Shown here: positions 1-64,000 of the stretch, piece after piece
Numbering within the stretch: position 1 is the first letter of the stretch
How the letters are laid out: every line of letters begins with the position of its first letter
Origin: Azotosporobacter soli
GTDB lineage: Bacteria; Bacillota; Negativicutes; SG130
Reading direction: 5' to 3'
NCBI RefSeq assembly: GCF_030542965.1
Contig: NZ_JAUAOA010000002.1
Coordinates: 62,001-126,000 of the forward strand
DNA: 64,000 nt
Translations under genes and position numbers: made by a program
The notes under the pieces: generated by a model
The model's input: the letters and a program-made list of their open reading frames with translations, nothing else
Database searches by the model: none
What the model was told of the DNA's origin: nothing

Positions 1-1707
1 GCGCACGCTGTCTTGCATTGTCTTCTCCAGCCGTGCCGCGCAGCTGTCATGCACCGCCAGCGTTTTAGGCGGCGCAAGCGGCGGCAGCGCTTCCGTCAAG
101 CCGTGCTCGGCAAATACCGTCCATAAACTTTCGAGCGTCGCCTCCGGCAAATGCTGTTTAAAGAGACTATGGCAAGACGGACAGGCCGTTATCACGCGCG
201 GCTTACCCAGTTCCCTCCACTTTAGCGCCAGGTTTTGCGTGGCGGCCTCGAATACCGCCTCTTGTCCCGCCCAGTTGGCCGGTGCGCCGCAGCAGCCCAG
301 CATCAATCCGACGCCGCCGGATAACGTCTCCGTCAGAAAGGCGTAGGCCTGTCTTACCTGTTGCGGCGACGAAGCCGCCAATTGACAGCCGGGAAAAAAC
401 AGATACCGACTCGAAGCAAAGCCCGCTTGGTGTCTGCTGAGCGCACAGTGCTCGCTGTTGCTGAACTGCATATCGCGCAGGGCAAAGTCATGCGTTGAAA
501 GCGGCATTTTCCCTTTATCCACCATCATCCGCCGCGCTTTAAGACAAATCTCGCCCATATTCAAATTTCCCGGGCACACTCTTTCGCACAAACCGCACAG
601 ACTGCAGGAATTGATCATTTTATTCGCACGATGGATTCCCATGACAATCGATAAGTTATTGTATATTTCACGCACATACCGTTTGGGATAAGAGCGGTAA
701 TGAGCCAGATATTCACAAACTTTTACGCATTCCAAGCACTCGCACAATAAACAACGTTGCGCTTCCTTAAGCGCATCCTGTTCCGTATAGCCGCCGTCCG
801 CACCGCTTGGCCGCACCATAGGTTCGGCAGGGACTCCTTCAATATTCGTGTACAAAGAAGTCGCATAGGGACCTTCCAGTTCCCGGTTTGCCGAAAGAGA
901 CGCGCCTTGAAAAAGGCGGTCGATCGAAGTTGCGGCTTTTTTCCCGTCCGCAATCGACGCAATCGGCGAGTAAGACCGGCTTTCGCCTCTTAGACTGCCG
1001 CCGGCAAACACCGTTGGCAGATTGGTCGCAAGCGTCAGCGGATCAACGGCAAGCGCTTCTCTTTTATTCCGGTCTGTTGTACCATCCTGTTTCCAAAGCA
1101 GTTGCGCTCCGGTCGCCAAATAGACCGCATCAAATTCTTGCAAAAGCGGCTCTAGCGCCGTAATGGTCGTATGATAATGCATTGTCACAGGCAGTTTCGC
1201 AAAAACAGAAAAATCGTTGTCGATCACCTGCTCCGGCAACGTTTGCTTTGAAGAAAGCCAAATCAAGCCGCCCAAGCGTTCGGTGGCTTCAAAAATTTCT
1301 ACCGCGTATCCTTTTCGCGCCAGTTCAAAAGCCGCCGTCAGTCCGCTTAAGCCAGCGCCCACAACAGCCGCCTTTTTATTTTTTAGCGGCAACGGTTTTA
1401 GCGCGACATTGACCGGATTCTTAGCGACGCAGATTTGCTCGACCGCTCTGACGAACACCGCCTCATCCAGCTCACTGCGCCTGCACTGTTTCCGGCAAGG
1501 CTGGTCGCAAATTCTACTGATAATGCCCGGAAAAGGAAGCGCGCGCTGGTACAAGGCCAGTCCTTTTTCATACTCTTTCTTGCAAACAGCGTCCACCATG
1601 CCTCTGACGTCAACATGAACCGGACAGCCACTCGTACAGCCCGGCGGATTCTCCTGGCTGCATTGCGCCTCGCGTTGGCGCAATAATTTTTGATCCGTTT
1701 GATCCAT
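1..1707 (-). CDS. FAD/NAD(P) oxidoreductase with ferredoxin and CCG (HdrB-like) domains, 3' end missing
   Basis: The gene is open from ATG at 1707 (GGAGG just upstream) to the left window edge, so its C-terminus is missing. An N-terminal GltD/DPYD-type Fe-S segment (CTSGCPVHVDV) is followed by a Rossmann FAD site (VVGAGLSGLTAAFELARKG), then two ferredoxin clusters (CLLCECLECVKVC and CSLCGLCERVCPGNL), then a CCG-type domain as in HdrB/GlpC (FFPGCQLA, GCCGAPANW). Such proteins pass electrons between NAD(P)H, flavin and Fe-S centres. It is the third gene of the molybdenum hydroxylase operon, 105 nt after mop, so it is probably the electron acceptor or donor for the aldehyde oxidoreductase; that partnership is inference from position. 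Confidence 0.85.
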   Translation of the reverse strand, partial: MDQTDQKLLRQREAQCSQENPPGCTSGCPVHVDVRGMVDAVCKKEYEKGLALYQRALPFPGIISRICDQPCRKQCRRSELDEAVFVRAVEQICVAKNPVNVALKPLPLKNKKAAVVGAGLSGLTAAFELARKGYAVEIFEATERLGGLIWLSSKQTLPEQVIDNDFSVFAKLPVTMHYHTTITALEPLLQEFDAVYLATGAQLLWKQDGTTDRNKREALAVDPLTLATNLPTVFAGGSLRGESRSYSPIASIADGKKAATSIDRLFQGASLSANRELEGPYATSLYTNIEGVPAEPMVRPSGADGGYTEQDALKEAQRCLLCECLECVKVCEYLAHYRSYPKRYVREIYNNLSIVMGIHRANKMINSCSLCGLCERVCPGNLNMGEICLKARRMMVDKGKMPLSTHDFALRDMQFSNSEHCALSRHQAGFASSRYLFFPGCQLAASSPQQVRQAYAFLTETLSGGVGLMLGCCGAPANWAGQEAVFEAATQNLALKWRELGKPRVITACPSCHSLFKQHLPEATLESLWTVFAEHGLTEALPPLAPPKTLAVHDSCAARLEKTMQDSVR

Positions 1708-1737
1708 AATATCCCCCTCCTCCCGGATGCGGAAAAC

Positions 1738-1785
1738 CGAAACGAACGGAAAGCCTTGCAGCTTTCCAATCCGTTTCAGTTTTTC
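1738..1785. terminator. Hairpin between mop and the flavo-Fe-S gene
   Basis: GAAACG..CGGAAAGC pairs with GCTTTCC..CCGTTTC. The better T-run is on the + side; on the minus strand only TTTT follows. It may be a partial terminator or a processing hairpin inside the operon. Confidence 0.35.
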
Positions 1786-1812
1786 TGCTTTTCCGGTATT
1801 TCGCAGCAACCG

Positions 1813-4551
1813 TTATTTGGGGGTAGATAATGCATCCAGTCCCGCTTTGATTTTCTCCGGCAATGCGGGAACTGCAAAAATGCGAACGCCGCAGGCGTTG
1901 TAAATCGCATTCAGGATCGCCGGATGCGGCGACGTCAGCGGGCCTTCGCCTACGCCGGCCGCGCCGTATGGTCCCAGTTCGCGCGGCGTGATATTGTAGA
2001 TGATTTCCATATCATCCGGAATGTCCTTGATGAACGGCAGGCCGCAGGCAACCAAATTGGTATGTTTCTTGAGATCCTCAAAGTCTTCGCTAAGCGCAAG
2101 ACCGATCCCCTGCGCCAAGCCGCCGTAGACTTGTCCGTCGCAAGTCGTCTTGTTCGTCAATGTTCCGATGTCTTGAACGGTGACGAAGCGCACGACGGTT
2201 GCCTTGCCGGTCTTCATATCCACTTCGACTTCCGGCATAAAGACCGCATACATATAGATGGGGAACGGATCGCCCTGACAGGTTTCCGAGCTGCAGTCCG
2301 TACACATCGAAGCCGTCCAGGTGCCGTCATAATGAAGCGGTATCTTTTCCGCAACCATTTCATCGTAGCTGCGGAACGTCCCGTCCGCCTTGCGCATCGC
2401 GTTGACCAACATTTCGCAGGCGACGCGAGTCGCGTTTCCTGTCATGACGTTTTGACGGCTGCCGCCTGACGGACCGCTGGCCGGCGTAAAGGCCGTATCA
2501 TTCATGACGAGCTTAATTTGTTCCGGTCGGATGCCCATCTGGCGAAGCGTCTCATGCGAATGCGTCAGCGTCGCAAGATCTGCGCCCTGGCCATGGTCTT
2601 GCCACGAGTTGCCGATCGTTACGCCGTCTTTCGTCAATTCTGCCCAGGCATGGGAACTGTCCGGGCCGTCCAGACCGCAACCGTATGTGCCAATGGCCAG
2701 ACCGACGCCGCGTTTTTTCTCCGGCGTGGAAAGTTCCTTACAGCGCTTCTTCGCCTCTTCCCAATACGGACGAATTTTGTCGAGCATTTCCGGCAGGCAG
2801 AAGACTTCCGGCACTTGCCCTGTCGGCGTCGTCGAACCCGGACGGTAAACATTTTTATAGCGCAATTCGAGCGGGTCCATGCCCAGTTTTTCCGCTAAGA
2901 TATCGATCGCGGTTTCGGAAGAGAGGAACGCTTTCGGCGAACCGTAAGCACGGAAGGCCGAACCCCAGGCATGGTTGGTGCAGACGCATTTGCCGTGGCC
3001 GCGAATGTTCTTGATGTCGTAACCGGCGCCGGTAAACTGCCCTTGGCGTATGCAGTTCAAATCGCCGAACTCGCTGTATGGACCATGGTCGAGCCACCAG
3101 TTCGTTTCCATCGCCAACAATTTTCCGCTCTTGTCGGCGGCCAGTTTTGTTTTGACCAGCGCCGGTGAGCGTTTGCCGGTATAGGTAATTTGCTGGAACA
3201 TCGTAAAGTTCAGCGAAACCGGTTTTCCGTCGCAGGCCAGACATGCGACGCCCAATAACGCTTCATTGGTCGGGCTGAATTTATAGCCGAAGGTCGCACC
3301 GGTCGGGTTCGCGACGAGACGGCATTTTTCCGGTTCGATGCCGATACCGGCGACGATCATCGCATGATGCAAATGCAGTGCGATACTCTTGGAATGAATC
3401 GTCAGGCGACCTTCTTCATCGATGTACGCGCTGCCGCAATCCGGCTCCAGCGGCATATGCGGCTGACGGCTGCAGTACGTTTCCGCTTCCGCAATGACCA
3501 AATCCGGATTTTCCATGAACGGTTTCGTCTCTTCGCCTTTTACGACGCCCTGTTCGTAGTACACGTTCGGCGTGCCGGGATGAATTTCGATCGCATCGGG
3601 AGCCATCGCTTCCGGGGCGCTCATGTAGGCAGGTAGAATTTCCAAGTCCACTTTAACCGCTTTCGCCGCAGCCTTCGCATGTTCTTCGGTATCGGCCGCC
3701 ACAATCGCGATCGCATCGCCGAACTGGAAGACTTTTTCGTCGCAGAGGATCGGACGATCCCAGCCGTCGCCCTTGTTGCTCGGGAACGTAATCAAACCCG
3801 TGATGCGGTTTTTCCCTTTTACGTCTTTATGCGTGATGACCTTGTAAACGCCCGGCATCTTTTCCGCTGCGGAAGTATCGATGCCCTTAATATTGGCATG
3901 CGAAACTTCCGCCTGCACCAACGCCAAGCGCAATGTTCCCGGCGGCATTTGCAAGCCGACGTCAGCGCCGTAATCCCAGGTGCCGGTGACTTTTTGCAAT
4001 GCGGATGGCCGTACATAGGTAGTGCCGTAAATTTTATTGCCGACCGGCGTAAAGAGCAGCTCTTCCTTGCGCATTTCACCGCGCAGCACCTTGGCTGCGG
4101 CCATTACCGCGTCGACCAGCGGTTTATAACCGGTACAGCGGCAGGCATTGCGGTTCTTCTGGAACCAGTCGCGCACCTGCTCTCTGGTCGGACTCGGATT
4201 TTCATCCAGCAATACTTTCGCCGACAAGATAAAGCCGGGACTGCAGAAGCCGCACTGCGCGCAGCCATAGCCCATCCAGGCCGTCTGCAGCGGGTGGAGA
4301 TTGTCCGGCGTCGCCAGACCTTCGATCGTCGTAATCAGCGCTTCATCCGGCACCCGTTTCATTTTTACAATACAGGAGCGTACGACCCTGCCGTCCATGA
4401 TGATCGAGCAAGTACCGCATTGTCCTTGATTACAACCGACCTTACAGCCAGTAAGCAGGAGCTGTTCCCTGAGCACGCTCGCCAGAGTGGATTCGGGGTC
4501 AACGATCAACGTTCTCGCCAACCCGTTGATAATCAGCACTTTTTTTTGCAT
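1813..4551 (-). CDS. mop: Mop-type molybdenum aldehyde oxidoreductase (single chain)
   Basis: 912 residues, matching the roughly 907-residue Desulfovibrio gigas aldehyde oxidoreductase of the xanthine oxidase family. An N-terminal plant-type [2Fe-2S] domain (CKVGCNQGQCGTC, about residues 35-47) is followed by the helical second [2Fe-2S] domain (CAQCGFCSPG and CRCTGYKP, to about residue 150) and then the two molybdopterin-binding domains. There is no FAD domain, as in Mop. The catalytic glutamate is in GVGEGPLTSPHP near the C-terminus. It oxidises aldehydes to acids at a Mo-cytosine-dinucleotide site in the cytoplasm; the actual substrate cannot be told. ATG at 4551 follows AAGGAGATAAG. It lies 78 nt after a molybdopterin-binding protein gene in a sigma-54-controlled operon. 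Confidence 0.93.
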   Translation of the reverse strand: MQKKVLIINGLARTLIVDPESTLASVLREQLLLTGCKVGCNQGQCGTCSIIMDGRVVRSCIVKMKRVPDEALITTIEGLATPDNLHPLQTAWMGYGCAQCGFCSPGFILSAKVLLDENPSPTREQVRDWFQKNRNACRCTGYKPLVDAVMAAAKVLRGEMRKEELLFTPVGNKIYGTTYVRPSALQKVTGTWDYGADVGLQMPPGTLRLALVQAEVSHANIKGIDTSAAEKMPGVYKVITHKDVKGKNRITGLITFPSNKGDGWDRPILCDEKVFQFGDAIAIVAADTEEHAKAAAKAVKVDLEILPAYMSAPEAMAPDAIEIHPGTPNVYYEQGVVKGEETKPFMENPDLVIAEAETYCSRQPHMPLEPDCGSAYIDEEGRLTIHSKSIALHLHHAMIVAGIGIEPEKCRLVANPTGATFGYKFSPTNEALLGVACLACDGKPVSLNFTMFQQITYTGKRSPALVKTKLAADKSGKLLAMETNWWLDHGPYSEFGDLNCIRQGQFTGAGYDIKNIRGHGKCVCTNHAWGSAFRAYGSPKAFLSSETAIDILAEKLGMDPLELRYKNVYRPGSTTPTGQVPEVFCLPEMLDKIRPYWEEAKKRCKELSTPEKKRGVGLAIGTYGCGLDGPDSSHAWAELTKDGVTIGNSWQDHGQGADLATLTHSHETLRQMGIRPEQIKLVMNDTAFTPASGPSGGSRQNVMTGNATRVACEMLVNAMRKADGTFRSYDEMVAEKIPLHYDGTWTASMCTDCSSETCQGDPFPIYMYAVFMPEVEVDMKTGKATVVRFVTVQDIGTLTNKTTCDGQVYGGLAQGIGLALSEDFEDLKKHTNLVACGLPFIKDIPDDMEIIYNITPRELGPYGAAGVGEGPLTSPHPAILNAIYNACGVRIFAVPALPEKIKAGLDALSTPK

Positions 4552-4629
4552 CTCTTCTCTTATCTCCTTTTTCTTCGTTCTATATTTCAGGGGCGTCTAT
4601 CCCCAAAATACCGGAGCATTCTCTTCTCT

Positions 4630-5655
4630 TCAGCCGCCTTTGCCGAAACCGCATTCCGGATAGCGACATTCATCGCAGACGAGGCAAAGTCCGCCATGCC
4701 CCAGTTTGGTGATATCCCTGCGCGTCAGTTCTTCGCCGGCTAATATGCGCGGCGCGACGAGGTCAAAAATCGTGCTCTTGTGATACATCACGCAACCCGG
4801 CAGACCGAGAACCGGAATGGAGCCAAAATAGGCCAGCATAAACATCGCGCCCGGCAGCGTTGGCGCGCCGTAAGAAATGATCTTTCCGCCGGCCGCCCGG
4901 ATGCCCGCAGGCGTCACATCGTCCGGATCGACCGACATGCCGCCGGTCGTGACAATCATATCCGCGCCGAGCGCCAGCAAATGTTGAATCGCTTCGGCAA
5001 TCCGCTCCGCATCATCCGGCACGAAAATCTGTTTCAGAATCGAACTGCCCCATTGCTGAAATTTCTTTTCCAGCACCGGACCGAACGCGTCTTCTATCCG
5101 TCCGTGATAGATCTCGCTGCCGGTTGTCACGACGCCGATTTTGAACGCCTGCAATTTCTTGACTTCCATTAGCGGATAATGCTGCGCACAGATTTCTTCC
5201 AGTTGGCGAATCTTTTCCGTTTCAATCACCAACGGAATAATTTTGCAGCCCGCGATTTTTGTTCCGGCCTGGACGATCTGATTCGAATGCAGCGTCGCCG
5301 CGGCCAGTTGATCGATATCATTGATTCGCTCCAACGCTTCCACATTTATCTTTAACAAACCGGTAACGGCGGCTTTCAGTTCGACCTTGCCTTCCGCCGC
5401 TTCGGCCAAACGTAAGCCTTCGCCTGCTGCGGCGCGTGCAAACCGCCTTGCCGCGTCATTTTCATGCAGCAGTTTTTCGTTGACTTCCCAAACGTAAATG
5501 TTTTCCTTCCCAATCATCAGCAGTTTGTTTATATCTTCTTTTTGAATCACATGTCCTTTGTTAAACGCCCTCCCTTTGCGTTTTCCGGGAATAATCTCGG
5601 TCACGTCATGACAAAGCACCATGCCTTCCGCCTGATAGACTGAAACTGCTCTCAT
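4630..5655 (-). CDS. Molybdopterin-binding (MoeA/MoaB-like) protein
   Basis: About 341 residues with a MoaB/Mog-like fold: TTGGMSVDPDDVTPAGI and the GAPTLPGAMFMLAY / VLGLPGCVMYHKSTIFD loops typical of molybdopterin-binding proteins encoded next to Mo hydroxylases. The C-terminus carries a cysteine cluster (CLVCDECRYPECGFG) that could bind Fe-S or zinc. ATG 5655 (MRAVSVYQAEGMVL) is preferred over the longer frame from 5727, because GGGAGG sits 7 nt before 5655 and a -24/-12 promoter overlaps 5727. First gene of the mop operon; probably handles or inserts the cofactor for Mop (inference). Confidence 0.85.
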   Translation of the reverse strand: MRAVSVYQAEGMVLCHDVTEIIPGKRKGRAFNKGHVIQKEDINKLLMIGKENIYVWEVNEKLLHENDAARRFARAAAGEGLRLAEAAEGKVELKAAVTGLLKINVEALERINDIDQLAAATLHSNQIVQAGTKIAGCKIIPLVIETEKIRQLEEICAQHYPLMEVKKLQAFKIGVVTTGSEIYHGRIEDAFGPVLEKKFQQWGSSILKQIFVPDDAERIAEAIQHLLALGADMIVTTGGMSVDPDDVTPAGIRAAGGKIISYGAPTLPGAMFMLAYFGSIPVLGLPGCVMYHKSTIFDLVAPRILAGEELTRRDITKLGHGGLCLVCDECRYPECGFGKGG

Positions 5656-5715
5656 CAGCCGACCTCCCTCGCCGCGTCTATATTTTGCGAATCTTTCAAC
5701 AATGTTCTTTTCTAT

Positions 5716-5731
5716 TGCATATTTCATGCCA
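5716..5731 (-). promoter_or_regulatory. Sigma-54 (-24/-12) promoter of the mop operon
   Basis: On the minus strand TGGCATGAAATATGCA matches TGGCAYR-N4-TTGCW with GG and GC at the correct spacing; only the first T of the -12 box deviates. Predicted transcription start is about 5705, leaving a 50-nt leader before ATG 5655. A sigma-54 activator gene lies just upstream. Confidence 0.7.
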
Positions 5732-5791
5732 ACGACGAAAAAGGCTGTAGGAAAACTTACGCTAAGTTTTCCTACAGCCTTTTTCGTCGTT
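5731..5791. terminator. 29-bp perfect palindrome, bidirectional terminator
   Basis: Two 29-nt arms (5731-5759 and 5763-5791) pair perfectly around the 3-nt loop CGC. Each stem is flanked by an A-tract/T-tract, so it works as an intrinsic terminator both ways. It ends transcription from the activator gene and abuts the -24 box of the mop promoter. Confidence 0.8.
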
Positions 5792-5829
5792 CAAAGTAAC
5801 TTATCCATTGGCATCAATCGTTTTTATTA

Positions 5830-5942
5830 CCTGTGCAAAACTGTCACCTTATCCGGCGGCACTACGCTTATTGCATGAGCATACCTGTAACACCTGTTCA
5901 AAAGTGTCACTTTCATAGAACACTACGCTAACACTTTGGCAC
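5830..5942. promoter_or_regulatory. Repeated upstream activator sites
   Basis: CCTGTGCAAAACTGTCAC at 5830-5847 and CCTGTTCAAAAGTGTCAC at 5893-5910 differ at two positions and are 63 nt apart (six helical turns). Each is followed by CACTACGCT (5860, 5921). A related half-site GTGCCAAAGTGT lies on the minus strand at 5931-5942. They sit 100-210 bp upstream of the -24 box, the usual enhancer distance, so they are probable binding sites for the activator encoded at 5942-7966. Confidence 0.6.
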
Positions 5943-7966
5943 TAATGATAAATGGCATATTGTTTCATCTTTCGATACAGCGTATTGCGGGAAATCCCGA
6001 GCGTACGCGCAATCAAACTGATATTGCCCCTGTGTTTCTCCAGCAGCGTGAGAATTTCTTTCCGCTCCTCATCCTCCCAGAGACGCTGACGCCGTTCCGT
6101 TTTACAGCCGCCCGCTGCTTCTTTTAGTTCAGCTGTTTCTGCGCCGCCGTCCTGCCAGTCGCATATTTCCTGCGGCAGATTCTCCCGCGTTATCCTTGTT
6201 TCTTCCGTCAGGCTTACGATTCGCTCTACGACATTTTGCAATTCCCGCACGTTGCCCGGCCAGTCATAACGCACGATCCGTTCCTGCACATCCGCATCAA
6301 GTTCAAAGGAACGGCGATGCTTATCCAGTTTTTCCAAAAAATGATTGAACAAGAGGACGATGTCCTCCGCGCGTTCTCTTAGCGGCGGGATCGTAATGGA
6401 AATCACATTCAAGCGATAGTAAAGATCGTTGCGGAACGTTCCTTTGCCGACTTCCGTCAATAATTTCTTATTGCTTGCGCAAATGACCCGTACGTCAACG
6501 GGTATTTCCTTATCGCAGCCAATTCGATTCACTTTCCGTTCCTGCAGCACACGCAAGAGCGCCACCTGCTGCTCGAGCGGCATGTCGCCGATCTCATCCA
6601 AGAAGAGCGTGCCGCCGGAAGCCAGCTCGAACTTGCCCGGTTTGCCGCCGCGCTTGGCGCCGGTAAACGCGCCATCCGCATAACCGAACAGCTCGCTGCC
6701 GATCAATTCACGCGGCAAGGCACCGCAATTGACAGCAATGAAAGGCCCGGCGCAGCGTGCGCTCCGGTTATGAATGGCCTGCGCAAAGACCTCCTTGCCT
6801 GTACCGCTTTCGCCCTGCAAAAGCACATTGGCGGTTGACATCGCCGCGCGCGCGGCCACGCGAACGGCTTCCAGAATCGATTTGCTTTCGCCGATAATAT
6901 CGCTGAAATGAAACGCGCCGTAATTTCCGTTAAAGCGGTTCACCAAACTTTGAATTTGTTGGATCGGCCGCAAGACAATGACGCCGCCGATCACATGGCC
7001 CTGTTCGTTGGTCACCGGCGTACCGGATGCCAGACAATGGTTGAGGCCTTCACTGGTCTCCACCATGATCTCAACGTCGGAAAAGGCATTCTTGCATTTC
7101 AGCATTTTTCGAATCGCGATCTGTTTCGCACCCAAAAGGCATTCGACGGAGACCCCGGCTTTCAGTTCGACCTGATTGACGACCGAACCGAATATCTGAG
7201 GCACAATCGGATTCAAGTCGCTGATGATGCCGTTGCTGTCGATCATGATCACGCCGTCCGACATCGTATTGAAAATGTTCGTCAAGCGCTTGTTCGTCAC
7301 GTTCAGCGCCTTGTTCTTCTCCCGAATGTCCATCTGGCCGACAATTGCCTCCACCGCGGCCACGACCATTCCGAGCGTATGCAGATGCGCGGAACTCGAC
7401 GCGCCGGAAACGTCCAATATGCCAAGCAGCTGCCCCTGCGCATCCAAAATCGGCGCTGCCGAACAGGTCAGCGCATGGTGCTTGCGACAGTAATGTTCCG
7501 CGCCGGAAACCTGCACCGGTTTTCGCAACAGCGCCGCCGTACCGATCGCATTCGTTCCGGCTTCTTTCTCGCTCCAGCTCGCGCCTTGGAAAAAGCTCAC
7601 CGTCATCGGATTGGTCAGCGTGTCTTCATCGCCCAGAATCTCCATGATATAACCGCGTTCGTCCGTTAAGGCCACAACAAAGCCCGAGCCGGCAACGATG
7701 CGATACAGATTTTGCATAAACGGTTTCGCAATCGCAATCAGTTCCCGTTTCTCGTGCAACAAATCCTGCAGCATCGCATCGCTTAAGCTGGCGTGTATGC
7801 GCTCATCATCCGGATCGACTTTCGCCTGTCTACAGCGCAACCAGGAATCGAGAATGTCTTTTTTCACGGGATAATGGCGTTCGCTGCCGGTGTTGGGAAG
7901 CGTTGTTGTAAAGCGTAGCCAGCCGATAAACGTACTGTCAACAGCATCAGCAGTTTCAAGATTCAT
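5942..7966 (-). CDS. AcoR-like sigma-54-dependent transcriptional activator
   Basis: About 674 residues. A GAF-type N-terminal sensor (around 70-220) and a PAS domain (about 235-345) precede an AAA+ domain with Walker A GESGTGKE, the sigma-54 contact loop GAFTGA, and Walker [11 protein letters not shown] Fis-type helix-turn-helix ends the protein ([20 protein letters not shown]). ATG 7966 preceded by AGGTAGGTG is preferred over a GTG 12 nt upstream. It most likely responds to an aldehyde, ketone or related ligand through GAF and switches on the mop operon immediately downstream. The repeat sites and -24/-12 promoter in between support this. Confidence 0.9.
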
Positions 7967-8177
7967 GGCATCAAACACCTACCTGTTCTTGATTTCTTGC
8001 GCAAAGTTCCGGCAACATGCCGATTGCAACGTGAGGAGCCGCTTCGTTTTCTGTTCCGTACTTCTTCGTTATTCAGTTTTAAATCCCTCTTTTTATTATC
8101 CGCCTCTTCTGATTTGCGCTAACGTCTTTATCCCTATATACTGTAAAGAAGCTAGCGCAAGACAGAAGGGAACGTAA

Positions 8178-8813
8178 ATGAACGAACAGTATTACGAAAA
8201 ATTGTTAAATATAAAAACCGCCGGCGAGCAGAAGATTTTCAACGACTCGCCACACTATAACCATTATGAGCCGACCTCTTATTCGCTGCTCGAGCAATTG
8301 GCCGCACAACATGCTTTCAACGCAGACGACCATATCGTCGACTTCGGCTGCGGCAAAGGCCGCCTTAATTTTTACCTGCATCATCATTTTTCAGCGACTG
8401 TCACCGGCATCGAAATGGATCCTTACTTTTATCAGCAGGCAATTGACAATAAAAAATCGTATTTTAAAAAACATGCGCAACCGGAAAACAAAATACATTT
8501 CCTGCATTGCTTCGCCGAAGAGTACGAGGTAAAACGCTTCGACACGGTCTTTTATTTTTTTAATCCGTTTTCGCTGCAAATCTTCACCAAGGTTGTCGGC
8601 AATATCCTGCACTCGATCGAGAAACAAGAACGCAGCGTCGACATCATCCTCTACTATCCAAGTTACGATTACATCTACTTTCTCGAAAACAGCACGCCGT
8701 TTACACTGTCGAGTGAAATAAAAGCCGCCGATTCGCCGGCGCAGGATCCGCGCGACAGTTTTTCCATCTATCGGTTCACCGCTGAAACCGATTCTTCCGC
8801 CGCTCTTGTTTGA
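8178..8813 (+). CDS. Class I SAM-dependent methyltransferase
   Basis: 211 residues with the Rossmann methyltransferase motif I VDFGCGKGRLNFYLHHHF followed by the acidic motif IEMDPYF. The substrate cannot be inferred. ATG 8178 follows GAAGGGAACGTAA. Transcribed away from the sigma-54 activator, single-gene unit closed by a strong terminator at 8828. Confidence 0.8.
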   Translation: MNEQYYEKLLNIKTAGEQKIFNDSPHYNHYEPTSYSLLEQLAAQHAFNADDHIVDFGCGKGRLNFYLHHHFSATVTGIEMDPYFYQQAIDNKKSYFKKHAQPENKIHFLHCFAEEYEVKRFDTVFYFFNPFSLQIFTKVVGNILHSIEKQERSVDIILYYPSYDYIYFLENSTPFTLSSEIKAADSPAQDPRDSFSIYRFTAETDSSAALV

Positions 8814-8827
8814 GCAAAAGATGATCT

Positions 8828-8871
8828 AAAAAGCGAGGCCAACGGTATCCTACCGTCGGCCTCGCTTTTTT
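8828..8871 (+). terminator. Intrinsic terminator
   Basis: AAAAAGCGAGGCC...GGCCTCGCTTTTTT forms a perfect GC-rich stem with T-run, ending the methyltransferase gene. The A-tract allows activity on the other strand for the radical SAM gene, which ends at 8919. Confidence 0.85.
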
Positions 8872-8918
8872 GTCCGCCCGTCTTTAAAAATCCCACCCTA
8901 TCCGCTAGTATGAATCGT

Positions 8919-10016
8919 TCACGGGCATAAAACAATGCTTCTCGCCCAAAGACAATCGCCGCAAGCCGGCGTTATCCCCCAGCAGTCAGCTTCGTTATCC
9001 TGCGACATAACGCAACCGTCAACCTGCGGACAATCGGTACAGGACGGATAGAGATTATTCCGCACCGTGTAGCGAAAAACGCGATAGGATGCTTCCGTCC
9101 ATATCTCTGACAGCGATTTCTCGTTCAGATTACCGAAGGACTGGGCCTTGACCTTTTTTTCACGCCCCATGATATAGCAGGTGTAATTGTGCAGAAACGC
9201 ATAACAAGGGCTGACTTCGCCCGTTGCCGAAATGACCATCGCCTTATCCTGCACGAATTTGCAGTCTCGCCACGAAGTGATTTCGAATTTCCCCATTGTC
9301 AAAATCGATAACATCGAAGCGTCGCTGCCGAATTTTTTCAGATCCGGCGTCGCTTCGCCATAGAGGATCTGCTCCTTCATGCTTTCATGGTAGGGCAACA
9401 GATTCGTAAGCAGCAGCTTATTGGCGCGCAATTCATTCGCCAGTCGGCGAATCGCCGGAATCTGCTGATAATTATCCTTCATCATCACAAACTCTACGCC
9501 AAGCAGCGGACGCATCTTTTTCTTCGCTTTCTTCATCGTCTGCAACATGCGTACCGCGTCCGTCACCTCGGTAAAGCCGGCTGCGCCGGGGCGAATTTGC
9601 TTGAAGGATTTCTCATCCGGCCCATCGAGCGAAACAAACAGCCATTCAAGCTCCAAATCAATCAAACGCTCGAGCATCGACGGCGTAAGCAGCGAACCAT
9701 TCGTAATCATTTCCGTTTTATAACCGTTTTTTTTGCAAAGCGCGAGCATTGCGAGAATATCAGGGTGAAGCAGCGATTCGCCAAAACCGCCAAAATGAAT
9801 GGTTTTAATGTCGGGAAATTCCTGCGCATCGGCAAGCAGTTTTTCAAACAGCGCGAACGGCATGTATTCATCTTTTTCGCGCCAGGAATGTCGAATACAG
9901 GTAATGCAACTGAAATTGCAGGCAGAGGTAACTTCCAAGTACAGCTTGCGCGCATCGTTTCGTTTCGGCAAAAGAATTGTTTCTTCCCCGGTATTCCAAC
10001 GGACGCATTCTTCCAT
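8919..10016 (-). CDS. Radical SAM/SPASM protein, resembles tungsten-cofactor oxidoreductase maturase
   Basis: 365 residues. CNFSCITC near residue 33 is the CxxxCxxC radical SAM cluster motif, followed by the glycine-rich FGGFGESLLHP. The C-terminal half is rich in cysteines (CKFVQ, SPCYAF, CTDCPQVDGC, CWGITPACGDCLW, LCP), as in SPASM proteins with auxiliary clusters. The ending GDCLWARSIVLCP and the opening ARKLYLEVTSACNFSC recall the maturases found beside tungsten aldehyde oxidoreductases. No such tungsten enzyme is visible here; the mop operon is 3 kb away. Start at 10016 has GGAGG 9 nt upstream. The radical SAM assignment is firm, the maturase subclass is from memory. Confidence 0.8.
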   Translation of the reverse strand: MEECVRWNTGEETILLPKRNDARKLYLEVTSACNFSCITCIRHSWREKDEYMPFALFEKLLADAQEFPDIKTIHFGGFGESLLHPDILAMLALCKKNGYKTEMITNGSLLTPSMLERLIDLELEWLFVSLDGPDEKSFKQIRPGAAGFTEVTDAVRMLQTMKKAKKKMRPLLGVEFVMMKDNYQQIPAIRRLANELRANKLLLTNLLPYHESMKEQILYGEATPDLKKFGSDASMLSILTMGKFEITSWRDCKFVQDKAMVISATGEVSPCYAFLHNYTCYIMGREKKVKAQSFGNLNEKSLSEIWTEASYRVFRYTVRNNLYPSCTDCPQVDGCVMSQDNEADCWGITPACGDCLWARSIVLCP

Positions 10017-10054
10017 CGCCAGCGGCCTCCTCTATTTTCAGCATCGTCTGCAGC

Positions 10055-11725
10055 TTATTTCATTTCGGCTTGCTTTGCCAATTCAGCCGTCTGATAGCCG
10101 CTCCCCTTAGCAATCACATATTCCACGACAACAAGCTCATGCAATTTTTCCGCCTGTACCTGATAAGGATCATTAGACAAAATCACCAGTTCCGCCAGTT
10201 TCCCTTTTTCCAGCGACCCTTTGTCATCTTCTTCAAACCCGCTATATGCCGCATTAATCGTAACCATCTTCAGCGCTTCGCGAAGCGGCAACCGTTCTTC
10301 AACGACCGGATGGTTGAGCGCCCAGTAGACGCCCAGCAGTGCATCATAGGGACTCACCGGGCTATCCGATCCGCCTACCATTACAACCCCTTTTTCGTAA
10401 ATACTGCGATACGGATTGAATCGTTTCATTCTCGTTTTGCCATAACTTCGGCATAACTGTTTGAATTCCTTGTCGCTAAGATCAACAAACGCAGGCTGTA
10501 CCGAAGCAATGATGCCAGCCTGTTCCATACGCTCCAGCTGCGTCATCGTCGGCAATTCCAAGTGCTCGATGCGATGTCGCGCATCCTTCCTGGCACACTG
10601 CGCCTGCGCTTTTTCCATCGCGCACAGTACCGCTTCAATACCGGCTTCGCCCTCCGCATGAGCAGCAAACTGCAATTGGTTGCAATGCGCCGTCAAGATC
10701 AGCTTATCCCAGTATTCCTGCGTATGATTCAATAGTCCTTTGCTATTCAGTTGGTTCGTATACGGTTCAAACAGCGCCGCCGTATTGCTGCCGATTTCGC
10801 CATCCGCCTGCATGGCGCCGCAACCGCCCATCCTGGGCAACTTGCGCTGCAGCACTTTGGCAACATCATTTGACTGATCCCATGTTATGATATGCACCGG
10901 CAACTGCGGTTCCAGCATCTCCATCACTTCATCAATGTCGCATATGTCCATGCCGCCCTGCATGGTATGGATCGTCGTTACGCCATGTTGCAGCGCTCCA
11001 CAAGCAGCTTTTTTGATTCCGGCAATAAGTTCCAGCTGCGAAATGTTCGAAACTGCTTTACTATTAACCGTAATCGAAATCGGATCTCTTAACACGCCAT
11101 TCAGCAGACCGTTTTCAATGTCGGCTCCGTCATCCATTTCCGTTACTTGAAAATAGTCGATTGCACAGGAATTAAGATAGCTTTGATGCCAGGTATATTC
11201 AACAATAATGACCGGATGCACGGTTGTCGCCTCATCCAAATCCCAACGGTTCGGCACCCTGTCGTCGGTGAACTGCGTATCCTTCACGCCGAACATGATA
11301 ATCGGCTTGCCCGTAGGCGTTTGCCGCGCCCTTGCCGCAATCGCTTCAACCGCCTCTTCAATGGTCACAAAACCGCAACCCGAAATACCGGCATACGTAA
11401 TTCCGGTAAGATCCAGATGACTGTGGCAATCGCTGAATCCCGGCAATATGGTTTTGCCTGCCACATCATAACATTTCCAACCTCGTTGCAGCAGCTCGCT
11501 CATATCTTGTTGCGTTCCAACACTAACGATTCGTCCATCCTCAACGGCAATCGCGTTAGCGCGACTATCCTCGTTATCCATTGTGATTACATTGGCGTTG
11601 CTTAGCACATACCGCTTTGGCATGAGAATGCCGTGAGACAATTTTTCACAGCCCCTGCAAAAGGATAGTGAGGATGCGATTTTAGCAACAACATTTTTGA
11701 CTATTGTTCGCCATTTCATAGCCAT
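10055..11725 (-). CDS. YtcJ-type metal-dependent amidohydrolase
   Basis: 556 residues. The family core begins at MPKRYVLSNANVITMD, with the metal-binding GFSDCHSHLD, AHAEGEAGIEAVL, RIEHLELP and GGSDSPVSPYDALLG motifs of the Amidohydro_3 (YtcJ) group. These hydrolyse amide or related bonds of varied small molecules; the substrate is unknown. The 35-residue N-terminal extension is basic and partly hydrophobic. ATG 11725 (or 11719) is chosen because GGGAG/GGGGAG is correctly spaced, while no ribosome site precedes the internal MPKRY. It lies 41 nt after a ferredoxin gene and may be co-transcribed with the ArsR block. Confidence 0.8.
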   Translation of the reverse strand: MAMKWRTIVKNVVAKIASSLSFCRGCEKLSHGILMPKRYVLSNANVITMDNEDSRANAIAVEDGRIVSVGTQQDMSELLQRGWKCYDVAGKTILPGFSDCHSHLDLTGITYAGISGCGFVTIEEAVEAIAARARQTPTGKPIIMFGVKDTQFTDDRVPNRWDLDEATTVHPVIIVEYTWHQSYLNSCAIDYFQVTEMDDGADIENGLLNGVLRDPISITVNSKAVSNISQLELIAGIKKAACGALQHGVTTIHTMQGGMDICDIDEVMEMLEPQLPVHIITWDQSNDVAKVLQRKLPRMGGCGAMQADGEIGSNTAALFEPYTNQLNSKGLLNHTQEYWDKLILTAHCNQLQFAAHAEGEAGIEAVLCAMEKAQAQCARKDARHRIEHLELPTMTQLERMEQAGIIASVQPAFVDLSDKEFKQLCRSYGKTRMKRFNPYRSIYEKGVVMVGGSDSPVSPYDALLGVYWALNHPVVEERLPLREALKMVTINAAYSGFEEDDKGSLEKGKLAELVILSNDPYQVQAEKLHELVVVEYVIAKGSGYQTAELAKQAEMK

Positions 11726-11766
11726 CTCCCCACTCCCTCATGCAAATCGTACAAGACCTGTATCCG

Positions 11767-11997
11767 TTATGAGCAGCAGCCCGGCGAGATGTCGGCTCCC
11801 GTATCGCCCGCATATTCAATCGCGCCGGAAGGACATTTTTTCTGACAGCCCCGACAACCGTGGACACAGCCTACCGGCTTCACCACGACCGGCTTACCGG
11901 GCTTTTTTTCATACACGCCATTACGACAAAAGTTGATGCAAATTTCGCAAGCCGAGCATTTTTCTAAATCCACAACCGGATACCACGTTTCAGACAT
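11767..11997 (-). CDS. 4Fe-4S dicluster ferredoxin with CC tail
   Basis: 76 residues from ATG 11997 (GGGAG 8 nt upstream). First cluster motif CSACEICINFC, second CVHGCRGCQKKC, followed by a C-terminal GCC. It begins 26 nt after the ArsR stop and is the last clear member of the arsenic/lipoyl gene block. Probably a small electron carrier; the terminal Cys pair could alternatively bind a soft metal(loid). Confidence 0.85.
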   Translation of the reverse strand: MSETWYPVVDLEKCSACEICINFCRNGVYEKKPGKPVVVKPVGCVHGCRGCQKKCPSGAIEYAGDTGADISPGCCS

Positions 11998-12023
11998 CAA
12001 GTTCACTCCCTTTAAACAATTTA

Positions 12024-12347
12024 TCATTTTAAGAACTTCAGCAATTCCTGACTATGTCCGATTTGGTCGCTTAACGTCTTTTCCGCCGCGCTGATTAACG
12101 CTAACACCGAAGGATAGGAAATTTTATAAATGACTTTTTGCCCGTCTTTTCGCGATTCGATCAGTCCCTGCCGCTTCAAGACGCCAAGATGCTGCGAAAA
12201 GTTTGATTGTTCGATATCGATTTGCTCAATCATTTCACAGACGCATCGCTCACCGTCCGTAAGCATCAGCAAGATTTTGATTCGCGCCGGATGTCCAAGC
12301 GTTTTGAACAATTCTGCGGTCAGCTTGACTACTATATCTTCGGCCAT
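12024..12347 (-). CDS. arsR: ArsR-family metalloregulator
   Basis: 107 residues, a winged helix-turn-helix of the ArsR/SmtB family: LFKTLGHPARIKILLML, then ERCVCEMIEQIDIEQSNFSQHLGVLKRQGLI. The CVC pair in the recognition region matches the alpha-3 ELCVCD site that ArsR uses for As(III)/Sb(III). GGAGG precedes ATG 12347 by 9 nt. It follows the TauE permease gene by 72 nt and precedes a ferredoxin by 26 nt. It probably represses this block and the arsDA genes at 18-20 kb in the absence of arsenite (inference). Confidence 0.85.
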   Translation of the reverse strand: MAEDIVVKLTAELFKTLGHPARIKILLMLTDGERCVCEMIEQIDIEQSNFSQHLGVLKRQGLIESRKDGQKVIYKISYPSVLALISAAEKTLSDQIGHSQELLKFLK

Positions 12348-12419
12348 GCCGTCAATCCTCCTACTTAAGTTTGAATAAAAGCGCTGCCGTCTTCCTCGTT
12401 ATCCACGACAAACTACAAT

Positions 12420-13151
12420 CTAGCGCAGCATCGTATAAATTTTATACAGCGTCATAGCCACGATAAGAATTCCAAACATCTGTTTTATCTTATCACTCGG
12501 CAGATAGACGCTGCTCAAGCGCGCCCCGGCAAAAGAACCAATCGCACCGACAACGAGCAGAACGCCAGTCAGGCTCATATCGAACTGCGCAGTCGGTAAA
12601 TGCGGAATCAGCGACGAAAACGATGGAAATGTCACAGCCACCGCGTTAATACCGGCGGCCTTTTTTGCTTCAAATCCGAGAATGATCAGCGTCGGCATCA
12701 GCAAAAAACCTGGCCCAACGCCTAAGAATCCGCTCAGGATGGAAATCGGCACGGCAAACAGACACGCCAGTTTTAAGTTTTCTTCGACGATTCCGCTCGT
12801 CGTCTTCCTGAATAATTTGTAGGCTAAAAAAATCACCGATGCCAGGTAGGCATACCAAACATAGGCGGGCGTCGCTGTCTGTACCAGATAAGCGCCGAGC
12901 GGAGCCGAAAGCGTCGTCACAATCGACAGAATTCCCGCCTTACGCCAATCGATATGCCCGCCCATCGCAAAACCAAGCGCAGCGAAGATTGCCGTAAGGC
13001 CGTTTAATAGCAGGCTCACCGGTTGAACCTGATGCACAAGATCCGGCATAAACAAGCCCAGGAACGGCACTGCCGCAAATGCAACGCCCAGCCCCAGCAT
13101 ACCGGAAATAATCGCTAGCAGGAACAAGCCGCCAACCATTAGCAAACTCAT
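12420..13151 (-). CDS. TauE/SafE-family permease
   Basis: 243 residues with about eight hydrophobic segments and the family glycine signatures GMLGLGVAFAAVPFLGLFMP and GFLGVGPGFLLMPTLI. The family exports sulfite, sulfoacetate, thiosulfate or related anions across the inner membrane. It is 45 nt after a DGC protein gene, at the end of the lipoyl operon and next to arsR. No ArsB or Acr3 gene is close to arsDA, so this is a candidate for the missing anion permease; that link is inference only. Confidence 0.85.
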   Translation of the reverse strand: MSLLMVGGLFLLAIISGMLGLGVAFAAVPFLGLFMPDLVHQVQPVSLLLNGLTAIFAALGFAMGGHIDWRKAGILSIVTTLSAPLGAYLVQTATPAYVWYAYLASVIFLAYKLFRKTTSGIVEENLKLACLFAVPISILSGFLGVGPGFLLMPTLIILGFEAKKAAGINAVAVTFPSFSSLIPHLPTAQFDMSLTGVLLVVGAIGSFAGARLSSVYLPSDKIKQMFGILIVAMTLYKIYTMLR

Positions 13152-13196
13152 ACCGCCACCCCTTTTCTCCGCGACGCGATCTCCCTCGTACGCAGT

Positions 13197-13622
13197 TTAT
13201 TTTACTTGTTCTGCTTTGATCAGCACATCATATTCTTCACTGATTGCAAGCGTCGTCTTGTCAATCATCTTTTGATGTTCCGCTGTCAGATCGCGCGTCG
13301 ACAGCGCCGGGCCCTCTGCCATTTCATCGCCGATCAAATCCGAAACCAGAATCGCCGCGCTCACCGCGCCGCTGTATTTCTCGATTGCCCGTCTGGCGCA
13401 AGCCTTATTGCAGCCGTCAACCGCAATCGTCGGAAACTCCTTGGCAAACGTTCTTTCTTCCTGCCCGCCGGCCAGAAAGAGCGGCAGGCAAATCGTCACC
13501 GTTTTGTCCGGTTGGATTTCGTCCATGATTTTGCGAGTCGCCAGGCGCGAAATCGTGCCGCCCAGACATTCTTCGCCGCTGCAGGACACTACGCCGAATT
13601 TAACTTCTCGTGCTTCACTCAT
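13197..13622 (-). CDS. DGC-domain putative zinc-binding protein
   Basis: 141 residues. VVSCSGEECLGG near the N-terminus and the family signature AVDGCNKACARRAIE near residue 71 define the DGC group (conserved cysteines, presumed zinc binding, function unknown). Third of three related proteins encoded in tandem, starting 2 nt before the end of the previous gene region (ATG 13622, GAGAGGGGCGATAGC). A soft-metal or persulfide thiol role is possible. Confidence 0.8.
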   Translation of the reverse strand: MSEAREVKFGVVSCSGEECLGGTISRLATRKIMDEIQPDKTVTICLPLFLAGGQEERTFAKEFPTIAVDGCNKACARRAIEKYSGAVSAAILVSDLIGDEMAEGPALSTRDLTAEHQKMIDKTTLAISEEYDVLIKAEQVK

Positions 13623-13623
13623 G

Positions 13624-14034
13624 CTATCGCCCCTCTCCTGCCACTTCGCGCACCTTGGCTTCCAGTCTGGCCGCGATGTCGTCCACGATCGTCCAGCCGC
13701 CTTCGGTCAGTGCCGTAGCGGTACCCGGCTGCACGCCTCTATGTTCCTTGACGACGTCGAGAACCTTAAACCGTTCTTTGACATCGCCGCCCATTGCAGC
13801 AACGCTTTTCGCCGCGCAAAGCATCGGACAGCCGTCGATCGTCAGACAAGGCTGCTCAGCAATGCGCATTTTCGCTTCCTTATCCCCGGTGACGAGATAG
13901 GCCAGGCAAATCGTCTCCGCTTGCTCCGGGCAAAGCTTCGTCACTGTCTGCAGCGTGGCTTCCCTTGACATCAGGCCATACACTTTGCCCATGCCGCTGC
14001 AGGGTATGATCTTGACTTTGCTGTTATTTGACAT
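13624..14034 (-). CDS. DGC-domain putative zinc-binding protein
   Basis: 136 residues from ATG 14034 (GGTGG upstream), overlapping the stop of the preceding gene by 11 nt, so translation is coupled. IIPCSGMGKVYG, CLAYLVTGD and TIDGCPMLCAAK are the DGC-family cysteine motifs. Paralogue of the flanking 13197-13622 protein and of the N-terminal half of 14024-14887. Function unknown. Confidence 0.8.
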   Translation of the reverse strand: MSNNSKVKIIPCSGMGKVYGLMSREATLQTVTKLCPEQAETICLAYLVTGDKEAKMRIAEQPCLTIDGCPMLCAAKSVAAMGGDVKERFKVLDVVKEHRGVQPGTATALTEGGWTIVDDIAARLEAKVREVAGEGR

Positions 14035-14887
14035 GAAAATCATCCACCTTTTTCTTCAGAATCTTCATGTAACCCTCGGTCGTCAATAGAAAATCCACTT
14101 CCTCGGCAAAATTCGTCAGCTCCAGTTCGGCGATCCAGCCTTTTTCATAAGGACTCTGATTGATAAACTCCGGCGCGCTGGCCAGTTCCGCATTCACTGC
14201 GACGACTTTGCCGCTGACCGGGCAGATGACTTCAAAAACCGCTTTGCCGGATTCGATGACGCCCGCCTCGTCAAACTGTTCTAACTCGCTATCAAGATTC
14301 GGCGGCGTGAAGAACATGATATCCGACAAACTTTGCTGCACATAATCGGTCACGCCGATCCGCGCCCGGTTGCCGCTGACCTGCAGCCAGCAATCGTTTT
14401 CCGTAAAATAAAAACCTTCGGTCGGCACGCGAAAGATGAACTTGTCTCTCGTATAAACCGCAAAATCATTCGGCGTCTGATAAACCGTTTCTGCGCCGCT
14501 GTCTTCTTTTGCCGTTTCCGTTTCTTTGCTCAGTTCTGCTGCCAGTTCAACGGCCAGTTTCCGTTCTGCTTCGCTCAGACGAAGCGTGTCTGTCGGCAAA
14601 ACGCAGCCGCGCTCTTTCGCTTCTGCGCTGACGGTCATTTTTTTTTGGATCTTCAGGTTTTTTGCTGCAGCCAGCTTGCTGGCGCAGCGCATGCCGCAGC
14701 CGTCGATAACAAGCAGCGGGTTTTCTTTGACGCTTGTATCATATTTGCTCTCCGCCACCTGATAGAGCACCGGGCAAATCAAATCGCTTTCCGTCTTTTC
14801 GCAGATGGCAAGCGCAATTTCCTTCGTGATTTGTCCGGCGCACTTATCGAGTCCGTTGCAGGGCAGCACCGCATACTTGCTACTCAT
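14024..14887 (-). CDS. Fusion of DGC domain with GcvH-like lipoyl carrier domain
   Basis: About 287 residues. Residues 1-115 form a DGC domain (VLPCNGLDKCAGQ, VIDGCGMRCASK). After a charged linker, residues about 160-285 resemble glycine-cleavage H protein: NDCWLQVSGNRARIGVTDYVQ, then ESGKAVFEVICPVSGKVVAVN, where the lysine occupies the lipoylated position (ESVKA in GcvH), then SPYEKGWIAELE. It is therefore probably lipoylated by the ligase at 17101 and reoxidised by the E3 at 15580. No glycine-cleavage P or T protein is present. ATG 14887 overlaps the ferredoxin stop codon (ATGAGTAG). The fusion looks unusual. Confidence 0.85.
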   Translation of the reverse strand: MSSKYAVLPCNGLDKCAGQITKEIALAICEKTESDLICPVLYQVAESKYDTSVKENPLLVIDGCGMRCASKLAAAKNLKIQKKMTVSAEAKERGCVLPTDTLRLSEAERKLAVELAAELSKETETAKEDSGAETVYQTPNDFAVYTRDKFIFRVPTEGFYFTENDCWLQVSGNRARIGVTDYVQQSLSDIMFFTPPNLDSELEQFDEAGVIESGKAVFEVICPVSGKVVAVNAELASAPEFINQSPYEKGWIAELELTNFAEEVDFLLTTEGYMKILKKKVDDFHVK

Positions 14888-15173
14888 GCCCCTCACCCCC
14901 GCCGCGAATCTCCTTGATATGCTTCGATACGTCCGCTTTGTTCGGGAACGTCAGCGCGTCCGGGCCGCAGGTCTTGCCGCAGGCGCGGCAAAAAACGACG
15001 CAATTGTTCGGATTGGCGACGACTAATTTCTTTTCTTCATTTTCACGCTTCTCATAGACTTTATGCGGACAAAAGTCAAAGCATTCCATGCAGTAGTCGC
15101 ATTTTGAATAATCGATCGTCGGTTTCCAGTCAATCTTGTCACGCGCTACGCCCATGAAAGTTTCTTCGCTCAT
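14880..15173 (-). CDS. 4Fe-4S ferredoxin
   Basis: 97 residues. CDYCMECFDFCPHKV and CVVFCRACGKTCGPDAL are two cysteine clusters of a dicluster ferredoxin. Follows the HdrA-N-like gene by 2 nt and overlaps the DGC-H fusion by 8 nt, so it belongs to one translationally coupled operon. Likely shuttles electrons between the flavin enzyme, HdrA-like protein and the lipoyl carrier (inference). Confidence 0.85.
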   Translation of the reverse strand: MSEETFMGVARDKIDWKPTIDYSKCDYCMECFDFCPHKVYEKRENEEKKLVVANPNNCVVFCRACGKTCGPDALTFPNKADVSKHIKEIRGGGEGHE

Positions 15174-15175
15174 TT

Positions 15176-15553
15176 TTATTCAACCCCCATTTCTTCAAGC
15201 GCTTTTTCTACTTTTTTCACTGCATCCTGCGTGTTCATATCGCGAATGTCGAGCGCCACCAAATCTTTCGTTATATCCAGCCCCGCTTCTTTAAAAGCAT
15301 CGCGAAACATTTTCATCTGCATGTTTTTCGCGCATGCGCCGATGACCATCGGTCGATCCGCCTTTAACAGGTCTGCCAGAAAACGATCGCCGTCTTCTTC
15401 GCACAGTTGCGGATGAATGAAGCCGTATTCCACCGGCAGTTCGACGCGTACCTGATTGATAAAGTCCCAGATATCCATTTGGCTAAAGCCGGGGCATTTG
15501 CCCGTGCACACGCACATGATAAAACCGGGACGTTTTTTTTCTGCTGTTTCCAT
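15176..15553 (-). CDS. HdrA N-terminal-domain-like protein
   Basis: 125 residues from ATG 15553 (GAGGGGG 9 nt upstream). The opening GFIMCVCTGKCPGF, the central HPQLCEEDGDRFLADLL and PMVIGACAKNMQMKMFRDAF match the N-terminal domain of heterodisulfide reductase HdrA, without its FAD and ferredoxin parts. In HdrA this region binds an Fe-S cluster. It lies between the lipoamide dehydrogenase and a ferredoxin, fitting a disulfide/dithiol redox module. Homology is judged by eye. Confidence 0.6.
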   Translation of the reverse strand: METAEKKRPGFIMCVCTGKCPGFSQMDIWDFINQVRVELPVEYGFIHPQLCEEDGDRFLADLLKADRPMVIGACAKNMQMKMFRDAFKEAGLDITKDLVALDIRDMNTQDAVKKVEKALEEMGVE

Positions 15554-15579
15554 TTTAGTATCCCCCTCTAATTTATGCA

Positions 15580-16962
15580 TTATTTATGAATAGCCCTGCC
15601 GATCGCATCGGCGCAGGCTTCCATTACCGCTTCACTGAGCGTCGGGTGCGGATGCACCAGATCGGCCAGCACGTCCGCCTTCAGTCCAAGCGCTACCGCC
15701 AGCGTCAGTTCCGAAATCAGTTCCGTCGCCTCTGCGCCAAGAATTTGCGCGCCTAAGATGACCTGCGTCTTCTGATCGGTCACCACTTTGACCAAGCCGT
15801 CGCGTTCGCCCAGCGCCAAGGCGCGTCCATTGTTGCGAAACAGGAAGCGACCGACGCGAACCTCATATCCGGCCGCAATCGCTTCGCCTTCATTCAGACC
15901 GACCGTTGCCAGTTCCGGCTGGATGTAAACGCAGGCCGGGATCGTCTGCGGCGTAAGCGAAGCAGAAAAACCCAACGCATTTTCAACTGCAGCTTTTCCT
16001 TCCGCATACGCCTTATGCGCCAGAAGTCGGCCGCCGGTCACGTCGCCTGCCGCATAAATGCCGGGAATGCTGGTCTCAAAACGTTCATCGACCAGCAGCG
16101 CACCTGACGGAGAGACCGCCGCGCCAAGCGCTATGAGTTCCGCCGGCACGGACGGTTTGCGACCGGCAGCCAACAGCACATGGCTGGCCTCCAGAGACAC
16201 TTCTTTGTCGCCAACAGCAAACGTCAGCACCGCGCCGCCTTCGTGCGGCTTTATTTCTCTGACGCTTGCCGCAGTCTGTATTTGCACGCCCTGCCTTTTC
16301 AAAAGTTTCAGGACTTCCCCCGCCATTTCGGCATCTTCCTGCGGCAAGACCTGTTCGGCCATTTCAAGCACCGTTACCTTGCTTCCAAGGCCGCTGAACA
16401 TTTGGGCAAATTCAAGACCGATCGCGCCGCCGCCGATAATCGCCAGACTCGTCGGCGTTTCCGTCAACGACAGCAATTCGTCGCTTGTCATGGCCAGCTC
16501 CGCGCCGGGAATAGCCGGACGTACCGAAGCCGATCCTGTCGCGACAAGGATTTTTTTACAGCGCAGGACAGCGGTATCTTCAAGCATTTCCACTTTTACT
16601 TCCTCTGGACTGACAATGCTGCCGCGTCCGCGAAAGACGCGAATCTTATCGTTTTTCAACAAATGTTCCACGCCCAGACGCAGGCTCTTGATCACCCGCT
16701 CTTTGCGGCTGTGCGCGGTCGGCCAGATTACGAGCGGCGCTTGCTCCGTCACGCCGAATTCCTTTCCCTTGCGCCCGAGTACGGCCAGTTCCACCGTGCG
16801 CAGCAACGCTTTCGTCGGAATACAGCCGCGATTCAGGCAAACGCCGCCGAACTCATCCTGCTCGACAATCGCAACCGTTGCTCCGAGTTGCTCCGCACGG
16901 ATCGCCGCCAAATAGCCCGCTGGTCCGCCGCCGAGAATCACAATTTCATAGATCGCGTTCAT
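15580..16962 (-). CDS. lpdA: Dihydrolipoyl dehydrogenase (E3)
   Basis: 460 residues, the usual E3 length. FAD site VILGGGPAGYLAAIRAEQLG, redox disulfide GGVCLNRGCIPTKALL, NAD site AIIGGGAIGLEFAQMF, second FAD motif YAAGDVTGG, and the C-terminal dimer-interface HPHPTLSEAVMEA with the active-site His-Glu pair. It oxidises protein-bound dihydrolipoamide with NAD+. First gene of the operon; no E1/E2 or gcvPT genes nearby, so its partner is most likely the DGC-H fusion at 14024. ATG 16962 follows GAGGTGGGTG. Confidence 0.93.
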   Translation of the reverse strand: MNAIYEIVILGGGPAGYLAAIRAEQLGATVAIVEQDEFGGVCLNRGCIPTKALLRTVELAVLGRKGKEFGVTEQAPLVIWPTAHSRKERVIKSLRLGVEHLLKNDKIRVFRGRGSIVSPEEVKVEMLEDTAVLRCKKILVATGSASVRPAIPGAELAMTSDELLSLTETPTSLAIIGGGAIGLEFAQMFSGLGSKVTVLEMAEQVLPQEDAEMAGEVLKLLKRQGVQIQTAASVREIKPHEGGAVLTFAVGDKEVSLEASHVLLAAGRKPSVPAELIALGAAVSPSGALLVDERFETSIPGIYAAGDVTGGRLLAHKAYAEGKAAVENALGFSASLTPQTIPACVYIQPELATVGLNEGEAIAAGYEVRVGRFLFRNNGRALALGERDGLVKVVTDQKTQVILGAQILGAEATELISELTLAVALGLKADVLADLVHPHPTLSEAVMEACADAIGRAIHK

Positions 16963-16985
16963 TTTTCACCCACCTCAAATAGCGC

Positions 16986-17014
16986 TTGCTTATTATATGA
17001 CAAATTTATAAAAT
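16986..17014 (+). promoter_or_regulatory. Candidate sigma-70 promoter for lplA
   Basis: TTGCTT at 16986-16991 and TAAAAT at 17009-17014 are separated by 17 nt, in the 138-nt gap between the divergent lpdA and lplA genes. Seen by eye only. Confidence 0.45.
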
Positions 17015-17100
17015 AGTAATGTAACTGTTTCCAGTATATGTCCGATTCATTTCTCCGTCAACCGTTTCTCCCCTATCAATTACCGCAAAGGAGAGTAGAC

Positions 17101-18096
17101 ATGCTGCATATTCTGAATGCTTCGAACGACCCTTGCTTCAACCTGGCCTTGGAAGAATACTATCTAAAGCAAACAAATTTCACGCAAGACCTCGTCATCT
17201 TATGGCGCAACCGCCCGACCGTCGTCATCGGACGCAACCAAAACCTTGCAGTCGAAATCAACGATGCGTTCATTGCCGAAAAGGACATCCGGGTTGTTCG
17301 CCGCCTTTCCGGCGGCGGCGCGGTTTACCATGATCTTGGCAATCTGAACTTCAGCTTTATCACCGCCGCTCCGGCCATCAGCCGGGATGCCTTCGCCCGT
17401 CTGACATTGCCAGTCCTTGACGCGCTGGCATCATTCGGCGTAGAGGCCGAATTCACCGGCCGTAACGATCTGACGATCAGCGGACAAAAATTTTCCGGCA
17501 ACGCCCAGTATTTCCATCAAGGTCGCCTGCTGCACCATGGCACGTTGCTCTTCGACAGCGATCTGACCGTCCTGTCGCAAGCGCTCTCCGGCTCCGAATC
17601 GAAACACACCCGCCGCGCCGTCCCCTCGGTACGCAGCGCGGTGACGACGATCCGTCCCCATCTGCCGCTCGGCACGACAGCGGCGGAATTTGAAGCCGCC
17701 TTGCTCGACGCGATCTTCAGCCGCTCCAAGAAACCCTATCAACAATACAGCCCTTCGCCAAGCGAGCTGCAGGCGATCGAAGCGCTCGCGCGCGATCGCT
17801 ACCGAACGCGCGCCTGGACCTATGGCTCGTTGCCGCATTTTAACCACTGCGTCAAACGCACTTTTAGCGGCGGCACCGTTGAAGTCTTGCTCGATATCAA
17901 AAATGAAACGATCGTCACCTGCAAAATATGCGGCGATTTTTTCGTCTCCGGTGAAATCAGCGACTTGGAAACTGCACTGTGCGGCGTTGCCCGGACGCAG
18001 GAAGAAATACGCGGCGTTCTTTTCCCCTGGCTGCAAGAACACCCGATCGACAACATTACGGCGCAAGAGGTACTGGGTTGCTTCTTTACCTTATAA
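17101..18096 (+). CDS. lplA: Lipoate-protein ligase A
   Basis: 331 residues starting at ATG 17101 with AAAGGAGAG 6 nt upstream; the open frame extends further 5' but has no site there. Signatures: the opening NDPCFNLALEEY, WRNRPTVVIGRNQN, VRRLSGGGAVYHDLGNLN (lipoyl-AMP binding) and GRNDLTISGQKFSGNAQ, plus the C-terminal accessory domain. It adenylates free lipoate and attaches it to carrier lysines. Divergent from lpdA and the DGC-H carrier, so the local set has a ligase, carrier and E3. Confidence 0.93.
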   Translation: MLHILNASNDPCFNLALEEYYLKQTNFTQDLVILWRNRPTVVIGRNQNLAVEINDAFIAEKDIRVVRRLSGGGAVYHDLGNLNFSFITAAPAISRDAFARLTLPVLDALASFGVEAEFTGRNDLTISGQKFSGNAQYFHQGRLLHHGTLLFDSDLTVLSQALSGSESKHTRRAVPSVRSAVTTIRPHLPLGTTAAEFEAALLDAIFSRSKKPYQQYSPSPSELQAIEALARDRYRTRAWTYGSLPHFNHCVKRTFSGGTVEVLLDIKNETIVTCKICGDFFVSGEISDLETALCGVARTQEEIRGVLFPWLQEHPIDNITAQEVLGCFFTL

Positions 18097-18104
18097 ATTT
18101 ACAA

Positions 18105-18145
18105 GGGGCAGAGCGAAACAAAGAGTTTCGTTCTGCCCCTTCTTT
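18105..18145 (+). terminator. Intrinsic terminator of lplA
   Basis: GGGGCAGAGCGAAAC pairs with GTTTCGTTCTGCCCC, followed by TTCTTTC. It lies between the convergent lplA and arsA genes. Confidence 0.8.
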
Positions 18146-18154
18146 CGCAGGCCT

Positions 18155-19906
18155 TTATTGAATCAATTGTTTGAGTTTTTCTGCCTTGATTTCTTCCCCT
18201 TGCCAGGGAATGACGGCAAAGTTTCCTTGGGATATGGTGTCGATCTTGTTGATCCAAGGCACTTCACTCAATGATTTCGCTTTTAAGAGCGGGCTTTGCG
18301 TGTTCGTCATCAACAAACTCGAATTAATGACCCACCATTTGTTAGTGATGCCGGCCCGTTGCAAATCTTCCTGCAAGCGCATCGCTTCATAGACCGGCGT
18401 CGCTTCCGGCAACGTCACGATGACGACTTCGGTTTCCTGTTCATCACGCAGGCGCGGCAGCAATTTTTTCACCGACTCCGGGATATCGCCTTGCGAGCGC
18501 TGGATTTCCTTATGGTAGCTTTGCGTCGCATCGAGCAGCAGCAGCGTATGTCCGGTCGGTGCGGTATCAATAACGACAACTTCGTTGTCGGCCTTGTCGA
18601 CAATTTCGGCGAAAGCCCTAAAGACCGCAATCTCCTGTGTGCAAGGCGAGCGCAGATCTTCTTCCACATAGGCGACATCCTCTTCTTTCATCGTCTCTCT
18701 CGCTGTCGCCAATACTTCCTCGGTATATTTTTGCAGCTCGACTTTTTCATCGATCTTGCTGATCGTGATGCCATTGCCCTCTTCGACTACGAATTTCAAA
18801 TGATCCGCCGGATCGGTCGTAGTCAGATGCACTTTAGCGCCTTTTTCCGCCAGTCCCAAGGCGATCGCTGCCGCCAAAGTCGTCTTGCCGACGCCGCCTT
18901 TGCCCATCGTAAAGATGACGCGTTTGCCGGTGCGATGCAGGTCGTCAATCAAAGCTTTGATCTTCGGCAGTGTAGTCTTGTGCAGTTTGTGCTTATCGGT
19001 TTCAATGTAGTCTTCTTTCAGCAGCATGCGGATGCTCTTGATTCCGGCCACGTTATAGGCGCGAAGCGGAATCGTATAGGTAGCAACATCTTGCAAACCA
19101 AGCGGCATTTCAGCTAAAGCCGCCTGCTGTTTTTCATACAGTTGATCGGCAATGTCATCGTCTTCAATATCCATTTCCAAAACGCCGTTTACTACCAAAA
19201 TTTGATTCATGACGCCGATTTCTTTCAACTCACCTGCCGCGCGTTCCGCTTCCTGCAGCGGCGAAAACTCAGGTCGCGACACCAGCACTAACGTAGTCAG
19301 CTTTCCGTCTGCCAATGTGGCTACCGCATTTTTATAGACTTCTTTCTTGCTTTCAAGGCCCGAAAGTTGCCCCAGGCACGAAGCGCCGTGCGTGCTTTCG
19401 CTGATAAAGTTGCTCCAGGCCGACGGCAGCTGCAGCATTCTGAGCGTGTGTCCGGTCGGTGCGGTGTCAAATAGGATATGATCGTAGTCCTGCTGCGTTT
19501 TCGCATCGGTGATGAAATTGGAAAACTCGTTGAACGCCGCAATCTCTACCGTGCAGGAACCGGACAGCTGCTCTTCCATGTTTTTCAGCACGCTCGGCGG
19601 CAACTTGCCGCGGTAAGGTGCAATCACCGATTCCTTATATTCTGCCGCAGCCTGCTCCGGGTTAAGATTGGCCACGACCAGATTCGGAATTTCCTGAATC
19701 GCTGTTCCTTTGCTGTTCAGCTCAATGCCGAACACATCTTGTAGGTTGGATGCCGGATCGGTACTGACCAATAGCACTTTTTTTCCCTGATCCGCCAGGA
19801 CGGCAGCAGTGGCGCAAGCGGTTGAGGTTTTGCCGACGCCGCCTTTGCCGGTGAAAAACAGATATTTTGTTAATGTTATTTCATCTGGATTAAATTGATT
19901 ATACAT
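18155..19906 (-). CDS. arsA: ArsA arsenite-transport ATPase
   Basis: 583 residues with two tandem nucleotide-binding halves, each with a deviant Walker A (GKGGVGKTST near residue 20, GKGGVGKTTL near 335) and the DTAPTGHT signature. The metal-binding cysteines known from E. coli ArsA are present in context: SGSCTVEIAAF, GASCLGQL and RSPCTQEIAVF. It energises arsenite/antimonite efflux with a membrane partner; no ArsB/Acr3 gene adjoins it. ArsD precedes it by 24 nt in the same operon. Confidence 0.95.
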   Translation of the reverse strand: MYNQFNPDEITLTKYLFFTGKGGVGKTSTACATAAVLADQGKKVLLVSTDPASNLQDVFGIELNSKGTAIQEIPNLVVANLNPEQAAAEYKESVIAPYRGKLPPSVLKNMEEQLSGSCTVEIAAFNEFSNFITDAKTQQDYDHILFDTAPTGHTLRMLQLPSAWSNFISESTHGASCLGQLSGLESKKEVYKNAVATLADGKLTTLVLVSRPEFSPLQEAERAAGELKEIGVMNQILVVNGVLEMDIEDDDIADQLYEKQQAALAEMPLGLQDVATYTIPLRAYNVAGIKSIRMLLKEDYIETDKHKLHKTTLPKIKALIDDLHRTGKRVIFTMGKGGVGKTTLAAAIALGLAEKGAKVHLTTTDPADHLKFVVEEGNGITISKIDEKVELQKYTEEVLATARETMKEEDVAYVEEDLRSPCTQEIAVFRAFAEIVDKADNEVVVIDTAPTGHTLLLLDATQSYHKEIQRSQGDIPESVKKLLPRLRDEQETEVVIVTLPEATPVYEAMRLQEDLQRAGITNKWWVINSSLLMTNTQSPLLKAKSLSEVPWINKIDTISQGNFAVIPWQGEEIKAEKLKQLIQ

Positions 19907-19930
19907 GGTTATCCTCCTACGCTTCTGTGC

Positions 19931-20305
19931 TTAGCAGCAGCCATCGCCGCCGCAGCAACTAAAAACTTTTTTCTTTGCCGGAGCCGGCGCTATTTCTTCC
20001 AGTGCAACGCCGGACCATTTTGCAAACTCTTCATTCGTGAGATATGCTTTTGTTTTTACCACTTGGCCGTCAACAACGGTGATCGGCAGAACCTGAACAT
20101 CTTCTTTTACCAGATATTCATTGACGAGCTTATTATCGACAAACGCCTGCGGTTCACTAGACAATCCATAGCGTGAAACCGTGACGCCTTTGGCAGTCAA
20201 GTTGCTTAGCGTCGTCGTCACGCGCAGCAAGTCAGGATCGACTCCCGGGCCGCATAACCCCGTCGGGCAACACATGGCCGGATCAAAAATTTCAATTTTA
20301 CTCAT
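19931..20305 (-). CDS. arsD: ArsD arsenite metallochaperone
   Basis: 124 residues from ATG 20305 (AAGGAGTGATCAGC upstream; the longer frame has no site). DPAMCCPTGLCGPGVDP carries the Cys12-Cys13-Cys18 As(III) site of the family, and the C-terminus has two vicinal pairs (CCGGDGCC) as in E. coli ArsD. It delivers trivalent As/Sb to ArsA, encoded 24 nt downstream. Confidence 0.95.
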   Translation of the reverse strand: MSKIEIFDPAMCCPTGLCGPGVDPDLLRVTTTLSNLTAKGVTVSRYGLSSEPQAFVDNKLVNEYLVKEDVQVLPITVVDGQVVKTKAYLTNEEFAKWSGVALEEIAPAPAKKKVFSCCGGDGCC

Positions 20306-20379
20306 GCTGATCACTCCTTTTTTTATCGCTTTGTATATTTCAACATGCAAATGCACGCATATACCACTGTAAAAAAACT

Positions 20380-20398
20380 TGCATCTTACTCGGATGCA
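20380..20398. promoter_or_regulatory. Dyad upstream of arsD
   Basis: TGCAT-N9-ATGCA lies 75 nt upstream of the arsD start in a 284-nt gene-free stretch. It could be an ArsR-type operator, but it does not clearly match a known ArsR box. The rest of 20306-20589 is AT-rich. Confidence 0.25.
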
Positions 20399-20540
20399 TT
20401 AAACAATTGCGTTATCAATCCGCAAACTTTATTTCTTTTATCGCATTACTATATTTGCTTTTAATCATATACTGTTACTCTAATTCTGTCAAACCTTTTA
20501 CCAACACTTCATTTTAAAACCGCACGACCTCTTTTTTAGT

Positions 20541-20575
20541 AGAGTAGGCTTCCGCAATAAACGGAAGCCTACTCT
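20541..20575. terminator. Hairpin downstream of dipeptidase
   Basis: AGAGTAGGCTTCCG pairs perfectly with CGGAAGCCTACTCT (14-bp stem), 15 nt beyond the dipeptidase stop. There is no clean T-run on the minus strand, so it may act in mRNA stabilisation as well as termination. Confidence 0.55.
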
Positions 20576-20589
20576 CTCTCTGTTACTCT

Positions 20590-22023
20590 TTATTGCACGT
20601 AAAATGTTCTCGCCTCACGGCTTACCTGCCCACGGTCATTTTCCGCTTCAAAGGTTACGACATGGTAATTCGTCGCTAACGATTCCGTCACCTGGAACTG
20701 TACAACGCCTGTTGCCTTATTGTAAGCCGGTTTATAGATTTTGCCGTCTATGATGACTTTGATCCCGGCATCTTTCAACGTCGCTCCCTTACCCGCATCT
20801 ATTTTTGCGCTCAAGAGCGGCAAGGGAGTGGCAATCACTTCGCCCATTTGAAGGGCAGGCGTAACGACAGGAGCGTCTGCTCTATTTTTTGCGTCCGCCC
20901 GATGCCATACGTCTTTCATCACCCGCAGCGAATTTCCGCCGAGGATTTTTTCGATATCACTTTGCGTATAGCCGCGTTTGGCCAACTCCAGTGTGATTTT
21001 GGGCAAGGCCGAGCAATCTTCGAGGTCGCTCAGCATCGGCGCACCGTCGAAATCGGAACCGAGGCCCACATGATCCACGCCGGCCACTTTTACCACATAA
21101 TCAATGTGATCGACCATCTGGCTACAATCCACTTTTTCACCGGCGGCAATTAAAGCCTTCCAATATGGAATATTGACGACGCCGCCCGTTTTTGCGATCG
21201 CGCGAATTTGATCATCCTTCAGATTTCTCACATGATCCTTTAGCGCATAAGCGCCGGAATGGCTGGCAATGATCGGAGCGTTCGTCGTTTGCACAACGCC
21301 CCAAAACGTGGCTTCATTCAAATGCGATACGTCGATGATCATACCCAGGCGATTCATTTCCTGCACTGCCGTTTTACCGAGTTCGGTCAGACCGCCCTGC
21401 GAAGCTGTGCCATCCTTGTACGCATTATTTATGCCCTCGCCCAAGTCATTGGAATAGTTATGCGTAAAAACAATCGCCCGTACGCCCAGGTCGTTATACT
21501 GGCGAAGCAGTTCGATACCGTTATCCGCCTTGAGCGAGTACGCGCCTTCGATGCTCGCCACTGCTGCAATCTTTTTCGCCTGCAGCAAACTTTCAACCTC
21601 GGCCACAGAACGGGCCAGGCCCATTTTATCGCTATTGTTGTTTACCGTCCAATGCAGTGCACTGATCAGTGCAAGAATCCGGCTGTTGGTCAATGTATAA
21701 TCCACTTTATTGTCCGTGCTAAGATAAGGCGCCGTATACGCGGCAAAAAACGGAACGTTCAGGCCGCCTTGCTCCAGTTTGGGTATATCAATATGAAACG
21801 ACGTAGCTTCCCTGATATTGACGAGCGGCAGCCAGGTATTCTTGTCGATAACCTTCATCATCGTATCATTGTGCGTATCGACGATCGTCGCCCGCTTATG
21901 AACGGCAAGCGCTTCCTCCTGCGTAAGCGTCGCCGCCTGTGCCGCGCCGCCCATGCCGCACTGCAGCGCCACCAGTAAAGCGGCCGCTTTGGCCGTTTTG
22001 ACAAACGTTCTTCCGGAAATCAT
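20590..22023 (-). CDS. Exported membrane dipeptidase (renal dipeptidase family, M19)
   Basis: 477 residues. A signal peptide (residues 1 to about 30, hydrophobic AAALLVALQCGMG, cleavage near AQAA) precedes the M19 zinc peptidase fold: VDTHNDTM (metal ligands HxD), IDVSHLN, ASHSGAYAL and VGLGSDFDG. A C-terminal extension of about 100 residues resembles a beta-rich bacterial surface domain. It cleaves dipeptides, including D-residue ones, in the periplasm. Third gene of a sigma-54-driven operon after an amino-acid permease and a PuuD-like hydrolase. Confidence 0.88.
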   Translation of the reverse strand: MISGRTFVKTAKAAALLVALQCGMGGAAQAATLTQEEALAVHKRATIVDTHNDTMMKVIDKNTWLPLVNIREATSFHIDIPKLEQGGLNVPFFAAYTAPYLSTDNKVDYTLTNSRILALISALHWTVNNNSDKMGLARSVAEVESLLQAKKIAAVASIEGAYSLKADNGIELLRQYNDLGVRAIVFTHNYSNDLGEGINNAYKDGTASQGGLTELGKTAVQEMNRLGMIIDVSHLNEATFWGVVQTTNAPIIASHSGAYALKDHVRNLKDDQIRAIAKTGGVVNIPYWKALIAAGEKVDCSQMVDHIDYVVKVAGVDHVGLGSDFDGAPMLSDLEDCSALPKITLELAKRGYTQSDIEKILGGNSLRVMKDVWHRADAKNRADAPVVTPALQMGEVIATPLPLLSAKIDAGKGATLKDAGIKVIIDGKIYKPAYNKATGVVQFQVTESLATNYHVVTFEAENDRGQVSREARTFYVQ

Positions 22024-22130
22024 GTGAGATGCCCCCTTTTCTCTGGTTATATAGAATAATTACCTGCACACCCTGATTGGAATTCGCTTTTCGTTTTGCG
22101 CTTCCTTCTTATTTCTGTTTTCAGCATAAA

Positions 22131-23453
22131 TTAATCCAACTGATTTTCCAGTACCTCTTTTACATCGCTCTCTTTTTTGACAAAATACTTCATCGCCGCA
22201 AACACGACAACGCCGATGCCCAGCGCTCCCAAACCCCAAATCAATTGCGTCGCTGTCGTTTTTGTCGCCATCCATAGCGTAATGCAAACCGCGGCAAATG
22301 GGACGACAGGGCCAAACGGAATTCTAAACGTTCCGGTTAAATCAGGCCGCTTTTTACGTAATACGAGGACCGCTAAACACGTCGACATATACTGCGCAAA
22401 ACGCGAAATCATACTGATGGCGACCAGTTGGATAAACGAGCCTGTCAACGCGAGCGGCATCGTCAGCATCACCGTGATGATAATCGACATATACGGCGTG
22501 CCGAAACGGCTCATTTCTCCCAGTTTGCGCGGCAGCAGCCCGTCCTCCGCCATAGAGACGCCGGCGCGCGGCGCGACAAAGGACGTAGAAACGTTGATGC
22601 CGCCGATGGAAACCAGACTTCCGATTGTAACCAACCACATGCCGTACGAACCGAAGAATACCCCGGCTGCCTGCGCAACCGGCGCACTGCTTTTCGCCAG
22701 AGCCGGTCCCATTACGCCGACGCAAACCGTTTGAACTAAAAAGTATACGACGGAAACCGATCCCATAACCACCAAAATCGCGCGCGGTATGTTCTTTTGC
22801 GGATTTTCCATATCGGGCGCCGCACTGGCCATAGCCGCAAATCCAGTAAAAGCATAGAAGATCACAAGAGACGCCGCGCCAATGCTTTCCGTACCAACGT
22901 CCGGCAAAAACAGCGGTTCAAAGTTGCTGCCTTTGATAAAGAATATGCCGCAAAGAATAAAGAGCACCAACGGTACTAATTTGCCGACTGTCACCAAATT
23001 GCTGGTATATTTCATTACCTTGACGCCGAATAAATTTAAGATTCCCAGACCACCCTGAATGCCGACAATAAGAATGGTGCGATACGGCTCTTGCATCGCA
23101 GCCGGCCAGACCGCGCTCAACGCGGTAACGAAGCCAACGGCCATGACCGCCCAGCCAATGATGCCGGTAGCCCAGCCCATGATGCCCACCTGAAAGCCGA
23201 CAAATTCGCCGAACGCTTCCCGTGCATAAACATAGGAAGAGCCATAGCGGTTAAATTTGCTGGAACACTCCGCATAGCATAAGGCAATCGCCATCGTGAC
23301 AAACGCCATAAACACGTAAACAAAAATACTTCCCGGTCCAACCAGATCCATCGCCTTGCCCGGCAACAAGAATATCCCTGAGCCGATCACACTGTTGATG
23401 CCTAATAATACGATACTCCAGAACCCGAATTTTTTCTTGTTATTATCTGACAT
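22131..23453 (-). CDS. APC-family amino acid permease
   Basis: 440 residues, about 12 membrane segments. GINSVIGSGIFLLPGKAM near the N-terminus is the APC substrate-binding loop (GSGIF), and the sequence runs typically to the end (FRIPFGPVVPFAAV). Probably imports the amino acid or small peptide released by the neighbouring hydrolases. Start ATG 23453 has GGGGAG 11 nt upstream. Middle gene of the sigma-54 operon. Confidence 0.88.
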   Translation of the reverse strand: MSDNNKKKFGFWSIVLLGINSVIGSGIFLLPGKAMDLVGPGSIFVYVFMAFVTMAIALCYAECSSKFNRYGSSYVYAREAFGEFVGFQVGIMGWATGIIGWAVMAVGFVTALSAVWPAAMQEPYRTILIVGIQGGLGILNLFGVKVMKYTSNLVTVGKLVPLVLFILCGIFFIKGSNFEPLFLPDVGTESIGAASLVIFYAFTGFAAMASAAPDMENPQKNIPRAILVVMGSVSVVYFLVQTVCVGVMGPALAKSSAPVAQAAGVFFGSYGMWLVTIGSLVSIGGINVSTSFVAPRAGVSMAEDGLLPRKLGEMSRFGTPYMSIIITVMLTMPLALTGSFIQLVAISMISRFAQYMSTCLAVLVLRKKRPDLTGTFRIPFGPVVPFAAVCITLWMATKTTATQLIWGLGALGIGVVVFAAMKYFVKKESDVKEVLENQLD

Positions 23454-23535
23454 GCACGCTTCACTCCCCTTGCTTTTTATGCACAGCAGCCGCTTTCTCT
23501 CGAAGACGATTATCGCCTGCCCGAAATTTCTCTTC

Positions 23536-24270
23536 TCAGCTTATCGCTGCCGATGCGGCGACAAAACGCGTAAACAAGTTCAACATATCCGTACTCTTTT
23601 CCGCCATCATTTCCGGATGCCATTGAACGCCCAGCATAAATGGAGCCGTGGCCGTCTCTATCGCTTCGACGACGCCGTCTGCCGTCATGCCGCTGACAAC
23701 GAAGCCTGGCGCAACAGCCTTAATCGCCTGATGATGAAAACTATTCGTCAGAATGCTCTCCTTGCCGAAAATACTGGACAGGATCGTATCTTGCATCACC
23801 TGAACCGTATGCGAAGCAACATGACGCTGCGCTTTTTGACTGTGCTTAATCGATGTCGGAATTTGCAGCAAATCCTGATGCAAGCTTCCGCCAAAAGCCA
23901 CATTTAGCACCTGCATTCCTTTGCAGATGCCGAGCATCGGTTTGCCTAACTCTACAGCAATTCGCACGGCGGCCAGTTGGTGCTCATCGACTTCCGGCAA
24001 GATAAAGCCCAGTTCTTTGCAGGGTTCTTCGCCATAATAAAGCGGGTTTATATCATAGCCGCCCGACAGCAAAACGCCATCCACTCGCTCCAGTTGTTGC
24101 CGAATGCCTTCTTCATCACTGATCACCGGCAGCATGACGGGTATCGCTCCTGCCAGCGTAATCGCCTGCACATAATCATGATTCACATAGCTTCGTTTCA
24201 TACCGGGAAACATGCCTTGCTCCGTAATAAGCAAATTGGACAAAATACCTATAACCGGTTTCTTCCCCAC
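23536..24270 (-). CDS. Gamma-glutamyl hydrolase, PuuD-like class I GATase (peptidase C26)
   Basis: 244 residues starting at GTG 24270, with GGAGGGG 8 nt upstream. Nucleophile elbow GKPMLGICKGMQVLN, and the catalytic His-Glu in GVQWHPEMMAE. LLSGGYDINPLYYGEEP is typical of the gamma-glutamyl-gamma-aminobutyrate hydrolase group. It hydrolyses gamma-glutamyl amides in the cytoplasm. First gene after the -24/-12 promoter at 24314. Confidence 0.88.
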   Translation of the reverse strand: MGKKPVIGILSNLLITEQGMFPGMKRSYVNHDYVQAITLAGAIPVMLPVISDEEGIRQQLERVDGVLLSGGYDINPLYYGEEPCKELGFILPEVDEHQLAAVRIAVELGKPMLGICKGMQVLNVAFGGSLHQDLLQIPTSIKHSQKAQRHVASHTVQVMQDTILSSIFGKESILTNSFHHQAIKAVAPGFVVSGMTADGVVEAIETATAPFMLGVQWHPEMMAEKSTDMLNLFTRFVAASAAIS

Positions 24271-24313
24271 TTTTGGCCCCTCCTATGCATCGTATCTTTA
24301 GCTACTGCTTATC

Positions 24314-24328
24314 GCAAGTTTTGTGCCA
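24314..24328 (-). promoter_or_regulatory. Sigma-54 (-24/-12) promoter, near-consensus
   Basis: On the minus strand TGGCACAAAACTTGC is an essentially perfect TGGCAC-N5-TTGC element, 44 nt before the GTG of the PuuD-like gene. It lies just after the terminator of the sigma-54 activator gene, which is the obvious regulator. Confidence 0.88.
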
Positions 24329-24335
24329 AGCGATC

Positions 24336-24383
24336 AAAAAAGCAGCGAGACTACCGGTTACCCGGTATACGCCGCTGCTTTTT
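24336..24383 (-). terminator. Terminator of the sigma-54 activator gene
   Basis: AAAAAGCAGCG...CGCTGCTTTTT stem with an inner ACCGG/CCGGT stem. On the minus strand the hairpin ends in a T-run. It separates the activator gene from the operon promoter. Confidence 0.8.
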
Positions 24384-24439
24384 ACGATTGCGCTCTTTCA
24401 TTTTTTAAAGAACGCCATTTAAACAGGAAAAAGAAGCTT

Positions 24440-26476
24440 CTATTTCACCCTATTTCCCACCCAGTTTAAAAAAGACTTTCCTTTAAACGTAATTTCGCTG
24501 CCGCGCCGTCCAATGCTGGTCTTGATCAGTTCCAGTTCACCTAACAATGCAAGCTCCCGCCGGATTTCACCTTCCGTCAAACGTATGCCCCTGTTCTTCA
24601 AAGCTTCATCAATGCTTTTTCTTCCGGCCCCCATATCCAGCGCGCCAAAGTCCGCGATGACCTGCAATACGTCCCGCCCTTTATCCCAAAGGCCTTTAGC
24701 GGTTAAAACCTGTAATTCCTGCTCGTAGTTTTCCTCGGACTGAAGAATATAGTACGGCAGATCGTCTCCCTTAACCATGCTTTCCGCCATGAAGGAAAGA
24801 TAGGACGCGACATTATCCAGTTCCCTGATATTGCCCGGCCAGCGGTATTTCATTAAAAGCTCGCGCGCGTTTACATCCACCGACAGTTTTTTTCCGTATT
24901 TATCGTGCAGAAAATATTCCAGCAGATAGATAATATCTTCCCGGCGTTCGCGTAGCGGCGGAATCACCAAAGGCAATACATTCAAGCGATAATACAGATC
25001 TTCGCGAAACTGCTCCAAGCGTATTTTTTTACGAATATCACTGTTCGTTGCTGCAATCACCCGTATGTTAATATTGACGACGCTCTGTGAACCGATGCGC
25101 ATGACCTGACGTTCCTGCAATACCCTGAGCAATTTCGCCTGCATCTCATACGACATGTCGCCAATTTCATCCAGAAACACGGTACCATTGTTAGCCTGTT
25201 CAAATAAGCCTAGCTTGCCTTCTTTTAAACCGCCGGTAAAACTGCCTCTTTCATAACCAAACAGTTCGCTCTCCAACAAGCTTTCCGGTACCGCTGCGCA
25301 GTTGAAAGCAACGAACGGCTGCTTGGCACGCGCTGACGCATTGTGAATCGATTGCGCCAAAAGCTCTTTTCCGGTACCGCTTTCTCCGGTAATCAAAATT
25401 GTCATTTCCGACTGCGCAATCTTGCGGGCAAGTTCAATGCAAGTTTTCATTTTCGCTGAATTCGTTTGAATATCCGCAAAACTATAGCGGGCAACCAGCC
25501 CTTTATCGCGCAGTTTTCTTGTCAAATTTTGTTCGAGTTGTTTTATGTACGTTACCTCTTGAAAATTATAATAGTTGCCGGTTGTTTCGCCAAAGCACTC
25601 CAATTTTTTCCGATTAACCACCAACGTTTTCCCTTTATATTCTATGATTTCATCTTTCATTTCCAGTTGTCTGATCGCATTCATAATCACAGACGGCATC
25701 GTCGCTCCGTTTTTCACGCAACCGTTCGCTTCCTCTATATCGAGCATGCGAGCCAGGCTGTTATTGTAGAGGCTGACGTCTCCCGCAGCGTTAAGCAGCA
25801 AAACGCCTTCCTGCGACAAATTAATAACCGTACTAAGTTCCGTATTCTTGGCAACGATCTCTTTATATTGTTTCTTTATTCCGCCGTCCAAAACAACAAT
25901 GCTGTCGCAGTATTGCAGCAACCGTCGACTAACTTCTTCTTCCGTAATCGCCAGCTTATTGATGATTTCAATGAATGTCGCAACATCAATATAACGGTGC
26001 CCCATATCAATAACGTGTTCAATAGCATCCGGAACACGGTGCGCAGCGCCGGGCGTTACGGCAAAGTTAATATCTTTGTATTCCTTCTCCTCTTCGTAAG
26101 GAACGAATTTCACATGATTTACGCCTAACTTATATAACAACGCTACCATTTCGAACGTGGTTTCCAGACAATCGTTAACGACCAATACTTTGCTCTCCGT
26201 CGGAATAGCGAGCAATTTAAAAACTTCACTCTCACGCGTCGTTCTTTGTACGACGACAATAGGCTGCGCAGCGGAAATATGTTTTTTTATTTCCAGCGCC
26301 TTATCATTCAGCATCACTAGGACAAGATCATCCTCAAGAATGTCATCCGAATGCAATTCGGCAAAAGCATAGACATTGATCTCGATATACCCCGCAAACA
26401 CGCTTTCAAGATTGCTTTTTAAAAACGCGCCTAACGGCGAATTTTTTTTATTAGTTACCACAGCAATGCTTCTCAT
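24440..26476 (-). CDS. PrpR-N type sigma-54-dependent activator
   Basis: About 678 residues from ATG 26476 (the longer open frame upstream lacks a start context). The N-terminal about 170 residues look like a PrpR-N ligand domain (VVTNKKNSPLGAFLK ... TTFEMVALLYKLG), followed by a PAS domain (LSTVINLSQEGVLLLNAAGDV), then the AAA+ module with GESGTGKE, the GSFTGG loop (usually GAFTGA) and VFLDEIGDM. The C-terminus is a winged-helix-like region (GEIRRELALLGELELI), not an obvious Fis motif. It presumably controls the puuD-like/permease/dipeptidase operon directly downstream. Confidence 0.88.
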   Translation of the reverse strand: MRSIAVVTNKKNSPLGAFLKSNLESVFAGYIEINVYAFAELHSDDILEDDLVLVMLNDKALEIKKHISAAQPIVVVQRTTRESEVFKLLAIPTESKVLVVNDCLETTFEMVALLYKLGVNHVKFVPYEEEKEYKDINFAVTPGAAHRVPDAIEHVIDMGHRYIDVATFIEIINKLAITEEEVSRRLLQYCDSIVVLDGGIKKQYKEIVAKNTELSTVINLSQEGVLLLNAAGDVSLYNNSLARMLDIEEANGCVKNGATMPSVIMNAIRQLEMKDEIIEYKGKTLVVNRKKLECFGETTGNYYNFQEVTYIKQLEQNLTRKLRDKGLVARYSFADIQTNSAKMKTCIELARKIAQSEMTILITGESGTGKELLAQSIHNASARAKQPFVAFNCAAVPESLLESELFGYERGSFTGGLKEGKLGLFEQANNGTVFLDEIGDMSYEMQAKLLRVLQERQVMRIGSQSVVNINIRVIAATNSDIRKKIRLEQFREDLYYRLNVLPLVIPPLRERREDIIYLLEYFLHDKYGKKLSVDVNARELLMKYRWPGNIRELDNVASYLSFMAESMVKGDDLPYYILQSEENYEQELQVLTAKGLWDKGRDVLQVIADFGALDMGAGRKSIDEALKNRGIRLTEGEIRRELALLGELELIKTSIGRRGSEITFKGKSFLNWVGNRVK

Positions 26477-26596
26477 TTTTCTTACACAACCTCCCCGTCG
26501 CGCCAAGCATCCTCGATCGTTTCCTTGTCGAACCCTTTCGTTTTTTACTGATATACTTATCGATCCGTATTGCGCCCATACAAAATTAAAAACTGA

Positions 26597-26618
26597 CCCC
26601 TCCATAAAAAAGGAGGGG
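26597..26618 (-). terminator. Terminator of M50 protease gene
   Basis: On the minus strand CCCCTCC and GGAGGGG form a 7-bp stem, followed by TCAGTTTTTAATTTT. It lies 18 nt past the protease stop. Confidence 0.65.
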
Positions 26619-26636
26619 CACAAATAAAATAGCGTC

Positions 26637-27527
26637 TTACCTTACGCCAAGCAATTCATGAACCGCAAAAGAATAATAGGCCGATAATCCCAAGACGAGA
26701 AAATAAGCCAATCCCATTTTGAAACGAAAGGCAGCATCGGTTGCATAATAGGGATTGTTTCTGTCTTTCCACGTTTTCCACGCCTTTTGTATCGCCAAGA
26801 GCGAAATCAAAATCGCAATCGGATTGAAATACCACAGCGACAAGCCTGCTATCACAGGGATTCCGACCAGCCACATATACGGCGAAACCGCGGTCACGAT
26901 GCGTCCGCCGTCGAGCGGATGCGCCGGGATCATATTGAAGACCGTGATAAAAAAGCCAAAATAGGCGACCGCATAAAGAAGCGGCGACTGCAAGAGCAGA
27001 CCGATGCCATAGCAAAGAAACGCGCCAACTAAGCCGAGTACCGGCCCGCCAATGCCCACGATCGCTTCCGTTTTCGCATCCTGCGGTTCCTGTTTCATCT
27101 TGATGAAAGCGCCGACAAACGGTATAAATACCGGCAAGCCCGTTTCAAGGCCCAGCCGCCGCGACGCGATCAAGTGCCCGAGCTCATGCACGAAGAGCAG
27201 CACAACAATGCCGACCGCATACCACCAGCCGAACATGAACGCATACGCGGCAATCATGACAAGCATCGAAAAGCCGGTCGTAAAAAACTTGCCCAGCTTC
27301 AAAAAGACAAACGCCCATTTCAAAAGCGCCACGACCTTGCTGAATTTAAAAATAACGGCCAACGCGCCTGCGCCAAGCCATTTCCACTTCGAGCTCTTTT
27401 TCTTCGGCTCTTCTTCCGGCTCCGCTGCGTCTAAAGCTTCCTCTACGCCTTCCTGACGTTCGTTTCCTTCGAGCGGAAGAAGCTCTGCCGCCTGCTTTTC
27501 TTCTTGTTTTTCATTATTAATGGTCAC
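26637..27527 (-). CDS. Site-2-protease family (M50) membrane metallopeptidase
   Basis: About 296 residues, starting at GTG 27527 with AAAGGAG 7 nt upstream; the longer frame to 27587 lacks a site. After a charged, glutamate-rich cytoplasmic N-terminus (EEALDAAEPEEEPKKKSS), several membrane helices carry the zinc motif FVHELGHLIASRR and the second motif NMIPAHPLDGGRI. Cleaves substrates within the membrane; target unknown. Single-gene unit. Confidence 0.87.
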   Translation of the reverse strand: MTINNEKQEEKQAAELLPLEGNERQEGVEEALDAAEPEEEPKKKSSKWKWLGAGALAVIFKFSKVVALLKWAFVFLKLGKFFTTGFSMLVMIAAYAFMFGWWYAVGIVVLLFVHELGHLIASRRLGLETGLPVFIPFVGAFIKMKQEPQDAKTEAIVGIGGPVLGLVGAFLCYGIGLLLQSPLLYAVAYFGFFITVFNMIPAHPLDGGRIVTAVSPYMWLVGIPVIAGLSLWYFNPIAILISLLAIQKAWKTWKDRNNPYYATDAAFRFKMGLAYFLVLGLSAYYSFAVHELLGVR

Positions 27528-27655
27528 GTAAAGACTCCTTTCCCAAACAGACCTGCCATCGAGTTTGCAGTTTTTCGCCTTCTGCAATCCGCTGCGGATC
27601 GATCACCGTAATTATACATCAAGATCGCTTTCGATGCGAAGCATGAAAAATAGCT

Positions 27656-27687
27656 AAAGCCTCCCGATCGATTCGTCGGAAGGCTTT
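27656..27687. terminator. Terminator of BASS transporter operon
   Basis: AAAGCCTCCCGA...TCGGAAGGCTTTTT forms a stem with T-tract on + and A/T flanks on minus, about 30 nt downstream of the BASS gene stop. Confidence 0.6.
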
Positions 27688-27719
27688 TTATCGTAGCAGA
27701 CTAATGACTCTGCAGATCT

Positions 27720-28715
27720 TTAACTGATGTTCTCGCTAAGCGGCTGCACTCGTTTGCCTCTATTCTTTCTTTCAGCAAGATATTTGAAGATATTCGGAAT
27801 CACCGCGGCGCTTGGCTGCTGGAAGATCATCCCCAAAATAATCGGCACCGCTACCGCCGGCGGAAAATACGTGACCGCAATGACAAGTCCGCAGCTGATA
27901 TTGCGCATGCCGACGCTATAAATCATCGCCATTTTCACATCCTGCGGGCATTTGGTTATGCATAAGGAACCGATATAGCCAAGAACATAGCCCGCTATCA
28001 CCATCGCCAACACTACGCCCATTAATTTTATGGTTTCCAATGACCAGTTAAAATCCGGCGCGACCAACGAGGCATTTAACACCATGATCGTAAACAAGGC
28101 CAGCTTCGAACTGAAACCGCCCGCGCCACGGGAAAACTTGGCGGTTTTACCGTCGCTCCAGTCATAAAGCAGCATCCCTAGGATGCTGGGAATGGTCACC
28201 ATCAAAAGCAGCTGTACAACAAGTGAAATATAATGGATCGCCACCGACTGTCCCACCACGATCTGATAATAAGCGGGCAACAGCACCGGGACAATCAGAG
28301 TATCCAGCGTAACCGCCACGAGCGTGATTTGTATGTTTCCCTTGGCGATGGCTGTCCAGATGATCGACGTAACGCCAACCGGAATCGCCGCTCCCACCAA
28401 GAGGCCCAGCTGTATTTGCGGCGAGTCCGCATAGAACAAACTGCCTAAAAGCCAAGCGGTCAATGGCGTAACCAGATGAATTAGCAGCAAGGCCCAAAGC
28501 GGAATCCACGGTTTTGCCAGCACCTTGAAAAAGCTCTTCAGACTGGTACCAAGCGAGGTAACGAACGTCATATAAGCAAACAAGGCAACAAGCAGAAAGC
28601 GGACGATGCCGCTATCCGGCACCTTTAAAATATATCCGGTCACAAGTGCCGTTAATACCACTACGAACATCCTTTTCCCCAGCCAATCGTTTATTGCAGC
28701 AATCTCGACTCGCAA
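27720..28715 (-). CDS. Bile acid:sodium symporter (BASS) family transporter
   Basis: 331 residues, about nine or ten membrane helices, with the family glycine/proline stretches GAAIPVGVTSIIWTAIAKGN and YSVGMRNISCGLVIAVTYF. BASS proteins import organic anions such as 2-oxo acids, pantoate or pyruvate with Na+. The start is a TTG (28715) behind GAGGGGAGTGAG. Last gene of the operon headed by the c-di-GMP riboswitch, 44 nt after the RraA-PilZ gene. It may carry the substrate or product of that aldolase-like protein (inference). It lacks the conserved cysteine of Acr3. Confidence 0.82.
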   Translation of the reverse strand: MRVEIAAINDWLGKRMFVVVLTALVTGYILKVPDSGIVRFLLVALFAYMTFVTSLGTSLKSFFKVLAKPWIPLWALLLIHLVTPLTAWLLGSLFYADSPQIQLGLLVGAAIPVGVTSIIWTAIAKGNIQITLVAVTLDTLIVPVLLPAYYQIVVGQSVAIHYISLVVQLLLMVTIPSILGMLLYDWSDGKTAKFSRGAGGFSSKLALFTIMVLNASLVAPDFNWSLETIKLMGVVLAMVIAGYVLGYIGSLCITKCPQDVKMAMIYSVGMRNISCGLVIAVTYFPPAVAVPIILGMIFQQPSAAVIPNIFKYLAERKNRGKRVQPLSENIS

Positions 28716-28759
28716 AATTCAAACTCACTCCCCTCACGCCCCATTCCCTTCCGCTCCAC

Positions 28760-29752
28760 TCACTGCGCCAATTCGAGCCACAAATAAGCAGAAACCACAT
28801 CCTCCAACGTCCCGCGTAACTCCGCCGACAAATCCACGAAGTCGCAACCGAAGTAATGCTTCTGCCGCCAAATCACTCTTGCCTCGACATGCATCTCGCC
28901 TAACTGCTTCGGCAGATGCAAGCGAAAGAGCGAATTAAGCTCCAACTCCGCTTCTGATTGCAGCAGTATTCCCAGCGCACTGATATTAATCGCCGTAGCT
29001 TCGATTGGCTGTTCTGCTTCTTTTAGCAAAATTTCCACAGGCTCGTTGATCGCAACGCGGGGGAAATTCCGCTTTTCCTTTTCAACTACCGCACCCCGGT
29101 TTGCCAGATCGCGTTCCACCCAAGTGCGATCCCAGGACAGATTGGCGATCTCCTGCATGACCTGGCTTTCCGCACGCGATTTACTGCGCGACTTTTCCAG
29201 TAATTCTTCTGCATCGCGCGGATTAATGACGACAATACCATCTTCGTCGCCAACGATGATATCTCCTGGCTGAACCACCACGCCGCCGCAGGCAACGGCA
29301 ACATTGATCTCACCCGGACCGTCCTTATAAGGACCGGCCGGAGTCACCCCTGCGGCATAGATCGGCAAGGCCATTTTTTTCAGCGCGCCGAGATCACGGA
29401 TCGCGCCGTCAATGATCAGACCGCCGATCCCTCTTTGCTTCGCCCACAACGCCATGAGTTCTCCCATAATGGCATTCGAGAGGTCGCCCTGGGCATCCAC
29501 GACCAGAATATCGCCCGCTTTGGCAAGATCAAGCGCTCGATGCAACATCAGATTATCGCCCGGACGCACCTTGACCGTGAAAGCCGGGCCTAGCAGCGGC
29601 ACATCATTGATCGGGCGAATTTTGGCATCCATACAAGACGTCCGGTTCATATTATCGGCTATATTCGCTACCGGGATTCCTGAAAAGCCTTCGATCAGAG
29701 CTTGGTGCGGCCGACTAATGTTTGGAAAAATACGCAAACCTACATTTGACAT
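28760..29752 (-). CDS. RraA-like aldolase domain fused to a PilZ c-di-GMP-binding domain
   Basis: 330 residues; stand-alone RraA-like proteins are 160-230. Residues 1 to about 215 are RraA/HMG-aldolase-like: GPAFTVKVRPGDNLMLHRAL, GDILVVDAQGDLSNAIMGEL, GLIIDGAIRDLGALKKM, and GDIIVGDEDGIVVI. From about residue 230 a PilZ domain begins with RNFPRV (the RxxxR c-di-GMP motif) and continues to NISALGILL, the place of the D/NxSxxG motif. The aldolase would cleave 4-carboxy-4-hydroxy-2-oxo acids to pyruvate and oxaloacetate, or have another RraA role, under c-di-GMP control. Start ATG 29752 has GGAGG 7 nt upstream. Operon with the chemoreceptor upstream. Confidence 0.87.
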   Translation of the reverse strand: MSNVGLRIFPNISRPHQALIEGFSGIPVANIADNMNRTSCMDAKIRPINDVPLLGPAFTVKVRPGDNLMLHRALDLAKAGDILVVDAQGDLSNAIMGELMALWAKQRGIGGLIIDGAIRDLGALKKMALPIYAAGVTPAGPYKDGPGEINVAVACGGVVVQPGDIIVGDEDGIVVINPRDAEELLEKSRSKSRAESQVMQEIANLSWDRTWVERDLANRGAVVEKEKRNFPRVAINEPVEILLKEAEQPIEATAINISALGILLQSEAELELNSLFRLHLPKQLGEMHVEARVIWRQKHYFGCDFVDLSAELRGTLEDVVSAYLWLELAQ

Positions 29753-29795
29753 CTTTCATCCTCCCATTTCTTATTGCTGCCTTTGCAAAACTGCT

Positions 29796-31763
29796 TTAAA
29801 TCTTGAACTTGGACACGATATCATGCAAATGTCCTGCCATTTGAGAAAGTCCGTTACTGGAAGAAGCGATTTCCTGGATCGATGCCGTTTGTTCTTCGGT
29901 AGCGGAGGATACCAGCTGCGCTTGCCCGGTGACATTTTTGCTGATTGCCGTAATTTCCTTTACCGAAGAGACGATTTGCTGGCTGCCGCTGGCCATCTGT
30001 TCAATGGCCGCGGAAATATCGCGAATTTGATCGGATACCTCTGTGATCAGCGCGGCAATCTCGTTAAACGACCGGCCCGCCGCCTGCGCAACTTCGCTGC
30101 CTTTCTTCACTTCACTCGTACCTTCGCCCATTGCCGTTACCGCCCGATTCGTATCCTGCTGAATATCGCCAATTAAAGCCGTAATCTCTTTCGCAGCATT
30201 TTGCGACTGCTCCGCAAGTTTTCGAACCTCTTCCGCTACCACCGCAAAACCGCGTCCCTGTTCTCCGGCGCGGGCTGCTTCAATCGCAGCGTTCAGCGCT
30301 AGCAGATTGGTTTGTCCGGCTATGCCCGCGATCGTATCAATGATCTGTCCGATCTCTTTCGAACGCTCACCAAGCTTAGCCACTACATTGGCTGAATGCG
30401 TCACCGACATCTCAATGCTCGCCATCTGGCTTGTAACTTTTCGGACAATCTCTCCGCCTTCTAGTGCGGTATTGGACGTTTTCTCCGCCGCTGCGGAAGC
30501 ATGAGAAGTATTGGCGGCAATTTGCTGCAGTCCCGCCGACATTTGTTCCACGATCTGCATCGTACTGTCTACTGCCTCGACTTGCTCTGACGTTCCTTTC
30601 GCCACATCGGCGATTGCCGTCACCACTTGATCGGCAGCCTGCGACAATTGCTCCGTACTTGCCGTAAGTTCTTCGGACGATGCGTTTACGGTCTCGCTCG
30701 CCTCCTGCACCTTGCTGATGATGTCCCTGAAGTTCCCGATCGCGCCGGACAGGGATCGCGCCAGCCTTCCTATTTCATCCTGCGCCGTCGAGGCAATGTT
30801 TACCGACAAATCGCCTTCGCCAATCTTTGCGACTTGCGCGGCAATTTCCTCGATCGGCTTTAGCAGGCGGATAAGGAAGAACCAGGCCACGACTCCGACA
30901 ATGACGAGCGCCGTCAAGAGCGCAAGGAACATACTGATCAGACTCGCATAGAATTCACTTTTGATGTCCTTCATCGGTATGCTGACCAGAACCAGCCACT
31001 TTGTATTCTTGACCGGTATCGCCAACGCCAGCGAATCCCTTCCCTCAAAGTCCAGATAAGAAATTCCTTTTCCCGCATTGTCCAGCAAGGAGCGCAGCAC
31101 ATCGTCGGGCACCTTCTTCTGCTCTTTGATCACTTCCTGCTTCGTATGCGCTAATAACGTTCCGTCTTGCGCAACGATGGACGCCGTTCCATTTTCGCCG
31201 ACTTTTACCTGCGCCAGGAAGTTTTGCAACGTTTCAAGCGAGATCGACTGCGCAACAAAGCCTGCCATTTTCCCGTCCTCCGTCTTGACGGGCTGCGTGA
31301 CAACCACCGACGGCATTCCGGTTACCCGGTTCAGCAGCACCTCACTGACCTGCATCTTCTGTTCCTTCATTGTGTCTTTGAAGAAATCCCGGTCAGCCAC
31401 ACTGCCGCCTATGCCTTTTGCATCATACGGCGCTGCTGCAAAGCGCACGCCCTGTGAATTGATAAAGACCAAACGGTCGACGCCCCATGTCGCGGCAAAA
31501 TATGTATTCATCTTCGCTTGGATGCGGGAAAAATCACCCGACTTAAGATCCGCATCTTCCGCATAGAATTTTCCGCTTCTTGAAAAAGAGGAGAACAATT
31601 CGCCGACCCCATCTGCCGCCTGCGTAGCCTGCCCTTTCATATTCGCCTGCGTATTGGCCAGCGTTTTTCCATAGAGTACGTACAAGCCGGATCCGCTGAC
31701 GATGAGCCCGGTTATGAGAAGGGAAAGTAACAACAACGTAACTGTCTTTGCTTTAATCGACAT
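29796..31763 (-). CDS. Methyl-accepting chemotaxis protein with periplasmic Cache sensor
   Basis: 655 residues from ATG 31763 (AAGGAGATAAGACT upstream). TM1 lies at about 8-28, then a periplasmic Cache-like domain (FAATWGVDRLVFINSQGVRF, VVTQPVKTEDGKMAGFVAQS), TM2 near 270-295, a HAMP domain, and the conserved signalling hairpin (NLLALNAAIEAARAGEQGRG). A small-molecule chemoreceptor. Preceded by a c-di-GMP-I riboswitch with terminator, which would adjust receptor synthesis to c-di-GMP level. Confidence 0.95.
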   Translation of the reverse strand: MSIKAKTVTLLLLSLLITGLIVSGSGLYVLYGKTLANTQANMKGQATQAADGVGELFSSFSRSGKFYAEDADLKSGDFSRIQAKMNTYFAATWGVDRLVFINSQGVRFAAAPYDAKGIGGSVADRDFFKDTMKEQKMQVSEVLLNRVTGMPSVVVTQPVKTEDGKMAGFVAQSISLETLQNFLAQVKVGENGTASIVAQDGTLLAHTKQEVIKEQKKVPDDVLRSLLDNAGKGISYLDFEGRDSLALAIPVKNTKWLVLVSIPMKDIKSEFYASLISMFLALLTALVIVGVVAWFFLIRLLKPIEEIAAQVAKIGEGDLSVNIASTAQDEIGRLARSLSGAIGNFRDIISKVQEASETVNASSEELTASTEQLSQAADQVVTAIADVAKGTSEQVEAVDSTMQIVEQMSAGLQQIAANTSHASAAAEKTSNTALEGGEIVRKVTSQMASIEMSVTHSANVVAKLGERSKEIGQIIDTIAGIAGQTNLLALNAAIEAARAGEQGRGFAVVAEEVRKLAEQSQNAAKEITALIGDIQQDTNRAVTAMGEGTSEVKKGSEVAQAAGRSFNEIAALITEVSDQIRDISAAIEQMASGSQQIVSSVKEITAISKNVTGQAQLVSSATEEQTASIQEIASSSNGLSQMAGHLHDIVSKFKI

Positions 31764-31795
31764 AGTCTTATCTCCTTCATTTTTAAAAGTAAACA

Positions 31796-31823
31796 ATAAA
31801 AACTCCGACAGATGCCCGAGTTT
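31796..31823 (-). terminator. Expression-platform terminator of the riboswitch
   Basis: On the minus strand AAACTC-N12-GAGTTTTTATT forms a hairpin with T-run between the aptamer and the chemoreceptor start. Confidence 0.65.
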
Positions 31824-31842
31824 CCAATACCTTTTTCAAGGG

Positions 31843-31918
31843 AAACCTGGCAATCATAGACCGACCGTCCTTAGACCCATAGCTTTGCGTCCTTACCTTT
31901 CAGTAAGTTTGCCCAATA
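31843..31918 (-). ncRNA. c-di-GMP-I (GEMM) riboswitch
   Basis: The minus strand carries the hallmark GGACGCAAAGC preceded by GGGCAAACTTAC-TGAAA-GGTAA and followed by TATGGGTCTAAGGACGGTC and a closing TTGCC. This gives the GAAA-type tetraloop hairpin, its receptor, and the two-helix junction of the GEMM-I class. The aptamer lies about 80 nt upstream of the chemoreceptor ATG, and a terminator hairpin follows it. Confidence 0.93.
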
Positions 31919-31923
31919 TATAG

Positions 31924-32155
31924 TTTTACTCTTCCTTCCTGCCAGAAGTTAATGCAACGTCATCGCCGCCTATGTAATGACAATATCATACTTATGCCAA
32001 CAAGAAATTATGATATTATTAACGTTTCGTTAAAGGCTCCCTTAAGCACATGAACCGTTCGTCAAAAGCCTGCTGTGACATCCTCAACTTCAACAGTACA
32101 ACGAAACACGCACCGCTTCGCGTGCGACCCGGTTGCATTTATTACGCTGTAAACG
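31924..32155. other. Intergenic stretch, divergent region
   Basis: About 230 nt without a plausible gene; a small hairpin at 32107-32127 (CGCACCGCTTCGCGTGCG) and AT-rich segments that could hold the promoter of the riboswitch operon. Nothing else recognised. Confidence 0.4.
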
Positions 32156-32194
32156 AAAAACGAGATCAGCGGCTTTTCCATTGATCTCGTTTTT
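32156..32194. terminator. Bidirectional terminator-like hairpin
   Basis: AAAAACGAGATCA pairs with TGATCTCGTTTTT (13 bp perfect). No gene ends directly beside it on either side; it insulates the riboswitch operon from the PAP2 gene. Confidence 0.7.
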
Positions 32195-32222
32195 CTTGCC
32201 TTGAAATATGGTAAGAGGGTTT

Positions 32223-32236
32223 CACTCGAACGAGTG
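32223..32236. promoter_or_regulatory. Perfect 14-nt dyad upstream of PAP2 gene
   Basis: CACTCG-AA-CGAGTG, 75 nt before the PAP2 start, is a possible operator. No regulator gene adjoins it. Confidence 0.35.
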
Positions 32237-32310
32237 GAATAAACGTTTATGTATACTTTTATTGCCAATCATTGGCCATTACGCTCCAGTTCAAAGCGCA
32301 GGAGGCAAAA

Positions 32311-33198
32311 ATGAATGATCTGATCTCCTATGGTCTCGACGTCACCTTATTTATCCAGCAGTTTCGCACTCCGTTGCTGGATATTTTTTTTAAAACAGCT
32401 ACCCTGCTAGGCGAAGAGGGTTTTTATCTGTTGGCGCTGCCTCTCATCTTCTGGTGTCTCGATTTTCGCCTCGGCATACGACTGACTTGCCTGGTACTGA
32501 TCTCGCATTATTTTAACATTACCATCAAAGACTGGGTGCAGGAACCGCGGCCGTTTTATTTTCTTCCGGAGGTAAAGCTTGTTCATGCCGACGGCTACAG
32601 CTTTCCCAGCAACCATGCACAGACCGGGCTGGTATTTTGGCTCGCGCTGGCCCATCTGACGCAAAAGCGCTATCTATGGTTTTCCGGCGTGTTTCTGGTT
32701 TTGCTTATCGGCTTTTCGCGCATCTATCTGGGCGTGCATTTCATCGGCGACGTATTGGCCGGCTGGCTGCTCGGCGCGCTGCTCCTATTCGCCTTTGCCA
32801 AACTGGAACCGTTTATCCTTTCCCGTTTAGCAACCTTTTCCTTTCCACTGCGTTTCTTTCTCGCCATAACCGTCCCGCTGCTTTTATTGGCCGTCCATCC
32901 CGGCAAGGAAAGCATCTCGGTTGCGGCTGCGTTCTCCGGACTGTGGCTCGGTTTGCTCGTGCAACAGCGCTGCCTTCCTGCAAGTTGCACGCTGCCTGAA
33001 AGTAATTACCGACAACTGTTCCTGCGAATACTTATTGGCACACTTGTTCTTTTAGCGCTTTGGCTCGGCCTTACGAGCGCATTTCCTAAAGAAGGCGCGG
33101 ATTATTATTTTTTCTTCCGCTATATCCGCTATTTTCTGGCTACTCTTTGGATTACGCTCGGTGCACCCTGGCTTTTTTACCGTATTGTATCGCGCTAA
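32311..33198 (+). CDS. PAP2-family membrane phosphatase
   Basis: 295 residues from ATG 32311 (GGAGGCAAAA upstream). All three acid-phosphatase motifs are present: KDWVQEPRP, FPSNHAQTG and SRIYLGVHFIGDVL, within a multi-helix membrane protein. Such enzymes dephosphorylate lipid phosphates (phosphatidic acid or undecaprenyl pyrophosphate) at the outer face of the inner membrane. The photolyase gene follows by 53 nt and may be co-transcribed. Confidence 0.9.
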   Translation: MNDLISYGLDVTLFIQQFRTPLLDIFFKTATLLGEEGFYLLALPLIFWCLDFRLGIRLTCLVLISHYFNITIKDWVQEPRPFYFLPEVKLVHADGYSFPSNHAQTGLVFWLALAHLTQKRYLWFSGVFLVLLIGFSRIYLGVHFIGDVLAGWLLGALLLFAFAKLEPFILSRLATFSFPLRFFLAITVPLLLLAVHPGKESISVAAAFSGLWLGLLVQQRCLPASCTLPESNYRQLFLRILIGTLVLLALWLGLTSAFPKEGADYYFFFRYIRYFLATLWITLGAPWLFYRIVSR

Positions 33199-33251
33199 TG
33201 TGAGGACTTTTCCCGAGCGCCGAATTTCTTTATGAAAGGCGGAATTTGATC

Positions 33252-34625
33252 ATGCATCCACTGCGTATGCACCACTACAAAGCAAGTCCAAACGGAGCCG
33301 GTCCCGTCGTTTATTGGATGAGCCGCGACCAACGCGCGCTTGACAACTGGGCGCTGCTGGCAGCGCAGGAACTGGCGCTCGTAAGCGGCACCCCTCTCTA
33401 TGTCGTCTTCTGCCTCGACGCCTCGTTTGCCGACGCGCCCTTACGTCACTTCGACTTCATGCTGCGCGGCCTGGAAGAAACAGCCGCAACGCTTCTTGCT
33501 CACAATATTCCTTTTTATCTACTGAAAGGAGATCCTAGCGATTTATTGCCGCACTGGCTGCGCGAGCACAAGGCTGCCCATCTGATTTTCGATTTTGATC
33601 CGTTGTCGCTCAAACGCCGCTGGCAAGCCGAGGTCATGCAGCGCAGCGACATCGCTTGCAGCATCGTCGACGCACACAACATCGTGCCCTGCTGGCAGGC
33701 CTCCGATAAACGCGAATATGCCGCACGTACGCTGCGACCCAAACTGATGCGCCAACTGGCCCAATTTCTTGAACCCTATCCTCCGCTGCGCATTCAGCCC
33801 GATCCCTATCCTGCGGACTGCCCGCCGTTCTCGGCCGCCGACACATTGACACGCTTAAGGCCGCAACTTGACGCCTCCGTCGCTCCGGTCGATTGGCTGA
33901 CGCCGGGTACGAGCGCCGCGCTGCGCGTCATGGATTATTTTCTGCAGCAAGTGCTGGCGCAATATGACAAAGCACGCAACGATCCGACCCAAGACGGCCA
34001 ATCCAACCTGTCGCCTTATTTGCACTTCGGCCAGCTTTCGGCGCAAACGGTCGTCAAACGTCTGCTCGCCGCGCCGCAGCTCGACGCCGCACATGAAACC
34101 GCACTGGAACAATTCTTCATCCGGCGCGAGCTATCGGACAACTTTTGCTTTTACACGCCGGATTATGCGTCCTGCAGCGCCTTTCCCGCCTGGGCGCAAG
34201 CGTCGCACGCCAGAGAAAGTCGTACGCCGCGCCCCTATCTTTATACGGCCGCGCAGTTCGAAGCGGGCGCAACGCACGACGAATACTGGAACGCCGCGCA
34301 ACAAGAACTCGTCTCGAGCGGCAAGATGCACGGTTATCTGCGCATGTACTGGGCGAAAAAAATCCTCGAATGGAGCGATTCCGCCGAAACGGCGCTCGCG
34401 ATTGCCATTCATCTGAATGACCGCTATTCGCTCGACGGCCGCGATCCAAACGGCTATGCCGGCATCGCCTGGAGCATCGGCGGCGTACATGACCGCCCCT
34501 GGTTCAAGCAGCCGGTCTTCGGCTCGATCCGCTCCATGAGCACGCGCGGCCTGGCAAAGAAATTTGCGCTCGCGCAATACCGCTCCACCTTTGCACCGCA
34601 AAAAGCAGCATGGCCGCCGGAATAA
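33252..34625 (+). CDS. phrB: Class II deoxyribodipyrimidine photolyase
   Basis: About 457 residues. PVVYWMSRDQRALDNWALLAAQ at the N-terminus is the class II CPD photolyase opening; SPYLHFGQLSAQ, the FAD-site tryptophan-rich KMHGYLRMYWAKKILEW and DGRDPNGYAGIAWSIGG follow. It repairs cyclobutane pyrimidine dimers with FADH- and light. ATG 33252 with GGCGG 9 nt upstream is preferred to the TTG 6 nt earlier. Confidence 0.93.
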   Translation: MHPLRMHHYKASPNGAGPVVYWMSRDQRALDNWALLAAQELALVSGTPLYVVFCLDASFADAPLRHFDFMLRGLEETAATLLAHNIPFYLLKGDPSDLLPHWLREHKAAHLIFDFDPLSLKRRWQAEVMQRSDIACSIVDAHNIVPCWQASDKREYAARTLRPKLMRQLAQFLEPYPPLRIQPDPYPADCPPFSAADTLTRLRPQLDASVAPVDWLTPGTSAALRVMDYFLQQVLAQYDKARNDPTQDGQSNLSPYLHFGQLSAQTVVKRLLAAPQLDAAHETALEQFFIRRELSDNFCFYTPDYASCSAFPAWAQASHARESRTPRPYLYTAAQFEAGATHDEYWNAAQQELVSSGKMHGYLRMYWAKKILEWSDSAETALAIAIHLNDRYSLDGRDPNGYAGIAWSIGGVHDRPWFKQPVFGSIRSMSTRGLAKKFALAQYRSTFAPQKAAWPPE

Positions 34626-34664
34626 AAAACGAGGTCAATGGATTTTTGCTGTCCGTTGACCTCG
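34624..34664. terminator. Terminator between convergent genes
   Basis: ACGAGGTCAATGGA pairs with TCCGTTGACCTCG. On the minus strand it ends in TTTTTTATT, so it serves the 34699-35229 gene best. The same GAGGTCAACGGA stem recurs at 39094-39128. Confidence 0.75.
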
Positions 34665-34698
34665 CTAGACTACTTTTTGAGATATCTTTATTTTACAT

Positions 34699-35229
34699 TT
34701 ATTTAATGAACATCTTCCAAATAGCCCAGCGTGTAGTATCTGCATGCTCCTCATTAGGGTAATACTCTCGTAGTCGTATTTGTATCTCTTTTGCTTTCGC
34801 AAAATCTTCGATTAATCCATATCGTGAAAGATCCGATGCTAAAAATGCTTTATCAAAGCCGCCACAGTTTGTTAGCGCACTGATTCTTGTAGCATCTTCA
34901 ACCAAGTCATATCCGCAGAATTGAAAGCCTTCAAGGTGAATCGATCTTGCGCAGTCTTCTTTTGGTTCTTTTACTACTGCCAAGATTTGCTTATCTTCAA
35001 GATCTCTCGTCTTATTCAAAAGCCAATCTAAATTACTGAAAATATCAGTGAAGACTTCCCCATATTCATGCTGATATTCACCATTATCATCTTCAGGCAA
35101 CTCTCTAACAATCCGAGGGCACAAGGCACAATCAAGAGAGACAACCTCTTCAACCTGAAACAGTTTACTCCATTCAAGATATTTCTTAGTTGGAACAAAT
35201 GTTTCCAACGCAACGAATCCTATCTTCAT
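34699..35229 (-). CDS. Unknown protein, possible orphan immunity protein
   Basis: About 176 residues from ATG 35229 (AAGGAGCG upstream). No family recognised. Acidic, cytosolic in composition, with an N-terminal KIGFVALETFVPTKKYLEWSK and a C-terminal helical repeat-like part (YGLIEDFAKAKEIQIRLREYY). AT-rich compared with the photolyase gene before it. It starts a run of small minus-strand genes (34.7-36.3 kb) that look like displaced toxin-immunity genes; this is inference. Confidence 0.6.
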   Translation of the reverse strand: MKIGFVALETFVPTKKYLEWSKLFQVEEVVSLDCALCPRIVRELPEDDNGEYQHEYGEVFTDIFSNLDWLLNKTRDLEDKQILAVVKEPKEDCARSIHLEGFQFCGYDLVEDATRISALTNCGGFDKAFLASDLSRYGLIEDFAKAKEIQIRLREYYPNEEHADTTRWAIWKMFIK

Positions 35230-35338
35230 TGTTGAATCACGCTCCTTAAAATCAAAGCCTCGCAGGGACAATTATTACCTTCACCAAAAGTCTTGTTATA
35301 GGTATGCCTCTAAGAATTCACCTTATTTATAAAACTCA

Positions 35339-35644
35339 TTAAACGCTCGCTTCTTTTTCCGCTAAAAATTCCTCAAGATGCTCATAAAACTTATCAAATG
35401 CGACTTCTTGTGAAAGATGAAAAAACGATATTATTCTACTCCAATCGTGGGAAGATTTTATAGAATACTTTTCTGCGATCCACGCATTAAATCCAGGTAA
35501 AAAGTCTATTTTTATTCCATCTTCACGTTTAGCATACAGATATCCATTTAAAAAATCAGCCAAGGCAGTCAGTGATTTATATCCTATGTACATTCCTGGC
35601 TTTTCTTTAATTTCATACAAAATATTCGTCAAGTCATTCAACAT
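35339..35644 (-). CDS. Small protein, candidate immunity protein
   Basis: 101 residues from ATG 35644 (GGAG 5 nt upstream). EIKEKPGMYIGYKSLTALADFLNG near the start is a motif I associate with immunity-type proteins in polymorphic toxin loci. No toxin gene is adjacent. Low GC and isolated from metabolic operons. Confidence 0.6.
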   Translation of the reverse strand: MLNDLTNILYEIKEKPGMYIGYKSLTALADFLNGYLYAKREDGIKIDFLPGFNAWIAEKYSIKSSHDWSRIISFFHLSQEVAFDKFYEHLEEFLAEKEASV

Positions 35645-35691
35645 ATCATCTCCTAGCATACCTCAGAAAGTATGTCACGTTTCTATTTCCT

Positions 35692-35838
35692 TTATTTGTA
35701 GAATTCACAAAGTGGAGTTTCAGGACGATTACTGCAAAAAGGACAACCTGAATCTCCACAACTATGACCTACCCATTCGTTGCAATTGGGACAGAAATCA
35801 CAATCATATTTATCGAGCAGATCAGAAAATGACTTCAC
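35692..35838 (-). CDS. 48-residue zinc-ribbon-like small protein
   Basis: Read from GTG 35838 to TAA 35692. The sequence has two cysteine pairs, CDFCPNC and CGDSGCPFC, plus a late Cys, the layout of a small zinc ribbon or rubredoxin-like knuckle. Ribosome site is weak (GAAAAGTGTGAAAT). The in-frame stop two codons upstream fixes the start region. Could be the remnant of a larger gene. Confidence 0.4.
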   Translation of the reverse strand: MKSFSDLLDKYDCDFCPNCNEWVGHSCGDSGCPFCSNRPETPLCEFYK

Positions 35839-35964
35839 ATTTCACACTTTTCTTGTAAAATAACTTCACCAATTCTCCACTTATCAGATAATACAACTTC
35901 TCTCTTTTTCCTATTTTCCCGAATCTTCATCTTACCTCTGTTGGCCTACCAACATCTTTCAATT

Positions 35965-36264
35965 TTACTTTCCTCGCATATCATAAATGATTTCAAAGTA
36001 ATAGCCGCGATTAACACGGTCATTAACAAACTGTTTTGCCTCGTACCAATAGCCATTTTCATTTCTAGCAATACTGCAATCCAACGTATGATTCATAAGA
36101 GGCCGTGTTTGATATTTTGTAACTATGAATGAGTCAATCCCCAATATTGCCCATCTATTTTGTTCACACATTGAAATTATTTCAACTGCATCGGAAGCCT
36201 TATACATATGTACCCCACCACGAATAATAGCCTTCTTCAAAAATTTTGCTTCCGCCAAATCCAT
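35965..36264 (-). CDS. Unknown small protein
   Basis: 99 residues, GGAGG 6 nt before ATG 36264. AEAKFLKKAIIRGG, then WAILGIDSFIVTKYQ and aromatic-rich GYWYEAKQFV near the end. No family recognised; size and company suggest an orphan immunity gene. Confidence 0.55.
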   Translation of the reverse strand: MDLAEAKFLKKAIIRGGVHMYKASDAVEIISMCEQNRWAILGIDSFIVTKYQTRPLMNHTLDCSIARNENGYWYEAKQFVNDRVNRGYYFEIIYDMRGK

Positions 36265-36386
36265 AGATAAGCCTCCATCTCTAATCCGATCACTTTAAAG
36301 TTTGACAACGACTGAGTTGATTCCTTTTTTATGCTATTGATTCTGCCAATCTCTGACGCCTCCTGAACACTTCAAACATCATCATC

Positions 36387-36434
36387 AAATTGTAAAACGC
36401 TTCATGACTTTCATCACGAAGCGTTTTACAATTT
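36387..36434. terminator. Long hairpin, terminator-like
   Basis: AAATTGTAAAACGCTTC pairs perfectly with GAAGCGTTTTACAATTT (17 bp). It lies between the MORN gene stop and the small-gene run; the MORN gene (minus) ends 85 nt away. Confidence 0.65.
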
Positions 36435-36518
36435 GATTTAGTGTGCTGAATACAAGGCATATCTTTCGATCTCCCCATGTATCTGCAACAGGCTCATGTA
36501 TTTACCCATTTTTCGCAG

Positions 36519-37547
36519 TCAATAATCCTTACCTGCATTAGGTTTTCTCATCTTCTGTATCAAATCGTCTGTCGCCTGATGCTGATAGACGATTTTGACC
36601 TTAAATGCGAAGCCCGCATCCCTTTGTGATTTTTCAATCCAATCTGCGCCGTCATTTTTCTCGATCCATACCACCACGTTATAGCCGCCGCCAAGATTCC
36701 ACCATGCGACCTCATCGAGATATTTTCCCGTATCAGAATTTGGCGTTCCGTAACGTTCCGTCAAGCCATTTTTCACAGCAGTGAACAGCGGCATCACCTT
36801 GTCTTCCTTGCAGTATTCGTAAAGCATCACACGGTACATCTTATCCTGATAGAAGACGACAAAAATAAACGGATTGTTGAAATCGCCGAACGGGCCGCTA
36901 TAGCATTGCCCGCTGACATTGTCTTTTGCTTTAAAGTTGAAGTACGGAACATTTTTCGTATTGGGGCGCTGCTTCATGATGCTCTTCGCCTGTTCCTCCG
37001 ATGCACCCCAAGGAATGCCAAGAATTTTATCCGCCTTGAGCGGAGCTGCCACCGGCTCTCCGTTTTTCCATTCGCCCTCGTACATCACTTTTCCATTGGC
37101 ATCTTTCTGTATGCCTTGCCCATTCGGCTCGCCGTTTTTCCATTCGCCTTCATAAGTTGAACCGTTGCTGGAAAAATAGTAAATGCCTGTACCTTCCTTC
37201 AAGCCCTTTCGGTAAAATCCCTCATAGGAATCACCGTCCGCCCACTTGATGGAGGCCTTGCCCTCGAGTAAACCGGCGGAAAACTCTACCTCACCCCGTC
37301 CCTGTTTGTCCTTGCCGTCTTTGCCATGGGCGGTCAGCGTTAAAATTCCTTTCCCTTCCGCTTTGCCATCGACCACCGGGCCGGACCAACTGGCTGCACT
37401 CAATGTATAAAAGTCGGACACCCAGCCGATTTTGCAACCGCTGGCCGGATCGCTCACCCAGCTTTCTGCAGCCCAAGCCGTTCCCCCCGCCATAAAGAGC
37501 AGTACGAGCAGCAGCGCAATGAAAACTCTGATGCGATTCGCTTTCAT
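36519..37547 (-). CDS. Exported MORN-repeat protein
   Basis: 342 residues. Signal peptide at about 1-27 (FIALLLVLLFMAGGTAWA-AES). Then MORN repeats (GKAEGKGILTLTAHG, DGDSYEGFYRKGLKEGTG, STYEGEWKNGEPNGQG, VMYEGEWKNGEPV) at about 60-170, and a C-terminal domain with IPWGASEEQAKSIMKQ, seen in bacterial exported proteins that measure or shape envelope structures. It follows the MA-type peptidase gene by 48 nt. Molecular role unknown. Confidence 0.82.
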   Translation of the reverse strand: MKANRIRVFIALLLVLLFMAGGTAWAAESWVSDPASGCKIGWVSDFYTLSAASWSGPVVDGKAEGKGILTLTAHGKDGKDKQGRGEVEFSAGLLEGKASIKWADGDSYEGFYRKGLKEGTGIYYFSSNGSTYEGEWKNGEPNGQGIQKDANGKVMYEGEWKNGEPVAAPLKADKILGIPWGASEEQAKSIMKQRPNTKNVPYFNFKAKDNVSGQCYSGPFGDFNNPFIFVVFYQDKMYRVMLYEYCKEDKVMPLFTAVKNGLTERYGTPNSDTGKYLDEVAWWNLGGGYNVVVWIEKNDGADWIEKSQRDAGFAFKVKIVYQHQATDDLIQKMRKPNAGKDY

Positions 37548-37595
37548 ACAAATCCTCCTTTGCGATAAAGAATAGCCGGAAAACGCTAGGTTAGA

Positions 37596-38429
37596 CTATT
37601 TCCCGTTCCGCAACGTTTCGAAGTAGGCATTCATATCGGTTAAAAACCATGACATCGGTACTCTAAAGGCGGTGATAAACGCTTTGTCGGGAGCGGAGCC
37701 GTTGTGAAGCAGCTGGTAAAAGAAAATGACGTTCTCAAAACCATTGTCTTGGATTAAACGAGCCGTCATAAGCACCGACATTTCGTAGACGGGATAGCCT
37801 TGCTGATTGCGTAACGCCTGAAATCTCTTATAGTCGATAAATTCACGCGCGTCCGGAAGTCCGGGCGCTTTGCGGATTATATTTTCCGTCCGGTGGAGGT
37901 AATCCTCCACTTTTCCATACCCGGCGGCTTCCTGTGCGATGAAGCGGAACATTTCAGGCGTCCCTTCGGTCAGCCAGGCCACGGCAGTACCGACTCTGCC
38001 GTACTGAAACTGCACTTGATGGAAAATTTCGTGCGGCACGGTCCGGTATACTTCCTCCCTGGAATTCATAAACAAGGGCGTACCCCGAACAATGACGACA
38101 GGCTTAGCCCTCAGACTTACCCCGCCGGTATTTTTGCAGTATTCCTCGGCCTGTAGCCGTGTGACGTTCGAATAAAACATATAGGCTTGGATGTAGCTTT
38201 CGAGATCGGCTGTCACGACGACTTTAATGTCTTTGGGCAGCACGATTTTGTATTTGCCGAGTAAGTCGGCGGTTGTGTCGATGGCACTGGCCACATTTTC
38301 CCGCGTTTTAACCGGTACTTCAGCATCATAAACAACGTCCGCCCAGGCCGCCGCAAAAGAGTGAACGGGAGAAAGCGCAAGCGACAGCATGAGCAACAGC
38401 AGCAGCCTTAGAGCTTTCTTGCCAAACAT
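37596..38429 (-). CDS. Exported MA-type zinc metallopeptidase
   Basis: 277 residues. N-terminal signal peptide (ALRLLLLLMLSLALSPVHSF-AAA). The HExxH motif VPHEIFHQVQFQYG near residue 150, with GTPEMF downstream giving the third ligand, suits a gluzincin/peptidase MA fold. Start at ATG 38429 (AAGG 11 nt before) rather than the GTG three codons upstream. Same minus-strand unit as the MORN protein. Confidence 0.78.
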   Translation of the reverse strand: MFGKKALRLLLLLMLSLALSPVHSFAAAWADVVYDAEVPVKTRENVASAIDTTADLLGKYKIVLPKDIKVVVTADLESYIQAYMFYSNVTRLQAEEYCKNTGGVSLRAKPVVIVRGTPLFMNSREEVYRTVPHEIFHQVQFQYGRVGTAVAWLTEGTPEMFRFIAQEAAGYGKVEDYLHRTENIIRKAPGLPDAREFIDYKRFQALRNQQGYPVYEMSVLMTARLIQDNGFENVIFFYQLLHNGSAPDKAFITAFRVPMSWFLTDMNAYFETLRNGK

Positions 38430-38747
38430 TGTCTTCACCGCCTTACCTTACATCCCAGCGCCTAGCATTCACTTGATCGGTCTTTAGATTCTCTTATATA
38501 ATCTTTCTCCATATTTTGCCAATCACCTTTAAATCACGCCTCTCCTTCTTAATTCGCTTACTGTCTCGTTATACGTTTCACCATAGCTCTATCGTTTGAA
38601 AGACAGCTCTATTCTCTTACTTTTTCCATCGCCTAGTTGGGATACCGAAAACGATACGCGCTTCGCATAAAAAAATCGCCTAGCGTAGTTGTCCTACAAT
38701 AAGCGATTTTTCTATACCCTCTATTTTCGTTGCCGGTTCCGTAAACA
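38430..38747. other. Non-coding 318-nt stretch
   Basis: AT-rich, holds the presumed promoter of the MA-peptidase/MORN genes and a terminator hairpin at 38668-38712; no coding potential or known RNA recognised. Confidence 0.4.
38668..38712. terminator. Terminator of small-protein gene
   Basis: AAAAAATCGC...GCGATTTTTCT with an inner CTAGCGTAG/CTACAATAAG mismatch region; the minus strand ends in TTTTTTTATGC. It follows the 38748 gene. Confidence 0.6.
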
Positions 38748-38969
38748 TCAGATCTTGCAATCGGCCAAGACCAGTTTTTTCAAGCCTGGCGAGCTCGTCT
38801 CCGGTCGGCTCGCTGTTCTTTGTTCCCTTTCGGCAGTCAAAATATTATTTGCCAACGCTATGTATTCATGACCGAATTGATTCTTCGCCAATGCCAATCC
38901 GACATTCCGCAACGGAACCGTACCGGCCTTATATGACATTAGCAATTCTAAAAATTCTTTATCTGTCAT
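38748..38969 (-). CDS. Small unknown protein
   Basis: 73 residues from ATG 38969, with GGAGG 9 nt upstream. Begins MTDKEFLELLMSYKAGTV, helical, with the remainder basic. No family recognised; the strong ribosome site and following terminator argue it is real. Confidence 0.6.
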   Translation of the reverse strand: MTDKEFLELLMSYKAGTVPLRNVGLALAKNQFGHEYIALANNILTAEREQRTASRPETSSPGLKKLVLADCKI

Positions 38970-39093
38970 ACCCATCACCTCCAACGAATTTATTTACACA
39001 GTATCACACCAGACTCAATTATTCAATAAGAATAATTATCTTTTATAATCAAGGAAATAATTTAAAGCACTACTAATCCAAACGCAATAAAAG

Positions 39094-39128
39094 AGAGGTC
39101 AACGGATTCTTTAAACTCCGTTGACCTC
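39094..39128. terminator. Intrinsic terminator
   Basis: GAGGTCAACGGA pairs with TCCGTTGACCTC, followed by GTTTCTT on +; A-rich flank gives TTTTATTG on minus. Same stem as at 34624-34664. Confidence 0.7.
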
Positions 39129-39206
39129 GTTTCTTACTCACCTCTTACGCACGGGAATAGCTTTTCCGCTAATTCTTGGCCGAAATAAGAAAGCCATTAC
39201 CGAAAT

Positions 39207-40550
39207 TTATTTCCCTTGAATTGGCGTATGTAACCAGTTGGCAGAATCCTGCGCCATGCTGCGCGCATTATGCAACAACGCTTCAACTGGCGTAAATTCT
39301 TTCGTATTACTGCCGTAAGCGAAATCGCCAATCAAATTTTCATCTGCAACACGATACACAGTCAACTGCAACGTCAAATAATACTGCCTTTCTTCCGTCC
39401 TCACTCGTTTTGCCGTTACTTTCGGCAACAACAAAACATCACATTTCTGCAGCTTCGCTTGTTGCACAAGATCACTGAACGACGCATTTTCATCAGAACG
39501 TCTGTGCTCTGCAAACATCCTCCAATATTGATCTTGCACAATGCGGTTCATGTAATAAAATTCACTTTCCAGCTCCGCTGGGAGTTCTTTTTGCAAAGGC
39601 GCAACGAAACCTTTTGCTTTCAAGTAAGGAGTATATACACCTTGTAGACTAACCTCTTGTTTCGTCGCTTTCTCAAGCGCTTGCCGCTTGTCATAATAGT
39701 TTTTCAATGCATAATCTAAATAGGCCGCAATCGAATGAGGATGTTCTGTGATGCTTCGTGGTACAGCCCACTCCGCTTCCGTGCCAAAATGCTGATAGCC
39801 GCCGACGATCTTGACTAGCGAATAAGGAATCGGATCACCTCGATTAATATAACGTACCACTTGCAATTTTCCGTTTTCTGTTTTGGCAAACGCAGCGTTG
39901 CCGACTGGCGGTGCTCCGAACGTAATAATCTTCAATTTTTCCACTGGAAATCCCATATCTACAATACGCGCGCCGAGCAGCATCGCCGCCGCGCCGCCCA
40001 AACTATGACCGACGATCAATAATTTTGCATTCGGTTCACTACGCAGACGCTCAATGAGACTTCGCTTATCCTTCTGCGCTTCATCATTAAGCGCTAACAT
40101 TGATTGCACATATTGATGAAAGCCTTTGTGCACCTTTGGAGACTCTTGAGGCAAATCGATTCGTTGGCTGTACGCATCAAACTCGTCTCTCGTCCTACCA
40201 CCATAGGGAATTTTCCCCCACCGTAAATCGGCCCCAATGTCTTTTGCACTTTCGGTTCCGGCTACCGCCAACAAATAATCCGGCAAACCATCTTTCCCTG
40301 TCGTTCGCATCAGAAAAAACTTTGCATCAACTGCAACATTACTTTTTTGGTATGCCTGCAACATCCATCCCTCTTGTTCAAGCGCCGTAAACATCACATT
40401 TCCGTTACGTCCCTGGTAAGCCGCCATGCAAGATGCCGCAGCTAAATAGGTATGTAATGATTCTTTGTATTCTTCCGCTGGATTGGCAAAAGCCTGATTG
40501 GGTAACGTTAGCAATAAAAGCAGTGCTAAAAGCGCTAGTTTGTGCATCAT
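39207..40550 (-). CDS. Exported class 3 lipase-family protein
   Basis: 447 residues. Signal peptide at about 1-23 (LALLALLLLLTLPNQAFA). Alpha/beta-hydrolase lipase_3 core: nucleophile elbow LLIVGHSLGGAAAMLLGA, preceded by VHKGFHQYVQ, and followed by ITFGAPPVGNAAF and INRGDPIPYSL with the Asp and then a His (EHPHSIAAYL). A C-terminal part of about 130 residues is not lipase-like. Likely a periplasmic or secreted acyl hydrolase. Confidence 0.87.
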   Translation of the reverse strand: MMHKLALLALLLLLTLPNQAFANPAEEYKESLHTYLAAASCMAAYQGRNGNVMFTALEQEGWMLQAYQKSNVAVDAKFFLMRTTGKDGLPDYLLAVAGTESAKDIGADLRWGKIPYGGRTRDEFDAYSQRIDLPQESPKVHKGFHQYVQSMLALNDEAQKDKRSLIERLRSEPNAKLLIVGHSLGGAAAMLLGARIVDMGFPVEKLKIITFGAPPVGNAAFAKTENGKLQVVRYINRGDPIPYSLVKIVGGYQHFGTEAEWAVPRSITEHPHSIAAYLDYALKNYYDKRQALEKATKQEVSLQGVYTPYLKAKGFVAPLQKELPAELESEFYYMNRIVQDQYWRMFAEHRRSDENASFSDLVQQAKLQKCDVLLLPKVTAKRVRTEERQYYLTLQLTVYRVADENLIGDFAYGSNTKEFTPVEALLHNARSMAQDSANWLHTPIQGK

Positions 40551-40710
40551 TGCGTTAGTTCCTCCCTTTTCACAATTACTGCGTTGTGTTCTTATCTCTT
40601 ACCGCAAAACATAATAGAAGCGCATTCTTCTTTAGAATAAAGTACGCTCCCCACATTTCAATCTCTATCTCTAACATTTTCATGCTCAAACTTTGCCGAT
40701 TAGAACGCTC

Positions 40711-41280
40711 TCACATATCGGTTAAAGAAAATATATCAACCTCTGAAAAAAAATTATACGGTTCACACATGCTGAAGTTCGATAGGGTGTTATGCGTCAA
40801 AATGTCAATGAGATGCGGACGGACAACGAGGTTGCACTCGCCTGCCCCGATCGCCTCTGTTAAGCATTCCTCCAGGAAGTCCTTGATTTTGCCGACTACT
40901 TCTTCTACGATTTCTCCACACTCCTGGCTGATCAGCGCAAAGCTTAAAATGCCGTTAAAGTTCGGATTGTCCTGGCGAATGCTCAAAATCCGCTCCGCAA
41001 ACAAATGTATCTTTTCCAAAGAAGCTGCATCCGTTTCTTGTATTGTCTGCAGGGCCTCTTCCAGGTTCTTCGCATGCATTCGTAATATAAAGGTGTACAG
41101 ACTCTCTTTGCCGCCAAAATAATATGAAATCGCTGCAATGTTGACGCTGGCGGCATCGGAAATTTCCTTCACCGTCACTCCGCCATATCCTTTCCTGGCA
41201 AATAAGGCTTCCGCCGCATTCTTGATCCGATACCTACTGGAATTCAAGGCAAAATCAGCGTCTTTCAAAAGCTCTCCCAC
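40711..41280 (-). CDS. TetR-family transcriptional regulator
   Basis: About 189 residues. N-terminal helix-turn-helix: RIKNAAEALFARKGYGGVTVKE, AASVNIAAISYYFGGKESLY, as in CerR/RutR-type TetR proteins. The start codon is non-ATG (GTG 41280 or TTG 41268) and overlaps the preceding small gene. Last gene of the HD-GYP unit. Ligand and targets unknown. Confidence 0.8.
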   Translation of the reverse strand: MGELLKDADFALNSSRYRIKNAAEALFARKGYGGVTVKEISDAASVNIAAISYYFGGKESLYTFILRMHAKNLEEALQTIQETDAASLEKIHLFAERILSIRQDNPNFNGILSFALISQECGEIVEEVVGKIKDFLEECLTEAIGAGECNLVVRPHLIDILTHNTLSNFSMCEPYNFFSEVDIFSLTDM

Positions 41281-41536
41281 CCATCTTATTTTTCAGAGCC
41301 TCTCCGTTTCCCTTCGTTCCTTCTTTACAGTCAAAATCAAACAGCGTCATAATATTCATCGTAGCGCCTTGCCAAAGATTTTCAATGCATCCCGTCAGCA
41401 GCATATCCTGCTCTTTCGCAACGTTCTGCCCCATCCCAAAGATACTCTTCCCGTACGCTTCACGAGCGTTTTCTTTTCCGTAATCCGCTTGTGTTTTATT
41501 CATTAACCGTTTCTTTTTTTCATCGACTTCATTCAT
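41255..41536 (-). CDS. Small unknown protein
   Basis: 93 residues, GGGGGAAG 6 nt before ATG 41536. Charged and helical at the N-terminus (EKKKRLMNKTQADYGKENA). Overlaps the TetR gene by about 26 nt and starts 23 nt after the four-helix-bundle gene stops. No family recognised. Confidence 0.55.
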   Translation of the reverse strand: MNEVDEKKKRLMNKTQADYGKENAREAYGKSIFGMGQNVAKEQDMLLTGCIENLWQGATMNIMTLFDFDCKEGTKGNGEALKNKMGGRAFERR

Positions 41537-41559
41537 TGCATCTTCCCCCGACTCTTACT

Positions 41560-42252
41560 TCAACTTTTCTTTTTTTCGTATACGCAATCGTTGAGACTTG
41601 CATATCCCTGACGGAAAACGCGGGCCGCTCCCTCAGGCATGAAAGAATAAATCCCTTCTTTTTCCGTTTCTTTCTTCCCCACTTCGCTTTGACGCATGTT
41701 CAAATCTGCCAAATCAGCCAGAACGATATTTGCTTCGTTCAGGTGCAAGACGGCCTGCCTTGCAAAAAGGGCGTACGCCTCTTGTTTCCGTCCGCCCAAC
41801 CCCCGCGCAACCGCTTCTTCTTCGGCTGCACGATACAAGCTTACTTCCATCTCATAAAGCGGGATTCTACTTTTTTCAAACTCTGTCAGCGGAGCTTCTT
41901 TGTAAGCTTGCCAGAGCCGCTCCGCCGCCTCACCATGTCCTTTTATCTCATCCACCATCTCATTTTCCCATTCCGTTTCCCGGTCAGCCGGATTCAGCAC
42001 TTCTTGGACAAGAGCTTTGCCCGCTTGATGATGCACACGAATTTCATTGATCAACAGGATGAGGCGCCATTCTTTATCATAAGCCGCATCCGATTGTCCT
42101 TCTCTGCCACTCACGCCATGATCAATGTTTCCTGCCAGGCCGCCGATCGACAGCGCCAGGATCAAAACATACAGCATAATGTTTGATCTCAACTTCATAT
42201 TTTTACAGCAACGCAGACGACATCCCTCTCGATCCTTTTTTTCCTTCAGCAC
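41560..42252 (-). CDS. Membrane-anchored four-helix-bundle (4HB_MCP-like) sensor domain protein
   Basis: About 230 residues. One N-terminal membrane segment (IMLYVLILALSIGGLAG) is followed by a helical periplasmic region (ILLINEIRVHHQAGKALVQE, HLNEANIVLADLADLNMRQS) like the 4HB sensory domain of chemoreceptors and kinases, but no second membrane helix, HAMP or output domain follows. GTG start preceded by AAAGGATAAG. It begins 4 nt after the HD-GYP stop. May sense signals for that protein or be a remnant. Confidence 0.6.
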   Translation of the reverse strand: MLKEKKDREGCRLRCCKNMKLRSNIMLYVLILALSIGGLAGNIDHGVSGREGQSDAAYDKEWRLILLINEIRVHHQAGKALVQEVLNPADRETEWENEMVDEIKGHGEAAERLWQAYKEAPLTEFEKSRIPLYEMEVSLYRAAEEEAVARGLGGRKQEAYALFARQAVLHLNEANIVLADLADLNMRQSEVGKKETEKEGIYSFMPEGAARVFRQGYASLNDCVYEKKKS

Positions 42253-42256
42253 ACTC

Positions 42257-42979
42257 TTATCCTTTCATCAGCTTATGCAGCACCGCGTTAAAGACAGCCA
42301 CGATTTCCGGATCGAATTGCCCTCCCGCACCTTCCTTTATCTCCCGCTGAGCTTCTCTTGCAGAAAGCGATCTACGATAACTCCGCGGCCCAATCATGGC
42401 ATCGAAAGAGTCCGCGATCGTCACGATCCTTGCCAGATAAGGAATATCGATTCCCTTCAACTTATCCGGATAACCGCCACCATCGTAGCGTTCATGGTGA
42501 TTACGCACTATATCCGAAAAAAGGCACAAGTCCTTGAATTTACTGATGATACTCTCCCCGATTTCCGGATGCATGCGAATCAACGATACTTCCTCCGCCG
42601 TCAATCTTCCATCCTTTTCAAGAATATTGCTGGAAACGCCCAGTTTGCCGATATCATGCAGACAAGCTCCCTTATGGACATGCTCCTTCAATGTCCGTTC
42701 CAATCCCATCGCATCTGCCAACACCAAGGCCAGTTCCGCAACTCGGAAGGAATGATCATACGTGTATAAGGTCTTTTCCTCGTTCTCATATCCATCCTCT
42801 TCGAATCCGTGACAGAATTCTTGAAACCACTCGCGAACAGCCTGGGTACGCTTGATTTTTCTCATTGTAGCCGCAAAATGTGCATCCATGGCCTTGATAA
42901 GATTGCCGCTCCACTCGATAAACAAGCCTTCCGCATGGCGACTGTCCGCCATTATATTGTCATTTCTCTTTTCAAACAT
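42257..42979 (-). CDS. HD-GYP domain protein (c-di-GMP phosphodiesterase family)
   Basis: About 240 residues from ATG 42979 (AAAGGGACGATTGTA upstream). HKGACLHDIGKLGVS gives the HD motif, then IRMHPEIGESII, and HHERYDGGGYPDKLKG gives the HHE-DGGGYP signature of HD-GYP enzymes. N-terminal about 90 residues lack a known sensor. First gene of a four-gene unit; divergent from the tetR-RND region. Confidence 0.87.
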   Translation of the reverse strand: MFEKRNDNIMADSRHAEGLFIEWSGNLIKAMDAHFAATMRKIKRTQAVREWFQEFCHGFEEDGYENEEKTLYTYDHSFRVAELALVLADAMGLERTLKEHVHKGACLHDIGKLGVSSNILEKDGRLTAEEVSLIRMHPEIGESIISKFKDLCLFSDIVRNHHERYDGGGYPDKLKGIDIPYLARIVTIADSFDAMIGPRSYRRSLSAREAQREIKEGAGGQFDPEIVAVFNAVLHKLMKG

Positions 42980-43051
42980 TACAATCGTCCCTTTCTTCCT
43001 TCCGAAAAAGACTTTCTCCCTGTCGATTCTTTCGATCGGACCTTTTACTCT

Positions 43052-43214
43052 GTACCGATAAATCAAAAATAGTACAACTGGTACAAGTTAATAATATCGA
43101 GAACTCTGACGAAAAGTCAATACCAATTTTCCATTTCAAAAGCATATTGACACAGGAAGAATCCTGCTATATTCTAGACTAAATCGTTATGTACCGCTTT
43201 TGTTTTTTCGGTAC
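43052..43214. promoter_or_regulatory. GTAC-containing operator-like repeats
   Basis: GTACCG-N12-CGGTAC at 43191-43214 is a perfect dyad 22 nt upstream of the tetR ATG. A weaker copy, GTACCG-N14-GTAC, with another GTAC at 43081, lies at 43052-43084 in front of the HD-GYP operon. A third set is at 43851-43883 ahead of the RND genes. Likely binding sites of the TetR protein encoded at 43237. Confidence 0.6.
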
Positions 43215-43236
43215 AAGAGTTGGAGGGAATTTCACC

Positions 43237-43806
43237 ATGCGCAATCGTATTCTCATGGGGGCATTTGATGAAATCAACAGCCGCGGCGTCAAATTTACCA
43301 TGAGCAATCTGGCCAAACGTCTCAATCTTAGCAAGACATCCCTGTACGAACATTTTTCTTCGAAAAACGAACTCGTTCACAACATCATTCTTGCCGCACT
43401 TGAAGACATACAAAAGCAGGAGGACCAAATCTATAACGACACGGAAATGTCAGTGCCGGAAAAGATCGAGGCTTTGATAAAGATCGCGCCTAAACTTTTC
43501 GGTTCAATCAGCAATTACAGTATTTATGACGATCTCCGTTATTATTATCCTGATGAATGGCACTACGCCGAAGAATTCCGTGAAAAACAGCAAGGTCGCC
43601 TAGTCGATTTCATTATTCAGAACACGGAGAACCAAACACTTCGTCTTGTGAATATAAAAGTCCTTAAGCAAATCCTTGCCCGCGTAGCCGACGACCTGTT
43701 TAGTTTCCGTTTCCTTTCAGAGAACAACATCACGAATGCCGATGCATTATCCGCAATGGCGGATATCATCGTATACGGTTTGCTTCAATCGAATACGAAA
43801 AAGTGA
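43237..43806 (+). CDS. TetR-family regulator of the RND pump
   Basis: 189 residues from ATG 43237 (TTGGAGGGAATTTCACC upstream; the longer frame is unlikely). Helix-turn-helix KFTMSNLAKRLNLSKTSLYEHFSSKNELV. Followed directly by a terminator and, 236 nt later, by the RND operon. GTACCG dyads flank the gene, so it probably represses itself and the pump. Confidence 0.85.
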   Translation: MRNRILMGAFDEINSRGVKFTMSNLAKRLNLSKTSLYEHFSSKNELVHNIILAALEDIQKQEDQIYNDTEMSVPEKIEALIKIAPKLFGSISNYSIYDDLRYYYPDEWHYAEEFREKQQGRLVDFIIQNTENQTLRLVNIKVLKQILARVADDLFSFRFLSENNITNADALSAMADIIVYGLLQSNTKK

Positions 43807-43807
43807 A

Positions 43808-43847
43808 GTATTTAAAATCGCACTATCGTGCGATTTTAAATACCTTT
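43808..43847 (+). terminator. Terminator of tetR
   Basis: GTATTTAAAATCGCAC and GTGCGATTTTAAATAC form a perfect 16-bp stem with a TATC loop, followed by CTTTTTT. Confidence 0.9.
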
Positions 43848-43850
43848 TTT

Positions 43851-43883
43851 GTACCGCGTGTACCATTATAGTATTTTTAGTAC
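43851..43883. promoter_or_regulatory. Operator-like GTAC cluster ahead of RND operon
   Basis: GTACCGCGTGTACC is followed by TAGTATTTTTAGTAC. These match the GTACCG half-sites upstream of tetR. The next 158 nt to the adaptor start hold no gene. Confidence 0.5.
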
Positions 43884-44041
43884 AATTCACTCTCATCTAA
43901 AAGAAGCCTCTGCATGAATGCGCTTTCTTATTCTCTTCACCACACAACGGCAGATTTACAGCTTCCTAAAAGGAAAGATGGATCCTTATCCGCAAAACGG
44001 TCCGCCAGTTTCTCTCAAAAAAATGAAATGGGGTTGATATT

Positions 44042-45166
44042 ATGCAAGCCTTGGATCAACTAAGTAAAACGCAGAAACGGAAATTATATTATGGATTAGC
44101 CGGCATCCTCATCGTCGCAAGCATTGCTGGCGGCGTGAATTGGTACAGTCATCGTCAGACGAAGATCGCCGTCGAGGATATCGCCTCGGTACAAACCAGC
44201 GTAATCGGCGCGTCTACCGCTGCGGCAGAGTACACGTATTCCGGCGAAATACGCGGTCGTTACGAAAGTCGCCTCTCCTTCCAAGTGAACGGCAAGGTAA
44301 TAAAACGAAATGTGGAACTCGGCAGCAGCGTAAAGGCCGGCGATCTGTTGATGCAGATCGACCCTCGTGATTTGCAACAATTGGTCAATAGCGCTTCCGC
44401 GCAAGTCTCCTCCTCTGAATCGCAACTGAAGCTGGCCGAAAGCAATCTGAGCCGCTATCAGCAGTTATATGAGCATGGCGTAGTCAGCAAAGCAGTTCTG
44501 GACCAATTCCAGACCGCTTATGATGTCGCTCTCTCTGCCACCCGCCACACTTCCGCCCAATTGTCCGAAGGCGTGAATCAGTACGGATACAGCTCTTTGT
44601 ATGCGGATCATTCCGGAATCATCTCCAGCGTCACTGCAGAAATCGGCCAAATCGTCGGTTCCGGACAGCCGGTCTTGACGCTTGTTTGGGATGGAGAACG
44701 GGAAGTGGAGATCAACGTTCCAGAAAATCGCATAGAGGAAGTACGTAAAACGCAAAAGATAAAAATCACCTTCTGGGCCTTGCCGAATTCCAGTGCGGAA
44801 GGAAAGGTTCGAGAAATTTCGCCCATGGCCGACCCTTTGACCCGCACTTACAAGGTACGCATCAGCATCCTCAACCCGCCGCCGGAAATTAACCTTGGCA
44901 TGACAGCCTCCGTCACTCTCTCGAAAAACGAGGCCCAGGCAACGGCAATCGTTCCCCTGTCTGCGATTTATCAAAACGGAGACACGCCCTGCGTCTGGGT
45001 CGTATCCGATGACATGATCGTCCTACGTCAGGTAAAGACCGGTAAGTTCGGCAATGGAATAATTGAGATCACTTCAGGTTTACAGCAAGGCGAGCGTATC
45101 GTGACTGCTGGCGTTCATAAGCTCAGTGAAGGACAGAAAGTAAAACTGGGCGGTGATTCATTATGA
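44042..45166 (+). CDS. RND efflux periplasmic adaptor (MFP/HlyD family)
   Basis: 374 residues. One membrane anchor at about 18-35 (LAGILIVASIAGGVNWY), then lipoyl-like SGEIRGRYESRLSFQVNGKV, GSSVKAGDLLMQIDPRDL and a coiled-coil hairpin (SSSESQLKLAESNLSRYQQL), then the beta-barrel and membrane-proximal domains. It bridges the pump and TolC. The stop overlaps the RND start by 4 nt (ATGA), so translation is coupled. Confidence 0.93.
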   Translation: MQALDQLSKTQKRKLYYGLAGILIVASIAGGVNWYSHRQTKIAVEDIASVQTSVIGASTAAAEYTYSGEIRGRYESRLSFQVNGKVIKRNVELGSSVKAGDLLMQIDPRDLQQLVNSASAQVSSSESQLKLAESNLSRYQQLYEHGVVSKAVLDQFQTAYDVALSATRHTSAQLSEGVNQYGYSSLYADHSGIISSVTAEIGQIVGSGQPVLTLVWDGEREVEINVPENRIEEVRKTQKIKITFWALPNSSAEGKVREISPMADPLTRTYKVRISILNPPPEINLGMTASVTLSKNEAQATAIVPLSAIYQNGDTPCVWVVSDDMIVLRQVKTGKFGNGIIEITSGLQQGERIVTAGVHKLSEGQKVKLGGDSL

Positions 45167-48100
45167 GTCAATTCAATCTTACAGATTGGGCGTTAAAGCA
45201 TAAACAGTTTGTCTACTTTTTCGTCGGACTGTTCTTTATCGCCGGTATCTTCTCTTATATCAATATGGGTCGCGCGGAAGATCCTGATTTCGTCATCAAG
45301 CAAATGGTCATTGCCGTTCCATGGCCGGGCGCTACCGCCCGGCAAATGGAAGAGCAGGTCACTGACAAGCTCGAAAAGAAACTGCAGGATCTGCCTGGGC
45401 TTGACTACCTAAAAAGCTATTCGATGCCCGGCATCAGCATTACCTATATCAATTTGAAAGACAACGTTCCGAAAAAAGAGATTCGAAACCGCTGGGTGGA
45501 AGCGCGCAACATGGTCAATGACATAAAGACCACGTTTCCTACCGGTGTGCTGGATCCGGTCTTCAATGACCGCTTCGACGAAGTGTACGGCATCACATAC
45601 GCCCTTACCGGCGACGGTTACAGTTATGAGCAAATGAGAGAAAAATCCGAGAAGATTCGCCGGGTCTTTCTTGGCGTTCCTAGCGTGCGCAAAGTCAAAC
45701 TGATCGGCGTGCAAAGCGAAAAGATCTATGTCGAGGTCGAAAACAGCAAGTTATCCCAACTCGGGATTCCTCCCGAATTAATTCTGACCACTCTTCAGGC
45801 GCAAAATGCAATGGCGCCTTCCGGCATGCTGCAAACCACAAGCGATAATGTCTATATGCGGGTCACAGGCATGTTTGAAAACCTCGATGACATTCAGAAT
45901 CTGCCGATCAGTTTGGCAGGGCGCAGCTTTCGCTTAGGCGATATCGCCAAAGTAAGCCGCAGTTATTCCGATCCTTCCGACCCGCAGCTTTATTACAACG
46001 GCCAACCGGCCATCGGCATCGCCGTAGCCATGGATGCAGGCGGCAACATCCTCAACCTGGGCAAAAGCATGGAATCCACAGTGACTCATGTCCAAAAGGA
46101 ACTGCCTGTCGGCATGGAGATCCATCAGACGGTCAACCAGCCTAAAGTCGTTGAAACATCGATCGATGAATTCGTCGAGTCGTTAGCGGAAGCGGTCATC
46201 ATCGTTTTGATCGTCAGTTTTCTCAGCCTTGGCGCGCGATCCGGCGCGATCGTCGCCCTTTGCATACCGCTTGTCATTGCAGCCGTGTTCACCGTCATGA
46301 AGATCACCGGCATCGATCTGCACCGGACTTCACTCGGCGCTCTCATCATCGCGCTGGGCCTTTTGGTGGATGATGCAATCATCACGATTGAGACCATGGT
46401 TGTTAAACTCGAGGAAGGCTGGGACCGCATCAGCGCTGCGAAATTCGCCTACTCCTCCACCGCGTACCCCCGTCTGACCGGAGAACTAATTACCTGCGCC
46501 GGTTTTATCCCTGTCGGCTTTTCAGACGGAAACGCTTCGGAGTACTGCGTGACGATGTTCTACGTCATCACACTGTCTCTTCTGATCTCCTGGCTGGTAG
46601 CCGGTACCGCCACACCGCTTTTCGGCTACCTTTTCATCAAAGTCAAGCCTCATGATGCCGGAAGCGGGCACGATGTCTACGACACTCCTTTCTATCAAAA
46701 ATTCCGCCACTTGCTCTCTCTTTTCCTCACTCACCGCCGCACAGTCCTGCTTAGCACCGCCGCCTCCTTTCTCATCGGCATCTTATTGCTGTCAAACATC
46801 ACACAGCAATTCTTTCCCTCCTCCACCCGCCCGGAACTGATCGTCCAGCTCAAGTTGCCGGAAGGAGCATCTCTTGAGAACACGCAAAAAATCGCCCAGG
46901 AATTCTCGCAAAGGCTCAACGGCGATCCTGGCATCGAATACTATACCTACCATGTCGGCGAAGGTTCTCCACGATTCGTTCTGACGCTTGAGCCGGAACT
47001 TCCCAAAAGCAATTTTGCAGAGTTCGTGATTGTCGCCAAGGATTATAAAGTACGCGATGAACTGCGGGAAAAATTCGGTAAGCTGTTGAATGACGACTTT
47101 CCCACTGTGCGTTATCACACAAAAGTTATCAGCATCGGTCCGGCTGCCGATTATCCGGTCATGCTTCGCGTCAAAGGCTACGATGTCGACAAGGTTCGTG
47201 AAATCGGCGAACAGATGAAAGCGGCGATGGCAGCCAATCCAAATGTCCAGAACGTGAACATGAAATGGAATGAAAAGAGCAAGGTCATGCATCTGTCCGT
47301 CGATCAGGACAAGGCACGAAACTTGGGCGTTTCTTCCGCAGCATTGTCGATCGCGCTGCAGACCCAACTTTCCGGCCTGCCTGTGACGCAATTTCGCGAA
47401 AACGACAAGACCGTCGACATGGTTTTCCGTTTTGATCCGCAAGACCGGAATAACCCGCAATCCGTGAAAGATGTCAATATCCATCTCGGCAACGGCCGTT
47501 ACATTCCGTTGGATCAGATCGTCAAGATCAGCTATGACGCCGAAGACGGCCTGATTTATCGTCGCGACCTGAAACCAATGCTTCTGGTACAAGCGGAACT
47601 GAAAAACCAGAACGTCACCGGCGAAGATGTGGCCACCCAGGTATACGAACAGCTCAAACCGTTGCGCGACAGCTTGCCGTTCGGCTACAGCATCGAATAT
47701 GACGGCTCGAACGAGGACAGCGCCAAAGCGCTCAAATTCCTGCTAGAACCTGTTCCGGCGATGTGCGTCATCATCATGGTTATCTTGATGACACAGCTGC
47801 AGAGCATTCCAAAGATGATCCTTACCTTGCTCACAGCACCGCTCGGCCTTATCGGAGTCGCATTGGGCCTTCTCGTTTCCGGCAAGCCGCTTGGCTTTGT
47901 TGTACAACTCGGCATGTTGGCGCTGTCCGGCATCATCATGCGCAACTCCGTCATCCTGATGGATCAGATCGATCAGCAGATGGCCGGCGGCGCTTCGCCC
48001 TGGAAAGCCGTCATTGAGGCAACTGTCATTCGCTTACGACCGATCCTACTGACAGCCGCTGCCGCCATCTTAGGGATGATCCCCCTGCTTTCCAGCGTTT

Positions 48101-48267
48101 TCTGGGGACCGCTTGCGGTAACCATTGCAGCCGGATTGTTGGGCGCTACTGTAATGACGCTACTTGTCCTTCCGGTCATGTACGCAGCTTGGTACAAGAT
48201 CACTCCTTCGACGCCGAGTGAAACTCAGACGTCAGAAGCAATTTCGTCTGAACATCCGTCGGTCTGA
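45163..48267 (+). CDS. RND-family efflux permease (AcrB-like)
   Basis: 1034 residues, usual length. Twelve membrane helices in two repeats with large periplasmic loops. Motif in TM4 GLLVDDAIITIETMVVKLEE with the proton-relay Asp pair (LVDD), VQLGMLALSGIIMRNSVILM and LRPILLTAAAAILGMIPL in the second half. It exports drugs or other lipophilic compounds by proton antiport; substrate unknown. Part of adaptor-permease-TolC operon. Confidence 0.95.
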   Translation: MSQFNLTDWALKHKQFVYFFVGLFFIAGIFSYINMGRAEDPDFVIKQMVIAVPWPGATARQMEEQVTDKLEKKLQDLPGLDYLKSYSMPGISITYINLKDNVPKKEIRNRWVEARNMVNDIKTTFPTGVLDPVFNDRFDEVYGITYALTGDGYSYEQMREKSEKIRRVFLGVPSVRKVKLIGVQSEKIYVEVENSKLSQLGIPPELILTTLQAQNAMAPSGMLQTTSDNVYMRVTGMFENLDDIQNLPISLAGRSFRLGDIAKVSRSYSDPSDPQLYYNGQPAIGIAVAMDAGGNILNLGKSMESTVTHVQKELPVGMEIHQTVNQPKVVETSIDEFVESLAEAVIIVLIVSFLSLGARSGAIVALCIPLVIAAVFTVMKITGIDLHRTSLGALIIALGLLVDDAIITIETMVVKLEEGWDRISAAKFAYSSTAYPRLTGELITCAGFIPVGFSDGNASEYCVTMFYVITLSLLISWLVAGTATPLFGYLFIKVKPHDAGSGHDVYDTPFYQKFRHLLSLFLTHRRTVLLSTAASFLIGILLLSNITQQFFPSSTRPELIVQLKLPEGASLENTQKIAQEFSQRLNGDPGIEYYTYHVGEGSPRFVLTLEPELPKSNFAEFVIVAKDYKVRDELREKFGKLLNDDFPTVRYHTKVISIGPAADYPVMLRVKGYDVDKVREIGEQMKAAMAANPNVQNVNMKWNEKSKVMHLSVDQDKARNLGVSSAALSIALQTQLSGLPVTQFRENDKTVDMVFRFDPQDRNNPQSVKDVNIHLGNGRYIPLDQIVKISYDAEDGLIYRRDLKPMLLVQAELKNQNVTGEDVATQVYEQLKPLRDSLPFGYSIEYDGSNEDSAKALKFLLEPVPAMCVIIMVILMTQLQSIPKMILTLLTAPLGLIGVALGLLVSGKPLGFVVQLGMLALSGIIMRNSVILMDQIDQQMAGGASPWKAVIEATVIRLRPILLTAAAAILGMIPLLSSVFWGPLAVTIAAGLLGATVMTLLVLPVMYAAWYKITPSTPSETQTSEAISSEHPSV

Positions 48268-48311
48268 TCGGCCCAGTACGGATTCGTCAATTCAACTTAG
48301 GAGGTATCCCG

Positions 48312-49676
48312 ATGAAACTGCACCATAGAGTCGGCTTAAGTCTCTTACTTCTATCCGCCGTCCTCGCCTCGACCGCATCAGCGCAGGATCACCTGACGCT
48401 GCAAGAATGCGTCGACCTTGCGCTAAAAAACAATCCGGCGATGCAAATCGCCGAAGCCAATTGGGAAAAATCGACCTGGGGCCTGAAAGAAGCCAAAGGC
48501 TACAACGGCCTTCGTCTCGACTACAACTTCTTATATGGAAGAAGCGATCAGCCGCCATCCTGGTACAACAATACGACCGCACAGTACCCGCTTTCTTTTA
48601 ATCCGCTGACAGGCGCAGCGATCCAATATCCTTCCTGGTCAAACACCTACTCCTTCTATGACCACAAGGTGACGCTAACCCTTCCGTTATATAGCGGCCA
48701 TAAGCTGGAAAGCATGTCGGACGCCGCCAAACGCGGTCAAATCTTCTTCGATTTGGAACGAACCACGACCAAGCAACAGCTTGCTTTGGACACCACCACC
48801 TCTTACTATACGGCCTTACAATCCATCCACTTGCGTGATGTCGCAAAAGAAGGCGTTGACGATTTCAGCGCCCATCTTTCCGATGTGAAGCAACAGTTCG
48901 ATGTCGGCAACGTCCCTTTTTCCGACGTACTGCAGACGGAAGTGCGTCTGGCCAATGCCCGCAACAACCTGATCAAGACACAGAATGCCGTCACCATGTC
49001 CCGCTACAAATTAAACAAGACCATCGGTCTCGAACTGGTTAACGATGTCCCGTTGGATGCTCCGATATCCTTCGAGCCGTATACGGCGACTCTGGCTGAT
49101 GACCTGGCGGCGGCCTTCAAGAACCGCCCGGAACTGGAGCAGGCAGAGCAAAGGATTGCGATCGCCAAGGATAAGGTCAAAATCGCAAACAGCGACTCGC
49201 TTCCGGCTGTTAATGCGGTCGGCACAGAAGAAATTAACGACACTTCGCCGGGTACCAGCAAGCATAATACCAGCTGGACGGCGGGCATAAACATCTCTTT
49301 CAACGTTTTCGACAACGGAGTCTCCAAGGCAAAGAACAAGGAAGCCATCAAGGATCTTGCCGTCGCCATCGGCCAGAAGCGTCAATTAGAAGACGCCATT
49401 ACCTTGGAAGTCAGCAATGCGCATTTGAACGTTAACGAATCGTCTGAACGCATTACCAATAACGAAGTAGCCGTCCACCAGTCACAACGCGACTATCTGA
49501 TGGCAAAGGAACGTTATAATGTTGGCATCGGCACCAACTTGGACGTCATGGACGCCGAACTCGCCATGCTCCAGGCAAAAACAAACTACGTCATGGCCAT
49601 TTATGACTATAAGAACAGCCGTGCGCAGCTCAGCAAAGCCATCGGTTCACTCTACAAAGAAAAGGCTGCGAAATAA
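48312..49676 (+). CDS. tolC: TolC-family outer membrane efflux protein
   Basis: 454 residues with signal peptide (SLLLLSAVLASTASA). Two OEP repeats, e.g. LTLQECVDLALKNNPAMQIAE at the start and NELQ-type amphipathic helices later (NEVAVHQSQRDYLMAKERY, LDVMDAELAMLQAKTNYVMA). Forms the outer membrane channel of the pump. AGGAGG lies just before ATG 48312. Presence of TolC shows a didermic cell envelope. Confidence 0.95.
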   Translation: MKLHHRVGLSLLLLSAVLASTASAQDHLTLQECVDLALKNNPAMQIAEANWEKSTWGLKEAKGYNGLRLDYNFLYGRSDQPPSWYNNTTAQYPLSFNPLTGAAIQYPSWSNTYSFYDHKVTLTLPLYSGHKLESMSDAAKRGQIFFDLERTTTKQQLALDTTTSYYTALQSIHLRDVAKEGVDDFSAHLSDVKQQFDVGNVPFSDVLQTEVRLANARNNLIKTQNAVTMSRYKLNKTIGLELVNDVPLDAPISFEPYTATLADDLAAAFKNRPELEQAEQRIAIAKDKVKIANSDSLPAVNAVGTEEINDTSPGTSKHNTSWTAGINISFNVFDNGVSKAKNKEAIKDLAVAIGQKRQLEDAITLEVSNAHLNVNESSERITNNEVAVHQSQRDYLMAKERYNVGIGTNLDVMDAELAMLQAKTNYVMAIYDYKNSRAQLSKAIGSLYKEKAAK

Positions 49677-49717
49677 AAGGAAGGAACCCTGCCGATTAAG
49701 CAGGGTTCCTTCCTTTT
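49675..49717. terminator. Bidirectional terminator
   Basis: AAAAGGAAGGAACCCTGC pairs perfectly with GCAGGGTTCCTTCCTTTT. It ends the RND operon and, on the minus strand, the 49716-50426 gene whose stop overlaps it. Confidence 0.92.
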
Positions 49718-50426
49718 ATGCCTTTTCTCCGTTCTCTTGGCCTCGCCTGAAAAAAAGAGGGATTCCGGCAAGCAGCAGCAGGCTGAAGACAAGGCCGAAC
49801 GCCATTTCGACGATGAAAACGCGTTCATTATACGTATCCAAAGGCGGATATGTGGCCCTGACCTTTTCCGGCGTCAGCTTATACCGCTCTTCGAAGAGCA
49901 ACGCGCGCTTTCTGTATTCGGGAAGCTCCGCCGCATCGACCGCCTTAAACTCCGCTCCGTTCAGCACATCCGCGCCGACAAGGCGTCCGATTCTTTCGCC
50001 GCTTTTCAAATTCACAATGCTCGTCTTTCCCATCGGAAACGAGCTGTACACATAATCATCCTTCAAATAATCGACTCCCGGCATAAACACGTTTTCCCCT
50101 TCGTTCGGCGCATGCTCATACTCTCCGGCCAGGGCATAAATTCCGGCCGTCTTCTGATAACTCACCAGCGACAGATAGCCTGACCCGACCTCAAAGGCCA
50201 GCGAATCATCAATCCGATAGAGCTGATAGACACCATACTGCGACAGATCGACAGCGCTGCCGAACGTACGGATCGAACTCTTGCCCGCCAACACCGCGCT
50301 CAGCATGAAGACAAACAGGATAATTACAACGCCCCACATCTTTAGATACACTCTGGCATATCGTATGCTGAACACCTCCTTTGCATCCCGGCTTGAAACA
50401 TTCCCTTTGTCAACATCCTCTCGCAT
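49716..50426 (-). CDS. Unknown membrane protein with two membrane segments
   Basis: 236 residues. TM at about 30-50 (VVIILFVFMLSAVLAG) and near 208-228 (VEMAFGLVFSLLLLAGIPLFF), with a loop of about 150 residues between, which would lie outside the inner membrane. No family recognised. Ends 14 nt past the permease start region: it follows the 50441-51667 permease gene by 14 nt, so one operon. Confidence 0.65.
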   Translation of the reverse strand: MREDVDKGNVSSRDAKEVFSIRYARVYLKMWGVVIILFVFMLSAVLAGKSSIRTFGSAVDLSQYGVYQLYRIDDSLAFEVGSGYLSLVSYQKTAGIYALAGEYEHAPNEGENVFMPGVDYLKDDYVYSSFPMGKTSIVNLKSGERIGRLVGADVLNGAEFKAVDAAELPEYRKRALLFEERYKLTPEKVRATYPPLDTYNERVFIVEMAFGLVFSLLLLAGIPLFFRRGQENGEKA

Positions 50427-50440
50427 GAATTTTCCTCATA

Positions 50441-51667
50441 TCATCTGACAAACGTCAGCCACAGGATTCCGATCGATGTGACAAGCAGCGTAAGAGGGAA
50501 TCCGATGCGAAAATAATCCTTTGCACTGACATAGACCTGATTGCGCTTGCCCATCTCCACCACGATCAGGTTGGCGATCGATCCGGCAATCGTGAGATTG
50601 CCAGCAAGCGTCGAAAATAAGGCCAACGCCTTCCACCACATCTCAACCTGGGTGTCCGGGATCAAAAAGCGAAGCAGCAGAACCGCCGGGACGTTGCTTA
50701 CCAGGTTGGACAAGGCGACCGTCACGACTGCGAAAACGCCAAGGTCATTCACTTTTGAAAAAGAGAACTGCGCAAAAAGATAAGTGACTAGGCCGCTTTC
50801 CTCCACTCCGGCAATAATAATAAAAAGCCCGATGAAAATGACCAACAGATTGAAGTCCACACTCGCATACACCTTGTTCGGCTCTACCCGCCGGGTCATC
50901 AACGATACGGCCGCCCCCAAGCTGGCCACCATCGCCAGATCATAGCCCGCCAGGTACAGGATCAGGATGACCGCTAAAATGAGCAAGCTCTTGCCAATCA
51001 GATACATATGGACATTGGCCGGGATCTGCGGACTGCTTCCCCAGCCGCCCTGAAGTTCCCTGCGATAATAAAAGGCAATCACGCCGAATGTACACAAAAG
51101 CCCAACGACCGCAACCGGAGCTGCCGTCAGAAAATAAGCCATGAACGGCATCCCTGACAAACTGCCTACCAGCACGTTCTGCGGATTTCCCAGCAGCGTC
51201 GCCGCGCTGCCGATGTTGGACGCCATGGCAACACCCAGAAGATTCGGCACCGGATTGCAATCGACCTTGCGGCAAAGAAGCAAAACGATCGGCGTAAAGA
51301 GCAAACAGACAATATCGTTAATCACAAAAGCGGAAAGAACGCCGCTCACAAGGACAACGGCGAAAAGCAGACTTCTTTTGCTCGACACCAGACGCAGCAG
51401 ATTGTTTCCCACAAACTCAAAGAACCCGGCCAATTTCAGGTTCGCCACGAGGATCATCATCGAGAACAAGATGATCACCGTCTTATAATCCACAGCAGCC
51501 GCGGCCTTGTCACCCGGCAAAACGCCCGTCGCAATCATCGCAACCGCCCCAATGATCGCGACACCTGCACGATCCACTCTGAAAAAAGGACTCTTACCCA
51601 ATGTAAAGACGATCAAAACGATCGTGAGGATCACGCCCGCCAAGATCATGTGTAAAATATTTTCCAT
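50441..51667 (-). CDS. Ion-transporter superfamily permease (ArsB/NhaD/SLC13-like)
   Basis: 408 residues from ATG 51667 (GAGG 7 nt upstream). About 11 membrane helices; VLSAFVINDIVCLLFTPIVLLL and SNIGSAATLLGNPQNVLVGSL are the IT-superfamily hairpin motifs (N-D and GNPQN), repeated in the second half as LVSNVPAVLLLRFL. Candidate substrates: citrate/dicarboxylate, Na+/H+ or arsenite; the sequence does not decide. A structured leader repeat lies 54 nt upstream. Confidence 0.8.
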   Translation of the reverse strand: MENILHMILAGVILTIVLIVFTLGKSPFFRVDRAGVAIIGAVAMIATGVLPGDKAAAAVDYKTVIILFSMMILVANLKLAGFFEFVGNNLLRLVSSKRSLLFAVVLVSGVLSAFVINDIVCLLFTPIVLLLCRKVDCNPVPNLLGVAMASNIGSAATLLGNPQNVLVGSLSGMPFMAYFLTAAPVAVVGLLCTFGVIAFYYRRELQGGWGSSPQIPANVHMYLIGKSLLILAVILILYLAGYDLAMVASLGAAVSLMTRRVEPNKVYASVDFNLLVIFIGLFIIIAGVEESGLVTYLFAQFSFSKVNDLGVFAVVTVALSNLVSNVPAVLLLRFLIPDTQVEMWWKALALFSTLAGNLTIAGSIANLIVVEMGKRNQVYVSAKDYFRIGFPLTLLVTSIGILWLTFVR

Positions 51668-51720
51668 AACTGCCTCACTTTGCATCCTATCCAATTTGCC
51701 GCCGCCCATAAAACATGGGG

Positions 51721-51868
51721 TTTATGTTATTTTTGCCGATTCTGCTCTCATAAAACAACATAAACTATCTTACTCGCGGCATTTTCAGCTATCCGTTTTT
51801 CTTTATTTTATCATCACTTGCACTTCCCTGTTAACTATTAAAAAAAGCCTGATGATTTTAATCATCAG
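51721..51868 (-). repeat. Leader repeat copy 1 (terminator plus structured leader)
   Basis: On the minus strand a hairpin CTGATGATT-AA-AATCATCAG followed by GCTTTTTTT, then an AT-rich promoter-like stretch, then a conserved part with TGCCG...CGGCA enclosing a small TTATG/CATAA-type hairpin, ending AACATAAA. The same 150-nt arrangement recurs at 54835-54983, about three-quarters identical by eye. Confidence 0.6.
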
Positions 51869-52016
51869 CCCATTTTGACGCAGATTCGTTTTGCCTCCTC
51901 TACGCTTTATTCTCCAAACCCAGTCATGCTATTTGTCGTTAGCTCTCGCCACTCTTTTCGCAAAAATGCATTATAAGTAAAAAAGGAAGCAAGGAGCGCC
52001 GTCCGCTTGCGTCCGC

Positions 52017-52448
52017 TCAATCATTACAACACTTCCATTTGTCATACAGCACGCCGACTGCCAGCAATGCAATACCCGCCAGCTTTCCCGGCACCACCGC
52101 CTGATACCACAACCAATCGGTCAGTGCTGCCCCGATCAACTGACCGACCAGCATACAGCCCGTCGACAATAGCAGGTTCATATGACGTAGCGATGCAATG
52201 TTGATTACAAACGATACCACGCCGAAGACACCACCCCAATACAGCCACCCCGGCGCTTCAAGAAATCCCGTCATTAACGCGCTCGCGTCTTCGTCACCGG
52301 ACAACAGCAATCCCGACAGCAGTGTCGCAACAATATAATTCGCCATAGCGCCTCCGCCGCTCCCTAAATGCTGAGCCGCCCGAAAATTCACGCCTTTAGT
52401 CATAACAGTAAGCGCCCCCAGAAGAAATGCACCCATTGCGTATTCCAT
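52017..52448 (-). CDS. YdcZ/DUF606-family half-size DMT protein
   Basis: 143 residues, about five membrane helices (MGAFLLGALTVMTKGVNF..., LLSTGCMLVGQLIGAALTDW). This family works as a pair of small membrane proteins. Pairs with the neighbouring 52464-52892 gene; 15 nt apart. Confidence 0.75.
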   Translation of the reverse strand: MEYAMGAFLLGALTVMTKGVNFRAAQHLGSGGGAMANYIVATLLSGLLLSGDEDASALMTGFLEAPGWLYWGGVFGVVSFVINIASLRHMNLLLSTGCMLVGQLIGAALTDWLWYQAVVPGKLAGIALLAVGVLYDKWKCCND

Positions 52449-52463
52449 ACGTATTACCGCCTC

Positions 52464-52892
52464 TCACGCTTGATAAACAATCCAAATTCCAAGGCCCATC
52501 AGGGCAAGTCCCGGCAGCTGCCGCAAACGAAAGGGAATGCGCCTCCCTCCCGACCAACCAATCGCATCGCACAATGTCGATGCCGCAATCTGTCCGCCGA
52601 TCGATAAACAAATTACCAATCCAGGCCCCAGTTTCACCATGCAAAAACTGGTCATCGCAACCAACGCTAATCCCATTGCACCTGCACTATACCAGCACCA
52701 TGGCAGCCCCCGCAAGCGCAGCTCAGCAGGGCTTCGCAACCATAAGTATCCGCCCAGCACCACGCCGCCAATCCAATGCACCGTAAAGCTTGTACCGATT
52801 ACACCAACATAACGGCTAAGCATGCCATTGCAGCTTTGCATCAGCGCCAGCAAAACTCCAGCCAAGATCACCGCACCATATCGCATCTCCAT
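52464..52892 (-). CDS. YdcZ/DUF606-family half-size DMT protein
   Basis: 142 residues, five membrane helices (ILAGVLLALMQSCNGMLSRY, GLVICLSIGGQIAASTLCDA with a GGQI motif as in the partner's VGQLIGA). Similar size and layout to the neighbour, suggesting a tandem-duplicated heterodimeric transporter. Divergent from the Crp/Fnr regulator at 52976, its likely controller. Confidence 0.75.
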   Translation of the reverse strand: MEMRYGAVILAGVLLALMQSCNGMLSRYVGVIGTSFTVHWIGGVVLGGYLWLRSPAELRLRGLPWCWYSAGAMGLALVAMTSFCMVKLGPGLVICLSIGGQIAASTLCDAIGWSGGRRIPFRLRQLPGLALMGLGIWIVYQA

Positions 52893-52975
52893 CGCCTCCT
52901 CTGTCTCGGCATCAGTCTATCATTTTCCGGTTGCATATATCTATGACAGATGACATAGTTAAGGAAAGGAGCTGA

Positions 52976-53677
52976 ATGAACATGAACACTTCACACGACC
53001 AACGCAACAAATGGATTGAACGCTACCGCCTTGCCGATATTCTGCCGTCATCTGTACTCGCAGCATTGACGCTACGCCGTTTTTCCCACGGCGAATTTCT
53101 GCTGCGCGAAGGTCAGCCGACAACCGCATTGTATTTTCTCGTCGCCGGAAGTTGCAAAGCCGTTAAAGATCTTGGCAACGGAAAGGAAAGCCTGCTCTGC
53201 TTTAACCGCAGTTTCACATTGCTTGGCGAACTGGAGCTCATTGCCGGTATTGCCAGCGACGCCAAACACAGCGTCGAAGCAGTCAGCGAAGTATTGTGCA
53301 TTGTGCTCCCGACGGCCGCAACACGCGAATCCCTGTTGGCGCACACGCCGTTTTTGCGTTTTATGACCGCCCTGCTCTGTCATAAATTAATCCGCAACAA
53401 TCAAAACCAATCCATCAACCTGCATTACACCGTCGAGCAGCGCCTAGCCAGCTATATCCTCTGCAGCCAAGATCAACACTGTTTTCGTGAAAATCACACC
53501 CGGCTAGCCGGCTATCTCGGCTGCAGCCATCGCCAATTGCTCCGCGCCATTCGCCACTTTTGTGAACAAGGCTGGCTCGCCAAAGACGACGTCGGCTACC
53601 GCATCTGCAATCCGTCAGCGCTGTCCGCGTCAGCCGGAAACGACCTCTACGAGACGCAGCCCTTTCCCTATCCGTAA
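52976..53677 (+). CDS. Crp/Fnr-family transcriptional regulator
   Basis: 233 residues. An N-terminal cyclic-nucleotide-binding-like beta roll (FSHGEFLLREGQPTTALYFLVAG), and a C-terminal winged helix (RLAGYLGCSHRQLLRAIRHF). Resembles YeiL-type members; no Fnr N-terminal cysteine cluster. ATG 52976 or 52982, AAAGGAG upstream. Divergent from the YdcZ pair. Confidence 0.85.
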   Translation: MNMNTSHDQRNKWIERYRLADILPSSVLAALTLRRFSHGEFLLREGQPTTALYFLVAGSCKAVKDLGNGKESLLCFNRSFTLLGELELIAGIASDAKHSVEAVSEVLCIVLPTAATRESLLAHTPFLRFMTALLCHKLIRNNQNQSINLHYTVEQRLASYILCSQDQHCFRENHTRLAGYLGCSHRQLLRAIRHFCEQGWLAKDDVGYRICNPSALSASAGNDLYETQPFPYP

Positions 53678-53723
53678 AAAAACACCCGGGATCAACGCAC
53701 TGTGCCTTGATCCCGGGTGTTTT
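53676..53723 (+). terminator. Terminator of Crp/Fnr gene
   Basis: AAAAACACCCGGGATCAA pairs with TTGATCCCGGGTGTTTT. Confidence 0.9.
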
Positions 53724-53751
53724 CGCGATATCGTCAAGCGCTGCTAGACGC

Positions 53752-53914
53752 AAAAGGGACAGTTCGAAATCACTGAAAAAACCGCTACTTTTTAGATGCT
53801 TTCAGTCAGTATATTTTCGAGTTTCAAAAATGTGTTTTAAGGTAGTTTGGAAGATCAATAGCAGTTTGATGGCTCCGTGCCAGCTACTTTTTCAGTGGTT
53901 TCGAACCGTCCCCT
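53752..53914. mobile_element. MITE/REP-like element with 30-bp inverted repeats
   Basis: AAAAGGGACAGTTCGAAATC at the left and the reverse complement of CAAGGGGACGGTTCGAAACC at the right extend to about 30 nt with three or four mismatches, enclosing about 100 nt of non-coding DNA. The GGGGACGGTTC core is the kind of end associated with REP-type transposases in Firmicutes. It lies 30 nt after a terminator and has no gene. Confidence 0.6.
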
Positions 53915-53967
53915 TGCTTCTTCCTCGGGGGTCTTCATTTCTTTTTTTAATGGTAGACCCTAGGAGT

Positions 53968-54753
53968 TCATTGTTGCTTCATTTCCATAATAAACTCCGG
54001 CAGCAAATAAAACGCTTTAGAAAAACAAACGGTTTCTTTATTTTTCATCGTAACCTTATTGTAAAAAAAACATTTTTCGACTTTTTCTATTTCTCCTAAG
54101 GAAAGTACTTTAACCTGACCATCCTTTTTTCTAATGATTATATTTTCAGCTTCAATAAAAACGCTACTCATTTTATAGTAAGGTAGTCCTATACAGGCCA
54201 ACGCGAACAGAATAAAAACACTATAAAATCCCCATAAATTAAATAGATCAATGTACATCACCCCTATTGCGATAACAAATACTAGAAACCCCCAAAGACT
54301 CATCATGAATGGAGCCATCGCATATTGTCCTGCAGGAGTATATGTAACACTAATATTAACACTATCGCTATTTTTGTTCATGGAAATTAATTTTCTATCC
54401 ATATCCCACTTACTACATACGATTATTCTATTCATTCCTTTTTTTGCAAGTTTAACGATTTCTTTATCTTCTAAGCATATTTCTTCGGTTCTATTTTCAG
54501 TTCGTATTTTGACTAGTATAGTTTGAGCAATAAGAATGCTTCGATCAAATCCGCCTTCAATTTTTTCCACCTGTGAAAAATCAATTATCGATTCATCCGA
54601 TTCTTTTTTTATTCCAATTTCCTCAACAGTCGCTTCCACTCTACAGCGTCGAAGGGCATCCCACAACTCACGCAAAAGTATATACCATAAAAATCCAATA
54701 TGCGAAATTTGAACTAAAATGACAAACATTATTACATCTAAAAATCTATACAA
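53968..54753 (-). CDS. Membrane protein of unknown function, possible PH-like domain
   Basis: 261 residues, AT-rich. N-terminal membrane segment (VIMFVILVQISHIGFLWYIL), two further ones near 150-195, and beta-rich parts at 60-110 and the C-terminus (VFIEAENIIIRKKDGQVKVL, EIEKVEKCFFYNKVT) that look like a bacterial PH-like repeat. TTG start with GGAGG 7 nt upstream. The second leader repeat is 80 nt upstream. No known family. Confidence 0.6.
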   Translation of the reverse strand: MYRFLDVIMFVILVQISHIGFLWYILLRELWDALRRCRVEATVEEIGIKKESDESIIDFSQVEKIEGGFDRSILIAQTILVKIRTENRTEEICLEDKEIVKLAKKGMNRIIVCSKWDMDRKLISMNKNSDSVNISVTYTPAGQYAMAPFMMSLWGFLVFVIAIGVMYIDLFNLWGFYSVFILFALACIGLPYYKMSSVFIEAENIIIRKKDGQVKVLSLGEIEKVEKCFFYNKVTMKNKETVCFSKAFYLLPEFIMEMKQQ

Positions 54754-54834
54754 AACTCTTCCTCCATTTTTATTTTTTTTAAAAAGAGAGACAATTGATT
54801 AGTACAAACAAGGGAACGGTTCCTTCGTTTGATT

Positions 54835-54983
54835 TTCATGTTATCTTTGCCGACTATCCTCTCACAAAATAATATGAGCAATCTCACTCTCGGCATTTTC
54901 ACCCATCCGTTTTCCTCTATTTTATCATCATTCGGCAACGCCCTGTTACCCATTAAAAAACGCCTGACGATTATCATCATCAG
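54835..54983 (-). repeat. Leader repeat copy 2
   Basis: Minus strand: CTGATGAT-GATA-ATCGTCAG hairpin plus GCGTTTTTT, then TGCCG...TCGGCAAA with a TCATA/TGTGA inner hairpin, then AACATG. Aligns over its whole length with 51721-51868 and sits upstream of the 53968-54753 membrane protein gene. Confidence 0.6.
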
Positions 54984-55143
54984 TGTGACTTAAATCATAA
55001 AATGGCCACTTCTGATAGCATATCTTGTCCATAACGTTCAAAAAACCTCGTTTATTATGTTGTTACGTAATCTTTCTTGAATCATAAAATGGCCAAAGCA
55101 ACAAAGAAATGGGGCCTTTTTGAGGTCTGAATGCGAAGAATGC

Positions 55144-55195
55144 AACAAAGCCAATCGGATTTTTTCACGTCCGTCACGTTGGCTTTGTTTTTTTG
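55144..55195 (+). terminator. Terminator-like hairpin
   Basis: AACAAAGCCAA pairs with TTGGCTTTGTT, then TTTTTTG. No + strand gene precedes it, suggesting a leftover of an earlier cassette. Confidence 0.55.
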
Positions 55196-55203
55196 TCGTA
55201 GAA

Positions 55204-55299
55204 ATGAAAAATGGCCCACGACATAATGCCGTGAACCACTGATTTCACTGGGCTCTTATGCTGTTATCTGTTGCTAGGCCGTTTGAGTGCAAATTCTGC
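55204..55299 (-). repeat. 96-bp post-immunity repeat, copy B
   Basis: On the minus strand it begins GCAGAATTTGCACTCAAACG and contains a CACGGC-ATTAT-GTCGTG hairpin followed by GGGCCATTTTTCAT. It matches copy A (56987-57082) at about 88 of 96 positions without gaps by hand count, all differences being transitions. It follows the orphan immunity gene by 31 nt. Confidence 0.8.
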
Positions 55300-55330
55300 G
55301 GCCTGGCTTTTTGTGCTTTTTTCCGGAGAA

Positions 55331-55741
55331 TCAATTTATTTTCTCAACAATCGGCTCTGCTGTTGCAAGGACTTCAATGATTTCGTTTCCCGTAAGGAAC
55401 GCATAATGAACTATATTGAATGTTTCGTAGATACTAAATGTTTGCTCATTAAACCACTCAATATAATCTGATTGAGTTACTTTAAATAACATCCATTCAG
55501 TATAAAAAGCCTTTCCGTAAGTTTCATCCAGAAAATCGATCAATTTCAATCGCTTTCCCTCATCTGTAACTCTAAATGCCAGTACACCCTCTTCAAAAGA
55601 AATTTTCAATTTTTTTTGCCACATTTCATTCACAAAAAATAACGTTAATCCGTCTTTATCATCAATCGTTCTGCAACCAAATAATTTAATGGGAGTATCA
55701 TTTATAGGCTCCCATTTATTCCACATTTCCATCCGTATCAC
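55331..55741 (-). CDS. Orphan immunity-like protein
   Basis: 136 residues from GTG 55741 (AAGGAGCGGTGA upstream). Acidic, cytosolic in composition, with aromatic-rich segments (FLDETYGKAFYTEWMLFKVT, SDYIEWFNEQTFSIYETFN). No family recognised. It is AT-rich, has no toxin gene beside it, lies downstream of cdiA, and is followed by the same 96-bp repeat that follows cdiI, so it is likely the immunity gene of a displaced CdiA-CT cassette. Confidence 0.6.
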   Translation of the reverse strand: MIRMEMWNKWEPINDTPIKLFGCRTIDDKDGLTLFFVNEMWQKKLKISFEEGVLAFRVTDEGKRLKLIDFLDETYGKAFYTEWMLFKVTQSDYIEWFNEQTFSIYETFNIVHYAFLTGNEIIEVLATAEPIVEKIN

Positions 55742-55765
55742 TCACCGCTCCTTCACTGGATTCTA

Positions 55766-56748
55766 GGGGTCAGGCTTGACTTGTTTAATAAATTGACTTA
55801 TTTTTTAGATTTCCCCAACCATTCTTTGTGTACTCGTGTGACAACCGCCGGATCAATCTGCAGGTGTTCCGCAATTTCTGCCCGCTTCATATCACTGCGC
55901 AGAATCGCTTCCACGATCAACTGCTTGCGTATTTCTACCCGCCCGCGTTTTCGCGACGGCTCCAGCAGTTGTTGCGAGGAAATGTTCTCTCTTAAGCTTA
56001 GTTCCTCTACCAATTCCGTCCAGCTCGTTTTTTTCGGAAGGTTTTCCACTTCTTTTATTTTTTCGCTTGTTTGATTCATCCTCTCTTGATAGCTGGGGCC
56101 GTCACCATATTCCGCCTTTCCGACTTCAATTCCCATTAAGCGCTGATATTCGTGAATCGCTTTGCTTTTCTGCCCGTTTATCATTCCCAGAATAAAATTC
56201 GTTTCAACCAAACCCTTCGCGCCTTTTGATATAACGAATGACTGCTCCAACGATAATGGAGCCCTTCTGTCATTCCGCTTTTACAGGATTTTGATGAATA
56301 TAGCAAAGCAGCGTCAGCAAATAAGTATTTTCGTTACACAGTTTTGCTTTATATCGTTGCTCAAATACGTGGCCGCTTCTCCCATAGCGTTGGTTATAAT
56401 ATCGAGTGTACCGTTGTTGGATTCCTGCATAATTTTTGCCAATTCAACTTCTTCTACTTGAACCAGCAGATGTGCATGATTATCCATAATCACATACGCA
56501 TACAGATGAAAACCATATTTCTCTCAATAATCTGCTATGATTTGCAGGTACTTTCTTTTTTCTTCTTCATTCAAAAAAACTTGCGCTCGATTATTCCCTC
56601 GGACGATCACATGGTAAATGGCCGTTTCATAGTGGATCCGCTGCTCTCTCGCCATGCCCATCACCTCTGTTAGTTTCGTCTCTTCTGTTCTAGACTAACA
56701 GACGTTTTTAAACAAGTCAATTTTCCCCAATAACTCAAGCCTGACCCC
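55766..56748 (-). mobile_element. REP-associated Y1 transposase element with inverted ends
   Basis: GGGGTCAGGCTTGA at the left (55766-55779) is the exact inverse of TCAAGCCTGACCCC at 56735-56748. The right end also has TAAACAAGTCAA at 56709-56720, matching TTGACTTGTTTA that directly follows the left end, so the left end lacks about 18 nt of spacer. A broken transposase gene lies inside. Confidence 0.75.
55798..56655 (-). pseudogene. REP-associated tyrosine transposase (TnpA-REP), decayed
   Basis: Starting at ATG 56655 the reading frame gives MAREQRIHYETAIYHVIVRG and continues to AYVIMDNHAHLLVQVEE, the HUH-type HxH motif. There is an in-frame stop at 56523-56525 (ADY-stop-EKYG), a frameshift near KIMQ (the continuation QQRYTRYYNQRYGRSGHVFE is in another frame), another after NPVKA, and a third before the C-terminal helix-turn-helix segment (55798-56250). 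So the gene cannot make the full enzyme. Confidence 0.87.
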
Positions 56749-56847
56749 AAGAGTCACTGCCGCCCCGCAAACGGTTTTGAAGTGCGGATGTCATCTTTGC
56801 CATACATTGTTTAAATCTGCTGATTTGCTCGTTTTTTCAAAGGTTAC

Positions 56848-56885
56848 TTTGCGTTATTTTGCGTTATTTTGCGTTAAAAAACGCA
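56848..56885. repeat. Short tandem repeat TTTGCGTTA x3
   Basis: Three copies of a 10-nt unit (TTTGCGTTAT), the last followed by AAAAAACGCA, which also pairs with TGCGTT to make a hairpin. Confidence 0.7.
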
Positions 56886-56986
56886 TGTTTTTTAATCGAT
56901 TCACGGCAAAATTCACGGCAGATAAACCTAATCTCAGCCGAATTCACTCGCCCCCTCACCGCCGAGTTAGCCCGTGTTGGGTAAAT

Positions 56987-57082
56987 ATGAAAAATGGCCC
57001 ACGGCGTAATGCCGTGAACCATTGATTTCATTGGGTTCTTATACTGTTGTCTGTTGCTAGGCCGTTTGAATGCAAATTCTGC
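56987..57082 (-). repeat. 96-bp post-immunity repeat, copy A
   Basis: Begins 6 nt after the cdiI stop (minus strand) and contains CACGGC-ATTAC-GCCGTG, a perfect 6-bp hairpin followed by GGCCATTTTTC, a possible terminator for the toxin-immunity cassette. Same length as copy B at 55204-55299. Confidence 0.8.
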
Positions 57083-57087
57083 TACAG

Positions 57088-57426
57088 CTATTTTACAATC
57101 TTACATCCTATTATTTTTCCAGTCCTCACATCTATCATATAACTTCTCCCATAAAAATCCGAAGCATGTAAAACTCCATCTTTCACCCCCATCTGCTCAT
57201 ATGGCAAATTTTTCAATTCTGGATAAAGCGCATTCAAATTTTCTGACTGCCATATTACTTCTCCATTTTTATTTAAGCAGTAAATATTATTAATATCATC
57301 CGCCGTAAACGGTATTCCTAGAAGGACTATTATTGAATCAAAACGTTCAATTGTATCCCTTATATTAAAATCAAACTTGACTTGTCTTGAATTAATAACA
57401 AGTGTGCTCCCTTTTACTTCATACAT
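57088..57426 (-). CDS. cdiI: CdiI-type immunity protein
   Basis: 112 residues, GGAGGGG 5 nt before ATG 57426, beginning 11 nt after the cdiA stop. N-terminal MYEVKGSTLVINSRQVKFDF, then VLLGIPFTADDINNIYCLNK and YGRSYMIDVRTGKIIG. Beta-rich, cytosolic. No family recognised by sequence, but its place directly after a CdiA toxin domain makes it the cognate immunity protein (inference from gene order). Confidence 0.8.
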   Translation of the reverse strand: MYEVKGSTLVINSRQVKFDFNIRDTIERFDSIIVLLGIPFTADDINNIYCLNKNGEVIWQSENLNALYPELKNLPYEQMGVKDGVLHASDFYGRSYMIDVRTGKIIGCKIVK

Positions 57427-57437
57427 CGCTTCCCCTC

Positions 57438-60400
57438 CTAATCTAAAAGTCTTTCATTTGTAAAATTACCCACTCTTTTTCCAATCAGATCATATTGCGT
57501 ACCGCCACCATTTCCCCAACCTTCAAGAGGATTAACTTCCCCGACTCGTACATGTGTGCCTGCATCCAATTTGACATCACACATATATCTTGGAGTATTG
57601 GGTAAAGCAAATTTATCTTGAATTTGCTTTGCTGTAAGTCCCTCAATGTCTGATGCTTTCATAACCCAACCTCCATACATACCTGAACCACCTGGCGTAT
57701 TGTCATACACACGTACAAAGGTTGTATCGTTTCTCAATTCTATCTCTTTTACGACTGTTCCTGGCTTATATGGAGGCTTATAGTCTGGTTTTACATTATC
57801 TCTAAACCATTGGTTTGTTTCTTCTGCCGAAAAAGTTTTAACGTCCTTAAACTTTATGGCATTACTTACTCCACCAGTACCGTCTCCTATTGCATTTCTA
57901 AAATTCCCAACACTTATATCCGTGGCAGATACTGCAATCTTACCTGCTGAACGCAATGCTGCTGCCGTCGCAAGAATATCTACTGCCAACTCTGCCGTTT
58001 TGGTTCCTTTTTCCGTCGGGTCTGTTATTGTCTCTATTTCAGCTTCACGTCTTGTCCAATCTTCCAGAGTAACTTGATACATCTTTCCACCTACTGTAAC
58101 AGCTACATCTTGAAGACTATTATCCTTAACAAATTGGATGCCATTTAAAATTGCGGCATCAATTTGTTTTGGTTGGACTGTCAATAAAAACTGCGAAACA
58201 TCATCCGCCTTGTTTTTTAAACCAACTCCAACTCCCCATGTAAAGTTTGCTGCATATTCCACTGCAGATCCGGGTGGCGGCGACTGTGTCGTATACCACG
58301 GAATATTCGTCGCTGGATCTACGATTGACCATTGTCCATTGATTTTTACGAAAGTAGGATCTGCTTGCCCAGCCAGCACGTCACCTTTAATCGGCAAGCC
58401 AGAGACAGGCCAATCCGCGCCATCTGCAAAAATACATGGAGTACCCGCGCTATTGTATCGATCCTCAAACTTATACCCCTGGCTAATCAGATAATCGCCT
58501 CGGCCCGGCAGATTGGTGCAAACCGTTCCATCAACTTTCACCCATTGCCCTCTATCATTCCAGTTTCCGCCATTCGCAATCGCATTCTCTAGCGTTTCAA
58601 GGGGAGTCGGCGTCGGCTCATGAACCGGTATCGAAGGCGTTATTGTCGGAACATACGTCAAATTTGTCGATGCAAACATGTTTAATGCGCCTTGCAAATC
58701 GCCAAAGTCTGTTGAATGACCTGTCATTTTTGCCAGACGTGTTAGCTGTGTCAACAATGAGTCCTCTATGTCTTCTCTCATAAAAAAGTTATTGTTGCTG
58801 TTGGTCTGACTTTCATTGGTGTAGTCTGCCATGATTTTATTAACTTCACTAAAATCATGCGTATCCTTAGCCCTATCCAATGCTTCTTTTAATCGTCCTG
58901 CAAAAAGCTCTTGTCGATCATGCGACAGCCAGTTATTTCTTATCTGACTCAGCGCAATAAACGCCCCAACATTACCGCTGCCGCCCGTCAAATCAGAGGC
59001 CACCGCGCCAATTAAAGCCGATACCCATTGTTGCATGGCCGGGTCTTTGATCTTCATGATATACGTCATGGCCAGCTGGCTAAGACCGGCTGCTGCTGCG
59101 CCTTGGCCGAAGCCACCGCCGCCGAGCTGGGACATGATGCCGCCGACGACCATATCGACCGCGGCTTTTTCGGGACTGCCCTCTTTCAGTTTCATGTTGC
59201 CCACTGCATCATAAGCGACTTCGCCAAACAGTTTGATGAGTTGCTGTTGTTCTTCGACTGTTTGTTTGTCAAAGATTTTACCGAGCGCATTGATGGATTG
59301 TTTGGAGTCGCGACTCAAGGTGCTAAGGTCTTGTTTTTGATTGGCTTTGTCTTTGATTTCAATTGTTCCCAGCGCAATGGCGGATGTCGTGGTACTGTCG
59401 GCCTTACCGCTTACGGTTGGGCCAATGACCGGCGTTAAGCCTTGGTTCTTATAGTTTTTCGTATCTGTTTTCTGATATTTTTTGGAATCATAGGCCACGC
59501 CAAAGCTGCTGGCCTCATACGCCGCCTTGTTATGAATATCCGACCACGTCAACGTCCCGGTGGTGAGTTTGTTTTTCTCCGGCGTGGCGTTAGAGTCGAT
59601 GACCGCTCCTTTGAGGTCGGTGTTTTTCCCAACAGTGACGGTAAAGCCTTGTTGTCCGGCGTAGATTCCGGCTTGGTTGGTAACGGAAGCATAGTTGGAA
59701 TTTGTTTTACTGCTGTTGAAGGAACCGGTGACGCCGTTGTTGGAAACGTCTTTTCCACTTTTATCTTTTCCGTCTTTTTGTCCAACGGTAAAACCAAGTC
59801 CAATGCTGTCGTTCTTCGCGTTGTAGTTGTCGATATCCTGCTGGCTGGCGATGTTGAGATTGCCGCCGACGTTAACGACGACTTTGTCGCCTTTTACTTT
59901 GGAGCCGAGGATGTTGGTATCGTTCCCTGAGGTCACGGTCGCGGTGCCGCTGGCATCGATTTGGCTGGCGACGTTGGTGACGGTGTTGCCGTTTTCTTTG
60001 CCGTTGCCGCTGCCGAAGTTGCCGAAGAAGCCAACACCGATGGTGCCGCCGACAGACCAGGAAGAGGAGGTCGATTTGGTATCGAGCTGTGTTTTGTCTT
60101 GCGCTGCCGAAATGTTCACATTTCCTTTGGTCGACTCTAGGGTGACGTCGGTTCCTTTTATTTTGGTTCCGGTCAGGTTCAGGTCGCCTTCGGTGGCTGT
60201 GATTTTGACGTTTCTTCCGGCGGTAATGTTGGAGAGGTTTGTGGTTTCGTTGTGGATGTTGGTTTCGATTTTATTTTCGCTGCTGCCGACGCTGATGCTG
60301 ACGCCGACTTTTGTGAGTTTTGTCGGGTCAGTCATTTTGCTTAGGTCTTGTACGGCTTTGTAGCCGTACAGGGCTTTTAGGCGTTCGTCTTTGACGCTGG

Positions 60401-63400
60401 CCGCAGCGTTTATGTTGCCGTATGCGCCAAGTACGCTGTCGACGATACCGCCGCCGACGGATACGGTCAGACCGCTTTGTTTGGATTCGTATTTGCTGTA
60501 AAGATCGCTGGTGTCGGTGGAGTTGGCAATGCTGACTTCTTTGCCGGTGATGGTGGTATCTAAACCGCTGACCATTTTTGTGCCGACGCTGTCGACTTTG
60601 TTACCGGCTGTGATGGTGAGGTTGCCTTTTTCGGAACCGACGAGGCTGCCGCGATTTGTCAGTGTTTTTTGTTCGGTATTCATTTCTTCCATGCGCGAAC
60701 CGATGGTGATGCCCGCGCCGCCGGTGCTGAAGACGCCGGAACTTTCGGTGTGCCGGTAGTGTTCTTCTTGGCTGTTTTGTTGGGCGGCGAGGAGTTTGAC
60801 GTCACCTTTTATAGCGGTTAGAGTGACGTCATTTATGCCGACTACGTCGCTGCCCTGCACTTTAAGATTGTTGTTGGCCGTGACGTTGATCCGGTCGCCG
60901 GAGAGGCTGCTGCCCACGGCCAAGTTCGCGAGGGTATGGTCGACTTCGTCGCTTTTGGAGGAGGAGAGGAATCCGCCGCCTGCGTTATGCAGTTCGCGTC
61001 TGGATTCGTGCTTTTCTGTTTCTTCGCTGATGGTGACGTCTTTATCGGCTGTGACGGTGATTAATCCTTTTGTACTGGCAACCGAGCTGCCGCTGATGTT
61101 GATGTTGCCTTTGTCTGCGGCAAGGGGTTGGGTCGCATCGACGGCTTTGACCGCGTTTAGGCTGACGTTGTTTGTGGCCAGGAGATTGGTGCCGATGACG
61201 GTTTCGTCGTAGTTGTTTTCTTTGTAGTCGCTGCCGTTATGGTTGTTGCGCACGGCGCTGGTTTTTATGTCTTTGACGGCGCTGATGTTGAGGTTGCCAT
61301 TGGCAGTGACGGTTAGGGTATCGTCGGCGCTGACTTGTGCGCCGCGCAGGTTGGTGTCGTTTTTGCTGGTCAAGGTTATGTTTTTGCCGCTCACAGCGCT
61401 AAGGACATTAAGGGTGTCGCTATGGTCATAGGCGGCACTGTTGCTGGCCCGGTCGCTGCCGGTGTTGTGGGTCTGAACGGCGGCGATCTCGAGGTTATGG
61501 CCTGCGTTTATGGTAAGGTTTCCGCTCGCAGAGCTTACGCTGCCGCCACGCAGAGCAATGTCGTTACCGGAACTTAGTTTGACGTCGCCTTCGGCGGATA
61601 TCTTGCCGGTAGCAACGACGGTGTTGCTGCCGCTCCAGTTGTGCGAGGCATCGCGATAGGATGCGCTGACTTCGCTTGTGGCCGCTTCGTTTTTGATGTC
61701 ATGCGCGGCGTAGGCAAGAATTTGTTTGCCGCCGATGTTGCCGCCTTGGTTAAGGAGATCGTTTTTGGCGTTCAGATTGGTCAGGCCTTCGCTGCCGATC
61801 TTGCCTCCCGCTTGGTTTTTGATGTCGCGCGCTTCGATGTAGGTGCTGGCTCCGGCTACGCTCATATCGGTGTTTCCGGTATCGGCTTTGCCAATGCCTT
61901 TGCTGGCAAGGATGCTGCCGCTGTTGGTCAAATCGCCGCTTAGGCGGATGTCAATTTTATCGGCGGCAATCAGCGCGCCGCTGTCGGTTAGTTTAAGATT
62001 GTTACCTTGCGCTAGGTAGACGACGGGCACGAGCGCTTTCTGGCTGGAACCGTCGGGTAGTTTGACGTCTTGTTCGACCAGCCAGACCATATCACTGGTG
62101 AGCTTGGCTATCTGGTCTTTAGTCAGAGCCACGCCAAAGGTCAGGTTGAAGGCGGTAGCTTCTGCCGCCGCATGATCGAGCAAGGCTTTGTATTCTTCGT
62201 CAGCGCTGGCATAGCCGGTTAGAAATTGCCGTCCGGTCAGTTGGTTGACTTGTTGCGTCACCAGTTGCTGTTCGTAGAAGGCATCGCCGATGCGTTTTGC
62301 TGTCGTGGCGGGGTCCAAATGAAGCGCGCTAAGCAAATAGTCGCTGGAAATGAAGCTTTGATAGTTGGCAAAGCGCGAATCGGTTTCTACTAAGAAGTGA
62401 GCGGTTGGGTCTTTTTTCATGGTGTACAAACCGTTCAGACTGCCGAGGTTCATGCCTGTTCCCTGCTGCAAGGCGTCTACGGTTGTCGGTTTAACAATGG
62501 TCAACGCATGTTGTGCCGCAAAGGTCGGCGCGTTTAGTGTCGGTGTGGAACCTGGCTGCGGTCCCGGCGTACCGTCAGGCCGCTGTTGGATATTGGCAAC
62601 GCCGTTACCGACGAGGTTGATGCTGCCGGCAGTAAAGGTGGCCGGTAGCCCGTCGCCGATTGGTTTTGTCACGACAAAGGGTCCTGTCGTCTGCCAGCCG
62701 TCCGAGGATTCGGTGTGCCCGTCACCGCCGGTTTGGAAGAGACCGCGAAAGTAAGAACGGACAATCGAGGTCGTCGTCTGTTTTAACTGATAACCCTGGT
62801 TTTGCAAGTTGGCGACCTGGCCATTGACCGCACCGCCAACTGCGATTTCGCTATATTTGTTGAGAAACTGCTGGCCGATGTTCAAGTTAAAATCTTGTCC
62901 GACGTGAAGTTTGCCTTTAACTGGCGTACCGCTGATGTATTCGGTCGCAATCGATGTGCTGGTGGTACGTGAATTAATCGGGCTGTCACAGTGATAAGTC
63001 GTCATTTTTTGCCAGTCTTTATCCGGATGCAAATATAGGTTTGGATCATAGCCTGGGTAGAAAGAAATCACATAGTTTCCGTTTGCATCAACTTTCATAC
63101 TGTTGCAATAGGCAGTTGTTTGACCTGCAACCTTTCCCGGCCAATCTAGCGGCCCACGTCCATCTGAATACTGAACTGTCGCATTCCAGGTCCACGCACT
63201 AGGCCTTTGCTGTATTATAGGTATCGTAACTGGAACATCGTTAAAAGTAACTTTACTCTGACTTACATCAACTGCAATAACCTTATCCTTGGGCACAGTT
63301 ACACTCACTGGATAATAAGCTGTATATGTAGAACGATCCTCAAAGTCACCATATGATATTAGCTGTTCTCCTTCAGTAGTCCCAAGTCTTGGGCTCTCTT

Positions 63401-64000
63401 TTACATAATGCGCCCAATACGTAAAATGGGGCGTCCGCGTCAACACCTTATCCGGCTGCTGTACGGTATTGGTTCCGATTGTCACCGGACTGCTGACGTT
63501 GTTGAGCTGCGTAGCAGTGATGTTCAAATTTTTCCCCGCATCAATCATCGCGCCCTGGTTGGTGACCACGGCAGTCGGATTGGTCAGTTTGCCGTTGCTG
63601 TCCACGGTCTGATCCGCGGCGATGTTGAGGTCGCCCAGAGCGATAATGGTTGCGTTATCTTGGTTGGTCAGCGTGTTTTTCGTCCACAAGTTCATTGTTC
63701 CAGCAGCGCCGATGACGGCCTGACTGCCTTGGTTGGTAAGATTGTTTGAGTTGATGGTGACCTGATTGCCAATAATGGTTGCATTGTTGGTGACGTCTTG
63801 TCCCTTGATTTCGACTTGGTCGCCTTCGATGCGTCCGTTGTTGGTTAAGTTGGCCGCGGCAGTCAAGTTGGTTGTCTTAGCGTTGATTTTCCCTTGGGCC
63901 GCATTGGCTAGGTTGGCTGCATTTATGGTCAAGGTCTCGCCGGATGTCAAGGTACCTTGGTTGGTGAAGTCTCCGTTGACGGTGAGGGTAAAGTCTTTTT
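57438..64000 (-). CDS. cdiA: CdiA-like contact-dependent-inhibition / filamentous haemagglutinin exoprotein, 5' end missing
   Basis: Open from the right window edge to the stop at 57438 (about 2,187 codons visible); the N-terminus and TPS transport domain are outside the window. Long beta-helix repeats dominate (GNLTINAGHNLEIAAVQTHN, GTDVTLESTKGNVNISAAQD), with haemagglutinin-type repeats at the middle. After about residue 1600 the sequence becomes helical and glycine-rich (GGIMSQLGGGGFGQGAAAAG), then a pretoxin region, then a C-terminal domain of about 130 residues (57438-57840) ending GWGNGGGTQYDLIGKR...NERLL. The GGGTQ ending recalls the TNT/NAD-glycohydrolase toxin family (GQPGGGTQY); the match is by eye and the VENN motif of other CdiA proteins is not seen. 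The secretion partner CdiB should be encoded to the right. Confidence 0.9.
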   Translation of the reverse strand, partial: KDFTLTVNGDFTNQGTLTSGETLTINAANLANAAQGKINAKTTNLTAAANLTNNGRIEGDQVEIKGQDVTNNATIIGNQVTINSNNLTNQGSQAVIGAAGTMNLWTKNTLTNQDNATIIALGDLNIAADQTVDSNGKLTNPTAVVTNQGAMIDAGKNLNITATQLNNVSSPVTIGTNTVQQPDKVLTRTPHFTYWAHYVKESPRLGTTEGEQLISYGDFEDRSTYTAYYPVSVTVPKDKVIAVDVSQSKVTFNDVPVTIPIIQQRPSAWTWNATVQYSDGRGPLDWPGKVAGQTTAYCNSMKVDANGNYVISFYPGYDPNLYLHPDKDWQKMTTYHCDSPINSRTTSTSIATEYISGTPVKGKLHVGQDFNLNIGQQFLNKYSEIAVGGAVNGQVANLQNQGYQLKQTTTSIVRSYFRGLFQTGGDGHTESSDGWQTTGPFVVTKPIGDGLPATFTAGSINLVGNGVANIQQRPDGTPGPQPGSTPTLNAPTFAAQHALTIVKPTTVDALQQGTGMNLGSLNGLYTMKKDPTAHFLVETDSRFANYQSFISSDYLLSALHLDPATTAKRIGDAFYEQQLVTQQVNQLTGRQFLTGYASADEEYKALLDHAAAEATAFNLTFGVALTKDQIAKLTSDMVWLVEQDVKLPDGSSQKALVPVVYLAQGNNLKLTDSGALIAADKIDIRLSGDLTNSGSILASKGIGKADTGNTDMSVAGASTYIEARDIKNQAGGKIGSEGLTNLNAKNDLLNQGGNIGGKQILAYAAHDIKNEAATSEVSASYRDASHNWSGSNTVVATGKISAEGDVKLSSGNDIALRGGSVSSASGNLTINAGHNLEIAAVQTHNTGSDRASNSAAYDHSDTLNVLSAVSGKNITLTSKNDTNLRGAQVSADDTLTVTANGNLNISAVKDIKTSAVRNNHNGSDYKENNYDETVIGTNLLATNNVSLNAVKAVDATQPLAADKGNINISGSSVASTKGLITVTADKDVTISEETEKHESRRELHNAGGGFLSSSKSDEVDHTLANLAVGSSLSGDRINVTANNNLKVQGSDVVGINDVTLTAIKGDVKLLAAQQNSQEEHYRHTESSGVFSTGGAGITIGSRMEEMNTEQKTLTNRGSLVGSEKGNLTITAGNKVDSVGTKMVSGLDTTITGKEVSIANSTDTSDLYSKYESKQSGLTVSVGGGIVDSVLGAYGNINAAASVKDERLKALYGYKAVQDLSKMTDPTKLTKVGVSISVGSSENKIETNIHNETTNLSNITAGRNVKITATEGDLNLTGTKIKGTDVTLESTKGNVNISAAQDKTQLDTKSTSSSWSVGGTIGVGFFGNFGSGNGKENGNTVTNVASQIDASGTATVTSGNDTNILGSKVKGDKVVVNVGGNLNIASQQDIDNYNAKNDSIGLGFTVGQKDGKDKSGKDVSNNGVTGSFNSSKTNSNYASVTNQAGIYAGQQGFTVTVGKNTDLKGAVIDSNATPEKNKLTTGTLTWSDIHNKAAYEASSFGVAYDSKKYQKTDTKNYKNQGLTPVIGPTVSGKADSTTTSAIALGTIEIKDKANQKQDLSTLSRDSKQSINALGKIFDKQTVEEQQQLIKLFGEVAYDAVGNMKLKEGSPEKAAVDMVVGGIMSQLGGGGFGQGAAAAGLSQLAMTYIMKIKDPAMQQWVSALIGAVASDLTGGSGNVGAFIALSQIRNNWLSHDRQELFAGRLKEALDRAKDTHDFSEVNKIMADYTNESQTNSNNNFFMREDIEDSLLTQLTRLAKMTGHSTDFGDLQGALNMFASTNLTYVPTITPSIPVHEPTPTPLETLENAIANGGNWNDRGQWVKVDGTVCTNLPGRGDYLISQGYKFEDRYNSAGTPCIFADGADWPVSGLPIKGDVLAGQADPTFVKINGQWSIVDPATNIPWYTTQSPPPGSAVEYAANFTWGVGVGLKNKADDVSQFLLTVQPKQIDAAILNGIQFVKDNSLQDVAVTVGGKMYQVTLEDWTRREAEIETITDPTEKGTKTAELAVDILATAAALRSAGKIAVSATDISVGNFRNAIGDGTGGVSNAIKFKDVKTFSAEETNQWFRDNVKPDYKPPYKPGTVVKEIELRNDTTFVRVYDNTPGGSGMYGGWVMKASDIEGLTAKQIQDKFALPNTPRYMCDVKLDAGTHVRVGEVNPLEGWGNGGGTQYDLIGKRVGNFTNERLLD

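Follow-up and report, generated by a model that had tools for sequence, protein, structure and literature searches.

What could a set of lipoate genes be doing next to genes for arsenic detoxification? The question is raised by Azotosporobacter soli, in which the window (the whole stretch of DNA analysed, 64,000 nucleotides) carries arsD-arsA, lplA and a tight operon running from lpdA to a second ferredoxin gene at positions 11767-20305. The first-pass annotation had named this gene set and described its lipoyl part as one coupled operon, and in profile searches every gene was recovered in its place:

19931..20305, minus strand: arsD, As(III) metallochaperone (PF06953 1.7e-44; NF033727 128 bits, cut-off 90)
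18155..19906, minus strand: arsA, two-domain arsenite-pump ATPase (TIGR04291 855 bits, cut-off 650)
17038..18096, plus strand: lplA, lipoate-protein ligase (TIGR00545 366 bits, cut-off 280)
15580..16962, minus strand: lpdA, dihydrolipoyl dehydrogenase, second genomic copy (TIGR01350 492 bits, cut-off 409)
15176..15553, minus strand: HdrA N-terminal-domain-like (HdrA-N) protein (profile match to HdrA PDB chains, E=3e-5)
14880..15173, minus strand: fdx1, 2x[4Fe-4S] ferredoxin (Fer4 families)
14024..14887, minus strand: DGC-GcvH fusion, predicted lipoyl carrier (PF08859 and PF01597)
13624..14034, minus strand: DGC2, DGC-domain protein (PF08859 8e-14)
13197..13622, minus strand: DGC3, DGC-domain protein (PF08859 2e-18)
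12420..13151, minus strand: TauE/SafE-family permease (PF01925 8e-32)
12024..12347, minus strand: ArsR/SmtB regulator (NF033788 93 bits; Cys35-Val-Cys37)
11767..11997, minus strand: fdx2, second ferredoxin, terminal GCCS (Fer4)

Gene layout and the arsenic genes of the window

The genes follow the order lpdA, HdrA-N, ferredoxin, DGC-GcvH fusion, DGC, DGC, TauE, ArsR and ferredoxin, and the gaps from lpdA through the second ferredoxin range from -11 to +72 bp, so that a single operon is likely. Since lplA is transcribed away from lpdA and towards arsA, arsDA forms a separate transcript. The ArsD and ArsA expected of an ArsDA-type efflux operon are both present, with NF033727 and TIGR04291 scores above cut-off. 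ArsD retains an intact CCxxxxC motif (Cys12-13-18) together with CC pairs near the C-terminus, ArsA has two P-loops (GKGGVGKT) and Cys118/177/422, and the CVC motif of ArsR is intact, a Cys-X-Cys box of this kind being typical of As(III) sensors. An AT-rich element of the type ATTTTATAAA is found 5' of lpdA in several Negativicutes, and is a candidate ArsR operator. In comparison with canonical arsRDA(B/acr3)C operons, the window ArsR, ArsD and ArsA are of the normal type with conserved cysteines, whereas an adjacent ArsC and a dedicated exporter are absent and a lipoyl/DGC/ferredoxin operon is added. No ArsB or Acr3 partner adjoins arsDA in the window, and no Acr3 scored above cut-off in the window genome. 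One ArsB-family ion permease, encoded on another contig, was considered as arsenite exporter but discounted, as it resembles a permease for ions in general.

With generic lipoate genes such as lpdA, lplA and that for GcvH, the cluster could be part of glycine cleavage or of a 2-oxoacid dehydrogenase and lie beside arsDA by chance. However, gcvT, gcvP and an E2 gene are all missing from the cluster, and the same genome has, at another locus (L106), a full gcv operon that includes an lpdA of its own; the window LpdA is 42% identical to this housekeeping copy. The window genes form a dedicated, non-housekeeping set. A glycine cleavage identity is ruled out by the absence of gcvT and gcvP, and the explanation as a whole is very improbable considering also that the arsenic linkage is conserved, as described below.

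Conserved residues and the predicted lipoyl carrier

The motif RRLSGGGAV is intact in LplA, and LpdA displays both hallmarks of a dihydrolipoyl dehydrogenase, the redox-active CxxxxC (CLNRGC at 42) and the C-terminal His-Glu motif (HPHPTLSE at 437). In the DGC-GcvH fusion the lysine of ES[GA]KA is invariant in an alignment of relatives. Its AlphaFold model has a pLDDT of 88, and the GcvH half is assigned as an H-protein by both sequence match (1.9e-31) and fold (TM 0.92 to H-protein 1onl). The lysine motif and the adjacent lplA (lipA in relatives) predict that the fusion is a lipoylated carrier. Membership of the DGC family (PF08859) is supported for three window proteins, which score above cut-off and contain the conserved cysteines; in DGC2 the residues C15, C46, C72 and C76, and in DGC3 C14, C45, C71 and C75, are invariant in the alignment. 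The DGC3 model is of similar quality (pLDDT 87, pTM 0.83). Comparison of the DGC fold with the PDB returned nothing below E=0.001, and profile comparison revealed no homology between the DGC and HdrA-N proteins. A DGC protein also occurs in the archaeon Methanosarcina acetivorans.

The HdrA-N-like protein has five invariant cysteines and a conserved start at 15553, although the listed reading frame begins at 15580. Pfam gave no match and NCBIfam none that was convincing; in a profile search the N-terminal parts of three different HdrA structures were retrieved, the best with E=3e-5. The protein is 126-134 aa long, matches only residues 1-106 or so of HdrA, and lacks the FAD/thioredoxin-reductase domain. 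Of the two ferredoxins, fdx1 is kept in every core locus; an fdx2-type gene lies directly 3' of DGC3 in L092, L093, L095, L096 and L098, and a 78% identical copy of fdx2 is found within an ars island (L198). Both ferredoxins weakly resemble HgcB.

Recurrence of the module and its linkage to arsenic genes

A genome-neighbourhood survey, one of the checks proposed in the first-pass annotation, recovered a conserved module that is arsenic-linked across many genomes. The core was found at 23 loci spread over eleven further genera of Firmicutes, and at 14 of these loci it is both contiguous and complete; because it is conserved across genera, the clustering of the window genes is not due to chance. 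A contig scan with the DGC-GcvH fusion as query gave a single relative, in Lucifera butyrica, and in a plasmid search the matches listed were all of the ordinary GcvH type, covering less than half of the query. lplA is close to the core also in L039, L040, L073, L079 and L099, lplA or lipA occurs in the vicinity at many loci, as do TauE-type genes, and L038 and L040 encode, close to the module, an ArsR 70-77% identical to that of the window. A divergent form, acr3 followed by gcvH-DGC-DGC-osmC-lpdA on one strand, was observed in three genomes (L174, L175 and L196); each of them also has lplA there, and L174 and L196 have lipA.

Arsenic-linked genes were found within 6 kb at 16 of 23 module loci as compared to 2 of 20 canonical GcvH loci (Fisher p 8e-5), with the reservation that the raw module counts are not independent, because several loci come from one genus, and that the reference panel, being drawn in part from the surroundings of the module, is biased in favour of the module count but not of the other-DGC or control counts. 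The seven module loci without such a gene are L072, L073, L093, L094, L095, L098 and L100. Set against the same controls, 19 of 20 other DGC-protein loci were arsenic-linked (Fisher p 3e-8), and the statement that DGC proteins are arsenic-linked is stronger than the claim originally made. In eight genera, one or more genomes have their nearest Acr3 at a distance of 3-20 kb (combined p about 1e-5 in the worst case), and acr3 scores above cut-off in 17/21 module genomes versus 121/250 in a phylum sample; it is absent from the module genomes G342 and G407, the latter having ArsM instead. The usual partners are acr3, ArsP/SaoE permeases, ArsM and stand-alone DGC proteins. In L079 the module is joined to a ferredoxin-DUF2703-ArsM fusion, and in L078 an ArsM-type methyltransferase is located between two arsR genes just 5' of the module. 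Conversely, the adjacency to arsDA does not generalize: arsDA is directly beside the core only in the window genome, and elsewhere occurs in the wider island (L093, L168/L196, L197 and L198). The genomic link between module and arsenic genes is strong.

Island linkage alone does not fix the substrate, which could be a metal or metalloid other than arsenic (antimony, mercury, zinc or copper), with arsenic genes co-travelling in multi-metal islands. Annotations describe DGC proteins as possible zinc binders, permeases of the SaoE/SO_0444 type recur as well, as do cation-diffusion exporters, and the ferredoxins have their faint HgcB likeness. Still, the recurrent partners are acr3, arsC, arsDA, ArsM and DUF2703, and the regulator carries the box expected of an arsenite sensor, making a different metal improbable.

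A proposed lipoyl-based relay and its alternatives

The reading that we favour, with a probability of roughly 0.55, is an arsenic-detoxification accessory module built around a dedicated lipoylated carrier. We infer that the carrier is lipoylated, and propose the direction of electron flow, the substrate, the exporter and the mode of regulation as follows. LplA would lipoylate the DGC-GcvH fusion at its invariant lysine, and LpdA, with NADH, would keep the lipoyl arm in its dithiol state; the dithiol may then swing to hand electrons, or bound arsenic itself, to the DGC cysteine sites, and ferredoxin and the HdrA-N protein could provide a link to low-potential electrons. Such a relay might reduce or transfer an arsenical, whether arsenate, As(III) or a methylated or thiolated species, for potential disposal by ArsDA, Acr3, ArsM or a permease of the ArsP or TauE type, presumably under the control of ArsR. 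A reductant role fits, because lipoylated proteins with lipoamide dehydrogenase reduce Ohr/OsmC-type thiol enzymes (PMC5962072). The chain from NADH via LpdA and a lipoyl protein to a cysteine enzyme is alike, and OsmC is encoded in the divergent form; however, the module differs in its dedicated carrier, DGC partners, ferredoxin, HdrA-N protein and arsenic context, and the window operon lacks OsmC.

The first-pass annotation had also invoked the sHdr system of sulfur oxidation, which employs the GcvH-like lipoate-binding protein LbpA, with lpdA in archaeal clusters (Cao et al. 2018, PMC6067878). The analogy holds for the GcvH-like lipoyl carrier outside glycine cleavage, with its attachment lysine (PF01597, invariant), and for the dedicated lipoate ligase, the HdrA-related protein and, relative to the archaeal clusters, LpdA. 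It is only partial, because HdrB, HdrC and a full-length, FAD-bearing HdrA are absent from the operon, with every main gene between 8.9 and 22 kb identified, and full sHdr membership is ruled out by the missing HdrB and HdrC. The module differs further in the fusion of its carrier to a DGC domain, its two additional DGC proteins and its linkage to acr3, arsDA and ArsM.

The main rival is nevertheless a sulfur-transfer (thioarsenical) role, in which a desulfurase or rhodanese loads sulfane sulfur onto lipoyl/DGC thiols, arsenic is thiolated or thioarsenates are desulfurised, and TauE moves the sulfur product; the carrier would act as it does in sHdr, though in an arsenic context. A cysteine desulfurase-family gene (TIGR01977) is located within 6 kb at 10 of 23 loci with the module and 7 of 20 with other DGC proteins but at none of the canonical GcvH loci, rhodanese occurs in L072 and L196, and the frequent TauE genes, the sHdr parallel in carrier and lpdA, and the HdrA-N relative in the operon point the same way. 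On the other hand, the window module has neither cysteine desulfurase nor rhodanese nearby, the Hdr partners are lacking as noted, and the OsmC of the divergent form suggests a reductive thiol relay. Sulfur transfer is considered unlikely, albeit the leading competitor.

Lipoate is a classic target of arsenite poisoning. The islands might accordingly carry spares because As(III) poisons lipoyl enzymes, an extra lipoate ligase, E3 and sacrificial lipoyl protein soaking up As(III) or shielding central metabolism with no dedicated reaction. Trivalent arsenicals are established to bind the lipoate of dehydrogenase complexes (PMC12608789), and additional stand-alone lipoyl proteins adjoin the module in L073 and L099. 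However, the DGC fusion and the fixed order of three DGC domains, HdrA-N and ferredoxin are left unexplained, and spares are a poor bet, if marginally better than another metal.

Returning to the lipoyl-based arsenic module, the claim that no described ars system has this gene set was borne out by a literature search, which found no published account. Titles and abstracts retrieved on acr3 with lipoyl genes do not concern the module, and nothing useful was found linking DGC to arsenic. The ars region of Fusibacter 3D3, likewise an anaerobic Firmicute, has ferredoxin genes beside ars genes, near arsC; unlike the present locus, lipoate, DGC or heterodisulfide-reductase genes are not mentioned, at least in the main text (PMC9751042).

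The recurrence beside arsenic-detoxification genes in many anaerobes points to an undescribed form of arsenic handling, and the genes of the module are candidates for steps still missing from anaerobic arsenic reduction, methylation or thiolation. Lipoate has two earlier uses, in 2-oxoacid/glycine metabolism and in sulfur oxidation. A lipoylated DGC-GcvH carrier binding or reducing arsenicals in anaerobes would be a third physiological use, and DGC proteins would be a new family of arsenic-handling thiol proteins, a proposal we rate at slightly under even odds. If true, a dedicated lipoyl carrier encoded in a conserved set alongside arsenic exporters and methyltransferases would make a tool of the poisoning target. 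For the DGC family, the position beside arsenic genes at nearly all sampled Firmicutes loci provides a functional lead.

A dedicated lipoate gene set beside arsDA

Every gene named in the first-pass annotation (arsD-arsA, lplA, the lpdA operon, arsR and a second ferredoxin) was found between 11767 and 20305, and a radical SAM/SPASM gene lies nearby:

20305 to 11767, (-): in order, ArsD, ArsA, LpdA, HdrA-N-like protein, 2x[4Fe-4S] ferredoxin (fdx1), DGC-GcvH fusion, two DGC proteins, TauE permease, ArsR, second ferredoxin (ends at 11767)
between the ArsA and LpdA genes, (+): lplA
8919-10016, (-): radical SAM/SPASM protein, TIGR04317 maturase family, above cut-off

As the gaps from lpdA to the last ferredoxin are only -11 to +72 bp, these nine genes probably form a single transcript; arsD and arsA, 24 bp apart, are probably a second and lplA, divergent from lpdA, a third. 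An AT-rich element of the ATTTTATAAA type at 16963-17037, inside the lplA/lpdA divergent promoter, is a possible operator, and similar elements occur upstream of lpdA at five loci in other genomes (L038-L042; L numbers denote compared loci). Key residues are undamaged in LpdA, LplA, ArsA, ArsD and ArsR. The family libraries gave no HdrA-N call for the HdrA-N-like protein, and its earlier assignment is now backed by a profile search whose matches are the N-terminal parts of three HdrA structures, with E=3e-5 for the best. No Acr3 above cut-off was found in the window genome. The TauE permease is, by position only, a candidate membrane partner of ArsDA.

A housekeeping role of the set is ruled out by a separate, complete gcvT-gcvH-gcvPA-gcvPB operon in the same genome (L106), followed by a lipoate-ligase-like gene and its own lpdA, 42% identical to that of the window. 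Thus, judged by gene content, the window genes are a second, dedicated lipoate system.

Conservation of the core and its residues

This gene order recurs, marked by HdrA-N homologues (61-87% identity), in 5 of 301 Negativicutes genomes (window genome counted) and in further Firmicutes, and searching with the DGC-GcvH fusion protein adds more loci; the module survey comprises 23 loci from eleven genera, the window's genus not among them. At 14 of these (L038-L042, L072, L073, L079, L092-L094, L096, L097, L099) the core lpdA-HdrAN-fdx1-DGC/GcvH-DGC2-DGC3 has all its genes in an unbroken row, while the remaining nine retain the five genes from HdrAN onward, with lpdA missing or displaced (L074-L078, L095, L098, L100, L101). 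Within 10 kb of the module lie lplA (L039, L040, L073, L079, L093, L097-L100) or lipA (L042). Small lipoyl-only proteins occur in tandem, two or three together (L099:11039-11958, L073:17316-17886), adjoined by DGC proteins and lipoate ligase. A cysteine desulfurase-family gene (TIGR01977) adjoins the module at L073, L074, L076, L077, L092, L095 and L097-L101, sometimes accompanied by a PF04060 Fe-S protein. Of the control genomes, only that of Methanosarcina acetivorans encoded a DGC-domain protein.

An alignment of 21 fusion proteins shows no variation at the lipoyl lysine (K215, motif ES[GA]KA) or at four DGC cysteines, and alignments of the remaining DGC proteins and of HdrA-N likewise show their cysteines retained. 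AlphaFold predicted the DGC and H-protein domains confidently (fusion mean pLDDT 88); with a pTM of 0.54, how the two halves sit relative to each other is uncertain. The H half matches H-protein structures (TM 0.92), and searches for a solved structural relative of the DGC domain gave none.

Linkage to arsenic genes

Neighbourhoods of equal width (~6 kb per side, clipped at contig ends) were scored for Acr3, ArsC, ArsA, ArsD, ArsM, ArsP/SaoE permeases, ArsE-type thioredoxin and DUF2703. Such genes lay near 16 of the 23 module loci, 19/20 other-DGC loci (best matches from the phylum sample, one per genome, three being the divergent lipoyl form) and 2/20 canonical GcvH loci (Fisher p against the latter 8e-5 and 3e-8, respectively). 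These counts are to be read with caution: several genomes share one genus, and the reference panel was partly drawn from module neighbourhoods, which favours the module count but neither of the others. The link to arsenic genes that the first-pass annotation saw in the window extends across many genomes. With the strict set acr3/arsC/arsA/arsD/arsM the counts were 11/23, 16/20 and 1/20. A genus-level module-acr3 test, taking the worst genome per genus and p=1 where the two were on different contigs, gave a combined p of ~1e-5. Acr3 exceeded its cut-off in 17/21 module genomes versus 121/250 in the phylum sample (p=0.003). DGC loci outside the module show the pattern in close relatives too: nine of ten adjoin ArsM, acr3, ArsP/ArsE or DUF2703.

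Some individual loci say more than the counts do. Lucifera butyrica carries two module copies (L041, L042), each leading into arsC-arsR-acr3; at L099, lpdA and the module come after acr3-arsC-arsR and before a run of three lipoyl-only proteins and lplA; at L078, arsR, an ArsM-type methyltransferase and arsR precede the module. At L079 the module is directly followed by lplA and one ferredoxin-DUF2703-ArsM protein (12655-14307), in which DUF2703 is the DF family (seleno)protein part and ArsM the arsenite methyltransferase. In the divergent form (L174, L175, L196), acr3 is followed on one strand by unfused gcvH, DGC2, DGC3, an OsmC protein and lpdA, with lplA next at each of these loci and lipA at two (L174, L196); FmdE, TauE and rhodanese genes lie between acr3 and gcvH in L196. 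In other genomes arsDA is part of the wider island (L093, L168/L196, L197, L198), whereas its immediate adjacency to the core was seen in the window only. Loci L081-L091, in other Firmicutes, have no lipoyl core; there ArsR, a ferredoxin and a weaker HdrA-N relative (~40%) make up a set of three genes, often adjoining arsC-acr3 (L081, L085-L087, L090) or arsDA. Homologues (33-45%) of the radical SAM/SPASM protein adjoin acr3 or arsR at L038, L097, L099 and L197 (two copies); consequently, this protein may also belong to arsenic islands.

A putative thiol relay and the sulfur alternative

Trivalent arsenic is tightly bound by dihydrolipoyl dithiols. From the anatomy of the module, electrons would pass from NADH via LpdA and lipoyl-DGC-GcvH to the DGC cysteines and the arsenical, with ferredoxin/HdrA-N as a possible second entry; then, varying from genome to genome, ArsDA, Acr3, ArsP, TauE or ArsM would export or methylate the arsenical. 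The module is akin to two known kinds of system, ars islands and lipoyl-E3 thiol relays. Ohr-type thiol enzymes are reduced by lipoylated proteins and lipoamide dehydrogenase (PMC5962072), and sHdr sulfur oxidation uses a lipoate carrier with no 2-oxoacid or glycine role, lpdA occurring in archaeal clusters (PMC6067878). Ferredoxins are described in ars regions of Fusibacter 3D3, the main text naming no lipoate or DGC genes (PMC9751042). In line with the earlier statement that no such ars system was known, a search of open-access titles and abstracts found no paper that brings acr3 together with lipoyl genes as seen here, although a description elsewhere is possible. There is a fair chance that the module represents a third role for lipoate.

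The strongest rival is a thioarsenical step, i.e. sulfur chemistry, given the frequent cysteine desulfurase (near 10/23 module loci versus 0/20 control loci) and the rhodanese and TauE genes at module-type loci; it could even coincide with the proposed arsenical relay. The OsmC protein encoded in the divergent form speaks for a reductive thiol relay.
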